Part shown: positions 1 through 49,327 of the stretch, piece after piece
How the letters are laid out: the number at the start of each line of letters is the position of its first letter
Position numbering within the stretch: the first letter of the stretch is position 1
Assembly: GCA_025057955.1 (NCBI GenBank)
Contig: JANXER010000004.1
Location: 1 to 49,327, forward strand
Length of the DNA stretch: 49,327 nt
Direction of reading: 5' to 3'
Source: Candidatus Methanomethylicaceae archaeon
GTDB lineage: Archaea > Thermoproteota > Methanomethylicia > Methanomethylicales > Methanomethylicaceae
Position numbers and translations under genes: made by a program
Notes under the pieces: model-generated
What the model was told of the DNA's origin: nothing
Databases searched by the model: none
What the model saw: the letters and a program-made list of their open reading frames with translations, nothing else

Positions 1-1320
1 TTTAGCCTTCAATTCCTTCAATCTCTCAATCTTCTTCTTTAATCTCTCCTTCCAATTCTTTGGCAATTTCCTTTTATGATAGCAAGTTTTTGCAGCTTCT
101 AAATTGGCCATGATTGCATAATATTTCTTTAGATATATTGGATCATCTTTATTCACCTTGAAGCTTTCCAAGGCATTTTTAACGGCAATAGATGCATGAT
201 ATGTTCTGAACACCTTGGCAGTTAGCCCTGGTAGAACTTCTGCTAAATAAGCATTTACTTTTTGCGATCTCACACCTTCAAATATGTATTCTCCTCCCTC
301 GGCTATGAATTCCTTCAAATTTTTATAAACGGGCTCTGGTGGGATTATTGTTCTTATCCATCTCACAGAATCCTTTCCCAGAAAGTCGAATGTTATACTT
401 CCATCGGGATTGAACTTTATATGCTCTGATCTTAATGTTGTTGCTCCTACAGTATCCACCTCATCTTCATCCTTCTCATCACCCACCCTCATTTTCAATT
501 CATCTATTAAATAACAAACTGTGGCTATTTTTCTCTCAAAGGGATCTCTTGACTCCAAACCATTAGCAATATGATTTCTCACTTTGTCTATTACTTTTGC
601 CAACTCCCATGATTTATTGAATTTTTCAATATCTCTACATTGCTTTAAGTAAGTGCTATCTGAAAGCCAAACATATTTCATCTTTCCAATTAATTTATCT
701 CTCCATTTAGCTATCCAAAGGGAGTGAGGATCAAAAACTACTGCTTTCCAAGATGATCCATTGTTTGGTGGATCAGGAATTTTAGCATCTGGAGATAGAT
801 TTAAAATAACATCTTCTGTCTTAATTGCTGGCTTCCATCTTCCTCTTAAAGGATGATCTCCTCTTCCAATGAATATACTAGCTGGCTCTGCTCTATAATT
901 TGAGATTTCCATTAATATTCCATTCACAATTGCATATCCATATTTCTTCTTATTTTCTTCTCTTATCTTCTTTCTCTCCTGAGCCAGAAGCTTTTTCTCC
1001 TCTTTACTCATGCTTTCCTTTTTAAGCCTCTCCTTATCCAGCCATTCTATTATTTCTGAAAAATCGAAATCCTCTGGCTTTATCTTCCCCTTTATTCCCA
1101 ATGCCCTTCCAAAATCCTTAAAGAAATTTCTCACAAATACTCTATCCTTTGCATAATCTGTTGAAAGCTTCTTAACCCAAGCTACTGCCATTTCCTCTTG
1201 TTCTGGCGTCAATTTTATTTCATTTCCTCTGAACTTTATTCTGAAGCCAATAGGTTCGTATTGTGGAATTAAGATACCATTGTGAATTAGCTGCCATATC
1301 TCCATTTTTTCCATTGCCAT
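1..1320 (-). CDS. topIB: DNA topoisomerase IB, eukaryotic-type (3' end truncated by the window edge, before the catalytic-Tyr domain)
   Basis: Open minus frame from ATG at 1320 to the edge (absent from the ORF track because it has no stop). Translation includes YGYAIVNGILMEISNYRAEPASIFIGRGDHPLRGRWKPAI, RVGDEKDEDEVDTVGATTLRSEHI, FDFLGKDSVRW and PGLTAKVFRTYHASIAV, which match the human Top1 core motifs (FRVEPPGLFRGRGEHP, RAGNEKDDDEADTVG, FDFLGKDSIR, PGLTAKVFRTYNASIT). It ends in a Lys/Glu-rich linker-like stretch. Confidence 0.95.
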   Translation of the reverse strand, partial: MAMEKMEIWQLIHNGILIPQYEPIGFRIKFRGNEIKLTPEQEEMAVAWVKKLSTDYAKDRVFVRNFFKDFGRALGIKGKIKPEDFDFSEIIEWLDKERLKKESMSKEEKKLLAQERKKIREENKKKYGYAIVNGILMEISNYRAEPASIFIGRGDHPLRGRWKPAIKTEDVILNLSPDAKIPDPPNNGSSWKAVVFDPHSLWIAKWRDKLIGKMKYVWLSDSTYLKQCRDIEKFNKSWELAKVIDKVRNHIANGLESRDPFERKIATVCYLIDELKMRVGDEKDEDEVDTVGATTLRSEHIKFNPDGSITFDFLGKDSVRWIRTIIPPEPVYKNLKEFIAEGGEYIFEGVRSQKVNAYLAEVLPGLTAKVFRTYHASIAVKNALESFKVNKDDPIYLKKYYAIMANLEAAKTCYHKRKLPKNWKERLKKKIERLKELKAK

Positions 1321-1500
1321 AGAAATAAGGCAAAAAATTACATAAATTTTTCTTCATAATTGTTTTTTTTATATAAGACTCTTTAATAAAAGATAAAATA
1401 ATATTCTTATAATATATATAATTATTTTTCTTATAAAATTTTTATTTAGGATTAGCTTATAAGGAACTTTTGCGGATTTTTTGGCACTGAAGGGAACTTA

Positions 1501-3246
1501 ATGAAAAATCTTGCCATTTTAGAGGTGATTTTAGAGAACTTCATGTCCTATGAGTACGCTAGAGTACCTCTGAGGAGGGGATTAAATTTAATTTGCGGTC
1601 CAAATGGCTCGGGAAAATCTTCAATTCTTCTAGGTATATCAGTGGCTACTGGACAGAGCTATACTGAGCGCTCAAAGAGATTAGCAGATCTTATAAGGAG
1701 AGGAAAAGATAGTGCTAGAGTTACCCTAATACTAGATAATAGTGAATCTGATGGGAAGCGACCAATTCCATACATAAGTAGTGATATAATATCCATCTCT
1801 CGGTATCTAAAAAAAGATGGAAAATATTGGTTTGAAATAAATGGAAGAGAAGTTAGCAAGTTTGATATTGAAAGACTCTTCAAAAGTGTTGGAATGAATC
1901 CCGATAATATGCTTATAATAATGCATCAGAATATGATAGAGGAATTTGCTATAACTTCCCCTGAGGATAAACTAAGGATGGTTGAAGAAGCTGTGGGCTT
2001 TTCCCAGTATAGAGAGGCAATATATGAATCTGAAGAGAAGCTCAATAGAATTGTTGGAGAAGAGGAAGCAACTTCTCAGCTCTTAGCAAGTGCTGAGCAG
2101 AATTTATCATATTGGAAGGAGCTGAATGAAAAATATAATGAGAAGAAAAGATTACTTGAGAGAAAGCACTACTTAGAGAGAGAGTTAATTTGGTCTCAAA
2201 TAATAAGACAAGAAAGCATAATTGCTCAATTAGAGGAGAAAGTTCGCTTCAAATTCTCTCAATTAAAATCTGTGGATGAGAGACTTTTGGAAAAATTGAA
2301 TATGGCAGAAGCCCTTTGGATAGAATATCTCTCACTTAAGGAGAAATTAAGAAAGCTACTATACAATGGTAAAAATTTTGAAGAAATAGGAATAATTGAT
2401 GAGAAATTGGATAAGGCTGTGAAGGATTATGTTAATACAAGGGTTGAAGAGGCCATACTTAAATATCGTAGAGAGGAAATAGAAGGTGAAATTAAAGAGC
2501 TTGAAAATTCCTTAAAAGAGGCAAGGAATGTATATTCAGAGCTTGAGAAGCTAAAGGTAGGTGATAGAATTTTTACTAATAGAGCCCCCTCAGAGATATC
2601 TGATGAAATTAGATTTATAAATGCACATTTGCTCTCTCTTGGAGATATACCAGAGGATACACCTTCTCTCTATCAAGCCTATTTGAAAACTTATAATGAA
2701 TTGAAACAGAGAATAGTAACTGTAAGTGAGAATAGAAAAAAAGTGCTTGAAGAGTTGGAGGAAAGAAAGAAAGTATGGCGAAGAATTATGGAGAATCTCA
2801 TTGATGAAGTCAATCCAATTTATCGTGAAATTCTGAGTAAAGTGGGTGGCACTGGAGGCTTAAGATTAGTTAATATGGAAGATCCTGAGAAAGCTGGATT
2901 GGAGATAACTGTTGGATTTAGGGGATCTGCACCTGTTCTCTTAAATGCATATTCACAAAGCGGAGGCGAAAGAGCTGTAGCCACCATGGCTTTTCTTCTT
3001 GCGCTTCAGCATCATCTCAAATCTCCAATAAGAGCCATTGATGAATTTGATGTACATATGGATCCACATAATCGAGAGGCTGTTATGAGAATGTTGTTCT
3101 CCTTTGTAAATGAAAATCCAAACGTTCAATTCATAATAATAACCCCAAGCCAAATGAGCATTATTAGTGAATCTGCCAACATAATATTCATTCAAATTGT
3201 TCATGGAAAATCGGAGGTCGCTAAGATTGCCACAACGCAAAGATGA
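1501..3246 (+). CDS. Short SMC/Rad50-superfamily ATPase, SMC5/6-like heads, no evident hinge or zinc hook
   Basis: Walker A CGPNGSGKSS near the N-terminus; C-terminal signature/Walker B SQSGGERAVATMAFLLALQ...IRAIDEFDVHMDPHNREAVM resembling SMC5/SMC6; only about 270 aa of mostly coiled-coil between heads; no CxxC. Confidence 0.85.
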   Translation: MKNLAILEVILENFMSYEYARVPLRRGLNLICGPNGSGKSSILLGISVATGQSYTERSKRLADLIRRGKDSARVTLILDNSESDGKRPIPYISSDIISISRYLKKDGKYWFEINGREVSKFDIERLFKSVGMNPDNMLIIMHQNMIEEFAITSPEDKLRMVEEAVGFSQYREAIYESEEKLNRIVGEEEATSQLLASAEQNLSYWKELNEKYNEKKRLLERKHYLERELIWSQIIRQESIIAQLEEKVRFKFSQLKSVDERLLEKLNMAEALWIEYLSLKEKLRKLLYNGKNFEEIGIIDEKLDKAVKDYVNTRVEEAILKYRREEIEGEIKELENSLKEARNVYSELEKLKVGDRIFTNRAPSEISDEIRFINAHLLSLGDIPEDTPSLYQAYLKTYNELKQRIVTVSENRKKVLEELEERKKVWRRIMENLIDEVNPIYREILSKVGGTGGLRLVNMEDPEKAGLEITVGFRGSAPVLLNAYSQSGGERAVATMAFLLALQHHLKSPIRAIDEFDVHMDPHNREAVMRMLFSFVNENPNVQFIIITPSQMSIISESANIIFIQIVHGKSEVAKIATTQR

Positions 3247-4018
3247 ATATTATGAAGAGTTGGCCAAGATAATAAACTTATGCCAAAGCATAAGGACAAA
3301 AGGAGAAGATCCTTTTCTAATAGACATTCCTCAAAAGCTTCAATTATTGAGAAAGCTGCTACCAAAATGGAAGCTCATAGAGGAATTATTGATGGATGCT
3401 GAAGCCATGAAGGAGCTCTCTCTTATGGTGAAATTACAAAGCGACTGGATTAAGAGAAAAGCCTCAGGTCTTTTCATAGATCCATTTCTTATAAGGGCGA
3501 AGATATCCCTTATGGGTAAGAAGGAGCTTGCTTCTGCATTTCTTTCATCATGGCATCCCATTGTTAGCTTGGAACAACTCACTTCGAAAAAACTTGAAGA
3601 AGCACTTGATTATTGGAGAGCGCTTATTCCTCTCTCCCAGAGGCTCAAGGAATTGGAAGAAGTGAGGAAAATTGAAGAAAGTACTTTGAGCATATCAGAT
3701 TTAATGAAATTGAAGTTTTTATCAGATAGAACATTTGAGGAAGAGCTTTTAAGAATGAAGGAGGAGCTTAAGAATCTTAAAGAACCAATAGATTATTGGA
3801 AATTTGTGGTTAAAGAAGATTATGAGAGCACTATTTTAAGAGCTTATATTCTCAGCTTTATAATATCTGAAGGTTATGTTGATTTAATGTTTAATCCCAT
3901 TGAGGAGAGAATCCTAATACTACCGAGCTCAGCTTCTAAAAAGAAGACTCCTAGATCTTTCCCAATAGCTGTTAATTATGAAAAATGGATGGAGAAGAAA
4001 AATGAACGAAGAGGTTAA
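3197..4018 (+). CDS. Kleisin (ScpA)-like partner of the SMC-like ATPase (putative)
   Basis: Overlaps the SMC-like gene by 50 nt (true start may be internal). N-terminal KGEDPFLIDI...MDAEAMKELSLMVKLQSDWIKRKASGL resembles the archaeal ScpA pattern (xxDPWxIDI ... LxxAAxLLxxKSxxL). C-terminal ILRAYILSFIISEGYVDLMFNPIEERILILP resembles a kleisin winged helix. Confidence 0.5.
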   Translation: MFMENRRSLRLPQRKDEYYEELAKIINLCQSIRTKGEDPFLIDIPQKLQLLRKLLPKWKLIEELLMDAEAMKELSLMVKLQSDWIKRKASGLFIDPFLIRAKISLMGKKELASAFLSSWHPIVSLEQLTSKKLEEALDYWRALIPLSQRLKELEEVRKIEESTLSISDLMKLKFLSDRTFEEELLRMKEELKNLKEPIDYWKFVVKEDYESTILRAYILSFIISEGYVDLMFNPIEERILILPSSASKKKTPRSFPIAVNYEKWMEKKNERRG

Positions 4019-4565
4019 AATATCTAGAAAATTGAGAAGAGCTGCTTTGCTTCTGCTATTTCAACATCATAGACTTCCTGGTGCAAAGGGCTGGGAATTG
4101 AGAAAGGCATTGGGCAAGGATTATATGAAAATCATAAAACTTCTCAATAGAAGATTGGAGGAACTTGGCTTAGAAATTAAGATAGTACATGAAAGTGGAA
4201 GTGAAGAATATACTGAGGAAGATTTCGATAGAGCCAGATTTTATGTTGTTTGTAAATCTCCGGCTATTGAGGAATTATCTGGATGGAGGATAGATTCGCT
4301 TGCAGTATTAGCTGCTTCTATTGCATATATAATCTCAAAGCAGGGAAGGGTGAATAGAAGTGAGGTTGAGGAGTTGCTTAGGGAAAAGTTTCCAGATTGG
4401 AAAATTGAATATGACTTAAATAATTTCATAAGAAGAGGCTACTTAAGTGAGGATGACTCTGGAAATCTTTATATTGGCTGGAGGACTAGAGCTGAAATAG
4501 ATAAAAAAACCCTTCTTGAGATAATTGCTGGTTACTTTCCTTCGGAAGAAAATCAAAAATTGTAA
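4002..4565 (+). CDS. KITE (ScpB/Nse1/Nse3)-like tandem winged-helix protein (putative)
   Basis: ORF 3978..4565; the ATG at 4002 is the more likely start. Two winged-helix-like halves: GAKGWELRKALGKDYMKIIKLLNRRLEELGLEIKIV and DSLAVLAASIAYIISKQGRVNRSEVEELLREKF. Last gene of an overlapping three-gene operon. Confidence 0.5.
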   Translation: MNEEVKISRKLRRAALLLLFQHHRLPGAKGWELRKALGKDYMKIIKLLNRRLEELGLEIKIVHESGSEEYTEEDFDRARFYVVCKSPAIEELSGWRIDSLAVLAASIAYIISKQGRVNRSEVEELLREKFPDWKIEYDLNNFIRRGYLSEDDSGNLYIGWRTRAEIDKKTLLEIIAGYFPSEENQKL

Positions 4566-4606
4566 GTAAATCTTTATATATAATTTTTACAAAAAAAGTT
4601 AATTCT

Positions 4607-5551
4607 ATGTCAAGCGAGATCTATGATGTTATAATAATTGGATGTGGCCCAGCGGGCGCTTCTGCAGCCATATATGCTGCAAGAAAGAAGCTGAGAGCTC
4701 TTGTAATTTCAAGGGATTTAGGAGGACAACTTCTAATAGCTGGCAGATTGGAAAACTATTTAGGCTTTATTGGTGGAGAGAGCTTTAATCTAATTGAAAT
4801 AATTGAAAGGCAATTAAGGGAACTTAATGTAGAAATTGTACTTAATGAAGTAAAAAAAGTTGAAAAAATGAATGAAATTTTCAAGGTTATTACAGATAAA
4901 GAGGCTTTCCTTGGAAGATCTATTATAGCAACAGGCGGAAGCATTCCAAAAAAACTAGGCATTCCTGGTGAGGAAGATTTTATTGGTAGAGGCGTTAGCT
5001 ATTGTGCCATATGTGATGCTCCATTCTCTAGAAATCGCACTGCTGCTGTGATAGGAGGAGGTAATTCTGCCTTTCATGCTCTTCTCACTGTGGCTAAATA
5101 TGCTAATAAAGTCTATTTAATACATAGAAGGGATAGCTTTAGAGCTGATCCCATTCTAATAGATGAAGCGAGGAAATTGAATAATGTGGAATTTTTAATG
5201 AATAGTACTGTGGAAAAAATCTTTGGAAAAAATAAGCTCGAAGGAATTGTGATTAAGAATTTATTGGATGGTAAAACATACAATTTAAACATGGATGTTA
5301 TATACATAGAAATTGGGCGTGAAGTAAATATAGATTATATTAAGCATTTGGTTAAAACTGATGAATCTGGTTATATTATTGTTGATAAGCATCAGAGGAC
5401 TTCTTGTGAGGGTATATTTGCTGCAGGAGATATTACCGATAGACCTTATAAACAAGCTATAGTGGCAGCAGGAGATGGAGCTGTTGCAGCTCTTTCAGCC
5501 TATGATTATATAGTCTATTCAATAAAAAATTTAACATCTCCTTCAAAGTAA
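4607..5551 (+). CDS. trxB: Thioredoxin reductase-like FAD-dependent oxidoreductase
   Basis: GCGPAGASAAIYAARKKL (FAD), CAICDAPF redox CxxC, GGGNSAFHALLTVAKYANKVYLIHRRD (NADPH), GIFAAGDITD. Confidence 0.92.
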   Translation: MSSEIYDVIIIGCGPAGASAAIYAARKKLRALVISRDLGGQLLIAGRLENYLGFIGGESFNLIEIIERQLRELNVEIVLNEVKKVEKMNEIFKVITDKEAFLGRSIIATGGSIPKKLGIPGEEDFIGRGVSYCAICDAPFSRNRTAAVIGGGNSAFHALLTVAKYANKVYLIHRRDSFRADPILIDEARKLNNVEFLMNSTVEKIFGKNKLEGIVIKNLLDGKTYNLNMDVIYIEIGREVNIDYIKHLVKTDESGYIIVDKHQRTSCEGIFAAGDITDRPYKQAIVAAGDGAVAALSAYDYIVYSIKNLTSPSK

Positions 5552-6195
5552 ATAACACTTTCCTCCAAAGCCACCTTGAACGCTCTTATAATTAAATTCT
5601 TCATTATTCCTAATTTAATAGCCTCATAAAATTTTCTATCCATATTATAGTTTATGGATATGCTATGAGCATCCTTTCGCATTATTATGAATATGATCAT
5701 TGGCTTTGCATTACAATTCATCATATCTAATAATTGTCTTGAACCTCGAAGAGTTGGAGCATCTGGAAAAAGCGCAATTCCATTTTCACAAAGAGTACAT
5801 CCTTTTACCTCAACAATATATTTTACATCATCTTTTCTCAATAAGAAATCTATTATTGATTTACCACATCTTATATTTTCCTCTATAATCTCAAATTTCA
5901 GAATGGATTTCTCTATCATTTTCTTCAAAATTAAATTTGGCATTCTTGAGTCCACAATAACCCAATATCCATTAGATTTTACTGCTATAACATCGTATTC
6001 CGTTTTCCTCTTATCATGAGAGACTTTCTTAAATAATATCCTTCTATTTGGTATTAAAAGCTCTCTTAATCTTCCTGGATCATGAAGATGACAAGTTAGC
6101 TTTCTATTATTATAATTAACTAATACCGTAAATCTATTTAATCTCTCTAAGAATTCCCCCTCATACAACTCTCCCTCAATCTTCATTAAAATCAT
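5515..6195 (-). CDS. sfsA: SfsA family protein
   Basis: LTCHLHDPGRLRELLIPNRRILF, VEVKGCTLCENGIALFPDAPTLRGSRQL. Convergent 37-nt overlap with the trxB-like gene. Confidence 0.9.
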   Translation of the reverse strand: MILMKIEGELYEGEFLERLNRFTVLVNYNNRKLTCHLHDPGRLRELLIPNRRILFKKVSHDKRKTEYDVIAVKSNGYWVIVDSRMPNLILKKMIEKSILKFEIIEENIRCGKSIIDFLLRKDDVKYIVEVKGCTLCENGIALFPDAPTLRGSRQLLDMMNCNAKPMIIFIIMRKDAHSISINYNMDRKFYEAIKLGIMKNLIIRAFKVALEESVIYFEGDVKFFIE

Positions 6196-6240
6196 GTTCT
6201 CAAAAATAATATTTATTTGGGTTTTATAATCTTTAGTGAA

Positions 6241-9081
6241 ATGTTGCTTTCAAAACCCATTCAAAAATTACTTGAAGAGAAGAGATTTACTAAATTCACT
6301 GAACCTCAAGAGAAGGCTATTCCACTAATACTTGAAGGCAAGAATGTATTAATAATAGCTCCTACTGGAACGGGAAAAACTGAAGCAGCCTTTCTTCCCA
6401 TTCTGGATATGTTGATTAGAGAGGGTAGAAGAGGGGGAATTAGCGTTCTATATATTACTCCCCTTAGAGCTCTAAATAGGGATTTAATGGATAGATTACA
6501 TTGGTGGTGTAGTAGACTGGACTTAAAAATATCTGTTAGACATGGGGATACTGAAACGAAGGAAAGGGGAAGACAAGCTTTATCTCCTCCAGATGTATTA
6601 ATCACAACACCAGAGACGCTTCAAGCCATTCTTCCTGGTAAGCGATTGAGAAAACATTTATCAAAGGTAAAATGGATTATAATTGATGAAGTTCATGAAT
6701 TAACAAATGATAAGAGAGGAAGCCAGCTTTCCATTGCTTTAGAGAGAATTAGAAAAATCACTGAAGAGGAACCTCAAATAATTGGACTATCTGCAACCAT
6801 TGGTTCTCCTGATGAGGTTTCGAAGTTCTTAGTTGGAGTAGGAAGAGAATGTGAAATAGTGCGAGTCTCCATAGCCAAGGATATGAAGCTGAGCGTTGAA
6901 ATGCCTGATGTGAAGGATATTGATTTAAAGCTAGCGGAGAAAATTGCCACTTTTCCCGAGGTGGCCGCAAGATTAAGATTAATGAAGGAATTGATAGATG
7001 AAAATAGATCAGCGTTAATATTCACCAATACTAGATCTGAGGCAGAGGTTCTTGCTAGTAGATTTAGAGTATGGGATATGAATATACCAATTAGTATACA
7101 TCATGGTAGTTTATCAAAATCCTCTAGAGTTGAAGCTGAGAGTGGACTAAAGAGAGGAGAACTAAAGGGCGTTGTATGTACTTCCTCCCTTGAACTTGGA
7201 ATAGATATTGGCACAATAGATCTTGTAATTCAATATAATTCTCCCAGGCAAGTTACAAGGCTTTTACAAAGAGTGGGTAGATCGGGTCATTGGGTTGGAG
7301 GAACTTCAAAGGGTGTCATAGTAGCTTTAGATTCGGATGATGCTCTTGAGTCTATTGTAATAGCTAGAAGGGCTCTTAGGGAAGAGCTTGAGAGAGTGGA
7401 GATGGTGGAAAAACCACTTGATGTTCTTGTACATCAAATAGCGGGATTAATTATTGAGTATGGAAGATTGAAGTTCAATGATATTATGGAATTGGTGAAA
7501 AAGGCCTATCCATTTAGGAATTTAACAGAGGAGGAATTGAAATCAGCTTTGGAATTTATGAGTAATAGAAGGCCAAGGCTAGCATTATATATACCAGAGG
7601 AAGATGTTGTAATTAAGGCAAGACCATATGATGCAGTGTTCAAATATTATTTTGAGAACCTATCCATGATACCTGAGGAAAAACATTATCTAGTAATAGA
7701 TGAGGAGAAGGATGAAGCTGTTGGAATGCTTGATGAAGCATTTGTTGCAGAATATGGTGAGCCTGGTGTGAAATTCATTGTTAGAGGATCTCCTTGGAGA
7801 ATTCTTCATATATACAAGGATACAGTATATGTCAAAGCTGAAAATGATCCATTAGGTGCCATTCCTGATTGGGTTGGAGATGAAATTCCAGTTCCCTTTG
7901 AAATTGCACAAGAAGTGGGAGCAATTAGGGAATTGGTTAATAGAATGATAAAGAGCGGAAGATCTCATGAAGAGATAATAGATATTCTTGAAAAGCATTA
8001 TCCGGCTCCTAGAGAGCTTCTCAATAAAGCCACAGCTGAGATTGTGGAGCAAGCAGAAGGAGTATGGGAAGTGCCTACGGATAAAATAATCACTATAGAG
8101 TGTTGGGAGGGCTATGTAATCATAAATTGTGCCTTTGGTCTAATGATAAATAAAGCTCTTTCGAGATTATTGGGCTATTTGATTAGTGAGCGTACTGGAA
8201 GCGGTGTTGGGGCCTCTCAAGATCCATATAGAGTTTTTCTGAAGACCTTCATTAATGGAAGGGAAGTGGCAGAGATTCTGAGGAATATAGATGTGGAAGA
8301 TTTAGATAATTTAATTGAAATTTCCATTGAGAAAACAGGGTTATTCAAGAGGCGTTTACTACATGTAGCAAAGAGATTTGGAATTATTGCTAAGGATGCT
8401 GATCTAAGTGAAGTAAGCTTACAGCAGCTTGCAGAAAACCTCAAGGATACTATAATATGGAGGGAGGCATTGAAGGAAATCTCCCATAAGGATTTAGATA
8501 TTAAGGGATTAAAGGAAGTTATTAGAAAAATTAGAGAGGGATATTTTAAAATAGTTGTTATGAATGAGGAGCTTCCATTATCTCCCATATCCAGGCTTGG
8601 AATAAGAAAGCTAAGTTGGAAGACGGATTTAATTCCTGCGGATAGATTGAGAAGAATTATGATAGAGTCTGGAAAAGCTAGATTATTGAATGAAGCCAGA
8701 GTAGCATTATGTTGTGATTGCCTCAGATATGTGGAAAATATTAGAATTAAAAACTTTAAGATGAACTGTCCAAATTGTGGATCAATGAAAATTGCCCTTC
8801 TTGATGCAGATCCTAAAGAGGTATTACAAATGGCCTCTGAAGTATTAGATAAAAAAAGGCCCTCTGAGAAATTTAAGAGACTCTATAGAAATGCCATGGA
8901 GATTGGGGAGCTCATTGCCACTTATGGCCTTCCTGCTGTAATGGCTATTGCTGCTAGAAATCTTTCAAAAACTTCTATATTAAGAATAGCCTCCGCTAAT
9001 ATCTCAGATATGGATTTTCTAGTGGATATGATTTTAAGAGAGGAGAGGGAAAGCCTTAAAAGTCGTTATGAAAGCTATTAA
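6241..9081 (+). CDS. lhr: Lhr-family DEAD/DEAH helicase
   Basis: ORF 6217..9081; ATG at 6241 likely. APTGTGKTEAAFLP, IIDEVHELTNDKRGSQL, GLSATIG, STSLELGIDIG-like CTSSLELGIDIGTIDLVIQ, LLQRVGRSGHW; C-terminal zinc motif CCDC...CPNC. Confidence 0.93.
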   Translation: MLLSKPIQKLLEEKRFTKFTEPQEKAIPLILEGKNVLIIAPTGTGKTEAAFLPILDMLIREGRRGGISVLYITPLRALNRDLMDRLHWWCSRLDLKISVRHGDTETKERGRQALSPPDVLITTPETLQAILPGKRLRKHLSKVKWIIIDEVHELTNDKRGSQLSIALERIRKITEEEPQIIGLSATIGSPDEVSKFLVGVGRECEIVRVSIAKDMKLSVEMPDVKDIDLKLAEKIATFPEVAARLRLMKELIDENRSALIFTNTRSEAEVLASRFRVWDMNIPISIHHGSLSKSSRVEAESGLKRGELKGVVCTSSLELGIDIGTIDLVIQYNSPRQVTRLLQRVGRSGHWVGGTSKGVIVALDSDDALESIVIARRALREELERVEMVEKPLDVLVHQIAGLIIEYGRLKFNDIMELVKKAYPFRNLTEEELKSALEFMSNRRPRLALYIPEEDVVIKARPYDAVFKYYFENLSMIPEEKHYLVIDEEKDEAVGMLDEAFVAEYGEPGVKFIVRGSPWRILHIYKDTVYVKAENDPLGAIPDWVGDEIPVPFEIAQEVGAIRELVNRMIKSGRSHEEIIDILEKHYPAPRELLNKATAEIVEQAEGVWEVPTDKIITIECWEGYVIINCAFGLMINKALSRLLGYLISERTGSGVGASQDPYRVFLKTFINGREVAEILRNIDVEDLDNLIEISIEKTGLFKRRLLHVAKRFGIIAKDADLSEVSLQQLAENLKDTIIWREALKEISHKDLDIKGLKEVIRKIREGYFKIVVMNEELPLSPISRLGIRKLSWKTDLIPADRLRRIMIESGKARLLNEARVALCCDCLRYVENIRIKNFKMNCPNCGSMKIALLDADPKEVLQMASEVLDKKRPSEKFKRLYRNAMEIGELIATYGLPAVMAIAARNLSKTSILRIASANISDMDFLVDMILREERESLKSRYESY

Positions 9082-9503
9082 GCTATATAGCTTGAACTCC
9101 TTCCTTCCTCTGAAGACTGTGCTATCATGGGAAGAGGTATGGGTGGAGGAATGTTTAATGATTTAGCAATGATTACTCCTTCTATGAAGGAGGCATTTGC
9201 CACGCTTTGTAATATTTGTGCTGGAATAGCCTTCTTCTTTTCATAGTTTTTTCTAATTTCCTCTAATTCCTCTTTACTTCCTGAGATTCTTATCAATCCT
9301 TTTATTATTATATTGGCTATTGCTGGATTATAGTTGGCAGTGAATATGAAGCTAAATTCAAGTCCATCACTTATTGGAGTTAACCTCATTATGCTTATAT
9401 TAGTGGTTATTTGAATATTTGTAGGTTCTGAGATTTCCAAGAATCTCTCCCCAAGCATATAGTTTATTACTATATTCAAGTTCAATTTCTCTCTCTCCTC
9501 CAA
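9078..9503 (-). CDS. Conserved hypothetical protein, possible SecB-like fold
   Basis: 141 aa; alternating beta pattern followed by SVANASFIEGVIIAKSLNIPPPIPLP, vaguely like the SecB C-terminus. Overlaps gcvT by 22 nt. Confidence 0.55.
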   Translation of the reverse strand: MEEREKLNLNIVINYMLGERFLEISEPTNIQITTNISIMRLTPISDGLEFSFIFTANYNPAIANIIIKGLIRISGSKEELEEIRKNYEKKKAIPAQILQSVANASFIEGVIIAKSLNIPPPIPLPMIAQSSEEGRSSSYIA

Positions 9504-10567
9504 CCATATTTCCTAAGATCATAAAATGGAAAATCCGTTATAATCCCCTTTATCATTTTATCTCTTATTTCAACCTCAACTTCACCTTTAATATTGATTG
9601 GTACATAGGCCATTGCTATGCTACTATTCAATATGGGAGAATAAGTTCCACTTGTTATAGTGCCAACAAGATCTCCCTTGAAATAAACTTTATAACCACT
9701 TCTAGGCACACTTCTATCAAGCATCTTGATTCCAACCCTTATTCTTATTGGTTTAGATTTCTCTAATGCCTCCTTTCCTATAAAAATTGGTTTATTCATT
9801 TTTACAGCAAAATCAAGCCTAGCCTCAAATGGATTTATTTCTTCATTCAATTCATTTCCATAGAGTGGAAATCCAGCCTCTATTCTGAGTACATCCCTTG
9901 CGCCAAGACCAGAAGGTTCAGCTCCTAAGGAAATTAAAGAATTCCAAATTTTCAATGCTTTTTCCACATCCCTTGATATTATTTCAAAGCCATCCTCACC
10001 AGTATATCCCGTTCTAGTGATTATACAATCTGCTTCCATTATTTTTGTTCTTAAACCTCTAAACCTCTTAACTAGACTTAAATCCTCCTTACATATTTGT
10101 TGAAGACAACCCTCAGATTTAGGGCCTTGTATTGCTATCATGAAGCTTTCATCAGAGATATCCTCTACTTCAGCTTCAAAGCCCATAATTTCCTTTTCAA
10201 TCCAATTGATATTCTTCTCTCTATTTATTGCATTCCAAACGATTAAAAAGGAGTTTTTCTCAATTCTTGTCACTATAACATCATCCTTTATGCCTCCATT
10301 CTCATTACACATGAGAGAATATCTTGCTTGATAAATTTCTAAATTGGAAATTTCATTGGTCATTATATAGTCTAGGAACTCTCCAGCATCGCTTCCAGAT
10401 ATTATAACTCTTCCCATGTGACTTGTATCAAAAATTCCTACGTTGGTTCTTACGTTAAGAGCTTCCTTTGAAATACCATCATACCATATCGGCATATCAT
10501 ATCCTGCAAATTCTCCTAAATGAGATTTACTTTTATGGAATTCATAGAGTGGAGTTTTTCTTCCCAT
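9482..10567 (-). CDS. gcvT: Aminomethyltransferase (glycine cleavage T protein)
   Basis: KTPLYEFHKSKSHLGEFAGYDMPIWYDGISKEALNVRTNVGIFDTSHMGRV; RTGYTGEDGFEI; LGARDVLRIEAGFPLYGNEL. Confidence 0.95.
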   Translation of the reverse strand: MGRKTPLYEFHKSKSHLGEFAGYDMPIWYDGISKEALNVRTNVGIFDTSHMGRVIISGSDAGEFLDYIMTNEISNLEIYQARYSLMCNENGGIKDDVIVTRIEKNSFLIVWNAINREKNINWIEKEIMGFEAEVEDISDESFMIAIQGPKSEGCLQQICKEDLSLVKRFRGLRTKIMEADCIITRTGYTGEDGFEIISRDVEKALKIWNSLISLGAEPSGLGARDVLRIEAGFPLYGNELNEEINPFEARLDFAVKMNKPIFIGKEALEKSKPIRIRVGIKMLDRSVPRSGYKVYFKGDLVGTITSGTYSPILNSSIAMAYVPINIKGEVEVEIRDKMIKGIITDFPFYDLRKYGWRRERN

Positions 10568-10657
10568 ATGACTTTTTCACCAAAATCTAAATTACTTATT
10601 ATTAAGACAATCAAAAATTTTTCGATATTATTCGCTATTGAAAGAAGAATTATTAAT

Positions 10658-12571
10658 TTAACTATATCCTGGCATTTTGGTCAATTCATTCAAGAAATCT
10701 CTTGATTTAAGATATTCAAGGAATTTTTTCACATAAGCATTATCTGGATTAATAATAAAATCATATTCTTCATAACACCAAGGAATGAAATCTAATCCAT
10801 ATTGAATAGCTGAATTCATAATTCCAATGCCTACATCTGCTCTACCTTGACTAATTGCTGCTGCAACTGCAGAATGAGTTTTTGCCTCCCATCTATATCC
10901 TCTTATTTTATTGATTACATTTTGGAAGTTTAAATTTCTCTCCTTACACATTTTTTTTATCATATAGTCTATAAGTACTCTTGTGCCCGAACCTCTATTC
11001 CTATTAATGAACATTACATCTTCTCTTAGAAGATCAACAATTCCTTTTATATTCTTTGGATTTCCTTTTTTAACCATCATCCCTTGCATCCTCTTATATC
11101 CTTTAATTAAATACTCTTTTGGAATTCCCATCCTCAATAAATATGGCTCATTATAGCTCATTGTTTCAGGATCTAGCAAATGAACTCCAGCTATATCTGC
11201 CTCTCCTCTTTTTATGGCCTCAAGGCCGCCCATTGAGCCAATGTTAACTAGCTTAGCTCTAACTCCATATTTTTCAAATAGCCTCTCTATTAATAAATCC
11301 AAGGCTGGACAATTACTCCCCATGATTACTAAATCTGCTAATTCCTCATGGAATAAATTAACTTCAACCAATTCCCCTCTTTCCAAAAATTCTCTATCTT
11401 CCCTCACTATTATGTAACCATCGGATTTACAAAGCTCTCCTATTGCTCCAGAACTTGCAAATATGGGGAAGGCTATAATTTCTTCCTTCTTCTTAATTAA
11501 ATGGACTGGAAGGAACCATCTTCTTCCTTTGATGGCATTTACTCTTTCAGCCAATTTAGCAATAACTCTTTTGCTTTGTTCTCTTCTCATATAGATATGA
11601 TTAATGTAAGGTTTGACAACTTCATTAAATACTATCAATGCTGAGACTGGATAGCCAGGCAGACCAAAGATAGGTTTACCATTATGCATTGCTATAACTG
11701 TGGGCTTTCCTGGCTTTATATTAAGTCCATGCACTAGTATTCCTTCATTGCATACTTCTTCTAAAATTCTATAAACAATATCACCAGCTCCTGCGGAAGT
11801 TCCTCCAGAAATTATTATAGCATCACATTTTTCTAAACCTTCAATTAATAGCCTCTTTATTTCTTCGTAGACATCCCTTGTTCTTCCAAGAAATATGGCA
11901 TCAACATCCTCTTCCTTCAAAGCTGAAAGAATGGATAGAGAATTAGTATCATAAATTTTACCAAATATTAGCCTCTCTCCTTGAGCTATTAATTCATCCC
12001 CAGTAGATATAACTCCAACTCTCAATTTTTTAAATACTTCAATCTTCTTAATTCCAAGGGCTGCTAATACTGCTATCTCCCTTCTTCCCAACTCAGTTCC
12101 CTTTCTCAAGGCAATTGTTCCTATTTCAATATCAGAACCTGTAAATGCTATATTCTCTCCTGGAGTAACTGATTTGAAGATATAAACGAATTCTCCCTCC
12201 CTCTTAGTATACTCTATCATTACAACAGCATCTGCTCCCCTTGGTATTGGCGCACCCGTTGAAATCTCCATACATTCCCCTTCTGAAATTTCTCTTATCT
12301 CAGAATCTCCTGCAGCTATGCTACCTATACATTTCAATTTAATGGGATTTTGTTCAGAAGCTCCTTCAATGTTTGAAGAAATTACAGCATATCCATCCAT
12401 TTCCGCTCTATCGAAGGGCGGTAGATCTATGCTAGAATAAATGGATTTTGCTAAAATTCTTCCATGGGCATCTTCTATATCTATAATTTCAATCTCTCTT
12501 TCTAAATTTCTAATAATTTTTTCTAAAGCTTCCTCTATGCTTAATAATCTATGGAAAATTTTCCTCATCAT
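10658..12571 (-). CDS. moeA: Molybdopterin molybdotransferase MoeA with C-terminal periplasmic-binding-protein-like domain
   Basis: DLPPFDRAEMDGYAV, STGAPIPRGADAVVMIE, GVISTGDELI, GGTSAGAGD, KPGKPTVIAMHNGKPIFGLPGYPVSAL; about 200 aa C-terminal PBP-like extension. Confidence 0.93.
   Translation of the reverse strand: MMRKIFHRLLSIEEALEKIIRNLEREIEIIDIEDAHGRILAKSIYSSIDLPPFDRAEMDGYAVISSNIEGASEQNPIKLKCIGSIAAGDSEIREISEGECMEISTGAPIPRGADAVVMIEYTKREGEFVYIFKSVTPGENIAFTGSDIEIGTIALRKGTELGRREIAVLAALGIKKIEVFKKLRVGVISTGDELIAQGERLIFGKIYDTNSLSILSALKEEDVDAIFLGRTRDVYEEIKRLLIEGLEKCDAIIISGGTSAGAGDIVYRILEEVCNEGILVHGLNIKPGKPTVIAMHNGKPIFGLPGYPVSALIVFNEVVKPYINHIYMRREQSKRVIAKLAERVNAIKGRRWFLPVHLIKKKEEIIAFPIFASSGAIGELCKSDGYIIVREDREFLERGELVEVNLFHEELADLVIMGSNCPALDLLIERLFEKYGVRAKLVNIGSMGGLEAIKRGEADIAGVHLLDPETMSYNEPYLLRMGIPKEYLIKGYKRMQGMMVKKGNPKNIKGIVDLLREDVMFINRNRGSGTRVLIDYMIKKMCKERNLNFQNVINKIRGYRWEAKTHSAVAAAISQGRADVGIGIMNSAIQYGLDFIPWCYEEYDFIINPDNAYVKKFLEYLKSRDFLNELTKMPGYS
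12212..12307 (-). repeat. 96-bp identical tract, copy in the 637-aa MoeA gene
   Basis: Identical to 13434..13529 base for base by eye. Confidence 0.9.
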
Positions 12572-13796
12572 TAATCAACTCCACTTCCACTTCCTCTCCT
12601 TCTTCCAATCCTTCTAAATCCTCCCTTATAATAATAAGGCCATCAGCCTTAGTTATGGATGATAATAATCCTGCTCCTGTAATCATTATTGGATCTGCTA
12701 TAAACTTTCCATCAATGCTTCTTATTTTTGCTCTTAAGAAATGTCTTATTCCTGGTGTAGTTGGAACTCTTCTACTTAATATCGCCTTAATCCTTCTTCT
12801 CTTCCCTCTTTTTCTTCCAGTCCATATATTTATCAAAGGAAGAACAACAAATTCAAAGCCTATTAAAGCTGCTACTGGATAGCCTGGAAGCATTATTAAG
12901 GGCTTCTCATTCACTATACCAGCACTTGTTGGCTTTCCCGGCTTAATAGCCATGCCATGAAATAGCATTGAAAAATATTTCTCTATGATTTCTGGTAGGA
13001 GATCCTTCCTACCTACAGAAGTACCTCCTATTGTTATTATCATATCAGAACTACTGGATAAATCATTTATAGCACTCAATATTTCATTATAATCATCTTT
13101 AACAATTCCTCTATCTATAACTTCACATCCAGCCTCTTTCAAAGCTCCAATAATCATTGGTCTAGTGGAATCTACTATTTTTCCAACTTCTAATTTTTCA
13201 TGATAATTAATTAATTCATCTCCTGTAGAAAAAATTCCAATTTTAGGTTTTCTTCTAACTAATACTTCCCTCACACCTATGGAAGCAAGCACTCCTATGT
13301 GGTGATATTTCAATAATTTTCCTTTACTTACCACAATTTCTCCCTTTTTTATGTCCTCTCCTTTGAGAGATACATTAGCAAATCTAGCCACAGGCCTTTT
13401 TACTTTGACAAATCCATTTTCTAATTCGCAATCCTCTATCATTACAACAGCATCTGCTCCCCTTGGTATTGGCGCACCCGTTGAAATCTCCATACATTCC
13501 CCTTCTGAAATTTCTCTTATCTCAGAATCAGCGTATATTATTCCCTTGAGCTTTAATATGGCTGGATTATATGGATTTGCACTGAAAGTTTCATGAGATT
13601 TTAAAGCAAAGCCGTCCACTGCTGCTCTATCAAAGGCTGGAACATCTATTTCAGATATAATATCTTCAGCTAAAATTCTTCCAATAGCCTCGGATAATGG
13701 AAGTTTTTCACTTTCAAAGCTTTTATTTCCAAATTTTTTCATGAGTATTGCTAAGGCCTCATCTAATTTCTTTAACTCTTTAAATCCTCTTCTCAT
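12549..13796 (-). CDS. moeA: Molybdopterin molybdotransferase MoeA (second paralog)
   Basis: DVPAFDRAAVDGFALKS, STGAPIPRGADAVVMIED, GIFSTGDELI, GGTSVGRKD, KPGKPTSAGIVNEKPLIMLPGYPVAAL. Confidence 0.93.
   Translation of the reverse strand: MRRGFKELKKLDEALAILMKKFGNKSFESEKLPLSEAIGRILAEDIISEIDVPAFDRAAVDGFALKSHETFSANPYNPAILKLKGIIYADSEIREISEGECMEISTGAPIPRGADAVVMIEDCELENGFVKVKRPVARFANVSLKGEDIKKGEIVVSKGKLLKYHHIGVLASIGVREVLVRRKPKIGIFSTGDELINYHEKLEVGKIVDSTRPMIIGALKEAGCEVIDRGIVKDDYNEILSAINDLSSSSDMIITIGGTSVGRKDLLPEIIEKYFSMLFHGMAIKPGKPTSAGIVNEKPLIMLPGYPVAALIGFEFVVLPLINIWTGRKRGKRRRIKAILSRRVPTTPGIRHFLRAKIRSIDGKFIADPIMITGAGLLSSITKADGLIIIREDLEGLEEGEEVEVELINDEENFP
13434..13529 (-). repeat. 96-bp identical tract, copy in the 415-aa MoeA gene
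   Basis: Identical to 12212..12307; encodes DSEIREISEGECMEISTGAPIPRGADAVVMIE. Confidence 0.9.
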
Positions 13797-13804
13797 TTAA
13801 ACCA

Positions 13805-15115
13805 CTAATATCCTTGAGCTTTGGTGATTCGAACATCTTCTATAACCATAGCAGGTGTGAAAACTGGCGTTCTAACTTCCCACCATTTTATCCAATTTCT
13901 ATTTTTACAAATGCCAAGTACGGAATTGAAGATTCTTAATAAGTTCTCACTTATTCTTACACCCTTAAGTGCGCCTTTAATTTCTCCTCCTTCTATTAAG
14001 AATATTCCATCTCTACATATTGTTGAGAAATCTCCTATGCTATAATTTTGAAATCTTGTATACCAATTGCTTACAACAAATATTCCATTTTTCACTAATT
14101 CAAGAGCTTCTTCAAAAGATAAATCGCCAGAATTAATTAGGATATTCCATGGATGTGGCGCAATCCAACCAGCATTTCCCGTACTTTTTGTTTTAAATTT
14201 AAAAGCTGTCTTGGAATTATGTAGATATCCCATTAATATACCATTGTCAATAATTTTATTTTGCATTGTAATAATTCCTTCATCATCAAATTGCCTTGAA
14301 TTTGGTCCTTCATCTAAACTTCCATCATCTATTATTGTGAGCTTTTCAGAAACTATTTTTTTCCCAATTTTATTGGCTAGACATGAAAATCCAATATCAA
14401 CATAGAAGGCAGAAGCTGAAGTGATAAGACTCTCTAATAAGTTTGCTGCTATTATTGGTCCTATTAACATTCTATATTTGCCCTCATTCCAGCTTAGGAA
14501 CTCTTTTCCTTCTCTTACTATCCATCCTGCATCTCTTCCCACTTTTTCAGCATTAATGCCATTTATTGAAGTGCTACACCCCAACCCTTGACCGCTCATT
14601 TCTCCTCTGAACGCTCTAATATTTAACTCATAGGAGGTTCTTTCATCATATCCTTCAGCACCATTACTACTCAATATATAATATGAAATTAATTTACCAT
14701 CAAAAATTCCCGCCACTCTTTCCGCTCCTTCTTTAAGTGCTGAATCTATTGCAATTCCAATGCTATCCATCATTTTATTTATAGCAAGCTTCTCCTTAGC
14801 ATATTTTCTAGGCAATTTCTCCCCCTTTGGTATTTCAAATTCTTCTTCATGGGATAGCTTAACATTCAAAGCCATATTCAATGCTCTCTTCAATCCTTCC
14901 TCTGTTATATTTCCAATCCTTCCAATCAATCTTCTTTTTTTCAAAGTACATAGAAAGTTCACAGCTATTACAGACCAATTTTGAATAACATCAATTTTAT
15001 TATTACTAAATCTTATCATTACTCTATCTACTTTCATTGGAAGAACTATGGCACCATCCATCCCTCTATTCATGAGTCCTTTTAAGACTTCATCTCCAAT
15101 TTCAAATAACTTCAT
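13805..15115 (-). CDS. TldD/PmbA (TldE-like) family protein
   Basis: ORF 13805..15139; ATG at 15115 likely. Family architecture (SSNGAEGYDERTSYELNIRAF, GRDAGWIVREGKEFLSWNEGKYRMLIGPIIAANLLESLI, NWYTRFQNYSIGDFSTICRDGIFLIEGGEI). No HExxxH seen, so PmbA/TldE-like. Confidence 0.85.
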   Translation of the reverse strand: MKLFEIGDEVLKGLMNRGMDGAIVLPMKVDRVMIRFSNNKIDVIQNWSVIAVNFLCTLKKRRLIGRIGNITEEGLKRALNMALNVKLSHEEEFEIPKGEKLPRKYAKEKLAINKMMDSIGIAIDSALKEGAERVAGIFDGKLISYYILSSNGAEGYDERTSYELNIRAFRGEMSGQGLGCSTSINGINAEKVGRDAGWIVREGKEFLSWNEGKYRMLIGPIIAANLLESLITSASAFYVDIGFSCLANKIGKKIVSEKLTIIDDGSLDEGPNSRQFDDEGIITMQNKIIDNGILMGYLHNSKTAFKFKTKSTGNAGWIAPHPWNILINSGDLSFEEALELVKNGIFVVSNWYTRFQNYSIGDFSTICRDGIFLIEGGEIKGALKGVRISENLLRIFNSVLGICKNRNWIKWWEVRTPVFTPAMVIEDVRITKAQGY

Positions 15116-15803
15116 AATTACTCCTCCGAATATAGACAATTTCTGGTATATTTCCTATAATCCCTATAAACTCTCCCACTATAATTATTGCCCCCCTAAT
15201 AGTCTTAAATTCCTTTGCTCTCTCCAAACCCCTTTTTAAAGCTTCTTTTCCCTCTCCCTTTGTGGAATTGCATATTGCTGTTGCAGCTGCATCTGCAATT
15301 CCCGCGCTATTGGCTATTACTGTAACACTATCTGCTCTACCAAAGCTTAAAGCATGTCCATATCTTCCTGAGCTTGTGGCAATTCCAATGGGCATCTCCT
15401 CAGGCTTAATTTTCAAAGCTATTGGAGAATTTTTAATTCCTACTTTGAATTCATTATTCCAAAATAGAGCAATCTCCCCTCCATTCTCTACCATTATATT
15501 CTTTGCTCCAACCCTCAAGGCGGCATTCATGGCTATATCTGCTAATACTCCTGCCACCGAGGCCATTGGTCCTACATTAGCTATATTTGAACATTCCACC
15601 ATTCTCTTAACTATAAAGGGAGCATCTTCTTCAACTTCTATGGGTGAAAGAGCCAATTTGAAAATTGGCCTCTTTGATATATAGGCTTCGAGCATTTTTC
15701 TATTGTGCTTCATGGCTATAATAGCACTCTTTATGCCTTCTATGCAATTACACATAATTTTTCCTTGAGATTCTCCCATTCTGTAATGAACCCTTATCAT
15801 CAT
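15102..15803 (-). CDS. UPF0280 (ApbE-like) family protein, associated with homocysteine biosynthesis
   Basis: NVGPMASVAGVLADIAMNAALRVGAKNIMVENGGEIAL; GIATSSGRYGHALSFGRADSVTVIANSAGIADAAATAICN. Confidence 0.85.
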   Translation of the reverse strand: MMIRVHYRMGESQGKIMCNCIEGIKSAIIAMKHNRKMLEAYISKRPIFKLALSPIEVEEDAPFIVKRMVECSNIANVGPMASVAGVLADIAMNAALRVGAKNIMVENGGEIALFWNNEFKVGIKNSPIALKIKPEEMPIGIATSSGRYGHALSFGRADSVTVIANSAGIADAAATAICNSTKGEGKEALKRGLERAKEFKTIRGAIIIVGEFIGIIGNIPEIVYIRRSNYEVI

Positions 15804-15841
15804 TAATATATTTGAGAGAGCAATTATTTTTCGGTGATCGT

Positions 15842-17095
15842 TTGAAATCCATAAGTGAAATAAATGATAAAATCAAAAGAGGGGAAGCAATTGTAGTTAC
15901 TGCGAGTGAATTGTGTGATATGGTGAGAAGAGGAGAGAGTATAGAAAATGTTGACATCGTAACTGGTGCTACTTGTGGAATAATGAGCGGCACTATGGCT
16001 ATATTCTCCTTCAAAGTGGCAGAGAGGGGGGAATTCTATAAAGCAAAGGCAGTATGGATGAATGGTGTTCCAGCATTTCCTGGCCCTTGTCCAAATGAAC
16101 GCTTGGGAATTATTGATGTTATAGTCTATGGCACTGAGCGTAGTACGCAAAAATATGGTGGAGGGGCCCTTCTCTATGACTTAATCCTTGGAAAAAATAT
16201 AGAAGTTGAAGTTAAAACTGAGGATGGTAAATATTTCAAAAAGGATGTAAACCTAAAGGATATGATTTATGCTAAAATGCTTAATACAAGAGCATGTTTC
16301 AAAAACTATATGGCTTTTGTAAATCCTCTACCAACCTCTGTTAAAACAATTTTCTCAGTAAAGCACCTAATTGGTCCATTTAATATGGCTACGGTCTCAG
16401 GATGTGGTGAACTTAATCCACTGGAGAAAGATCCTTTTCTGAAGACTATTGGAATTGGCACGAAATTACTAGTAAATGGAGCTATAGGCTATGTAATTGG
16501 AACTGGAACAAGAGCTACTAGGGATCGACCAAATCTTGCAATTCTCTCTGAGATTAAGGGTATGCTTCCTGAATTTATAGGTCAATTCATAACATCAGTA
16601 GGCCCAGAAATTTACAATTCCATAGCCATACCAATACCAATAATAAATGAAGATATTCTTAGAAGCACAATGAAATTGGATGAAGAAATTGCTTTACCAA
16701 TAGCTAATATCAATGATAGAACCATTATAGGATGTAGCAATTATGGAAGAGTTTGGCAAGGGGTAGATTTAGAAGTGCACTTTGATAAAGAAAAGTGCAT
16801 TGATTGTGAGGAATCTCCATGTCCTATTTCCATATATTGTCCAACAGAGGCCTTTGATGGCAAAAATTATCAAAAATATAAATGTTTTGAATGTGGAGCT
16901 TGCACATGGTTATGTCCCAGAGGGGCCTTTAGTGCTAGGCTTGGAAGTATATACTTAAACGAAATGGAGATACCAATAATGCTTAGACAATCCTGTAGAA
17001 AAAGAGCTGAGGAATTGGCAAAGAGATTGAAAATTCTCATTGAAAGAAGTGAATTTCTATTAAGTGAACCAAGTGAAGGATTGGTGTTATCATGA
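15842..17095 (+). CDS. HcyBio/DUF39 (COG1900) homocysteine biosynthesis protein fused to a C-terminal ferredoxin domain
   Basis: ORF 15812..17095; TTG at 15842 gives KSISEINDKIKRGEAIVVTASE, a better match to the family N-terminus. GATCGIMSGTMAIFSF, PNERLGIIDVIVYGTE, YGGGALLYDLILGK; C-terminal CIDCEESPCPISIYCP...CFECGACTWLCPRGAF. Confidence 0.88.
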   Translation: MKSISEINDKIKRGEAIVVTASELCDMVRRGESIENVDIVTGATCGIMSGTMAIFSFKVAERGEFYKAKAVWMNGVPAFPGPCPNERLGIIDVIVYGTERSTQKYGGGALLYDLILGKNIEVEVKTEDGKYFKKDVNLKDMIYAKMLNTRACFKNYMAFVNPLPTSVKTIFSVKHLIGPFNMATVSGCGELNPLEKDPFLKTIGIGTKLLVNGAIGYVIGTGTRATRDRPNLAILSEIKGMLPEFIGQFITSVGPEIYNSIAIPIPIINEDILRSTMKLDEEIALPIANINDRTIIGCSNYGRVWQGVDLEVHFDKEKCIDCEESPCPISIYCPTEAFDGKNYQKYKCFECGACTWLCPRGAFSARLGSIYLNEMEIPIMLRQSCRKRAEELAKRLKILIERSEFLLSEPSEGLVLS

Positions 17096-18081
17096 AGGTT
17101 ACATTTTCAGCTCCTGGAAAGATTACAATATTTGGTGAACATGCTGTAGTATATGGAAGACCAGCAATAGTAGGCAGTATAGATAAGCGAATATATGTTA
17201 CTATGGAGAGGAGAAATGATAATTGTATAAAAATATTGGCTGAGGATTTGAGCTTCAAGGGATTATCAATTAAAATTGGAGATAGAATTGAAGTGGAGGC
17301 AAATGATAGAATTTTAGAAGCTCTCAAATATATAGTCAAAGCCATAGAAATAGCCTCTGAATATATTAATGAGAAATCTGGTATGAATATTTCAATTTCC
17401 TCAGAAATGCCAGTTGGAGCTGGACTAGGCACTTCAGCAGCAATAACTGTGGCCACATTAGCTGCATATTCTTATATACTTGGTCATGAACTTAGCCTTA
17501 ATGAAATAGCTAAACTTGGACATACTGTAGAGCTAACTGTTCAAGGAATTGCAAGTCCAATGGATACCACTATATCAACATTTGGCGGCCTTATTTATCT
17601 AATGCCAAATGTTGGTTTTGAACAACTCAGCCTTAATAATGAATTGGATTTAATATTAGGCCATGTTAAAAGGGATGAATCCACAGCAAAAATGGTAAAA
17701 AAAGTTAGAGAGATAAAAGAAAGAAATGAAAAAATTATTGAAATGATAATGAGCTCTATAGGAGCAATTGCTGAAGAGGGAAAATGGGCAATAATAAAAG
17801 GAGATGTGGAAAAACTAGGATTATTAATGAATATAAATCATGGACTTCTTGAGTCTTTAGGAGTTTCCACCAAATTAATAAATGATATGGTTTATGCCTC
17901 TAGAAATGTAGGAGCAATAGGGGCAAAACTAACTGGAGCTGGAGGCGGCGGCTGTATTATAGCACTATGTCCTGGAAGAAAGAAGGAAGTGTCCTTAGCC
18001 ATAAAACTCGTTGGAGGTAATCCCATGGACTTTAAACTATCTATGGAGGGATTAAAAAGACATAATACGCAACTCTTATAA
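17092..18081 (+). CDS. mvk: Mevalonate kinase
   Basis: APGKITIFGEHAVVYGRPAI; SEMPVGAGLGTSAAITVATLAAY; GAKLTGAGGGGCIIAL. Confidence 0.95.
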   Translation: MKVTFSAPGKITIFGEHAVVYGRPAIVGSIDKRIYVTMERRNDNCIKILAEDLSFKGLSIKIGDRIEVEANDRILEALKYIVKAIEIASEYINEKSGMNISISSEMPVGAGLGTSAAITVATLAAYSYILGHELSLNEIAKLGHTVELTVQGIASPMDTTISTFGGLIYLMPNVGFEQLSLNNELDLILGHVKRDESTAKMVKKVREIKERNEKIIEMIMSSIGAIAEEGKWAIIKGDVEKLGLLMNINHGLLESLGVSTKLINDMVYASRNVGAIGAKLTGAGGGGCIIALCPGRKKEVSLAIKLVGGNPMDFKLSMEGLKRHNTQLL

Positions 18082-18084
18082 GCT

Positions 18085-18101
18085 GGGTGGATTATCTAAC
18101 C
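18085..18101 (+). promoter_or_regulatory. Candidate operator upstream of the DUF4430 gene (GGGTGGATTATCTAACC)
   Basis: Matches 16/17 with the element upstream of the ECF S-component gene, in the same orientation relative to its gene and just downstream of a TATA-like sequence. Confidence 0.5.
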
Positions 18102-18116
18102 ACTTGGTGAAGACAT

Positions 18117-18566
18117 TTGAAAAGGAATTTATGGGCGGTTTCCTCCATAATTTTTCTAATTTGGGCTATTGTTGCAACTTCAGCATCAGTAAATTACTAT
18201 CAGCTCTCTCAAAATCAAGAAACCACAATTAAAAATCTTCAAGCGATTATATCTGAAACCTCCTTAAAAGTCAATATTGCAATAAACTATGGAAATGGAA
18301 CAACTATATGGTATAATAATACCTATTTCCCAATAGGATTTTCATTATTCAATGCTACACAAAAGCTCTTTAAAGTGAAATATACTGTATATCCCTTTGG
18401 GATATACATAAATTCAATAAATAATGTTTCTGAGGATCCTTCGGCTGGAAAATATTGGATTTGGTACTATTGGGCCTCAAATAAATGGGAAATGGGTCCT
18501 GTGGGCTCTGATCAATACATACTGAAGAATGGAGATATACTAAAATGGGAACTCATCAAATTTTAA
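18117..18566 (+). CDS. Secreted/anchored DUF4430-like (transcobalamin-C-like) protein
   Basis: N-terminal hydrophobic segment AVSSIIFLIWAIVATSASV; C-terminal YWIWYYWASNKWEMGPVGSDQYILKNGDILKWELIKF typical of DUF4430. TTG start. Confidence 0.7.
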   Translation: MKRNLWAVSSIIFLIWAIVATSASVNYYQLSQNQETTIKNLQAIISETSLKVNIAINYGNGTTIWYNNTYFPIGFSLFNATQKLFKVKYTVYPFGIYINSINNVSEDPSAGKYWIWYYWASNKWEMGPVGSDQYILKNGDILKWELIKF

Positions 18567-19088
18567 TCCATTTCTTTTTATTGTACTTATCAATCCTAGC
18601 ATAAGCAATATAGTAACTGCCTCTGTGATTGGGCCTACAGCATAAAGAAATCCTCCACCCGCTGGTAAAAATAAACCAACAATTGCTATTATTAATGCAT
18701 AGAACCAGTCAAATCCTATAATCACATAAAGTATCCAGGAACTCAAAATATCAAAGCATAATAATAATAGAAAAGCTCCTACCCCAATGCCAATTTTACT
18801 TGCTCTTCTAAAAAAAATTCCAGATAGAAATCCAACTATGGCCATTAGAGAGCCATTTATAGCAGTCCAAGGTCCTGGCAATCCTATAGCCATATCAGAT
18901 ATCAAATATGAGGCAAATCCAATAGTCATTCCAGGAAGTGAACCAAGAGCAATTCCTCCTAAAAAAGTAAATACTGCTGGAAAATTCACAAATTGAATTG
19001 GACCTATTATATAGTGCTTCATTAGTCTCAAAACAACTGCAAGTGTAATCATCATTCCAATATAAGTCATTCTTTTTGTTTTATTCAT
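18540..19088 (-). CDS. ECF transporter S component-like membrane protein
   Basis: About six hydrophobic segments; QFVNFPAVFTFLGGIALGSLPGMTIGFASYLISD typical of ECF S components. Convergent 27-nt overlap with the DUF4430 gene. Confidence 0.75.
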   Translation of the reverse strand: MNKTKRMTYIGMMITLAVVLRLMKHYIIGPIQFVNFPAVFTFLGGIALGSLPGMTIGFASYLISDMAIGLPGPWTAINGSLMAIVGFLSGIFFRRASKIGIGVGAFLLLLCFDILSSWILYVIIGFDWFYALIIAIVGLFLPAGGGFLYAVGPITEAVTILLMLGLISTIKRNGLKFDEFPF

Positions 19089-19098
19089 ATTGATTTAC

Positions 19099-19115
19099 GG
19101 TTAGATAATCCATCC
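19099..19115 (-). promoter_or_regulatory. Candidate operator upstream of the ECF S-component gene (GGATGGATTATCTAACC)
   Basis: Minus-strand reading immediately after TTTATATG; 16/17 match to 18085..18101. Confidence 0.5.
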
Positions 19116-19177
19116 ATATAAAGTTAATGCTAATTATATTTATAAGAATGATTTTTATAAAGTTTTGAGCGATAAAT

Positions 19178-20224
19178 ATGATAAACAAAGATGATGTAAT
19201 AAAAATTCTAAGGAAAGTTGTAGATCCCGAGCTTGGAATGGATTTAGTTGAAGCGAATATGGTTCGTGATGTTGAAATTTACAATGGAACTGTTAAGATT
19301 ACCATTGCTCTAACTTCTTCTTCCTGTCCCTTGATGGATAAAATAAAGAGTGAAATATTAAATAACGTAAAAAATTTGCAAGGAGTAAATGAAGTGGAAG
19401 TTATTACAACCACAATGAGTGAAGATGAAGTAAGAAAGCTCTTTAATAAAATAAGACAAAGGCGTATGTTTCAAAAACTTCCTAAGAGAAATATAAAAAG
19501 AATAATTGCAATTCTATCGGGAAAAGGTGGAGTAGGAAAATCTTCAATAACTGCATTATTAGCTACTGCTCTCATAAAGAGAAAACTTAAGATTGGAGTT
19601 TTGGATGCTGATATAACTGGTCCAAGCATTCCAAAAATATTTGGAATAAACTCCATACCATATGTGTTAGAAGGCAAAATCATTCCTCCAGTCTCTAAAA
19701 CTGGGATAAAGATAATGTCAATGAACTTAATAATTGGTGATGAGGAGCTACCAGTCATATGGAGGGGGCCGCTTGTAAGCAATGCTATTACTCAATTCTA
19801 CATGAATGTAGATTGGGGGGAGTTGGATTATTTAATAGTCGATCTCCCTCCTGGAACTAGTGATGCTCAATTAACAGTAATGCAATCTTTACCGCTGGAT
19901 GGCGTTATAATAGTTACTTCCCCTCAAGAGCTTGCAGGAATAATAGTGAGTAAGGCCGTCAATATGTCCATGATGCTTGGAGTAACAATAATTGGTGTAA
20001 TAGAAAATATGTCCTATGTTAAATGCCCCAATTGTGGTAAGGAGATAAGAATATTTGGGGATTCAAAGGGAAAACTTCTTGCAGAAAAAATGAATACTAA
20101 ATTCCTAGGCTCTGTACCAATTGATCCAGTGCTTTCCAATGCTTGTGATAATGGAACCATTGAAGACTATAATAATGAAGAGATATGGAATATAATAGAA
20201 AAAGCTCTTGATATGATTATTTAA
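19178..20224 (+). CDS. mrp: Mrp/NBP35-family Fe-S carrier ATPase with N-terminal MIP18 domain
   Basis: ILRKVVDPELGMDLVEANMVRDV; ILSGKGGVGKSSITALLA; IVDLPPGTSDAQLTVMQ; ENMSYVKCPNCG. Confidence 0.95.
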   Translation: MINKDDVIKILRKVVDPELGMDLVEANMVRDVEIYNGTVKITIALTSSSCPLMDKIKSEILNNVKNLQGVNEVEVITTTMSEDEVRKLFNKIRQRRMFQKLPKRNIKRIIAILSGKGGVGKSSITALLATALIKRKLKIGVLDADITGPSIPKIFGINSIPYVLEGKIIPPVSKTGIKIMSMNLIIGDEELPVIWRGPLVSNAITQFYMNVDWGELDYLIVDLPPGTSDAQLTVMQSLPLDGVIIVTSPQELAGIIVSKAVNMSMMLGVTIIGVIENMSYVKCPNCGKEIRIFGDSKGKLLAEKMNTKFLGSVPIDPVLSNACDNGTIEDYNNEEIWNIIEKALDMII

Positions 20225-21380
20225 TTTTTTGTAAAATTTGCATTAAAATAATAGCAATTATTGTAAAAATACTTCCATAATAGAACGCAAGTGAACTATT
20301 AATGGAAAATAGCACTCCTGCAATATAGTTTGTAGGTAATACAGATATCCCTAAAACCATATTGTATATGCCATAGGCCGTGGCTTTATATTCCTTTTGT
20401 ACAATACTAGGTATTATTGCTCTTTGAGTGGTTTCCACAAATCCTTTATGAATTCCAAATAGCAAAGCTCCAAACATTATCCAAATGAAGCTATTTGCAA
20501 ATGCCAACATGAGAAATGATAATAAAAGTATTAAATATCCCAATTGTACTGCTTTTGTTCTTCCAATTTTATCTGAGAACTCTCCAGCGGGCACTCCAGC
20601 AAGTACATGAAATAATTGAATTTCAGCATATATCAATGGTGCAAATTCCTCTGGTATACCAAATTCTATAGCTTTTAACATTATGAATGCATAACTTATG
20701 GCTCCAAAAGAATATGTAGCAATTGTAAGCAAATAAATTGAAAATTTCTTATTAAATGTGAATTCTTTTGCATGAAAATCCGCCATTTTGATTTTTGGCT
20801 CCTTTAGAAAAATTATGAGAATGACTATTGCTATAACTCCTGGTAGAGCTGTGAAGAAGAAAGTCCCCCTATATCCAAGAAGTGCAATAAGTGGAAATGC
20901 CATGAATGGACCGATGACTGCTCCCACTTGATCCAAAGTTCTATGAATTCCAAAAGCCCTTCCTATTTTGCTATCAACAGTGGATTCTGATATTATGGCA
21001 TCCCTAGGCGCTGTTCTCAATCCCTTTCCAATTCTATCCAATGATTTAATAGCTAAGACATCAATCCAATTTGTGGAAAATCCCATTAATGGTTTAAATA
21101 TATTTGAAATTCCATAACCAATTAAAATAATGGGCTTTCTTCTTCCCATTTTATCTGAAATATATCCTGAAAATGATTTCAAAAAGGATGAAATACTTTC
21201 AGCTATACCTTCTATTATTCCAACAAATTCCACACTAGCTCCTAGCTGATAAACTAAGAATATTGGAAGAACAGCATAGATAATCTCTGAGCTAATATCA
21301 GTAAATAAGCTTACTATTCCTAAAACTATTACATTAATGGAAACCCCGAGCTTCCATACATTACTATTGCTTAATTGCAT
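20217..21380 (-). CDS. MFS transporter
   Basis: Twelve-TM-like pattern; GYISDKMGRRKPIILIGY, DRIGKGLRTAPRDAIISES. Confidence 0.85.
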   Translation of the reverse strand: MQLSNSNVWKLGVSINVIVLGIVSLFTDISSEIIYAVLPIFLVYQLGASVEFVGIIEGIAESISSFLKSFSGYISDKMGRRKPIILIGYGISNIFKPLMGFSTNWIDVLAIKSLDRIGKGLRTAPRDAIISESTVDSKIGRAFGIHRTLDQVGAVIGPFMAFPLIALLGYRGTFFFTALPGVIAIVILIIFLKEPKIKMADFHAKEFTFNKKFSIYLLTIATYSFGAISYAFIMLKAIEFGIPEEFAPLIYAEIQLFHVLAGVPAGEFSDKIGRTKAVQLGYLILLLSFLMLAFANSFIWIMFGALLFGIHKGFVETTQRAIIPSIVQKEYKATAYGIYNMVLGISVLPTNYIAGVLFSINSSLAFYYGSIFTIIAIILMQILQKIK

Positions 21381-22710
21381 AGTTGATTGCTCTATCTATA
21401 AGCTCATAAGTCTTTCCCAAGTAATTTTCAAATCTCATTAGAGAATTAATTTCCTCCTCGCTGAGATACTTCATTACTTCCTCATTTCTTAATAATTCCT
21501 CCTTTATTGTAGTGCCCTCGCTGAATGCCTTCATTGAAATTTTCCTAAGAAGTTCATGAGCTCTTTGCCTTCCCAAACCCTTTCTTGCAAGTGCCATCAT
21601 TACTGCCTCAGTTAATATTGATCCTTTTGTAATTTCCAAATTTCTTTTCATTCTATCGGGAAAAACTCTAAGGTTTGCAAAAACTCTATCCATTGTTGAA
21701 ATCATATCGTCCAATATTATGAAAGTATGTGGAATGATGAATCTTTCACTGCTGGAATTTGTCAAATCTCTTTCATGCCATAATGGTATATTCTCCAGCC
21801 CAGTTATTACGAAGCCTCTCAAAACTTTAGCTAATCCAGAAACCTTTTCACAATCCACGGGATTTTGCTTATGAGGCATTGTACTACTTCCCACTTGAGC
21901 TCCTACCTCAAAGCCCTCTGCTACTTCCAAAATTTCAGTTCTTTGTAGATTTCTAATTTCAGTTGCCATTCTATCCAAGCTGGATGCTAATATTGCTGCC
22001 CAACATATTAACTCAGCAAATCTATCTCTACAAACTATTTGTGTGGATATTTCAGCTGATTTTAATCCTAATTTCTCCATAACAATTCTTTCAATTTCAA
22101 TTCCTCTCTCTCCAAAACTAGCCATTGTTCCTACTGCTCCACTCATTTTTCCAACTAAAACTCTTTTTTTCATTTCTTTCAATCTCTCTAAACTTCTTCC
22201 TATTTCAGCTGCATAAACTGCGAGTTTAAATCCAAAGGTTATGGGAACAGCATGTTGTCCATGTGTTCTTCCTACCATTATTAAATCCCTATATTTCAGA
22301 GCTAAATTACAAAGTCTATCTCTAAAGTTACTAAGCTTTTTTTCAATAATATTTATAGCATCTCTTATTATGAGAGCCCATGCAGTATCTACAATATCAT
22401 AGCTTGTGGCACCCCAATGAACATACTTTCCAAATTCATTACATGCTTCAGCAAGTACTTCAACCATTGCCATAACATCATGGCGAGTTTTTCTCTCCCT
22501 AAGCTTAACTTTCTCTGGAGTAACTATGCTCGCTTTAGCCATTTCCTTTATTTTTTCAGCTCCTTCCCTTGGTATTTCTCCTAAATCTGCTAAGGCTTCT
22601 ACAAGTGCAACTTCCACATCAAGCATTCTCTGAAGTCTATTCTCTTCATTAAATAATCTTTTAATTTCTTCACTTCCATATCTTCCAGCGTCTATTGGAC
22701 AAATTGCCAT
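21364..22710 (-). CDS. purB: Adenylosuccinate lyase
   Basis: GRTHGQHAVPITFGFKLA; GSSTMPHKQNPVDCEKVSGLAKVLRG; YVHWGATSYDIVDTA. Confidence 0.95.
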   Translation of the reverse strand: MAICPIDAGRYGSEEIKRLFNEENRLQRMLDVEVALVEALADLGEIPREGAEKIKEMAKASIVTPEKVKLRERKTRHDVMAMVEVLAEACNEFGKYVHWGATSYDIVDTAWALIIRDAINIIEKKLSNFRDRLCNLALKYRDLIMVGRTHGQHAVPITFGFKLAVYAAEIGRSLERLKEMKKRVLVGKMSGAVGTMASFGERGIEIERIVMEKLGLKSAEISTQIVCRDRFAELICWAAILASSLDRMATEIRNLQRTEILEVAEGFEVGAQVGSSTMPHKQNPVDCEKVSGLAKVLRGFVITGLENIPLWHERDLTNSSSERFIIPHTFIILDDMISTMDRVFANLRVFPDRMKRNLEITKGSILTEAVMMALARKGLGRQRAHELLRKISMKAFSEGTTIKEELLRNEEVMKYLSEEEINSLMRFENYLGKTYELIDRAINYAIKQ

Positions 22711-22763
22711 ATTATCTCACTTCCTGCGATCTATTTTTAAACATTTTAGCTTATATAGAAAAT

Positions 22764-24287
22764 ATGGATCCTGAAGATATAAAAGTAATAGATGAAAATG
22801 CAGAATTCTTTGGAATTTCAAGAATTCAATTAATGGAAAATGCTGGAAAAAGTGTAGCAGAGGCCCTTTTAAAAAGAGTGAATGTAAAAAATAAGAATAT
22901 TCTCATTTTGGCTTATATTGGAAATAAAGGAGGAGATGGTTTTGTAACTGCAAGGCATTTATTATATCATGGTGCTAATGTTGTAATAATATTGCTTTCT
23001 AGACCAGAATTGATTTCAAGCGAGGAAGCAAAAAGAAATTTCTCAATATTGGAAAAACTTTCATCTATATCCATTCACTTTGCACTCCATCCTTCTGATG
23101 TTATATCTCTAAAGGAGCTCTTTCAATCAGCAGATGTAATAATTGATGCAATGTTAGGAACTGGAGCAAGAGGAGAGCCAAGAGAACCTATAAAGACGGC
23201 TATAGAGATGGCCAATCAATTCAAGGCATTCAAAGTTGCTATAGATGTTCCAAGTGGAGTAGATGCCAAGAGTGGATTTATATATAAAACAGCTTTTAAA
23301 GCTGATTTAACTATTACACATCATAAGCCAAAAACTGGATTATTAAATGATGCTGCTAAACCATTTATTGGAGAATTGGAAGTAGCTAATATAGGAATAC
23401 CTCCAGATGTTGAGCTCTATGTTGGTCCTGGGGATTTGAAAATTGCTATTAAGAAAAGAGATATTTTTTCACATAAAGGTGATAATGGAAGATTGCTCAT
23501 CATTGGAGGCTCATATAAATATTCTGGTGCTCCTGCTTTAGCAGCTATGGCTGCATTAAAAACGGGAATAGATTTAGCCATAATTGCAGCACCATCTTCT
23601 ATAGCAAATGGCATTAGAGCTTATTCTCCGGATTTAATAGTTAGACCCTTGCCCTCTAAAGATTTTCTAGATTTAGAATCCCTTGATATAATCAAGGAGG
23701 AATCCAAGCGTGTGGATGCTATCGTCATTGGAATGGGATTGGGAATAGAGGAATCAACAATTTCTGCAGCTATAGAGATTATCAAATATTTGAATGATAT
23801 AGAGAAACCCATGGTTATTGATGCTGATGCACTTAAGGCATTGGGACGAATTAGAGATGAGCTAAAATTCAAAAAATCAGTATTAACACCTCATGCTGGT
23901 GAATTTTATGCTCTTACTGGAGAGCGCCTTCCAGATGAAAGTATTTTTGGATGGAGGAGGAGATTAGATATAGTAATGAAATGGGCAATCAAGCTTAATG
24001 CTACTATATTATTAAAATCACGCTACGATATAATCACAGATGGAAATAAATTCAAAATTAAAGTAATTGGAAATCCTGGTATGACCATTGGAGGTACTGG
24101 TGATGTATTAGCTGGTATGGTTGGAGCTCTTCTCAGCAGAGGCATAGAGCCTTTTAAAGCTGCAACAGCCAGCTCTTTCTTAAACTCTTATATAGGCGAT
24201 ATACTTGAAGCAGAGATGGGTCATCATTATACTGCAAAGGATATTGTTGATAAAATACCTAGCGTAATGAAAAAATTTGGATTATGA
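22764..24287 (+). CDS. nnr: Bifunctional NAD(P)HX epimerase/dehydratase
   Basis: ORF 22695..24287; ATG at 22764 likely. [76 protein letters not shown]. Confidence 0.93.
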
Positions 24288-24443
24288 GACTTTTTTGAAC
24301 ATATCCTTTGGCGCACCACAAACAGGACAAGTCCATGTATCTGGAAGAGCCTCAAAGGGAGTATTTGGTGGTATTCCACTGCTTGGATCGCCTCTTTTAG
24401 GATCATAAACATATCCACATATACTACATACCCATTTATCCAT
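24282..24443 (-). CDS. Rubredoxin (53 aa; missed by the ORF track)
   Basis: Manual translation: [53 protein letters not shown], with both CxxCG knuckles ([16 protein letters not shown]). Confidence 0.97.
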
Positions 24444-24464
24444 GAAGAATATATAATCATGATT

Positions 24465-25271
24465 CTATAAATCTTTTATGATTCTTACAAGCTTTCTTAT
24501 TGTGGCATCTGAAACGCCTGTAATTCTTGACATTTTAGACTTACTATACTTATATCCAAGCTTTTCCATGGCACGATAAACTGTTGCTACAGCAAATCTA
24601 TATGGAGACTTACCATTAATCAGCCCAAATTTTCTTGCTTTATAAATAATTTCATAACTCTCTTTTAGAATATCACTCTTTACTCCAATTAGATTACAAA
24701 TTTTTGATATATAAACTTCAGGACTTGATATAGTATTCTTCACCAAACCATTCATTGTCATAAATCTATAAATTTTCCAAACATTACGTTTATCTTTCTT
24801 AGAAAAGCAAATTTCATCAATTGTCTTTGGAATTTTATACATTTTACAAGCTGCATATATTGAAGCTATAATGGTTGCATCTATTGAAAGCCTCTTCTTC
24901 ATTTTTCTAGTATTTATAAAAATGTTTATAGCACTATCTTTTACGAAATTTGGAAGATTCAGCTTTGAGACTGTTTTATTAACTTCTGCTATAGCTTTTG
25001 ATAGCACTCTTTCTTCATAGCTCATAATTCGCATAATTTTATGTAATCTCCTAAGCTTAGCAGCTCTAATCCATTGTGCTTTTTCTAGGAAGTTCCCCTT
25101 TCCATCTCTATTAGTCATGCTTATCACTGTTGTAAGTAGAGTGTTTCTTGTATGAGGGTTTGTCTCATAAGCTTGCTCTTGAATAATTAATCCACAATTC
25201 ATGCATATTAACTCTCCATGATCTTGCAATATTGATCTAGAACTACAAAGAGGACATGCTATTTTTATCAT
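24465..25271 (-). CDS. tfb: Divergent transcription initiation factor B (TFB/TFIIB-like)
   Basis: ORF 24465..25301; ATG at 25271 gives MIKIACPLCSS. Zinc ribbon CPLC...CMNC, FLEKAQWIRAAKLRRLHKIMR linker, two cyclin-like repeats, terminal SRITGVSDATIRKLVRIIKDL. Lacks the usual GPEWR segment. Confidence 0.85.
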   Translation of the reverse strand: MIKIACPLCSSRSILQDHGELICMNCGLIIQEQAYETNPHTRNTLLTTVISMTNRDGKGNFLEKAQWIRAAKLRRLHKIMRIMSYEERVLSKAIAEVNKTVSKLNLPNFVKDSAINIFINTRKMKKRLSIDATIIASIYAACKMYKIPKTIDEICFSKKDKRNVWKIYRFMTMNGLVKNTISSPEVYISKICNLIGVKSDILKESYEIIYKARKFGLINGKSPYRFAVATVYRAMEKLGYKYSKSKMSRITGVSDATIRKLVRIIKDL

Positions 25272-25389
25272 AATTGTGCAAAAGATATACAGTTTTAACA
25301 TATTAATAAATATTTTTATAAAAATTTCTCTAGTAAATACTATAATTTTTTATTTTTTATTTAGACCTCTTGATTTATTTTCCTTAAGC

Positions 25390-26337
25390 TTACTTCGTAA
25401 GATAATACCAAGATAACACTATTCCGATTACAGTCAAAATGGTTGCAAATATACTAAGATATATGAAATCAATTATAAGAGCTTGAACATTTATTTCCAT
25501 TATTGTTAACTGCCTAATTGCATCAGTCAAATAAGTTATTGGATTAATATTTACCACTGCTTGCAACCAATTGGGCATGAGCTCAGTTGGAAAGAATATA
25601 TTACTTGAAAAAATCAATGGCATCATAATAAGATTTATTAACTGCATAGGTCTCTCCACCCTTGTTGATCTTATGGAAAATGCAATGAATATGGATGATA
25701 AACCAGCACTCATTAAAAATATAGCAAGATAAATTCCTAAAATGTTCATTATTGTAAATGTATTGCTAATTCTCAATCCTAATAAATAAGCTAATGCTAA
25801 AATCACTGAGGCTTGAAAAATTGCTCTTAATGTTGAATTTGCTATTTTTGAAAATATTATAGCAGCACGAGAAACTGGAGTACTTATTACCTTATCTAAA
25901 AATCCCAATCTTCTATCCCAGACTATGGATATTCCACTAAACATAGTTGTCATAACTACAATCATTGAAATCATTCCAATGGACATGAAACTGAAGTAAT
26001 CTTCTACACCGAAAATACTTTGCATAATCTTCGAACCAATATCCTCAAATATTCGTGAGAGATAAGTTCCATTAAGAATTATAAATCCTTGGGATGGAGG
26101 AATAGTAGCAATACCTGGTAAAATAATTTCTGAGGGAATTTCTATATTTTCAGCTGAAAATAAGCCTTGGATATTTATTGATTTCCCTAGAAGTCCCATC
26201 CATATTAAGGGTTGAAGTATAAGCATTACTATCATTATTGGATCATTGAGCCATTTCTTAAGCTCTCTATAGGTTAAAGCTAAAAATCCTCTTAAAAAAC
26301 TTGGACGAATTTCATTCATTTTCCTCTCGCCCTCCAT
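25390..26337 (-). CDS. ABC-2 type transporter permease
   Basis: LTYRELKKWLNDPIMIVMLILQPLIWMGLLG; multiple TM; paired with an ABC ATPase. Confidence 0.88.
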   Translation of the reverse strand: MEGERKMNEIRPSFLRGFLALTYRELKKWLNDPIMIVMLILQPLIWMGLLGKSINIQGLFSAENIEIPSEIILPGIATIPPSQGFIILNGTYLSRIFEDIGSKIMQSIFGVEDYFSFMSIGMISMIVVMTTMFSGISIVWDRRLGFLDKVISTPVSRAAIIFSKIANSTLRAIFQASVILALAYLLGLRISNTFTIMNILGIYLAIFLMSAGLSSIFIAFSIRSTRVERPMQLINLIMMPLIFSSNIFFPTELMPNWLQAVVNINPITYLTDAIRQLTIMEINVQALIIDFIYLSIFATILTVIGIVLSWYYLTK

Positions 26338-27311
26338 AAGTGCAACCTCTTAAATTTAAAATCCTCTGAATCATTACCATCTCTAAAGGCTCTTCCAGTG
26401 CATTCTAAATAAACTTCATTAAGGGTGGGCTTTGTAAGTGAAAGCCTTGTTACAATATAATTCCTCTTTCTAATAGCCTCAATAATTAAAGGTGCTACAA
26501 TTTCACCATTTTCCACTTTTACTCTATATGTGCTATTTTCCTTTCTAACTTCTTTTACATTTTTTATCTCCTTAATTACATCAGTTATATCCTCATTTCC
26601 ACTTATGGTTATAGTAATTATATCTCCACCAAGGCTATCCTTCAGCTGGCTTGGCTTACCAATTTTTATGATTTTTCCATGATCAATTATGGCTATTCGA
26701 TCGCATAGAACATCAGCTTCTTCTAAGTAATGTGTAGTCATAAATATTGTCATATTATATTCCTCCTTTAAGAGCTTAATATAATCCCAAATAGCAGCAC
26801 GTGTTTGAACATCTAATCCTAGGGTTGGTTCATCCAAAAACAATATTCTAGGCCTATTAATTAAGCCGCATGCAAGCTCAAGCCTTCGGCGCATCCCACC
26901 AGAAAAGGTCTCAACCCTCTTATCCTTAAAATCTATGAGCTCCACAAGCTTTAGAAGCTCCATAGCACGATCTTTTGCTATATTACTAGGAATGCCATAT
27001 AGACTTGCACAAAGCATTATATTTTCATATGCAGTCAAATCCTCATCAGCTGTAAATTCTTGAGGTACAACACCAATTACCTTTCTAACCTCATTTGCTT
27101 GCTTTACAACATCAAAGCCAAGGACGGAAGCTCTTCCTTCAGTAGGCTTTAATAACGTTATAAGCATGTTAATTGTAGTGGTCTTTCCAGCACCATTTGG
27201 GCCAAGAAAGCCAAATATTTCCCCTTCATAAACGCTAAAACTTATATGATCTACAGCAATCAAACTCTTATTGAATATTTTTGTAAGATTTTCAGCCTCA
27301 ATAACTTTCAT
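26316..27311 (-). CDS. ABC transporter ATP-binding protein (DrrA/multidrug type)
   Basis: GFLGPNGAGKTTTINML, FSGGMRRRLELACGLINRPRILFLDEPTLGLD. Confidence 0.95.
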   Translation of the reverse strand: MKVIEAENLTKIFNKSLIAVDHISFSVYEGEIFGFLGPNGAGKTTTINMLITLLKPTEGRASVLGFDVVKQANEVRKVIGVVPQEFTADEDLTAYENIMLCASLYGIPSNIAKDRAMELLKLVELIDFKDKRVETFSGGMRRRLELACGLINRPRILFLDEPTLGLDVQTRAAIWDYIKLLKEEYNMTIFMTTHYLEEADVLCDRIAIIDHGKIIKIGKPSQLKDSLGGDIITITISGNEDITDVIKEIKNVKEVRKENSTYRVKVENGEIVAPLIIEAIRKRNYIVTRLSLTKPTLNEVYLECTGRAFRDGNDSEDFKFKRLHLWRARGK

Positions 27312-27865
27312 GTCCCCTCCCTCAATTTTTTCTCTATATTCTCAAGTCTTTGAGAGGCTTCGTTTAAAATTTGAAGAATTTCCCTTAGAGCTTGCTCAGA
27401 GAACCTCTCCTCTAAGGCAAAGCCGAGATTAAACAACACTTTGAATAAACGCTTAAATGCCTCGCGAAGCTCTTTAGTTTCTTCCCATGGAAGGCGTACT
27501 AGAAAAGAGCTAATAAAAGGTGGTACAAAGAATTTTCTACTTATGCTGAACTGTTGAAGCATTTTACGTTGTTCCTCAAGAAATTGCCTTCCTTTTTCAG
27601 TAAGTGTATATCTTTTTATTCCAGTTTCCTCCTTCTTCGCCTCAATAATATAACCATTGTCTTGAAGCCAAGCCAACAGTGGATATATAGAGCCAGGGCT
27701 TGGCCTCCAGCAACCAACTGTGCGCCTCTCAATTTCACTCATTATTTCCGAACCAGACATGGGTTTTTCGTTTAAAAGCTCTAAAACTTGATAACGAAGA
27801 AATCCCTTTGGCACAGTGGCCATGTGTCTTAGCCAACGCCCTGGTGGGAAGCAATCCTTGAACAT
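27308..27865 (-). CDS. PadR-family transcriptional regulator
   Basis: ORF 27308..27886; ATG at 27865 likely. KGFLRYQVLELLNEKPMSGSEIMSEIERRTVGCWRPSPGSIYPLLAWLQDNGYI...GIKRYTLTEKG. Confidence 0.9.
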   Translation of the reverse strand: MFKDCFPPGRWLRHMATVPKGFLRYQVLELLNEKPMSGSEIMSEIERRTVGCWRPSPGSIYPLLAWLQDNGYIIEAKKEETGIKRYTLTEKGRQFLEEQRKMLQQFSISRKFFVPPFISSFLVRLPWEETKELREAFKRLFKVLFNLGFALEERFSEQALREILQILNEASQRLENIEKKLREGT

Positions 27866-27866
27866 A

Positions 27867-27896
27867 AATATCGCTATTGATATCAAAATCGATATT
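27867..27896. promoter_or_regulatory. Candidate PadR operator: AATATCG-N16-CGATATT inverted repeat
   Basis: Perfect 7-bp arms directly upstream of the PadR ATG, next to TATA-like TTTATATAA (minus strand). Confidence 0.4.
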
Positions 27897-28205
27897 ATAT
27901 AAACTTTTTCTTGTTTTAGATCTCAACAGAAGATTGGCAAAGCTTTATAAATAGAACAGTAATCACTTTTCAATAAAATCTTGAAATTTAGCTTCTCTAT
28001 CCATGGACTCCTACACTGATTAATACCTTTTGAAGCTACATTAAATTATAATAAGCCAAACCTTCATATGTCCTCTTATTTTTCCCTTACCAAAAGTTAT
28101 AATAACTCTTGGAAGATCTTGAAAGAAGCCTTATCCACTTATTCCTATGAATTCATATCTGCTAGGATTTAGATAGAAATTAAGCAAAATCCCTTTAAAA
28201 ATCAC

Positions 28206-28702
28206 CTAAGGCTCTAAAATTCGACCAGTCCTTAATTTTATTTGCTCAATTAAATTAGAATACCATTCAGGATATTTGAGATTATGAATTATTCTTGATT
28301 CTGTATATGGCTTAATATCAATTATGGGAGTCTCATGGAATAAATCAACATCATCCACATAAAGTTTATTTCCCTCTATTTTCAAAAGCCTCGCAATAGT
28401 TATTGCTATTGGATTTGGTCTATGTGGCGAATCTGTACAAAATACTCCTACGGTTGGAATTGAGTCGATTGGAATTCCAAGCTTAGCAAATCTCCTTGGC
28501 TTTACCAATAATGTTCTTCTTTCAATTTCACTCACTCTATGGAGATAAGCTATTATAATTATATGGGAGAAACCATTTAGTCCTCTTATTCCATCAATGT
28601 ATTCCTTTAATATTTCAATTCTCCCTTTAGCGAATATATCATCTTTTTGCTCTTCAATTATAAAGAAACCTATGGGAAATATTTTGAAAAGTGAAATTTC
28701 AT
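28206..28702 (-). CDS. trmO: TrmO-family (UPF0066) tRNA methyltransferase; conserved N-terminus reachable only by non-canonical start or -1 frameshift
   Basis: The ORF track starts at an internal GTG (28535). The same frame upstream encodes FKIFPIGFFIIEEQKDDIFAKGRIEILKEYIDGIRGLNGFSHIIIIAYLHRV, the conserved TrmO N-terminus, followed by FCTDSPHRPNPIAITIARLL and DIKPYTE. Confidence 0.8.
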
Positions 28703-28767
28703 ATCACCTATTCTATTGTATTGGAAAATTATTTTAATATTTTTCACATAGATTCTGCTGAACTAAA

Positions 28768-29259
28768 ATGGAAGAGATAAAATATAATGTATTATGCGCT
28801 TGTTGTGGTTATAGCTTAGAGGTTAAGGAAATATACATTGAAATTCCAAAGTTTGGTAGAACTGTAATAATCTCCATGCTCTGTGCAAACTGTGGATATA
28901 GGGTAAATGATGTAGTACCTTTAGAATATAAAGGAGCCTCAAAAATTGAATATAAGGTAAAGGGCTTAAGAGATCTTTCAGCTAAAGTCATAAGATCAAA
29001 AAGCGCAAGAATAGTTATACCGGAGTTGGGATTGGAATTAACGCCTGGACCAAGGGCTGAAGGATTTATAACAAATGTAGAAGGAGTTTTGGATAGATTT
29101 CTATGTATTGCTGAATATTTATATGAGATCTCAAGCGGAGTTGCTAAGAGAAGGGCAAAGAATGCAATAGATAAAATAAAACAAGCAATGAATGGTGAAT
29201 TTGAATTCACAATAATAATGGAGGATGAATTAGGGAATAGCGCAATAATAAAAGATTAA
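28768..29259 (+). CDS. ZPR1-type zinc finger protein
   Basis: CACCGYSLEVKEIYIEIPKFGRTVIISMLCANCGYRVNDV; SARIVIPELGLELTPGPRAEGFITNVEGVLDRF. Confidence 0.88.
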   Translation: MEEIKYNVLCACCGYSLEVKEIYIEIPKFGRTVIISMLCANCGYRVNDVVPLEYKGASKIEYKVKGLRDLSAKVIRSKSARIVIPELGLELTPGPRAEGFITNVEGVLDRFLCIAEYLYEISSGVAKRRAKNAIDKIKQAMNGEFEFTIIMEDELGNSAIIKD

Positions 29260-30266
29260 TTTAATGCTGCACTTACTATGGAATTAACGTCTGGTATCTT
29301 TATGGATGCTTTACTAGCATAATTAATAATTTGATTTTCATCTAAATATGGATTTATTTTATATTCCTTAACTCCATTCATTAATACATCCCTTGGAATT
29401 CCAGTTCTAATAGCATACCAATCCATCCAATTTTCTGGGGCTTTTACGTATTCTTCTAAGGAGCTTCTATAGAGCTCAGCTAAGGATTTCCTTAAGTCAA
29501 TAGGAATGGAGTTAGAAGCTGCAAGAGTGCAACAATATTGCAACTCAAGCTCCTCTCCTCTCAATAATTCCCTATAACCATAACTTTCAAGCTTCTTGTA
29601 AATTGGATGCCAAACTATGGCATATTTTACTAAGCCTCTTGATGATGCATTAATTAATTCTCCTGGATTTCTAAAGTACCATGTATTAAGATTTTGTGGT
29701 AAAATTTTCTCTCTTATGGCAAGAAATCTTACTAAATCCATGGTGGAAAGCTCACTTGAATATAAATTATTTAGAGGAATGGAATCTTTAACAAGAACCT
29801 TACAACCACCATAAGCCCCTCCTCCAATTATTTTGAAATTCTTGAAAATTGCATAGAAATATAATTGAGTTATTGTTGGTGTTAGAGCTAAATCTACATC
29901 TCTTAATACAAGAGCTTTAGTGGCTTGTATGGAATTAGTAAATACTATTGGAGTTATAATAATATTTAATTTCTCCTTCACTCTTTTTGCAAAAGTTGAT
30001 AGAAAAGGATATTCACTAGACCAAACAATGCCAATTTTTAAATCCCTTAATTTTTCCTCTTTTATAGGAGAGTCAAGCAATTTGATAAGATATTGATTTC
30101 CCATTTTAATTCTAGTTACTAAACCCTCACGTTCAAGTTCGCTCAAAATTTCAGATACTCTACTGCGAGATATCTTTAAAGACTTATGTAAATGGCTTTG
30201 TGGTACATAATCTCCAATTTTAAGAATTTCTAACAATTTTTTCCGAACGATTGATCTACTACTCAT
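29256..30266 (-). CDS. One-component regulator: N-terminal winged HTH fused to a substrate-binding-protein-like domain
   Basis: HTH VPQSHLHKSLKISRSRVSEILSELEREGLVTR; then DLKIGIVWSSEYPFLSTFAKRV...LVLRDVDLALTPTITQLYFYAIFKNFKIIGGGAYGG (NMT1/SBP-like). Divergent from the symporter. Confidence 0.75.
   Translation of the reverse strand: MSSRSIVRKKLLEILKIGDYVPQSHLHKSLKISRSRVSEILSELEREGLVTRIKMGNQYLIKLLDSPIKEEKLRDLKIGIVWSSEYPFLSTFAKRVKEKLNIIITPIVFTNSIQATKALVLRDVDLALTPTITQLYFYAIFKNFKIIGGGAYGGCKVLVKDSIPLNNLYSSELSTMDLVRFLAIREKILPQNLNTWYFRNPGELINASSRGLVKYAIVWHPIYKKLESYGYRELLRGEELELQYCCTLAASNSIPIDLRKSLAELYRSSLEEYVKAPENWMDWYAIRTGIPRDVLMNGVKEYKINPYLDENQIINYASKASIKIPDVNSIVSAALN
30241..30253 (+). promoter_or_regulatory. 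Second copy of the TTCCGAACRATTG element, within the regulator's first codons
   Basis: TTCCGAACGATTG matches 12/13 with TTCCGAACAATTG at 30306; spacing 65 bp. Confidence 0.4.
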
Positions 30267-30304
30267 CAATAAATAAGTGAGAAAAGCAAAATTTATATTT
30301 TGGC

Positions 30305-30326
30305 TTTCCGAACAATTGTTCTGAAA
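30305..30326. promoter_or_regulatory. Candidate operator palindrome TTTC-C-GAACAATTGTTC-T-GAAA
   Basis: Perfect 12-bp palindrome GAACAATTGTTC inside a 22-bp near-palindrome in the divergent promoter; it abuts the ATG of the small ORF. Confidence 0.55.
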
Positions 30327-30499
30327 TGAAGGATAAAATAAAATCCCTCTATTTCATATTAAGCTTAATTGTAATTATACTATTTTATATAATTCCATAT
30401 TCAATTTTTCATGGTTTTGAAATAGCTATTTTCTGGTTTGTTATTACTTTGGCATGGTTGATTATTACAAACTTTTTATTACTGAGGGGAAGAATATGA
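30326..30499 (+). CDS. Small two-TM membrane protein (57 aa), likely symporter partner (DUF3311/DUF485-like)
   Basis: Manual translation: MKDKIKSLYFILSLIVIILFYIIPYSIFHGFEIAIFWFVITLAWLIITNFLLLRGRI. Stop overlaps the symporter ATG (ATGA). Confidence 0.75.
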   Translation: MKDKIKSLYFILSLIVIILFYIIPYSIFHGFEIAIFWFVITLAWLIITNFLLLRGRI

Positions 30500-31962
30500 G
30501 CGAATTGCAATGGATATTTGCCTTCATGTTAATAACCTATATTACTTTAGGATCATTTATTGCATATTTTTCAAGAAGATATGGAATTAAATCAAGTAGA
30601 GACTACTTTGTTTCCGGACATAATTTGGGATGGTTTTTAGCTTCTATGACATATGCTGCAACTACATATAGTGCATTTATGATGGTTGGTTTAGTTGGAT
30701 TAACATATTCAACTGGCATAGGGGCTTTGGGATTTGAGCTCGCCTACCTATTGGTAACTGTGGTAATATTGGCTTTGCTTGGATCAAATGTTTGGAAAAT
30801 GGCTAGAGAAAGAGGATGGATAAGCCCTTCTGAAATGCTCTCGGATTTATATGAATCCAATTACATAGGATATATGACCATAGGTATCTATCTTATTGCT
30901 ATGATTCCATATTTAGCTGCTCAAATGGTGGGTGTGGCCTCCATTTTTGAGGGACTTGGTACAAGATATGAAGTAGGACTATTTGTAATAGCCATTCTAA
31001 CATTGATTTGGATAGTATTGGCGGGGATGTGGAGTGTTGCAACAACAGATGCCTATCAAGGAATATGGATGTTAAGCGCAGCTCTTATCTTAATATTTTT
31101 GCTCCTAGTGGGAATAATTCCATCATATAATACTAGTTTAGAGACAATTACTAAAGCTCTAAGCGAAGATGGTATATTAGGTATAACTGATTTTTGGTCA
31201 ATACAAACTTTTCTAGCATATACTATACCTTGGATATTTTTTGCTGTAACAAATCCTCAAGTAGTAGTTAGACTTTATATACATAAGGATAAAGCATCAT
31301 ATAATAAATCTGTGGTTCTATTCTCTATATTTGGTTTTATCTACACAATAGCAGTTATTTTCATAGGCCTTATAGCTAGAGGTTTAACAGAGCTTGGCTT
31401 TTTTGAAAAAATAGCTCGCCACGATATGGTTACTCCTATGCTTGTTTCCAAATTAAATCCAGTAGCGGCCTCCTTCATATATATATCAATATTAGCTGCA
31501 GCTATAACAACAGCAAATTCAATAGTATTAGCAGTGGCCTCCTCCTTTGTTAGAGATTTAATTGAAAAGCGTGGATTGAAAAATATCAATACATTAAGGG
31601 CATCAAATATAATTGTAGCATTTATTATAATAATCTCAGCAATATTAGCTTATTTGAGGATAGGCTTCGTAGTGGATTTATCTGTATTAACTTCAGTGAT
31701 GCTCCTTCCACTTGCTCCAGTCACTATAGCTGCTTGGTTAATGCCGAATGTAATTAAAAAACCATTTTCAAGAAAATTCGCTTCAATTTCATTAATTCTT
31801 GGATTTTTCATGGCTTTAATTTTTGCAATTTATCTTGGACCTAGAAGAACCTTTTTAACATCCTATTTTGGATTGCCAATCTCTGCTATAATATTAATAT
31901 TAAGCACCATAATAGTAATCATTGGTTGTTTAATTGAGCGAATTAGACGAATTAGACATTAA
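30496..31962 (+). CDS. Sodium:solute symporter family transporter
   Basis: ORF 30454..31962; ATG at 30496. SRDYFVSGHNLGWFLASMTYAATTYSAFMMVGLVGLTYSTGIGALGFELAYL; SPSEMLSDLYES; about 12-13 TM segments. Confidence 0.9.
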   Translation: MSELQWIFAFMLITYITLGSFIAYFSRRYGIKSSRDYFVSGHNLGWFLASMTYAATTYSAFMMVGLVGLTYSTGIGALGFELAYLLVTVVILALLGSNVWKMARERGWISPSEMLSDLYESNYIGYMTIGIYLIAMIPYLAAQMVGVASIFEGLGTRYEVGLFVIAILTLIWIVLAGMWSVATTDAYQGIWMLSAALILIFLLLVGIIPSYNTSLETITKALSEDGILGITDFWSIQTFLAYTIPWIFFAVTNPQVVVRLYIHKDKASYNKSVVLFSIFGFIYTIAVIFIGLIARGLTELGFFEKIARHDMVTPMLVSKLNPVAASFIYISILAAAITTANSIVLAVASSFVRDLIEKRGLKNINTLRASNIIVAFIIIISAILAYLRIGFVVDLSVLTSVMLLPLAPVTIAAWLMPNVIKKPFSRKFASISLILGFFMALIFAIYLGPRRTFLTSYFGLPISAIILILSTIIVIIGCLIERIRRIRH

Positions 31963-31987
31963 CTTTAAATATGGCTTATACAATGCA

Positions 31988-33150
31988 ATGGAAGGGGAGG
32001 AAATTGGAAAGGAGGAATTTAGTTCACACGCTTTCAAACCCCGAAAGGATTTAAAGATCTCCCCCCAGATGAAGTTGAAAAATATAAATTGATTGAGGAA
32101 AAGTTTAGAGAGATTTTTGAACTTTGGGGTTATAGAGAAGTAAGAACATCAACTGTGGAATATTTTGATATTATAAAGCTTGGAGCAGGAGAGCCCTTTG
32201 TTGATTCCATATTCAAATTTCAGGATTATGATGGTAAATTAATTTCCATAAGAGGAGAGATTACTACACAAATTGCTAGAATGATGGCCACTAGATTATA
32301 CAATGAGAATAGAGTCTATTATATAGAGAATTGCATAAGGTTTGTAAGTCCAAGGGATGTAGGTCAGAGGGAATTTTGGCAAGCTGGCGCTGAGCTATTC
32401 GGCAGAGGAGGGGCAGAAGAGGATGGTGAAATAATATGTTTGGCTTTAGAATGTTTGGAAAAGCTGGGATTAAAGGCAAATGTTGATATTGGAAGTATAT
32501 CCATATTCAGAAAAATAGCTAATTATTTTAAAATTGAAGAGTTGGACGCTCTGAGAAGAGCTATTTCTTCTAAATCTTTATTCGCTATTAGGGAAATTGT
32601 TAGAAATGAAAGTGCCATGGAAGTTCTCAAATATATAATTGAGAATAGAGGAAGTATTGAGATTGTAAAGAAGCTTGTAGATATGGGCATAGCAGAGATT
32701 ATGGAGGATTTAAAGTATTTTGAAGGACTTTTTGAAGTAATAAGAGCATATGGATATGAGGATAGAATAGTAGTAGATCTCAGTACATTAAGAGAGATGA
32801 AATATTACAATGGCATCGTCTTTGAAATATTCTTAGAAGGAATTGGAATTCCAATAGGAGGAGGAGGAAGATATGATGAAATGATGAAGGAATTTGGATT
32901 ATCCTTAGGAGCAACGGGATTTGCAGTTAATATAGATCTAATAATGAAAGCCATAAAATACAGCACTATGAAAAAAGAAGGGCCAGTTAGAATATACTAT
33001 AAAGAGGGATTTTTAGAAAAAGCAGTAAGAATGGCAAAGGAACTCAGAAGCAAGGGAATAAAGTGCATAATAGCTCCACATAGAGGAGAAAACAATGGAA
33101 TTATTTTGGGTGAAAGAGATGAAGGGACTAATATTAGCAATACCAAATAA
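31988..33150 (+). CDS. hisZ: ATP phosphoribosyltransferase regulatory subunit HisZ (HisRS-like); N-terminus probably extended by -1 shift
   Basis: The ORF track starts at an internal TTG (32089). The same frame upstream encodes FQTPKGFKDLPPDEVEKYK, the HisZ/HisRS N-terminal motif. Downstream: GEITTQIARMMATRL, GQREFWQAGAELFG, GGGGRYDEMM. Confidence 0.85.
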
Positions 33151-33763
33151 GGGAAGACTCAGAAAACCAATAATGGAAATTTTAGAATCAATTGGAATAA
33201 TGGCAATGGATGATGAAAGAGTATATTTGAGCAATACTACAATGGAGAATCTTCAATTATTATCAGTTAGAGCCGTGGATATTCCCACATATATATACTA
33301 TGGGATAGCTGATATGGGAATCACTGGAAAGGACATAATAGAGGAATGTGGATTTGAATTGTATGAGCTAGCTGATATGAAGTTTGGCTCATGTAATTTA
33401 GTATTAGCTGTTAGAGAGGATAGCCCATATAGTATTCCTATGGATCTTCCACAAGGAGTAAAAGTGGCTACGGAATTTCCAAATATAACAAGGAGATTTT
33501 TCAATAGCTTGGGCATTCAAGCAGAAATTATAATTCTTAGGGGGGCTGTGGAAATAGCTCCTATATTAGGCTTATCAGATTGTATAGTGGATTTATCAAG
33601 CACTGGAGAAACCTTGAGAAAGAATGGATTGAGGAGCATAGCCACAATAATGAAATCCTCCGCAAGACTCATTTGCAATAAAATTTCATATAAGACGAAA
33701 TATAATGAGGTTAAGAGAATTGAAGAATTATTGGTGAGGGCATGTGAAAATATTAACCTATAA
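33119..33763 (+). CDS. hisG: ATP phosphoribosyltransferase, short form
   Basis: ORF 33095..33763; ATG at 33119 gives MKGLILAIPNKGRLRKPI; GIADMGITGKDIIEE; DLSSTGETLRKNGL. Confidence 0.95.
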   Translation: MKGLILAIPNKGRLRKPIMEILESIGIMAMDDERVYLSNTTMENLQLLSVRAVDIPTYIYYGIADMGITGKDIIEECGFELYELADMKFGSCNLVLAVREDSPYSIPMDLPQGVKVATEFPNITRRFFNSLGIQAEIIILRGAVEIAPILGLSDCIVDLSSTGETLRKNGLRSIATIMKSSARLICNKISYKTKYNEVKRIEELLVRACENINL

Positions 33764-34997
33764 GGATTATCAAAAGGATTATCAATTAGAAGCCTTTGAA
33801 GGCATTCCCGAGGAAATTTTCGAAAAGGTGAGAAAAATTATTTCAGATGTTAGAGATAGAGGAGATCAAGCTCTATTAGAATATACTGAGAAATTTGATG
33901 GTATAAAACTTTCAAAAGATGAAATTAAAGTAAGTGAAATGAAGGAGGCCTTCGAATCTCTATCCAATGATGTAAAAACAAGCATATTAAATTCAATTAA
34001 TAGAATCAAAAAATACCAAGAAAATTTGCTTCCAAAACCCCTAACAGTTAGTACGGCTGAGGGAGTTTTCATAACTGCTAAATATACTCCAATTTCTTCC
34101 GCTGGAATTTACATTCCAGGGGGGCTCTCTCCATATGTATCCACAGTAATAATGGCCGCAGTTCCTGCAAAAGTGGCTAAGGTTAAGAGATGTGCAATAG
34201 TAACGCCTCCAAAGTTTCATAAAGAGATATCAGCTATAGCATATATGCTTCAAGTGGATGAAGTTTATAGGGTGGGAGGAGCACAAGCAATAGCTGCATT
34301 AGCCTATGGAACTGAAAGTGTAAGGAAAGTTGAGAAAATTGTTGGGCCAGGTAATATATATGTAACAGCTGCTAAAATTCTCGTTAGCAGGGATGTGGCA
34401 ATTGACATGCCAGCTGGCCCAAGCGAGCTAGTAATATATGCAGAGGATTTGGAGGAATATGAATGGCTGGCAATGGATTTGCTCGCTCAAGCTGAGCATG
34501 ATGCTAGAGCAAGGGTAATGCTAATTACTCCAAGCAAAGAATTGGCTAAGAATGTTAAGGAATACTTAGAAGGTTTTGAGGAGGAATTACCTAGTCTATC
34601 CAATGCTCTTATAATATTGGTGAAAAACAGAGATGAGGCAGTAAAGCTAATAAATGAAATAGCTCCAGAACATTTAGAAGTTATTTGTGAAGATGAAGAT
34701 TTTATAAGTAGAATAGAAAATGCTGGTGCAATTTTTATAGGTAAATATTCACCAACAGCCCTAGGTGATTACACTGTAGGTAGCAATCATATACTTCCAA
34801 CTATGGGTTGGGCGAGGCGTTCATCTCCACTATCAGTGCTTGATTTTATGAAACTTAGCGAAATTATAAGATGCACAAAGGATGGTCTGAAATTTTTGGC
34901 AAAAGATGCTATTACGCTTGCAAAAATAGAAAATATGAAATATCATGAAAGATCTATCTCAATAAGGATGATGAATAATAAAAAGGATGATGAATAA
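33744..34997 (+). CDS. hisD: Histidinol dehydrogenase
   Basis: AGIYIPGGLSPYVSTVIM; RVGGAQAIAALAYGTESV; VGPGNIYV; DMPAGPSELVI. Confidence 0.96.
   Translation: MKILTYKDYQKDYQLEAFEGIPEEIFEKVRKIISDVRDRGDQALLEYTEKFDGIKLSKDEIKVSEMKEAFESLSNDVKTSILNSINRIKKYQENLLPKPLTVSTAEGVFITAKYTPISSAGIYIPGGLSPYVSTVIMAAVPAKVAKVKRCAIVTPPKFHKEISAIAYMLQVDEVYRVGGAQAIAALAYGTESVRKVEKIVGPGNIYVTAAKILVSRDVAIDMPAGPSELVIYAEDLEEYEWLAMDLLAQAEHDARARVMLITPSKELAKNVKEYLEGFEEELPSLSNALIILVKNRDEAVKLINEIAPEHLEVICEDEDFISRIENAGAIFIGKYSPTALGDYTVGSNHILPTMGWARRSSPLSVLDFMKLSEIIRCTKDGLKFLAKDAITLAKIENMKYHERSISIRMMNNKKDDE
33762..33785 (+). repeat. Tandem 12-bp duplication at hisG/hisD junction (AAGGATTATCAA x2)
   Basis: Exact tandem repeat; encodes KDYQKDYQ in HisD. 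Confidence 0.85.
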
Positions 34998-34998
34998 T
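34964..34998 (+). repeat. 16-bp direct repeat, period 19, at hisD/hisC junction (AAGGATGATGAATAAT x2)
   Basis: Exact copies at 34964..34979 and 34983..34998; the second carries the hisD stop/hisC start. Confidence 0.85.
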
Positions 34999-36061
34999 GA
35001 GGATTGATGATGATATTAAAAAGCTCTTAAAGAAGGATAGCTTCTATGAAGTCATTCCAAAATCGATTATTAGAATGGGTTTAAATGAAAATTTCCTAAT
35101 AAATGAATATTTCCTTCGCACAATATTAATGGAAGCTCTACAAAATGTGGATGTTAGAGCTTATCCTGATGCAAAAGGAGCAAAGGCTGCAAGAGCAATA
35201 GCTGAGGATTTGGGTATTTGGGAGGATGAAGTAATTGTGGGAAATGGATCTGATGAAATAATAGACTTAATTGCTAAAGTTTTCATCAGAAGGGGCTTGG
35301 CTTTTATTATTGATCCCACTTTTGAGATGTATAAATTCTATGTAGAGCTTTATGGAGGAAAAGTGAAAAGCATTTTGACTGATGAAAATTTCAATTTGAG
35401 GGCTGATATTGTGCTCTCTCAAATAGATGATGTAAAGGCCATATTCATATGTTCTCCAAACAATCCTACTGGAAATCAATTTAAAAAAGATGAAATAATG
35501 AAAATTATAAAGGAGTTTAATGGCCTTATTATACTGGATGAGGCTTATGCTGATTTTGCTCCATATAGCTTAATAATGGATGCTACAAAATATAATAATT
35601 TAATTGTATTGAGATCCTTCTCCAAAGCCTATGGTTTAGCTGGATTGAGAATTGGATATGCTGTAAGCAATAATGAAATAATATCATATTTGAAGGCAGC
35701 TCAATCTCCATATTCTGTGAATTCAATTGCACAAGAGGTTTGTAAGCTTGTGCTTAATAATAAGCAAGTTTTTAAATCATTTATAAAATCGGTTATTGAG
35801 GAGAGAGTTTATCTTACAGCAGAGCTTAGCATGATTTCTGGAATAAAAGCCTATCCATCTGATGCTAATTTCATATTAATAAGATCGCTTGCTCTTCCCT
35901 CCTCCTATATATGTGAAGAGTTGAAAAAACATGATATACTAGTAAGGGATAGAAGCAATTTGCCCCTCTTGGATAATTGCTTTAGAGTAACTGTAGGAAG
36001 GAAAAGCGATAATATGAAATTTATTGAAGGCTTAAAGAGAATTTTGGAGGAAACTTCATGA
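34997..36061 (+). CDS. hisC: Histidinol-phosphate aminotransferase
   Basis: GNGSDEIIDLIAKVF; CSPNNPTGNQF; LDEAYADFA; RSFSKAYGLAGLRIGYAV. Confidence 0.95.
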   Translation: MRIDDDIKKLLKKDSFYEVIPKSIIRMGLNENFLINEYFLRTILMEALQNVDVRAYPDAKGAKAARAIAEDLGIWEDEVIVGNGSDEIIDLIAKVFIRRGLAFIIDPTFEMYKFYVELYGGKVKSILTDENFNLRADIVLSQIDDVKAIFICSPNNPTGNQFKKDEIMKIIKEFNGLIILDEAYADFAPYSLIMDATKYNNLIVLRSFSKAYGLAGLRIGYAVSNNEIISYLKAAQSPYSVNSIAQEVCKLVLNNKQVFKSFIKSVIEERVYLTAELSMISGIKAYPSDANFILIRSLALPSSYICEELKKHDILVRDRSNLPLLDNCFRVTVGRKSDNMKFIEGLKRILEETS

Positions 36062-36633
36062 AAAGAGAGGGACAATATGCTAGAGAAACAGAAGAAGTGA
36101 AAATAAAGACAAGAATAATAATTGATGGAGAGGGAAAGTTCGAAGGAAACGCTGGCACGGTATTCATGAATCATATGTTGAAAACCTTTGCTAAGCACAG
36201 TAGAATGGATATTAAAGTTGAAGTGGATGGTGATTTAAAGCATCATATTATAGAGGATTTGGCAATATCATTGGGAAAGGCCATAGTTTCTGCGCTTGGA
36301 GATAGAGAAGGCATTGCTAGATTTGGATATGCCTATGTTCCTATGGATGAATCCCTTGCTAGAGCAGCAATAGATTTAGGAGGTAGAGCTTATTGCAAGC
36401 TCGAATTGAATATTAAGGGAGATTTAATTGAGGATACTAAAGTTGAGGATATTGTGCATTTCATTGAAACTCTATCTCAATCTCTTCAAGCTAATATTCA
36501 CATAGCCGTATTATATGGAACAAATGATCATCATAAAATGGAGGCTGCAGTTAAAGCTTTAGCTATTTCTATTAGAGAAGCTATGAAGATTTTGGGGAAG
36601 GGCATACCAAGTGCTAAGGGTGTAATTGGATGA
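36058..36633 (+). CDS. hisB: Imidazoleglycerol-phosphate dehydratase
   Basis: FMNHMLKTFAKHSRMDIKVEVDGDLKHHIIEDLAISLGKA; DDH-like NDHHKMEAAVKALA. Confidence 0.95.
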   Translation: MKREGQYARETEEVKIKTRIIIDGEGKFEGNAGTVFMNHMLKTFAKHSRMDIKVEVDGDLKHHIIEDLAISLGKAIVSALGDREGIARFGYAYVPMDESLARAAIDLGGRAYCKLELNIKGDLIEDTKVEDIVHFIETLSQSLQANIHIAVLYGTNDHHKMEAAVKALAISIREAMKILGKGIPSAKGVIG

Positions 36634-37217
36634 AGGTAGCTATTTTAGACTTAGGACTTGGTAATTTGCTTAGCATTAAAAGAGGATTGGAAAGAGTGGG
36701 GGGAGAAGTTCTTCTTGCCACAAAGGAGGAGGAAATTCATTCAGTGGATGCTATTATTATACCTGGAGTAGGTGCCTTTAGAGATGGAATAATTGCTCTT
36801 AAAAGAAATTTTAGAAATATCTTTGATAAGCCCATATTAGGAATATGCCTTGGCATGCAATTGCTATTGGATAGAAGCTATGAAGGAGGAGTTTATGAGG
36901 GAATGGGCTTTATAAGAGGAGAGGTTATTAAACTTCCAAGCACAGTTAAAATACCGCATATGGGATGGAACGATATCATAATTTTAAGAGAAAGCTCACT
37001 ATTAGAAGGAATTAAGACTGGAGATTACTTTTATTTTGTTCATTCATACTATTGTAAATTGATGGAGGATATATCAATAGCAATTACTGACTATGGTGTT
37101 AAATTTCCATCAATAATTGAGAAGAATAATTTCATAGGTGTGCAATTTCATCCAGAGAAGAGTGGGAAAAAGGGCTTAATCTTTCTTAAGAACTTCTTGA
37201 GATGGTGTAAAAAATGA
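36630..37217 (+). CDS. hisH: Imidazole glycerol phosphate synthase subunit HisH
   Basis: DLGLGNLLSIKRGLERVG; GICLGMQLLLDRSYEGG; GVQFHPEKSGKKG. Confidence 0.96.
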   Translation: MKVAILDLGLGNLLSIKRGLERVGGEVLLATKEEEIHSVDAIIIPGVGAFRDGIIALKRNFRNIFDKPILGICLGMQLLLDRSYEGGVYEGMGFIRGEVIKLPSTVKIPHMGWNDIIILRESSLLEGIKTGDYFYFVHSYYCKLMEDISIAITDYGVKFPSIIEKNNFIGVQFHPEKSGKKGLIFLKNFLRWCKK

Positions 37218-37933
37218 TTATAGTGCCAGCTGTGGATATTTCAAAGGGTAAGTGTGTAAGGCTTATATTGGGAAAACTAGAGGAGTGTAAGGTATATTAT
37301 GAAGATCCACTTCATGCTGCTAGGAGATGGGAGGAGGAAGGGGCTGAGCTCTTACATATTATAGACTTAGATGCAGCAATTGGCATTGGTGAGAATCGAG
37401 GGATAATTGCTAAGATTATAAAAAATGTGAATATACCTGTTCAAGTTGGAGGTGGAATAAGAAGCTTAGATATTGCTAGAACATATTTAGATATTGGAGC
37501 TGAAAGGGTAATTTTTGGAACTGCTGCTCTTGAGCTTAATCTCATAAGAAAAGCATTGGAAGAATTTGGATTCAATAGAGTAATGGCTGCAGTGGATCAT
37601 GTAATGGGAAGAGTGGCAATAAAAGGTTGGAAGGAAATTCTTGAGATTAATGCAGAAATACTTTGTAAAAACTTAATAGAGCTTGGAGTAAAGAAGATAT
37701 TAATGACCTCCATTGATAGAGATGGCACATTAAAAGGCCCGAATTTAAATTATTCCTTAAAGGTTGTAGCCTCTCTTCCAGCTGAATTTTATTTAGCTGG
37801 AGGTTTTTCAAAAATAGAAGATATCATCCCACTTAAAAGGACAAGGGTGGCTGGAGTTATTATAGGAAGAGCGCTTTATGAAGGATGGATTGATTTTAAG
37901 AAGGCTAAGGAGGTATTAAGGATTGTTAACTAA
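37214..37933 (+). CDS. hisA: HisA (ProFAR isomerase)
   Basis: [45 protein letters not shown]. Confidence 0.95.
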
Positions 37934-38678
37934 GCGAATAATTCCATGTTTAGATGTAGATAAGGGAAGGGTTGTAAAGGGTATAAAATTTGTAAATTTG
38001 AGGGATGTGGGCGATCCCGTGGAGCAAGCCCTCATATATGAGGAGCAAGGAGCAGATGAAATTGTATTCTTAGATATAACTGCCTCCTATGAAGGGAGGG
38101 ATATTTTAATAGAGGTTGTAAGAAGAGTGGCAAGCGAACTATCCATACCATTCACAGTTGGTGGTGGCATTAGAAGCTATGGTGATGTTAGAAGAGTTCT
38201 AATGGCAGGAGCGGATAAAGTATCATTGAATACTGCAGCAGTATTGAACCCAATGATTTTAAGAGAGTGCGCTGAGAGCTTTGGAAGTCAATGTATTGTT
38301 TGTGCAATAGATGCAAAGCGTATTGGAAATGGTTGGGAGGTATATATCTATGGTGGAAGAAAGCCAACTGGTCTTAATGCAATAGAATGGGCGAAAAAAG
38401 CTGAGGAAATGGGGGCGGGAGAGATACTTCTCACTAGCATGGACTTCGATGGCTCTAAGATGGGCTATGACTTGGATTTAACGCGAAGAGTCTCAGAATC
38501 AGTTAATATACCAGTCATAGCCTCTGGAGGTGCTGGCTCTCCTGAGCATATATATCTAGCATTAACCGAAGGGAAGGCTGATGCTGCTCTAGCGGCATCT
38601 ATTTTTCACTATGGTGAATATTCTGTTGAAGAGGTTAAAAAATATTTGAAGAGTAAAGGCGTTCCAGTGAGGTTATAA
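37923..38678 (+). CDS. hisF: Imidazole glycerol phosphate synthase subunit HisF
   Basis: [52 protein letters not shown] start. Confidence 0.96.
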
Positions 38679-38693
38679 CCGGTGAGGTTATAA
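38664..38693 (+). repeat. Tandem 15-bp duplication at hisF/hisIE junction (CCRGTGAGGTTATAA x2)
   Basis: 14/15 identity; first copy holds the hisF stop, second supplies a GGTGAGG SD-like sequence for hisIE. Confidence 0.85.
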
Positions 38694-38694
38694 T

Positions 38695-39309
38695 ATGAAT
38701 GAAATTATAAACAGGCTGGACTTCAATAAAATGAATGGAATAATACCCGTTATAACAATGGATGAAAATGGAAAGATACTAATGTTGGCCTTTATGAATA
38801 AGGAGGCCTTGGAAAGGACTTTGAAGACTGGAAGGATGCACTATTGGTCGAGATCAAGAGGGAAAATTTGGATGAAAGGCGAAGAATCCGGTCATTATCA
38901 ACATGTATTAGGAATATATACTGATTGTGATAGAGATTCACTATTATTCATAGTGCGTCAAGAAGGGAAGGTTTGTCATGAGGGTGAAAATACATGCTTT
39001 CATGAACCAATAATAGAATATAAAATCAAACCTTTGATAATAGAGGAATTGGAAAGAATAATAGAGGAAAGAATAAAAGAGCCAAAGCAAGGATCTTATA
39101 CATCAAGCGTAGTTAGCAAGGGATTGGAGGAAGCCTCTAAAAAAGTTATTGAGGAAGCTGCAGAGGTTGCAATAGCCGCTCTTAAGGAAAGTGAGGAAAA
39201 GTTAATTTCAGAATTTGCTGATTTAATATTTCATCTATTGATTCTATTGAAAATGAAGGGGCTCAATATTAATTATGTTTATGAAGAGCTATGGAAGAGG
39301 AGAAAGTAG
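38695..39309 (+). CDS. hisIE: Bifunctional PRA-CH/PRA-PH (HisIE)
   Basis: MLAFMNKEALERTLKTGRMHYWSRSRGKIWMKGEESGHYQHV...DCDRDSLL; KKVIEEAAEVAIAALKESEEKLISEFADLIFHLLILL. Confidence 0.95.
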   Translation: MNEIINRLDFNKMNGIIPVITMDENGKILMLAFMNKEALERTLKTGRMHYWSRSRGKIWMKGEESGHYQHVLGIYTDCDRDSLLFIVRQEGKVCHEGENTCFHEPIIEYKIKPLIIEELERIIEERIKEPKQGSYTSSVVSKGLEEASKKVIEEAAEVAIAALKESEEKLISEFADLIFHLLILLKMKGLNINYVYEELWKRRK

Positions 39310-39333
39310 CATTTAAATAATCAACAGCTATAA

Positions 39334-39348
39334 TATAACTAAGTTATA
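39334..39348. promoter_or_regulatory. Palindrome TATAACT-A-AGTTATA upstream of the MFS gene
   Basis: Perfect 7-bp arms in the AT-rich promoter of the 39385 MFS gene. Confidence 0.3.
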
Positions 39349-39384
39349 TAAAGTATATATTATAGTGGCAAAGGAGTTTTCTGT

Positions 39385-40695
39385 ATGGGAAATACCATAC
39401 AAGTTAAATTTACAGATCTGCTAGATAATGCCGTCTGGAGCAAGGAGCATTGGAAGCTATTTGCTACAATCTCCTTGAACTATTTGCTGAATGGTGTAAT
39501 GTTTTCCATAGCTCCATTGCTAGCTTATATTATAGCTCCACATATGGCCATAGAAATATTGGCTATGAATTTATTAGCAGAATGGCTAGGCGCCATAACA
39601 TTTGGTAAAATAGCTGATATTTATGGAAGAAGACCAATATTCATGCTATTATTGCTAATGGAAGTATTAGCTCTAGTGGCTCTATACTTTACTTATCATA
39701 ACCCCATCCTCTTCCTTCTATTCACTTCAATAATGACCTTTGGCATAGGTGGAGAATTTGGAGCAGCTTATTCAGCACTAGCAGAGCTTTGTCCAAGAGC
39801 TCATAGAGGCAAAGCTTTAATGCTTTCTACAAACTTTTGGAATATAGGTGCTGCTATTATAGCTGGTTTGGCCTTAATATTTACCTTCATTTATCTAGAT
39901 CCAATTACTCAAGTTAGACTTCTATTGCTTGCTGCCCTGGGAACGGCAATAGTTGTAGGAATTGCAAGAATTGCACTTCCTGAAAGTATAAGATGGTTAG
40001 TAATTAAAGGTAAAATTGAAAGAGCAGAATCCATTATTAAAAAATTTCTGCCTAAAACTAGCACTATTAGCTTTGAACTTCCTCCAAAACCAAAGATAAC
40101 ATTTGGCGAAGCTATTTCAAAATACCCATTTAGATTGATAATTTTAGCCATAGTGACTGTTGTTCAATATGTAACCTATGGCATGCTAGCTTATTATTTA
40201 CCATATGCTCCAGGATTTGTTTTTGGTATAGGAGAAGCTCCACGTATAATATTCATTGCCAACTTAGGGGCCTCCATAGGAGCCTTCATTTTATTGCCAT
40301 TAATAGATAGAGCAAGAAGACTTTCAGTCTTCTTAGCCTTTCTTGGAGGATTTATTACAGTTGTACTAATCCTTGGAGCTCATAGCATGGCTTCATTAAT
40401 ATTATTCTATTCCATTCTATTCATAAATTTAATATTTTCTGAATGGGCTTGGGGCTCCATTAGTGTACTTCAAAGTGAATTATTCCCAACAGGAGTTAGA
40501 GCTTCTATTGTAGGAATGTTGGTAAGTCTTACAGGAATTGCTGGAGCATTAACAGTATACTTTGAGAAATACTTTACAGCATATGGCTTCATAATATGGG
40601 CAATAATACTTTGGCTCTTAGGCTTAATAGCAGCATCATTATGGTATATAAGAGGAATAGAGAGCGCCCGAAAGAGCCTTGAAGAGCTCACTTGA
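39385..40695 (+). CDS. MFS transporter (sugar/metabolite porter type)
   Basis: GKIADIYGRRPIFMLLLLMEV; LPESIRWLVIKGKIERAESIIKKFLP; twelve-TM-like pattern. Confidence 0.88.
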   Translation: MGNTIQVKFTDLLDNAVWSKEHWKLFATISLNYLLNGVMFSIAPLLAYIIAPHMAIEILAMNLLAEWLGAITFGKIADIYGRRPIFMLLLLMEVLALVALYFTYHNPILFLLFTSIMTFGIGGEFGAAYSALAELCPRAHRGKALMLSTNFWNIGAAIIAGLALIFTFIYLDPITQVRLLLLAALGTAIVVGIARIALPESIRWLVIKGKIERAESIIKKFLPKTSTISFELPPKPKITFGEAISKYPFRLIILAIVTVVQYVTYGMLAYYLPYAPGFVFGIGEAPRIIFIANLGASIGAFILLPLIDRARRLSVFLAFLGGFITVVLILGAHSMASLILFYSILFINLIFSEWAWGSISVLQSELFPTGVRASIVGMLVSLTGIAGALTVYFEKYFTAYGFIIWAIILWLLGLIAASLWYIRGIESARKSLEELT

Positions 40696-40741
40696 AAAGG
40701 CTTATATATATTATTAATTTTTTTCCTTTGAGTGCATTAAA

Positions 40742-41329
40742 TTGACTTGGATTGAGCTATTGGCCATGGTTATATTGATAAGCGCCTCAGGAGTAATGTC
40801 TCCAGGACCACTGTCATTTGCAGCTATAGCTGCAGGCTCAAGGAGTGGTTGGAAGTCTGGATTGAAAATTGGCTTTGGTCATTTAATAGTTGAATTGCCA
40901 ATAGCCTTGGCCATTGCCATGGGAGTTGCCATAGTAGTATCAAATTGGCTATCCATATTTGGAGGAATTTTCATGATTTTCTTTGGATTTATGACGATAA
41001 AAGGGGCTAGAAAAATGGAATTTAAAGAGGCCTCTGGAAATCCAATTTTATTGGGAATTGGGCTTTCAGCTTTAAATCCATATTTCATATTATGGTGGAT
41101 AACCATAGGTGCATCTTTAGTTGCAATTGCCATGGAGCTTGCGGGAATTTTTGGCGTTCTATTTATGTATTTCTCTCATGTTTGGATGGATTTCGCTTGG
41201 CTGGCAATACTTGCCATTATAGGACATCAAGGCAGAAGGCTTGGAAGATTCTATCCAATTTTTGTAGCTATTTTGGGCGCAATTTTAATAGCCTTTGGAA
41301 TTATCTTCATAATAAGAGCTTTACTTTAA
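40742..41329 (+). CDS. LysE-family exporter
   Basis: SASGVMSPGPLSFAAIAAGSRSGWKSGLKIGFGHLIVELPIALAI; GLSALNPYFILWW. TTG start. Confidence 0.85.
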   Translation: MTWIELLAMVILISASGVMSPGPLSFAAIAAGSRSGWKSGLKIGFGHLIVELPIALAIAMGVAIVVSNWLSIFGGIFMIFFGFMTIKGARKMEFKEASGNPILLGIGLSALNPYFILWWITIGASLVAIAMELAGIFGVLFMYFSHVWMDFAWLAILAIIGHQGRRLGRFYPIFVAILGAILIAFGIIFIIRALL

Positions 41330-41584
41330 GGACATTTTTCAATGAGAGGAATTTCATGTAAAAGTTTAATTGCCCCTAGGTGGATAATTTTGTTTTCATA
41401 TTAAGATTATTATATGGGTTAGTGAGGGCAATGGATTTAGCATTGTTAAGAAGATTATTCTTCAATAAAAGATAATTATTAACAATTTGAAAAATCAATT
41501 AGCACCACAATTGGAATAGTTAATACTTTATGATAAAATGAGGGAAATGTTTAATTGTTTGAGATCATATTAGTTTATATTGAT

Positions 41585-41626
41585 ATAATTTTATTATAAT
41601 TATTATAATATTAATAATAAAATTAT
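41585..41626. repeat. AT-only inverted repeat (13-bp arms, 16-nt loop)
   Basis: ATAATTTTATTAT ... ATAATAAAATTAT within the AT-rich 41330-41754 intergenic region. Confidence 0.6.
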
Positions 41627-41766
41627 TATTAGATATTTGATGTATTAATATAACTAAAGTTCACATCAGAGTTAGGATATGTACATTTATTCATTCACAT
41701 CAATAAACTATAGATAAACATTAAAGCTTATAGTAGATTTTTCATTATAAGTATATGGGATTAAAA

Positions 41767-42051
41767 ATGAAAATAAGAGCACACGTCTATATTAGTGGCA
41801 GAGTTCAGGGGGTATTCTTTAGAGCTTGGACTGAGGATGAGGCTGTAAAAAGAGATCTTACTGGATGGGTTAGAAATTTAGCCGATGGAAGAGTGGAGGC
41901 AATATTTGAAGGTGAGGAGGAAATGGTAAAGGATATGATAAAGGCATGTTGGAAAGGTCCTCCTGGAGCCTTAGTTAAAGATGTTAAAGTTATCTTCGAA
42001 GAATTTAAAGGGGAATTCAATGACTTTAGAGTAATATATGGAAAACTTTGA
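41767..42051 (+). CDS. acyP: Acylphosphatase
   Basis: ORF 41755..42051; RAHVYISGRVQGVFFRAWTEDEAVKRDLTGWVRNLADGRVEAIFEG. Confidence 0.95.
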   Translation: MKIRAHVYISGRVQGVFFRAWTEDEAVKRDLTGWVRNLADGRVEAIFEGEEEMVKDMIKACWKGPPGALVKDVKVIFEEFKGEFNDFRVIYGKL

Positions 42052-42054
42052 AGA

Positions 42055-42981
42055 TCATTCTAATTTTTTAATTATATCTGTTAAAGTGAGCTGTCTTCCC
42101 TTTTCCTTGAAAGTCAGTGCATATTCATAAACTTCTTCCAAGCTTTTAAAGCTAAGGTTTTTTATTTTTTCAAAATTCCAACCTGTGCACTTTATGGCGG
42201 AAATCATTGAGGCAAAGCTTACTGCTCTATTCCAATTATTGTTCTTAAGGTATGAGGCTAAAAAGCTTCCAGCCCAAGTATCTCCAGCACCTGTAACATC
42301 TAATAAATTCCTTGTAATTCCAGCCATGGCTGGAATGAATTCTATTCCTTCCTCGAATTTTATTATTGTGCCAATTTCTCCAAGTGTTAGCACTAATATT
42401 TTTGATTTTATTAATTTTAAGGCCTCAGAGGTAACTTCCACTTCTGTTAAAGCATGAAGCTCTCTTTCATTCAAAATGAAAATATCAGATAAATGGGCTG
42501 CATTAATAATTGCCCTTCTATTTATGCTTTTATTGAGATAGTGAATTGAGGAATTGAGGGATATTATTATGTTTTTATATTTTCCCTTTACTTCTCTTAT
42601 CATTTTTTCAACCTTAGGAGGGTTCATGGGTGCTATGTGAATGGCCTTTACATTATAATTTAAAGCTCGAAGTAAATCCTTTGTAGTAATTTTAGCTCCT
42701 ACTCCTATGAATGCTTCCTTATAAGTGGCATTCCAATCCTTATCATAAATTATGAAGAAGCTTGTGCTCCTTCCCTTAATTCTTTTTACCATAGAGAAGT
42801 TTAGCAATATTTCATTGAACTTAAAATCCTCTCCTACTGCAGATATTATATCAACATCCTTACATATTGTCCTAGCACCCATGGCAGCATATAATGCTGC
42901 TCCACCTGGCTGTACCCTTTCACCATGAATATTTCTAATTCTATCCATTGAAATATGTCCTATGATAAGAATCTCTGGCAC
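42055..42981 (-). CDS. PfkB-family carbohydrate kinase
   Basis: ORF 42055..43029; GTG at 42981 likely. ILIIGHISMDRI, VQPGGAALYAAMGARTI, LLDVTGAGDTWAGSFLASYLKNNNW. Confidence 0.9.
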   Translation of the reverse strand: MPEILIIGHISMDRIRNIHGERVQPGGAALYAAMGARTICKDVDIISAVGEDFKFNEILLNFSMVKRIKGRSTSFFIIYDKDWNATYKEAFIGVGAKITTKDLLRALNYNVKAIHIAPMNPPKVEKMIREVKGKYKNIIISLNSSIHYLNKSINRRAIINAAHLSDIFILNERELHALTEVEVTSEALKLIKSKILVLTLGEIGTIIKFEEGIEFIPAMAGITRNLLDVTGAGDTWAGSFLASYLKNNNWNRAVSFASMISAIKCTGWNFEKIKNLSFKSLEEVYEYALTFKEKGRQLTLTDIIKKLE

Positions 42982-43037
42982 AATAATTAGTCTAAGCTCT
43001 AAATATAAAAAGCTGAATTGAAGAAGCATACTTAGAG

Positions 43038-44066
43038 GTGCTATTATTGAGTAAAGAGATCCTCGACAGCATCAAAAGCCTTCTTAATTTTCCTGAGAGG
43101 ACAAAGGCCTATGGATTTGATGAATGGTTGGATGTGAATTCTATTATGGAAATTGGAGAGAAAGAAGGAAAAATTTCCGCAATAGATGGAGGCACTAGTG
43201 AAATAATAAGGTTTCCAACAATGGCTTTGGTTTTAAATAGAATCTATTGTAATTGCTTCCTTGGAATGAAGAAATTGGATTATTTTAGTAGATGTACTTT
43301 TATATCCTTAACTAGGCTTATAAAAGAAGGAGATAAACTCATCTATGAAACTAAAATTCTGAATTTTTTAGAGGGATATTTTGATTTGAAAATTCCAAAG
43401 GTAGACTCAAATGCCATAGAAATGAGAATAGGAAGAAATCGAGGCGATATCACTAGAGCCCTATCAATGGCTAGGAGATTTGCTGAATGGGCCTATGTAG
43501 AAAAAGCATTGGAATCAGGAGCTAAGCTCATATTAATTGATGGATCTTTACAAGCATCCTTTCCAAATGAATCCAAGCTCATGGATTCAGCATATGAGCT
43601 TGTTAGAAATCGCAATGCTATAATAGCAGGGCTTTCTAAGACTACAACTTTATTCACTGAGGAAGGAATTCCCATCTCCGGATTTTTAGAGCACTTAGCA
43701 AGTAAAAGAGGTTTAAGAAAATGGGCCATAAGATTGGGAATTTCCAATGAATGGACACATAGAGCAATTGTATATTACTTAAAACTTCATGAAAATGCAG
43801 ATAGAGGATTTAGAATGGATATATTAAAGGATGTAGGAGAAATAGAGGAAGCTTTCTCTATGCTAGCCTCAAATTCAAAGTATTTTGCATTTCCAGGATA
43901 TCCATATGCATTAATAGATGCTCATGAGTATGCTAAAGTGGGCAGAGAAGAGGCAATGCATATAAAAGGCTTGATACTTGATAGTTTAAATAAAGAGGAA
44001 TCCAAAAAAATGGAGGAGTTTGAGGCCTCATTAACTGGACATAGAATTTTAGATGAATTGGGTTGA
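43038..44066 (+). CDS. nurA: NurA-domain nuclease
   Basis: ISAIDGGTSEIIRF; LILIDGSLQASFP; directly upstream of herA. Confidence 0.88.
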   Translation: MLLLSKEILDSIKSLLNFPERTKAYGFDEWLDVNSIMEIGEKEGKISAIDGGTSEIIRFPTMALVLNRIYCNCFLGMKKLDYFSRCTFISLTRLIKEGDKLIYETKILNFLEGYFDLKIPKVDSNAIEMRIGRNRGDITRALSMARRFAEWAYVEKALESGAKLILIDGSLQASFPNESKLMDSAYELVRNRNAIIAGLSKTTTLFTEEGIPISGFLEHLASKRGLRKWAIRLGISNEWTHRAIVYYLKLHENADRGFRMDILKDVGEIEEAFSMLASNSKYFAFPGYPYALIDAHEYAKVGREEAMHIKGLILDSLNKEESKKMEEFEASLTGHRILDELG

Positions 44067-44072
44067 TGTAAT

Positions 44073-45602
44073 ATGGAAATTGTTGGTTCTATAGTGGCTG
44101 GAGGTAGCGATTACTTAATAATTAGAGAGAAGAAGGGATCAAGTCTAGAGTTAGGAGAGCTTTTGGCTGTGGAGGATGGAGATAAAAAGTACCTCTATGT
44201 GGTGTCCAGTATTGAATATAAATCCATTTTGGATGAAAATAGGCTTTATACAAGTGCGGGAACAATTATAGAGGGAATAAATCCAAAATTGGAAATTCCT
44301 GAGGATGATTTAAAGCTATTTAGAAAAGTAACTTTAGTACCTCTTTTGGAAGTATTAAATAATAATATCTATAGAGCTCCAAGATCAATACCAAGCTTTC
44401 TTTCTAAGGTTAGAAGAATAGAAAGCTCGGATTTCTCCTTTTTAGAAATTCCAAAGAATAGAATTTTCCTAGGAAAAATAAGAAGTGGAAGCAAGGCATT
44501 GGACTTGAATTACTATATGAATGGTGAGGAGATGCTTTCACATCATGTGATAATAGCAGCTCAAACTGGAAGGGGAAAATCCAATATGGTAAAGGTAATG
44601 CTATGGGAAATAATGAATTATAGTAATTTTGGAATATTGATTTTAGATGTTCATAATGAATATTTTGGATATGGCACTCAAAAAGGCCTAAAGGATCATC
44701 CAAGGGCAGATAAAGCTTTAGTATATTATTCAAAGAGCCCCCCTCCAGGGCAGAACAAGCTTGTGGTTAATTTGAAGTCCATAGAGCCAGAGGATCTCTT
44801 AGGAATAATTGAGCTTTCTGAGCCTCAGAAGGATGCCATAAATATCTTTGCACGAGATTATAAGAGGGAATGGTTGAAGGAGCTCCTAAGAGAAGATCCA
44901 GAAAGGGATAAGGAGTTTAAGAAAATCCATGCCTCAACCCTTAGAGCTCTTAGAAGAAAGCTTGGAAATTTATTCAGAATAAGAATTTTAGAAGATGGTG
45001 AACCTTATTGTGAGGATGATGTATTTTGCTTTGAGGGGGCTGGTGAAACAACTATATCTGATATTGCTGATGCCTTGGAAGGGGGAAAGGTGGTAATCAT
45101 AGATGGATCAACAATACCTGATGAAACTGGATTAATAATAATGAGCGCAGTCATGAGAGAAGTATTCAATAGATATGAGAGATATAAAAATGAAGGTCTT
45201 CTTAGGGATAAGGTTCAAATTGGCGTAGTGCTTGAGGAGGCTCCTAGAATTTTAGGAGAGCTATATGATAAGAATATATTTGGGAGAATTGCAAGAGAGG
45301 GAAGAAAGTTCAAAATAGGATTAATAGCAGTAACTCAAATGGCCTCTGTAATACCGGATGAAATTCTCGCCAATATAGGCACCAAGATAATAATGGGAAA
45401 TGAAATGCAAAAGGAGAGAAGAAAGCTCATTGAGAATTCCCCTCAAGATCTTTCGGCTTATAATTACATAATTGCAGGTTTAGAAAAGGGTGAGAGCATT
45501 GTAACTTCCATATTCTCGAAGTTTCCAGTTCCAATATATACTCCTCTCTTCGATGATATTGCTACTAAAAGAGCTGATAAATTTGAGCCTGTATTCTTTT
45601 AG
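44073..45602 (+). CDS. herA: HerA DNA translocase
   Basis: HHVIIAAQTGRGKSNMVKVMLWEI; LILDVHNEYFGYG; VVLEEAPRILGE; RIAREGRKFKIGLIAVTQ. Confidence 0.95.
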   Translation: MEIVGSIVAGGSDYLIIREKKGSSLELGELLAVEDGDKKYLYVVSSIEYKSILDENRLYTSAGTIIEGINPKLEIPEDDLKLFRKVTLVPLLEVLNNNIYRAPRSIPSFLSKVRRIESSDFSFLEIPKNRIFLGKIRSGSKALDLNYYMNGEEMLSHHVIIAAQTGRGKSNMVKVMLWEIMNYSNFGILILDVHNEYFGYGTQKGLKDHPRADKALVYYSKSPPPGQNKLVVNLKSIEPEDLLGIIELSEPQKDAINIFARDYKREWLKELLREDPERDKEFKKIHASTLRALRRKLGNLFRIRILEDGEPYCEDDVFCFEGAGETTISDIADALEGGKVVIIDGSTIPDETGLIIMSAVMREVFNRYERYKNEGLLRDKVQIGVVLEEAPRILGELYDKNIFGRIAREGRKFKIGLIAVTQMASVIPDEILANIGTKIIMGNEMQKERRKLIENSPQDLSAYNYIIAGLEKGESIVTSIFSKFPVPIYTPLFDDIATKRADKFEPVFF

Positions 45603-45610
45603 GTGATGAA

Positions 45611-46840
45611 ATGAAGTTCGCCCATATGTCAGATATACATTTAGGAGCCACTACAGAACCAAGGCTCAGAGAGCTTGAGATTTCCACACTTAATAGAGCC
45701 TTTCAAATATGCATGGATAGAGATGTTGACTTCATAATAATCTCTGGGGATTTATTTCATGTGAACATACCTGATTTATTCATAGTAAAGGAAGCTGTAA
45801 AAATAATGAAGAGGTTTGTGGATCGAGGAAGAAAGATCTATTTAGTTTATGGAAGTCACGATTACTCTCCAAATGCTACTTCCATTGTGGATATACTTGA
45901 GGAGGCTGGATTGATAAAAAGAGTGGGCAAGCCAAGTTTTTCAAATGGAAAGCTGAGGCCAGAGATAATAGTGGATGAGAGGACTGGCGCTATGATTACT
46001 GGAATTTCAGGAAGAAAGCTCTCATTGGAAAGGGATTATTTCAGATATTTAGATAGAGAGTATTTCTCCTCACTTAAGGGCTACAAAATCTTCGTATTTC
46101 ATAGTGCAATAGAGGAATTAAAGAGAAAGGGGGAATATTATGAGGGCATTGCTTCATCAGATCTTCCAAATGGATTTGATTACTATGCAGGTGGACATTT
46201 ACATAGAAGGGTTGAAGATCCTAGGAGGAAAATCTTCTATCCTGGACCATTATTCACCGGCTGGGGGATAGATCTTGAAAATACCATAAAAGGGGAGAGA
46301 AGAGGATTTTTCATAGTTGAAGATGGAAGGGTTGAGTTTTTAGATTTAACACCATTTCAAGGAATCTATAAGGAGATAGATGCCACAGGGCTTTCTGCAT
46401 TTGAGTTAAATAGTAAAATTAAGAACTTCATAGAGAATACTGATGTAAGAGATAAAGTTATTGTTCTCAAAGTTTTTGGAGTGCTTTCGAGGGGAAAAAC
46501 CAGCGATGTGGAATTTTCAAGGATAAGGGAGGAAATAATGAGGAGAGGAGCATTATACTTACACTTGAATCGAAGCCAACTTAGATCTAAGGAATTTGAG
46601 AGCTCTACCCCCATAGGAGAAGATATTCAAAAAATTGAGGAGAATATCTTCAAGGAAGCTGTAAGCAATAGAAAATTTAGTGAATCCAAGCTTATTAATG
46701 AAGTTGTAGCACTTTCAAGGGCGCTCTTCAATCAATTGAAGGTTCAGAAAAAAGAAGGCGAAAGGGAGGCGGATTATGAGAAAAGAATGGAGGAGATTGC
46801 TTTGGAAGTTCTAGGAATTAAGGATCTTCTATCAGGGTGA
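45611..46840 (+). CDS. mre11: Mre11 nuclease
   Basis: FAHMSDIHLGA; FIIISGDLFH; VYGSHDY; GGHLHRR. Confidence 0.95.
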   Translation: MKFAHMSDIHLGATTEPRLRELEISTLNRAFQICMDRDVDFIIISGDLFHVNIPDLFIVKEAVKIMKRFVDRGRKIYLVYGSHDYSPNATSIVDILEEAGLIKRVGKPSFSNGKLRPEIIVDERTGAMITGISGRKLSLERDYFRYLDREYFSSLKGYKIFVFHSAIEELKRKGEYYEGIASSDLPNGFDYYAGGHLHRRVEDPRRKIFYPGPLFTGWGIDLENTIKGERRGFFIVEDGRVEFLDLTPFQGIYKEIDATGLSAFELNSKIKNFIENTDVRDKVIVLKVFGVLSRGKTSDVEFSRIREEIMRRGALYLHLNRSQLRSKEFESSTPIGEDIQKIEENIFKEAVSNRKFSESKLINEVVALSRALFNQLKVQKKEGEREADYEKRMEEIALEVLGIKDLLSG

Positions 46841-48879
46841 TGGATTTGATTATAAGGCGATTAAAGCTGAAAAACATAAGAAGCTATGATGAAGGTGAAA
46901 TAAGCTTTCCAACTGGAGCAGTGCTCTTTGAAGGGGATATAGGATCAGGAAAATCAACAATTCTTCTTGCAATAGAGTTTGCATTATTTGGATTGGGAAA
47001 TGAAAAGGGGACAAGCCTATTGAGCTTGGGAAGGAATGAAGGAGAGGTGGAATTGGAGTTTGAGGCAAGGGGAAAAATCGTTAAAGTGCATAGGGGTTTG
47101 GTTAGATCAAGGAAGAGAGGAGGAGTAACTCAAGAGGACTGCTGGATTGAGATGGATGGTAGAAGATATGTATTATCACCCACTGAAATGAAGGAAATGA
47201 TGCTTAATATTTTGGGATATAATGAGCCTGTGGATCCAAAAGCCAAGAGCATAATCTTCAGATATGCTATTTATACTCCTCAAGAGGAAATGAAGGAGAT
47301 TCTTAATAGACCTGTGGATGAAAGGCTACAAACCATAAGAAAAGCTCTAAGGCTTGAGGATTATAAAATAGCTAGAGATAATGCTCTTACTGTATCCAAG
47401 GGATTGAGATTTTATGCTAGGCAATTTATGGAAGAGGAGAAGAGATTACCAGATTTAGAAAAGGAGAAAAAAGAGCTCATTCTTAAAAAAGAGGAAACTG
47501 CTAAGAAAATTGAAGATTTAGAGAATAAGCTAAGCGATGTTGAAATTTCAATAAAGGGCATTGAGAGTGAATTGGAAGTTTTAATGAGGGAGATGGAGAA
47601 GCTAGCTGGAGAGGCTAAAAGAGGAGAAGAGCTTGAGAGGACTATGGAAGATTATAATAAAAAATTAAAGATTTTAAAAAATCAAGTAAATTTCGATAGA
47701 CAGAAGAGCAATAGTTTGAAGAAAGAGAGGGATGAAATTTTAAAACTATTAATAAAGCCAGAGAAGGAGTTAAAAGTAATAGAGGAGGAGCTTAATAGAG
47801 CTAGAGTGGAAATTAAAGCAATTCTAGGAGAAGTGGCAAGGAAGGAGCATCTTCTATCCACATATAAATCTCTTGTGGAGAGAAAAATATGTCCCACTTG
47901 TAATCAAAGGGTTGATCATGAGGAATTTTTATCGAAAATTGAAAAGCTCGAAAAGGAATATGAGGAGATAAACAGAAGGAAAAAGGAGCTTGAATTGAAG
48001 ATTGAATGGCTTGAATCAATGAAGAAAATGGCTGAAGATTACGATAGAAATAGTACTAAATTGAAAAGCCTTGAGGATAATATATCAACTATTGAGGATA
48101 GAATAGCTAAGGATGAAAATGAGTTAATGGAGCTCTCTAAAAAAATAGAGGTTTTACAGGAAAAATTGAGAATTTCTAAAGAGGCAGCAATGGAATATAA
48201 GAGTAAGAAATTGGAGTTTGAAAAAATTAATGATGACCTGAAGAGGTTAAGAGAAGAAAGAAGAATTTTAGAGAATGAGAAAATTAAGCGCCTTGCTGAT
48301 TTAGAAAAATTTCAATTCAGAATAAATGAAATAGAGCGAGAGATGGAAAAAATAAAGGATAGGATTACAAAGGGAAGGAGATTAATGGAATATGTTATCT
48401 GGCTGGAGGAGTGCTTTGCGCCAGCGCTTGAGAAAATTGAATCAACAATATTCAGAGATGCAAATAGAGAATTTAGCGAGGAATTCTCAAGGCTTTTTTC
48501 ATTTATGGTTGAAGATCCAACAAAGAGCGTAATGGTGGATGAACAATTCACTCCAATAGTAATACAGGAATCCTATGAACAAGAAATTTCAAATCTAAGT
48601 GGAGGTGAAAGAACAGCCTTAGCATTAGCCTTCAGATTAGCATTAAATAAGATTGTTCAGAAGAGGGCTGGAATAGAAGGTGGACTATTAATAATGGATG
48701 AGCCAACGGATGGCTTAAGCAAGGAGCAAATAGGTAAGATTGGCGATCTCATAAAGGAGCTTATGCTAAATCAAGTTATAATAGTTTCACATGAGAGGGA
48801 GCTTGAAGGAGCTGTGGATTATATATTTAGAGTTCAAAAGGAGAATGGAAAATCTAAAATAATTCCAGCAAAAGTTTGA
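46837..48879 (+). CDS. rad50: Rad50 ATPase
   Basis: GDIGSGKSTILLAIEFALFGLG; zinc hook ERKICPTCNQRVDHEEF; NLSGGERTALALAFRLALN; LLIMDEPTDGLSKEQIGKI. Confidence 0.95.
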   Translation: MMDLIIRRLKLKNIRSYDEGEISFPTGAVLFEGDIGSGKSTILLAIEFALFGLGNEKGTSLLSLGRNEGEVELEFEARGKIVKVHRGLVRSRKRGGVTQEDCWIEMDGRRYVLSPTEMKEMMLNILGYNEPVDPKAKSIIFRYAIYTPQEEMKEILNRPVDERLQTIRKALRLEDYKIARDNALTVSKGLRFYARQFMEEEKRLPDLEKEKKELILKKEETAKKIEDLENKLSDVEISIKGIESELEVLMREMEKLAGEAKRGEELERTMEDYNKKLKILKNQVNFDRQKSNSLKKERDEILKLLIKPEKELKVIEEELNRARVEIKAILGEVARKEHLLSTYKSLVERKICPTCNQRVDHEEFLSKIEKLEKEYEEINRRKKELELKIEWLESMKKMAEDYDRNSTKLKSLEDNISTIEDRIAKDENELMELSKKIEVLQEKLRISKEAAMEYKSKKLEFEKINDDLKRLREERRILENEKIKRLADLEKFQFRINEIEREMEKIKDRITKGRRLMEYVIWLEECFAPALEKIESTIFRDANREFSEEFSRLFSFMVEDPTKSVMVDEQFTPIVIQESYEQEISNLSGGERTALALAFRLALNKIVQKRAGIEGGLLIMDEPTDGLSKEQIGKIGDLIKELMLNQVIIVSHERELEGAVDYIFRVQKENGKSKIIPAKV

Positions 48880-49327
48880 ATTAATCCCATGTTAATGAAT
48901 AAAGCTGATTTAAGGATTGGAAAGCATATGAAAAAGATTCATTTTTTCTCCTATAATTTTTTATGTGCTTGAAGATATTAGTTTATAAATTATAAGTATT
49001 CATAGAATCAAATTAATCCTTATATTATGGAAATTGAGGGAAGGCTATGCAATGAAGAGAATGTAAACCATTTCATTATTCTGATGGAATCAATGTGCAA
49101 GCATCCGTTGATAGAAACTCTTGGCAATCTGGTTGCCAATGAGCTTAGTAGCATGGACACGATGTTATTGGGAGGAAAAACAGCAAAATAACAATTTATT
49201 GAGCTTTTACAACACAGCTACTGGTGAGTAATAGAAAAGACTTCCTAGGAAATTTCAATTCTATGATAGGAGCGACTTATGCTTCCATGTCAACAAGAGT
49301 TGCTCAAAAGACAAAGTAAGATTTCTA

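Follow-up and report, generated by a model that had tools for sequence, protein, structure and literature searches.

A three-gene operon on the forward strand of an archaeal genome of about 1.2 Mb probably encodes a homodimeric, hinge-less SMC–kleisin–KITE complex of the Smc5/6 type, which would act as an ATP-gated DNA clamp and form no SMC ring. The operon occupies positions 1501–4565 of the window—the whole stretch of 49,327 nucleotides analysed here, which lies at the start of its contig—and consists of an SMC-type ATPase (the mini-SMC) followed by two smaller genes, ORF2 and ORF3, whose products resemble kleisins and KITE proteins, respectively.

Organisation of the locus

The three reading frames overlap at their ends, as a preliminary description of this DNA had stated (Table 1). 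The kleisin gene shares 44 nt with the SMC gene; its start is preferably placed at the ATG at 3203, the listed TTG being less likely. For ORF3, the ATG at 4002 is chosen over the upstream alternative because it is the start used by most homologues, and with this start ORF2 and ORF3 overlap by 17 nt. A eukaryotic-type topoisomerase IB gene, found at the same place in eight Methanomethylicota loci, diverges from the operon and is a neighbour outside the proposed complex.

Table 1. Genes and protein features of the operon region, in positions of the window.
Feature	Position	Strand	Basis and remarks
Topoisomerase IB, eukaryotic-type, divergent neighbour	1..1320	-	Pfam Topoisom_I 2.2e-64; runs off contig end
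SMC ATPase, predicted Smc5/6-type, hinge-less	1501..3246	+	ATG start, 581 aa
Walker A GPNGSGKSS, residues 33-41	1597..1623	+	Sequence; GPNG-GKS invariant among aligned homologues
Outgoing coiled-coil helix, residues 168-288	2002..2364	+	AF2 model
Hairpin tip, residues 289-292, four-residue turn at expected hinge site	2365..2376	+	AF2 model
Return helix and SMC 'joint' region, residues 293-447	2377..2841	+	AF2 model; Foldseek
ABC signature QSGGER (Smc5-like), residues 486-491	2956..2973	+	QSGGER in 77/81 homologues
Walker B / D-loop RAIDEFDVHMD (Smc6-like), residues 511-521	3031..3063	+	RA[VI]DE[FY]D.HMD-type in nearly all of 81 homologues
ORF2, predicted Nse4-like kleisin	3203..4018	+	ATG start, 271 aa; alternative TTG 3197
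Kleisin C-terminal winged helix, Nse4_C match, residues 195-252	3785..3958	+	Pfam Nse4_C
ORF3, predicted KITE, tandem winged helix, Nse1/Nse3-like	4002..4565	+	187 aa; alternative start 3978

The SMC ATPase

The product of the first gene matches Pfam SMC_N (1.1e-35). When its family profile was compared with all PDB sequences, Smc5 (221 bits) and Smc6 (218 bits) led and between them filled all ten best matches, followed by prokaryotic Smc (172), SMC2 (142), SMC3, SMC4 and SMC1 (121–126) and, at the lower end, Rad50 (45). In a tree of 42 taxa built from 316 columns of aligned head segments, the mini-SMC family falls together with yeast Smc5 and Smc6, apart from the canonical archaeal SMCs and Rad50, with support of 95.9 (SH-aLRT) and 99 (UFBoot), long branches being a caveat to this placement. 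Judged by its sequence, the mini-SMC is of the Smc5/6 type, in agreement with the heads first described for it, and an identity as Rad50 was rejected on the difference between the Rad50 and Smc5 scores and on the missing zinc hook. The preliminary description had named both Smc5/6 and the coalescin-type proteins as possible relatives; the former kinship holds, whereas the latter is unsupported because the mini-SMC has no zinc hook and reaches 61.4 bits against the NCBIfam model for ASRP, whose cut-off is 300, and a coalescin/ASRP identity was rejected on these grounds.

The AlphaFold2 model of the mini-SMC (pLDDT 88.5) has a normal head, a joint and a single antiparallel coiled coil with a four-residue turn, the roughly 270 aa between the N- and C-terminal head motifs being modelled as one coiled-coil hairpin with a predicted length of about 18 nm and no hinge domain. 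Its best Foldseek match is 5xei (E 5.2e-27, TM 0.66/0.74), a laboratory-truncated Smc construct from P. yayanosii comprising head, coiled coil and joint. The hinge-less architecture is common to 81 SMC homologues, whose open frames span 588–741 aa in named genomes, and because it is so widely shared the short SMC is not an artefact; truncation, frameshift and faulty assembly are ruled out by the recurrence of the same architecture in dozens of genomes. A hinge hidden in longer homologues was likewise rejected, since Pfam SMC_hinge is not found even in the longest of them (741, 712 and 701 aa). No CxxC zinc hook is present in the arm of any of the 81 homologues, and the mini-SMC itself lacks the motif because residue 32 is its sole cysteine; the Rad50 encoded in the same window (46837–48879) has a CPTC zinc hook and served as an internal control. 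The mostly coiled-coil arm with neither hinge nor hook that had been read from the sequence is thereby recovered in the model and in the family as a whole.

The main rival to a ring-free complex starts from the same arm. The coiled-coil tips might dimerise directly through a cryptic mini-hinge, producing a small closed ring capable of translocation or extrusion in the manner of other SMC complexes. That hairpin and joint have been retained and that arms of some length occur in all members would fit such a contact, and in the Smc rod the arms touch each other close to the joint (PMC5526789). The tip stretch (residues 241–310), however, is the least conserved part of the protein among the 81 homologues, with an entropy of 2.8–2.9 against 1.1–1.4 in the heads; the length of the tip region differs by more than 100 aa from one homologue to another, and neither a cysteine motif nor a folded domain is predicted around the hairpin tip. 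We therefore regard direct tip dimerisation as unlikely, though as the alternative to be taken most seriously.

The kleisin and KITE proteins

ORF2 by itself matches Pfam Nse4_C weakly (E 0.0024), and 18 of the 26 members of its family match the same model, the best at 3.5e-7. Searched against the PDB, the ORF2 family profile retrieves EID3/NSE4B (1.4e-5) and yeast Nse4 (0.0042) before the N- and C-terminal domains of ScpA, so that Nse4-family kleisins take ranks one to four and ScpA the next three, and hhalign aligns ORF2 with archaeal ScpA over both ends (E 2.3e-6). Taken together, the Nse4_C, profile and hhalign matches mark ORF2, at the level of sequence, as a kleisin that is nearer to Nse4 than to ScpA. 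The earlier assignment as a kleisin with a winged-helix-like C-terminus is upheld by these matches, its likeness to ScpA giving way to a closer one to Nse4.

Taken alone, the ORF3 sequence gives a weak signal, with a best Pfam E of 2.8e-4; within its family, 10 of 27 members match Pfam MAGE (the Nse3 family) and three match SMC_Nse1. Sequence comparison of ORF3 with the PDB yields nothing convincing, and hhalign detects no similarity to archaeal ScpB-like proteins. The AlphaFold2 model (pLDDT 82.2) contains two winged-helix domains, corresponding to the two winged-helix-like halves that had been proposed, and its best Foldseek matches are the Nse1–Nse3–Nse4 structure 7dg2 (4.0e-6) and the MAGE-G1/NSE1 structure 5hvq (7.0e-6), with 7qcd also retrieved. 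The six matches with E below 0.001 comprise Nse1/Nse3 chains, the MAGE-G1/NSE1 complex and JetABC, MukE lying just below. Since the comparison with ScpB-like proteins is blank, the KITE identity is founded on the fold and on the Nse3/MAGE matches, not on ScpB; by its predicted fold ORF3 is an Nse1/Nse3-like KITE protein, one in which a RING domain is absent.

It could be argued from the single-sequence Pfam matches, which fall under the curated cut-offs, that ORF2 and ORF3 are unrelated to kleisins and KITE proteins and that the ATPase is a repair enzyme of the RecF, RecN or Rad50 kind with unrelated neighbours. This is strongly disfavoured by the run of Nse4-family and ScpA kleisins at the head of the ORF2 profile search, by the KITE chains (Nse1/Nse3/MAGE or JetABC, with MukE next) that lead the structural matches of ORF3, and by the distance between the Smc5 and Rad50 scores of the SMC.

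Conservation and distribution

ORF2 and ORF3 are present in the identical 38 of 61 relative genomes, with the SMC gene adjacent in nearly all, and in 10 of 11 genomes without an adjacent SMC gene a mini-SMC is encoded elsewhere. The trio stands at 62 of the 80 named loci, with few exceptions to direct order on one strand, and its lineages include Methanomethylicota, Bathyarchaeota, Nitrososphaeria/Thaumarchaeota, Hadesarchaea, Caldarchaeum and ANME-1. The preliminary description had allowed that homologues of the ATPase might consistently lack these neighbours; this is not so, and synteny is kept.

With the presence of the KITE gene taken as the marker, the mini-complex occurs in 147 of 397 genomes of the window's phylum and a hinge-bearing SMC in 204, the 397 dividing into 91 with both systems, 56 with the mini-complex only, 113 with a hinge SMC only and 137 with neither. 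In the phylum to which an ANME-1 genome belongs the mini-complex is rare (14/392). Nearly every positive genome carries a single copy of the operon, placed among housekeeping neighbours, and nearly every one has one SMC of the mini type and one KITE gene. Neither a hinge-bearing SMC nor ScpA was found in the window's genome or in its whole sampled class, and the mini-complex may be the sole SMC-type chromosome machine in Methanomethylicota and apparently also in ANME-1.

These counts bear on a second way in which the mini-SMC might dimerise, by forming a mixed dimer with a hinge-bearing SMC or with Rad50. A hinge-bearing SMC is at hand in the 91 positive genomes that have both systems, but it is missing from the other 56, and in genomes with both systems the canonical SMC has ScpA and ScpB-like genes of its own in a separate operon, which makes mixed pairing very improbable.

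Much the same low standing is given to a role in anti-plasmid or anti-phage defence comparable to Wadjet or Lamassu. Wadjet (JetABCD) is also an SMC–kleisin–KITE trio (PMC10586767), but the PADLOC matches of the mini-SMC are to generic ATPases, with no Jet models among the best of them, and the kleisin and KITE proteins have none. Neither a JetD-type Toprim gene nor any other Toprim effector is seen among the recurrent neighbours, a search of viral contigs returned no relative, and the single-copy state and housekeeping surroundings of the operon also argue against defence. An identity as a defence system was rejected on the PADLOC and viral-contig results.

A family of 227-aa proteins co-occurs with the operon and is a possible fourth partner of the mini-complex. 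Of the 147 genomes of the phylum that have the mini-complex, 118 also carry a gene of this family, compared with 9 of the 250 that lack the mini-complex, an odds ratio of 109 without correction for shared ancestry; counted at family level among the 61 relative genomes, the figures are 14 of 15 against 2 of 10 (Fisher p 3e-4). The gene lies divergently upstream of the operon in 25 of 80 loci and is often far from it. In relatives, the topoisomerase gene sits between the operon and the 227-aa family gene; the contig of the window ends inside that topoisomerase gene, and in this genome the family member is found at the end of another contig (214–885). The one member scanned has no Pfam match, and no convincing relative of the family appeared in NCBIfam or among PDB sequences.

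Proposed mode of action

For the homodimeric, hinge-less complex that we consider probable, we infer the assembly, stoichiometry, interfaces and clamp action as follows. One kleisin would tie two SMC heads together, its N-terminal domain binding one head at the neck and its C-terminal winged helix binding the second head at the cap, and a KITE homodimer would sit on the kleisin middle. Binding of ATP would join the heads, and a DNA duplex would be gripped by heads, necks, KITE and kleisin until ATP hydrolysis reopened the clamp. The DNA clamp of yeast Smc5/6 is formed by engaged heads, necks, Nse1–Nse3 and the Nse4 scaffold (PMC9191643), elements that all have counterparts in the mini-complex, and Smc5/Smc6 head complexes engineered to lack the hinge come together only upon addition of ATP (PMC8327961).

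Because there is no hinge and the far ends of the arms would be unjoined, the large SMC ring of other complexes would be impossible. The main role of the mini-complex would be that of an ATP-gated DNA clamp serving genome maintenance or the organisation of chromosomes, and some lineages would have no other SMC complex. Published SMC mechanisms (segment capture, loop extrusion) rely on a hinge and long arms, and loss of the hinge could therefore mean a quite different activity.

Relation to known complexes

With eukaryotic Smc5/6 the mini-complex shares the heads (QSGGER, DEFDV-MD), an Nse4-like kleisin and an Nse1/Nse3-like KITE. It differs in having a single SMC and a single KITE gene, the products of which are presumed to form homodimers, and in its short arms without a hinge and its KITE without a RING domain. 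Since the head, kleisin and KITE features are found and the hinge, arms and paralogue pairs are not, it appears to be related to Smc5/6 rather than a member.

An archaeal 'SMC5/6-related' SMC group was reportedly described by Yoshinaga and Inagaki in 2021, and van Hooff in 2025 is said to have studied archaeal SMC ancestry. A search of the open-access literature turned up no archaeal SMC described as lacking a hinge and having kleisin and KITE partners, although overlap with either of these two studies is possible. What is already known from trees is that archaeal 'SMC5/6-related' SMCs form a phylogenetic group beside Smc5/6 (PMC9389158), of which the mini-SMC is probably a member; that paper is silent on whether the group has a hinge and on any kleisin or KITE partners, and no mention was found in open-access papers of the build without a hinge, of the Nse4-like and KITE partners or of the co-occurring 227-aa family.

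Canonical Smc–ScpA(–ScpB) has in common with the mini-complex the SMC–kleisin–KITE logic, the head, arm and joint as in 5xei, and a remote kleisin homology, but it possesses a hinge and arms of about 50 nm, and the two coexist as separate operons. The hinge-mediated SMC dimer of canonical ring-forming complexes has no equivalent in the mini-SMC, and archaeal Smc–ScpA has been reported without a working KITE (PMC7055376). Rad50 and the ASRP proteins (coalescin ClsN, Sph) are likewise coiled-coil ABC ATPases, those of the ASRP type being of similar length, but their dimers are held by a zinc hook, found in most ASRP members (PMC9389158) and missing in 81 of 81 mini-SMC homologues; Rad50, moreover, has no kleisin or KITE partners (PMC10586767).

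Implications

The wider reading, that this is a naturally ring-free SMC–kleisin–KITE complex—a widespread archaeal clamp of the Smc5/6 type with a conserved fourth protein, and the only SMC complex in several lineages—is plausible, if slightly short of probable. To our knowledge, the hinge closes every known machine of the SMC kind into a ring. One review of these ATPases sets SMCs, with hinge, kleisin and KITE or HAWK proteins, against Rad50, with a zinc hook and no kleisin (PMC10586767); the mini-SMC family has kleisin and KITE and neither of the dimerisation devices, hinge or zinc hook. As heads, kleisin and KITE all lead to Smc5/6, the finding is relevant to how that complex arose: the hinge-less form may be either its ancestral state, predating the ring, or the product of a secondary loss. 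Should the three proteins assemble into a functional complex, clamping by SMC heads would be uncoupled from the ring and the long arms, and the capabilities of an SMC complex that has no hinge would become directly testable. The mini-complex could then reveal which elements of the ring are indispensable, and the trio would provide a small thermostable model.

Genomic neighbourhood of the mini-complex

A protein family of 227 aa without known domains lies divergently upstream of the mini-SMC, kleisin and KITE genes in 25 of the 80 loci compared, and genome-wide it co-occurs with the trio, being found in 118 of the 147 genomes of the phylum that carry the trio vs 9 of the 250 without it. The family is a candidate for a fourth component or a regulator. 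Another recurrent neighbour, in several lineages, is an Lhr-type helicase (30/80 loci), which in most of these loci lies on the strand opposite to the trio. The divergent arrangement of topoisomerase IB and the SMC gene also occurs in eight Methanomethylicota loci.

Bathyarchaeota bin1093 (G420, locus L161) has kleisin and KITE, with no mini-SMC detectable even though the contig is chromosome-sized, and the one SMC type found in it is canonical.

Features of the window and members of the 227-aa family
Feature	Position	Strand	Remark
Topoisomerase IB, eukaryotic-type	window 1-1320	-	divergent from SMC gene
Lhr-type helicase	window 6217-9081	+	
MoeA-type molybdopterin genes, tandem pair	window 10658-13796	-	one fused to a PBP-like domain
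NurA-HerA-Mre11-Rad50 cluster	window 43038-48879	+	Rad50 short (680 aa), CPTC zinc hook retained
227-aa family, window's genome	G000:C27:214-885		outside window
227-aa family	L119:915-1595	-	
227-aa family	L140:2309-2989	-	
227-aa family	L187:2506-3207	-	

In some Bathyarchaeota (L146, L147, L162, L163, L170, L180 and others), the cell division genes cdvA and ESCRT-III-like cdvB lie near the trio, a proximity hinting that the trio is tied to segregation or division.
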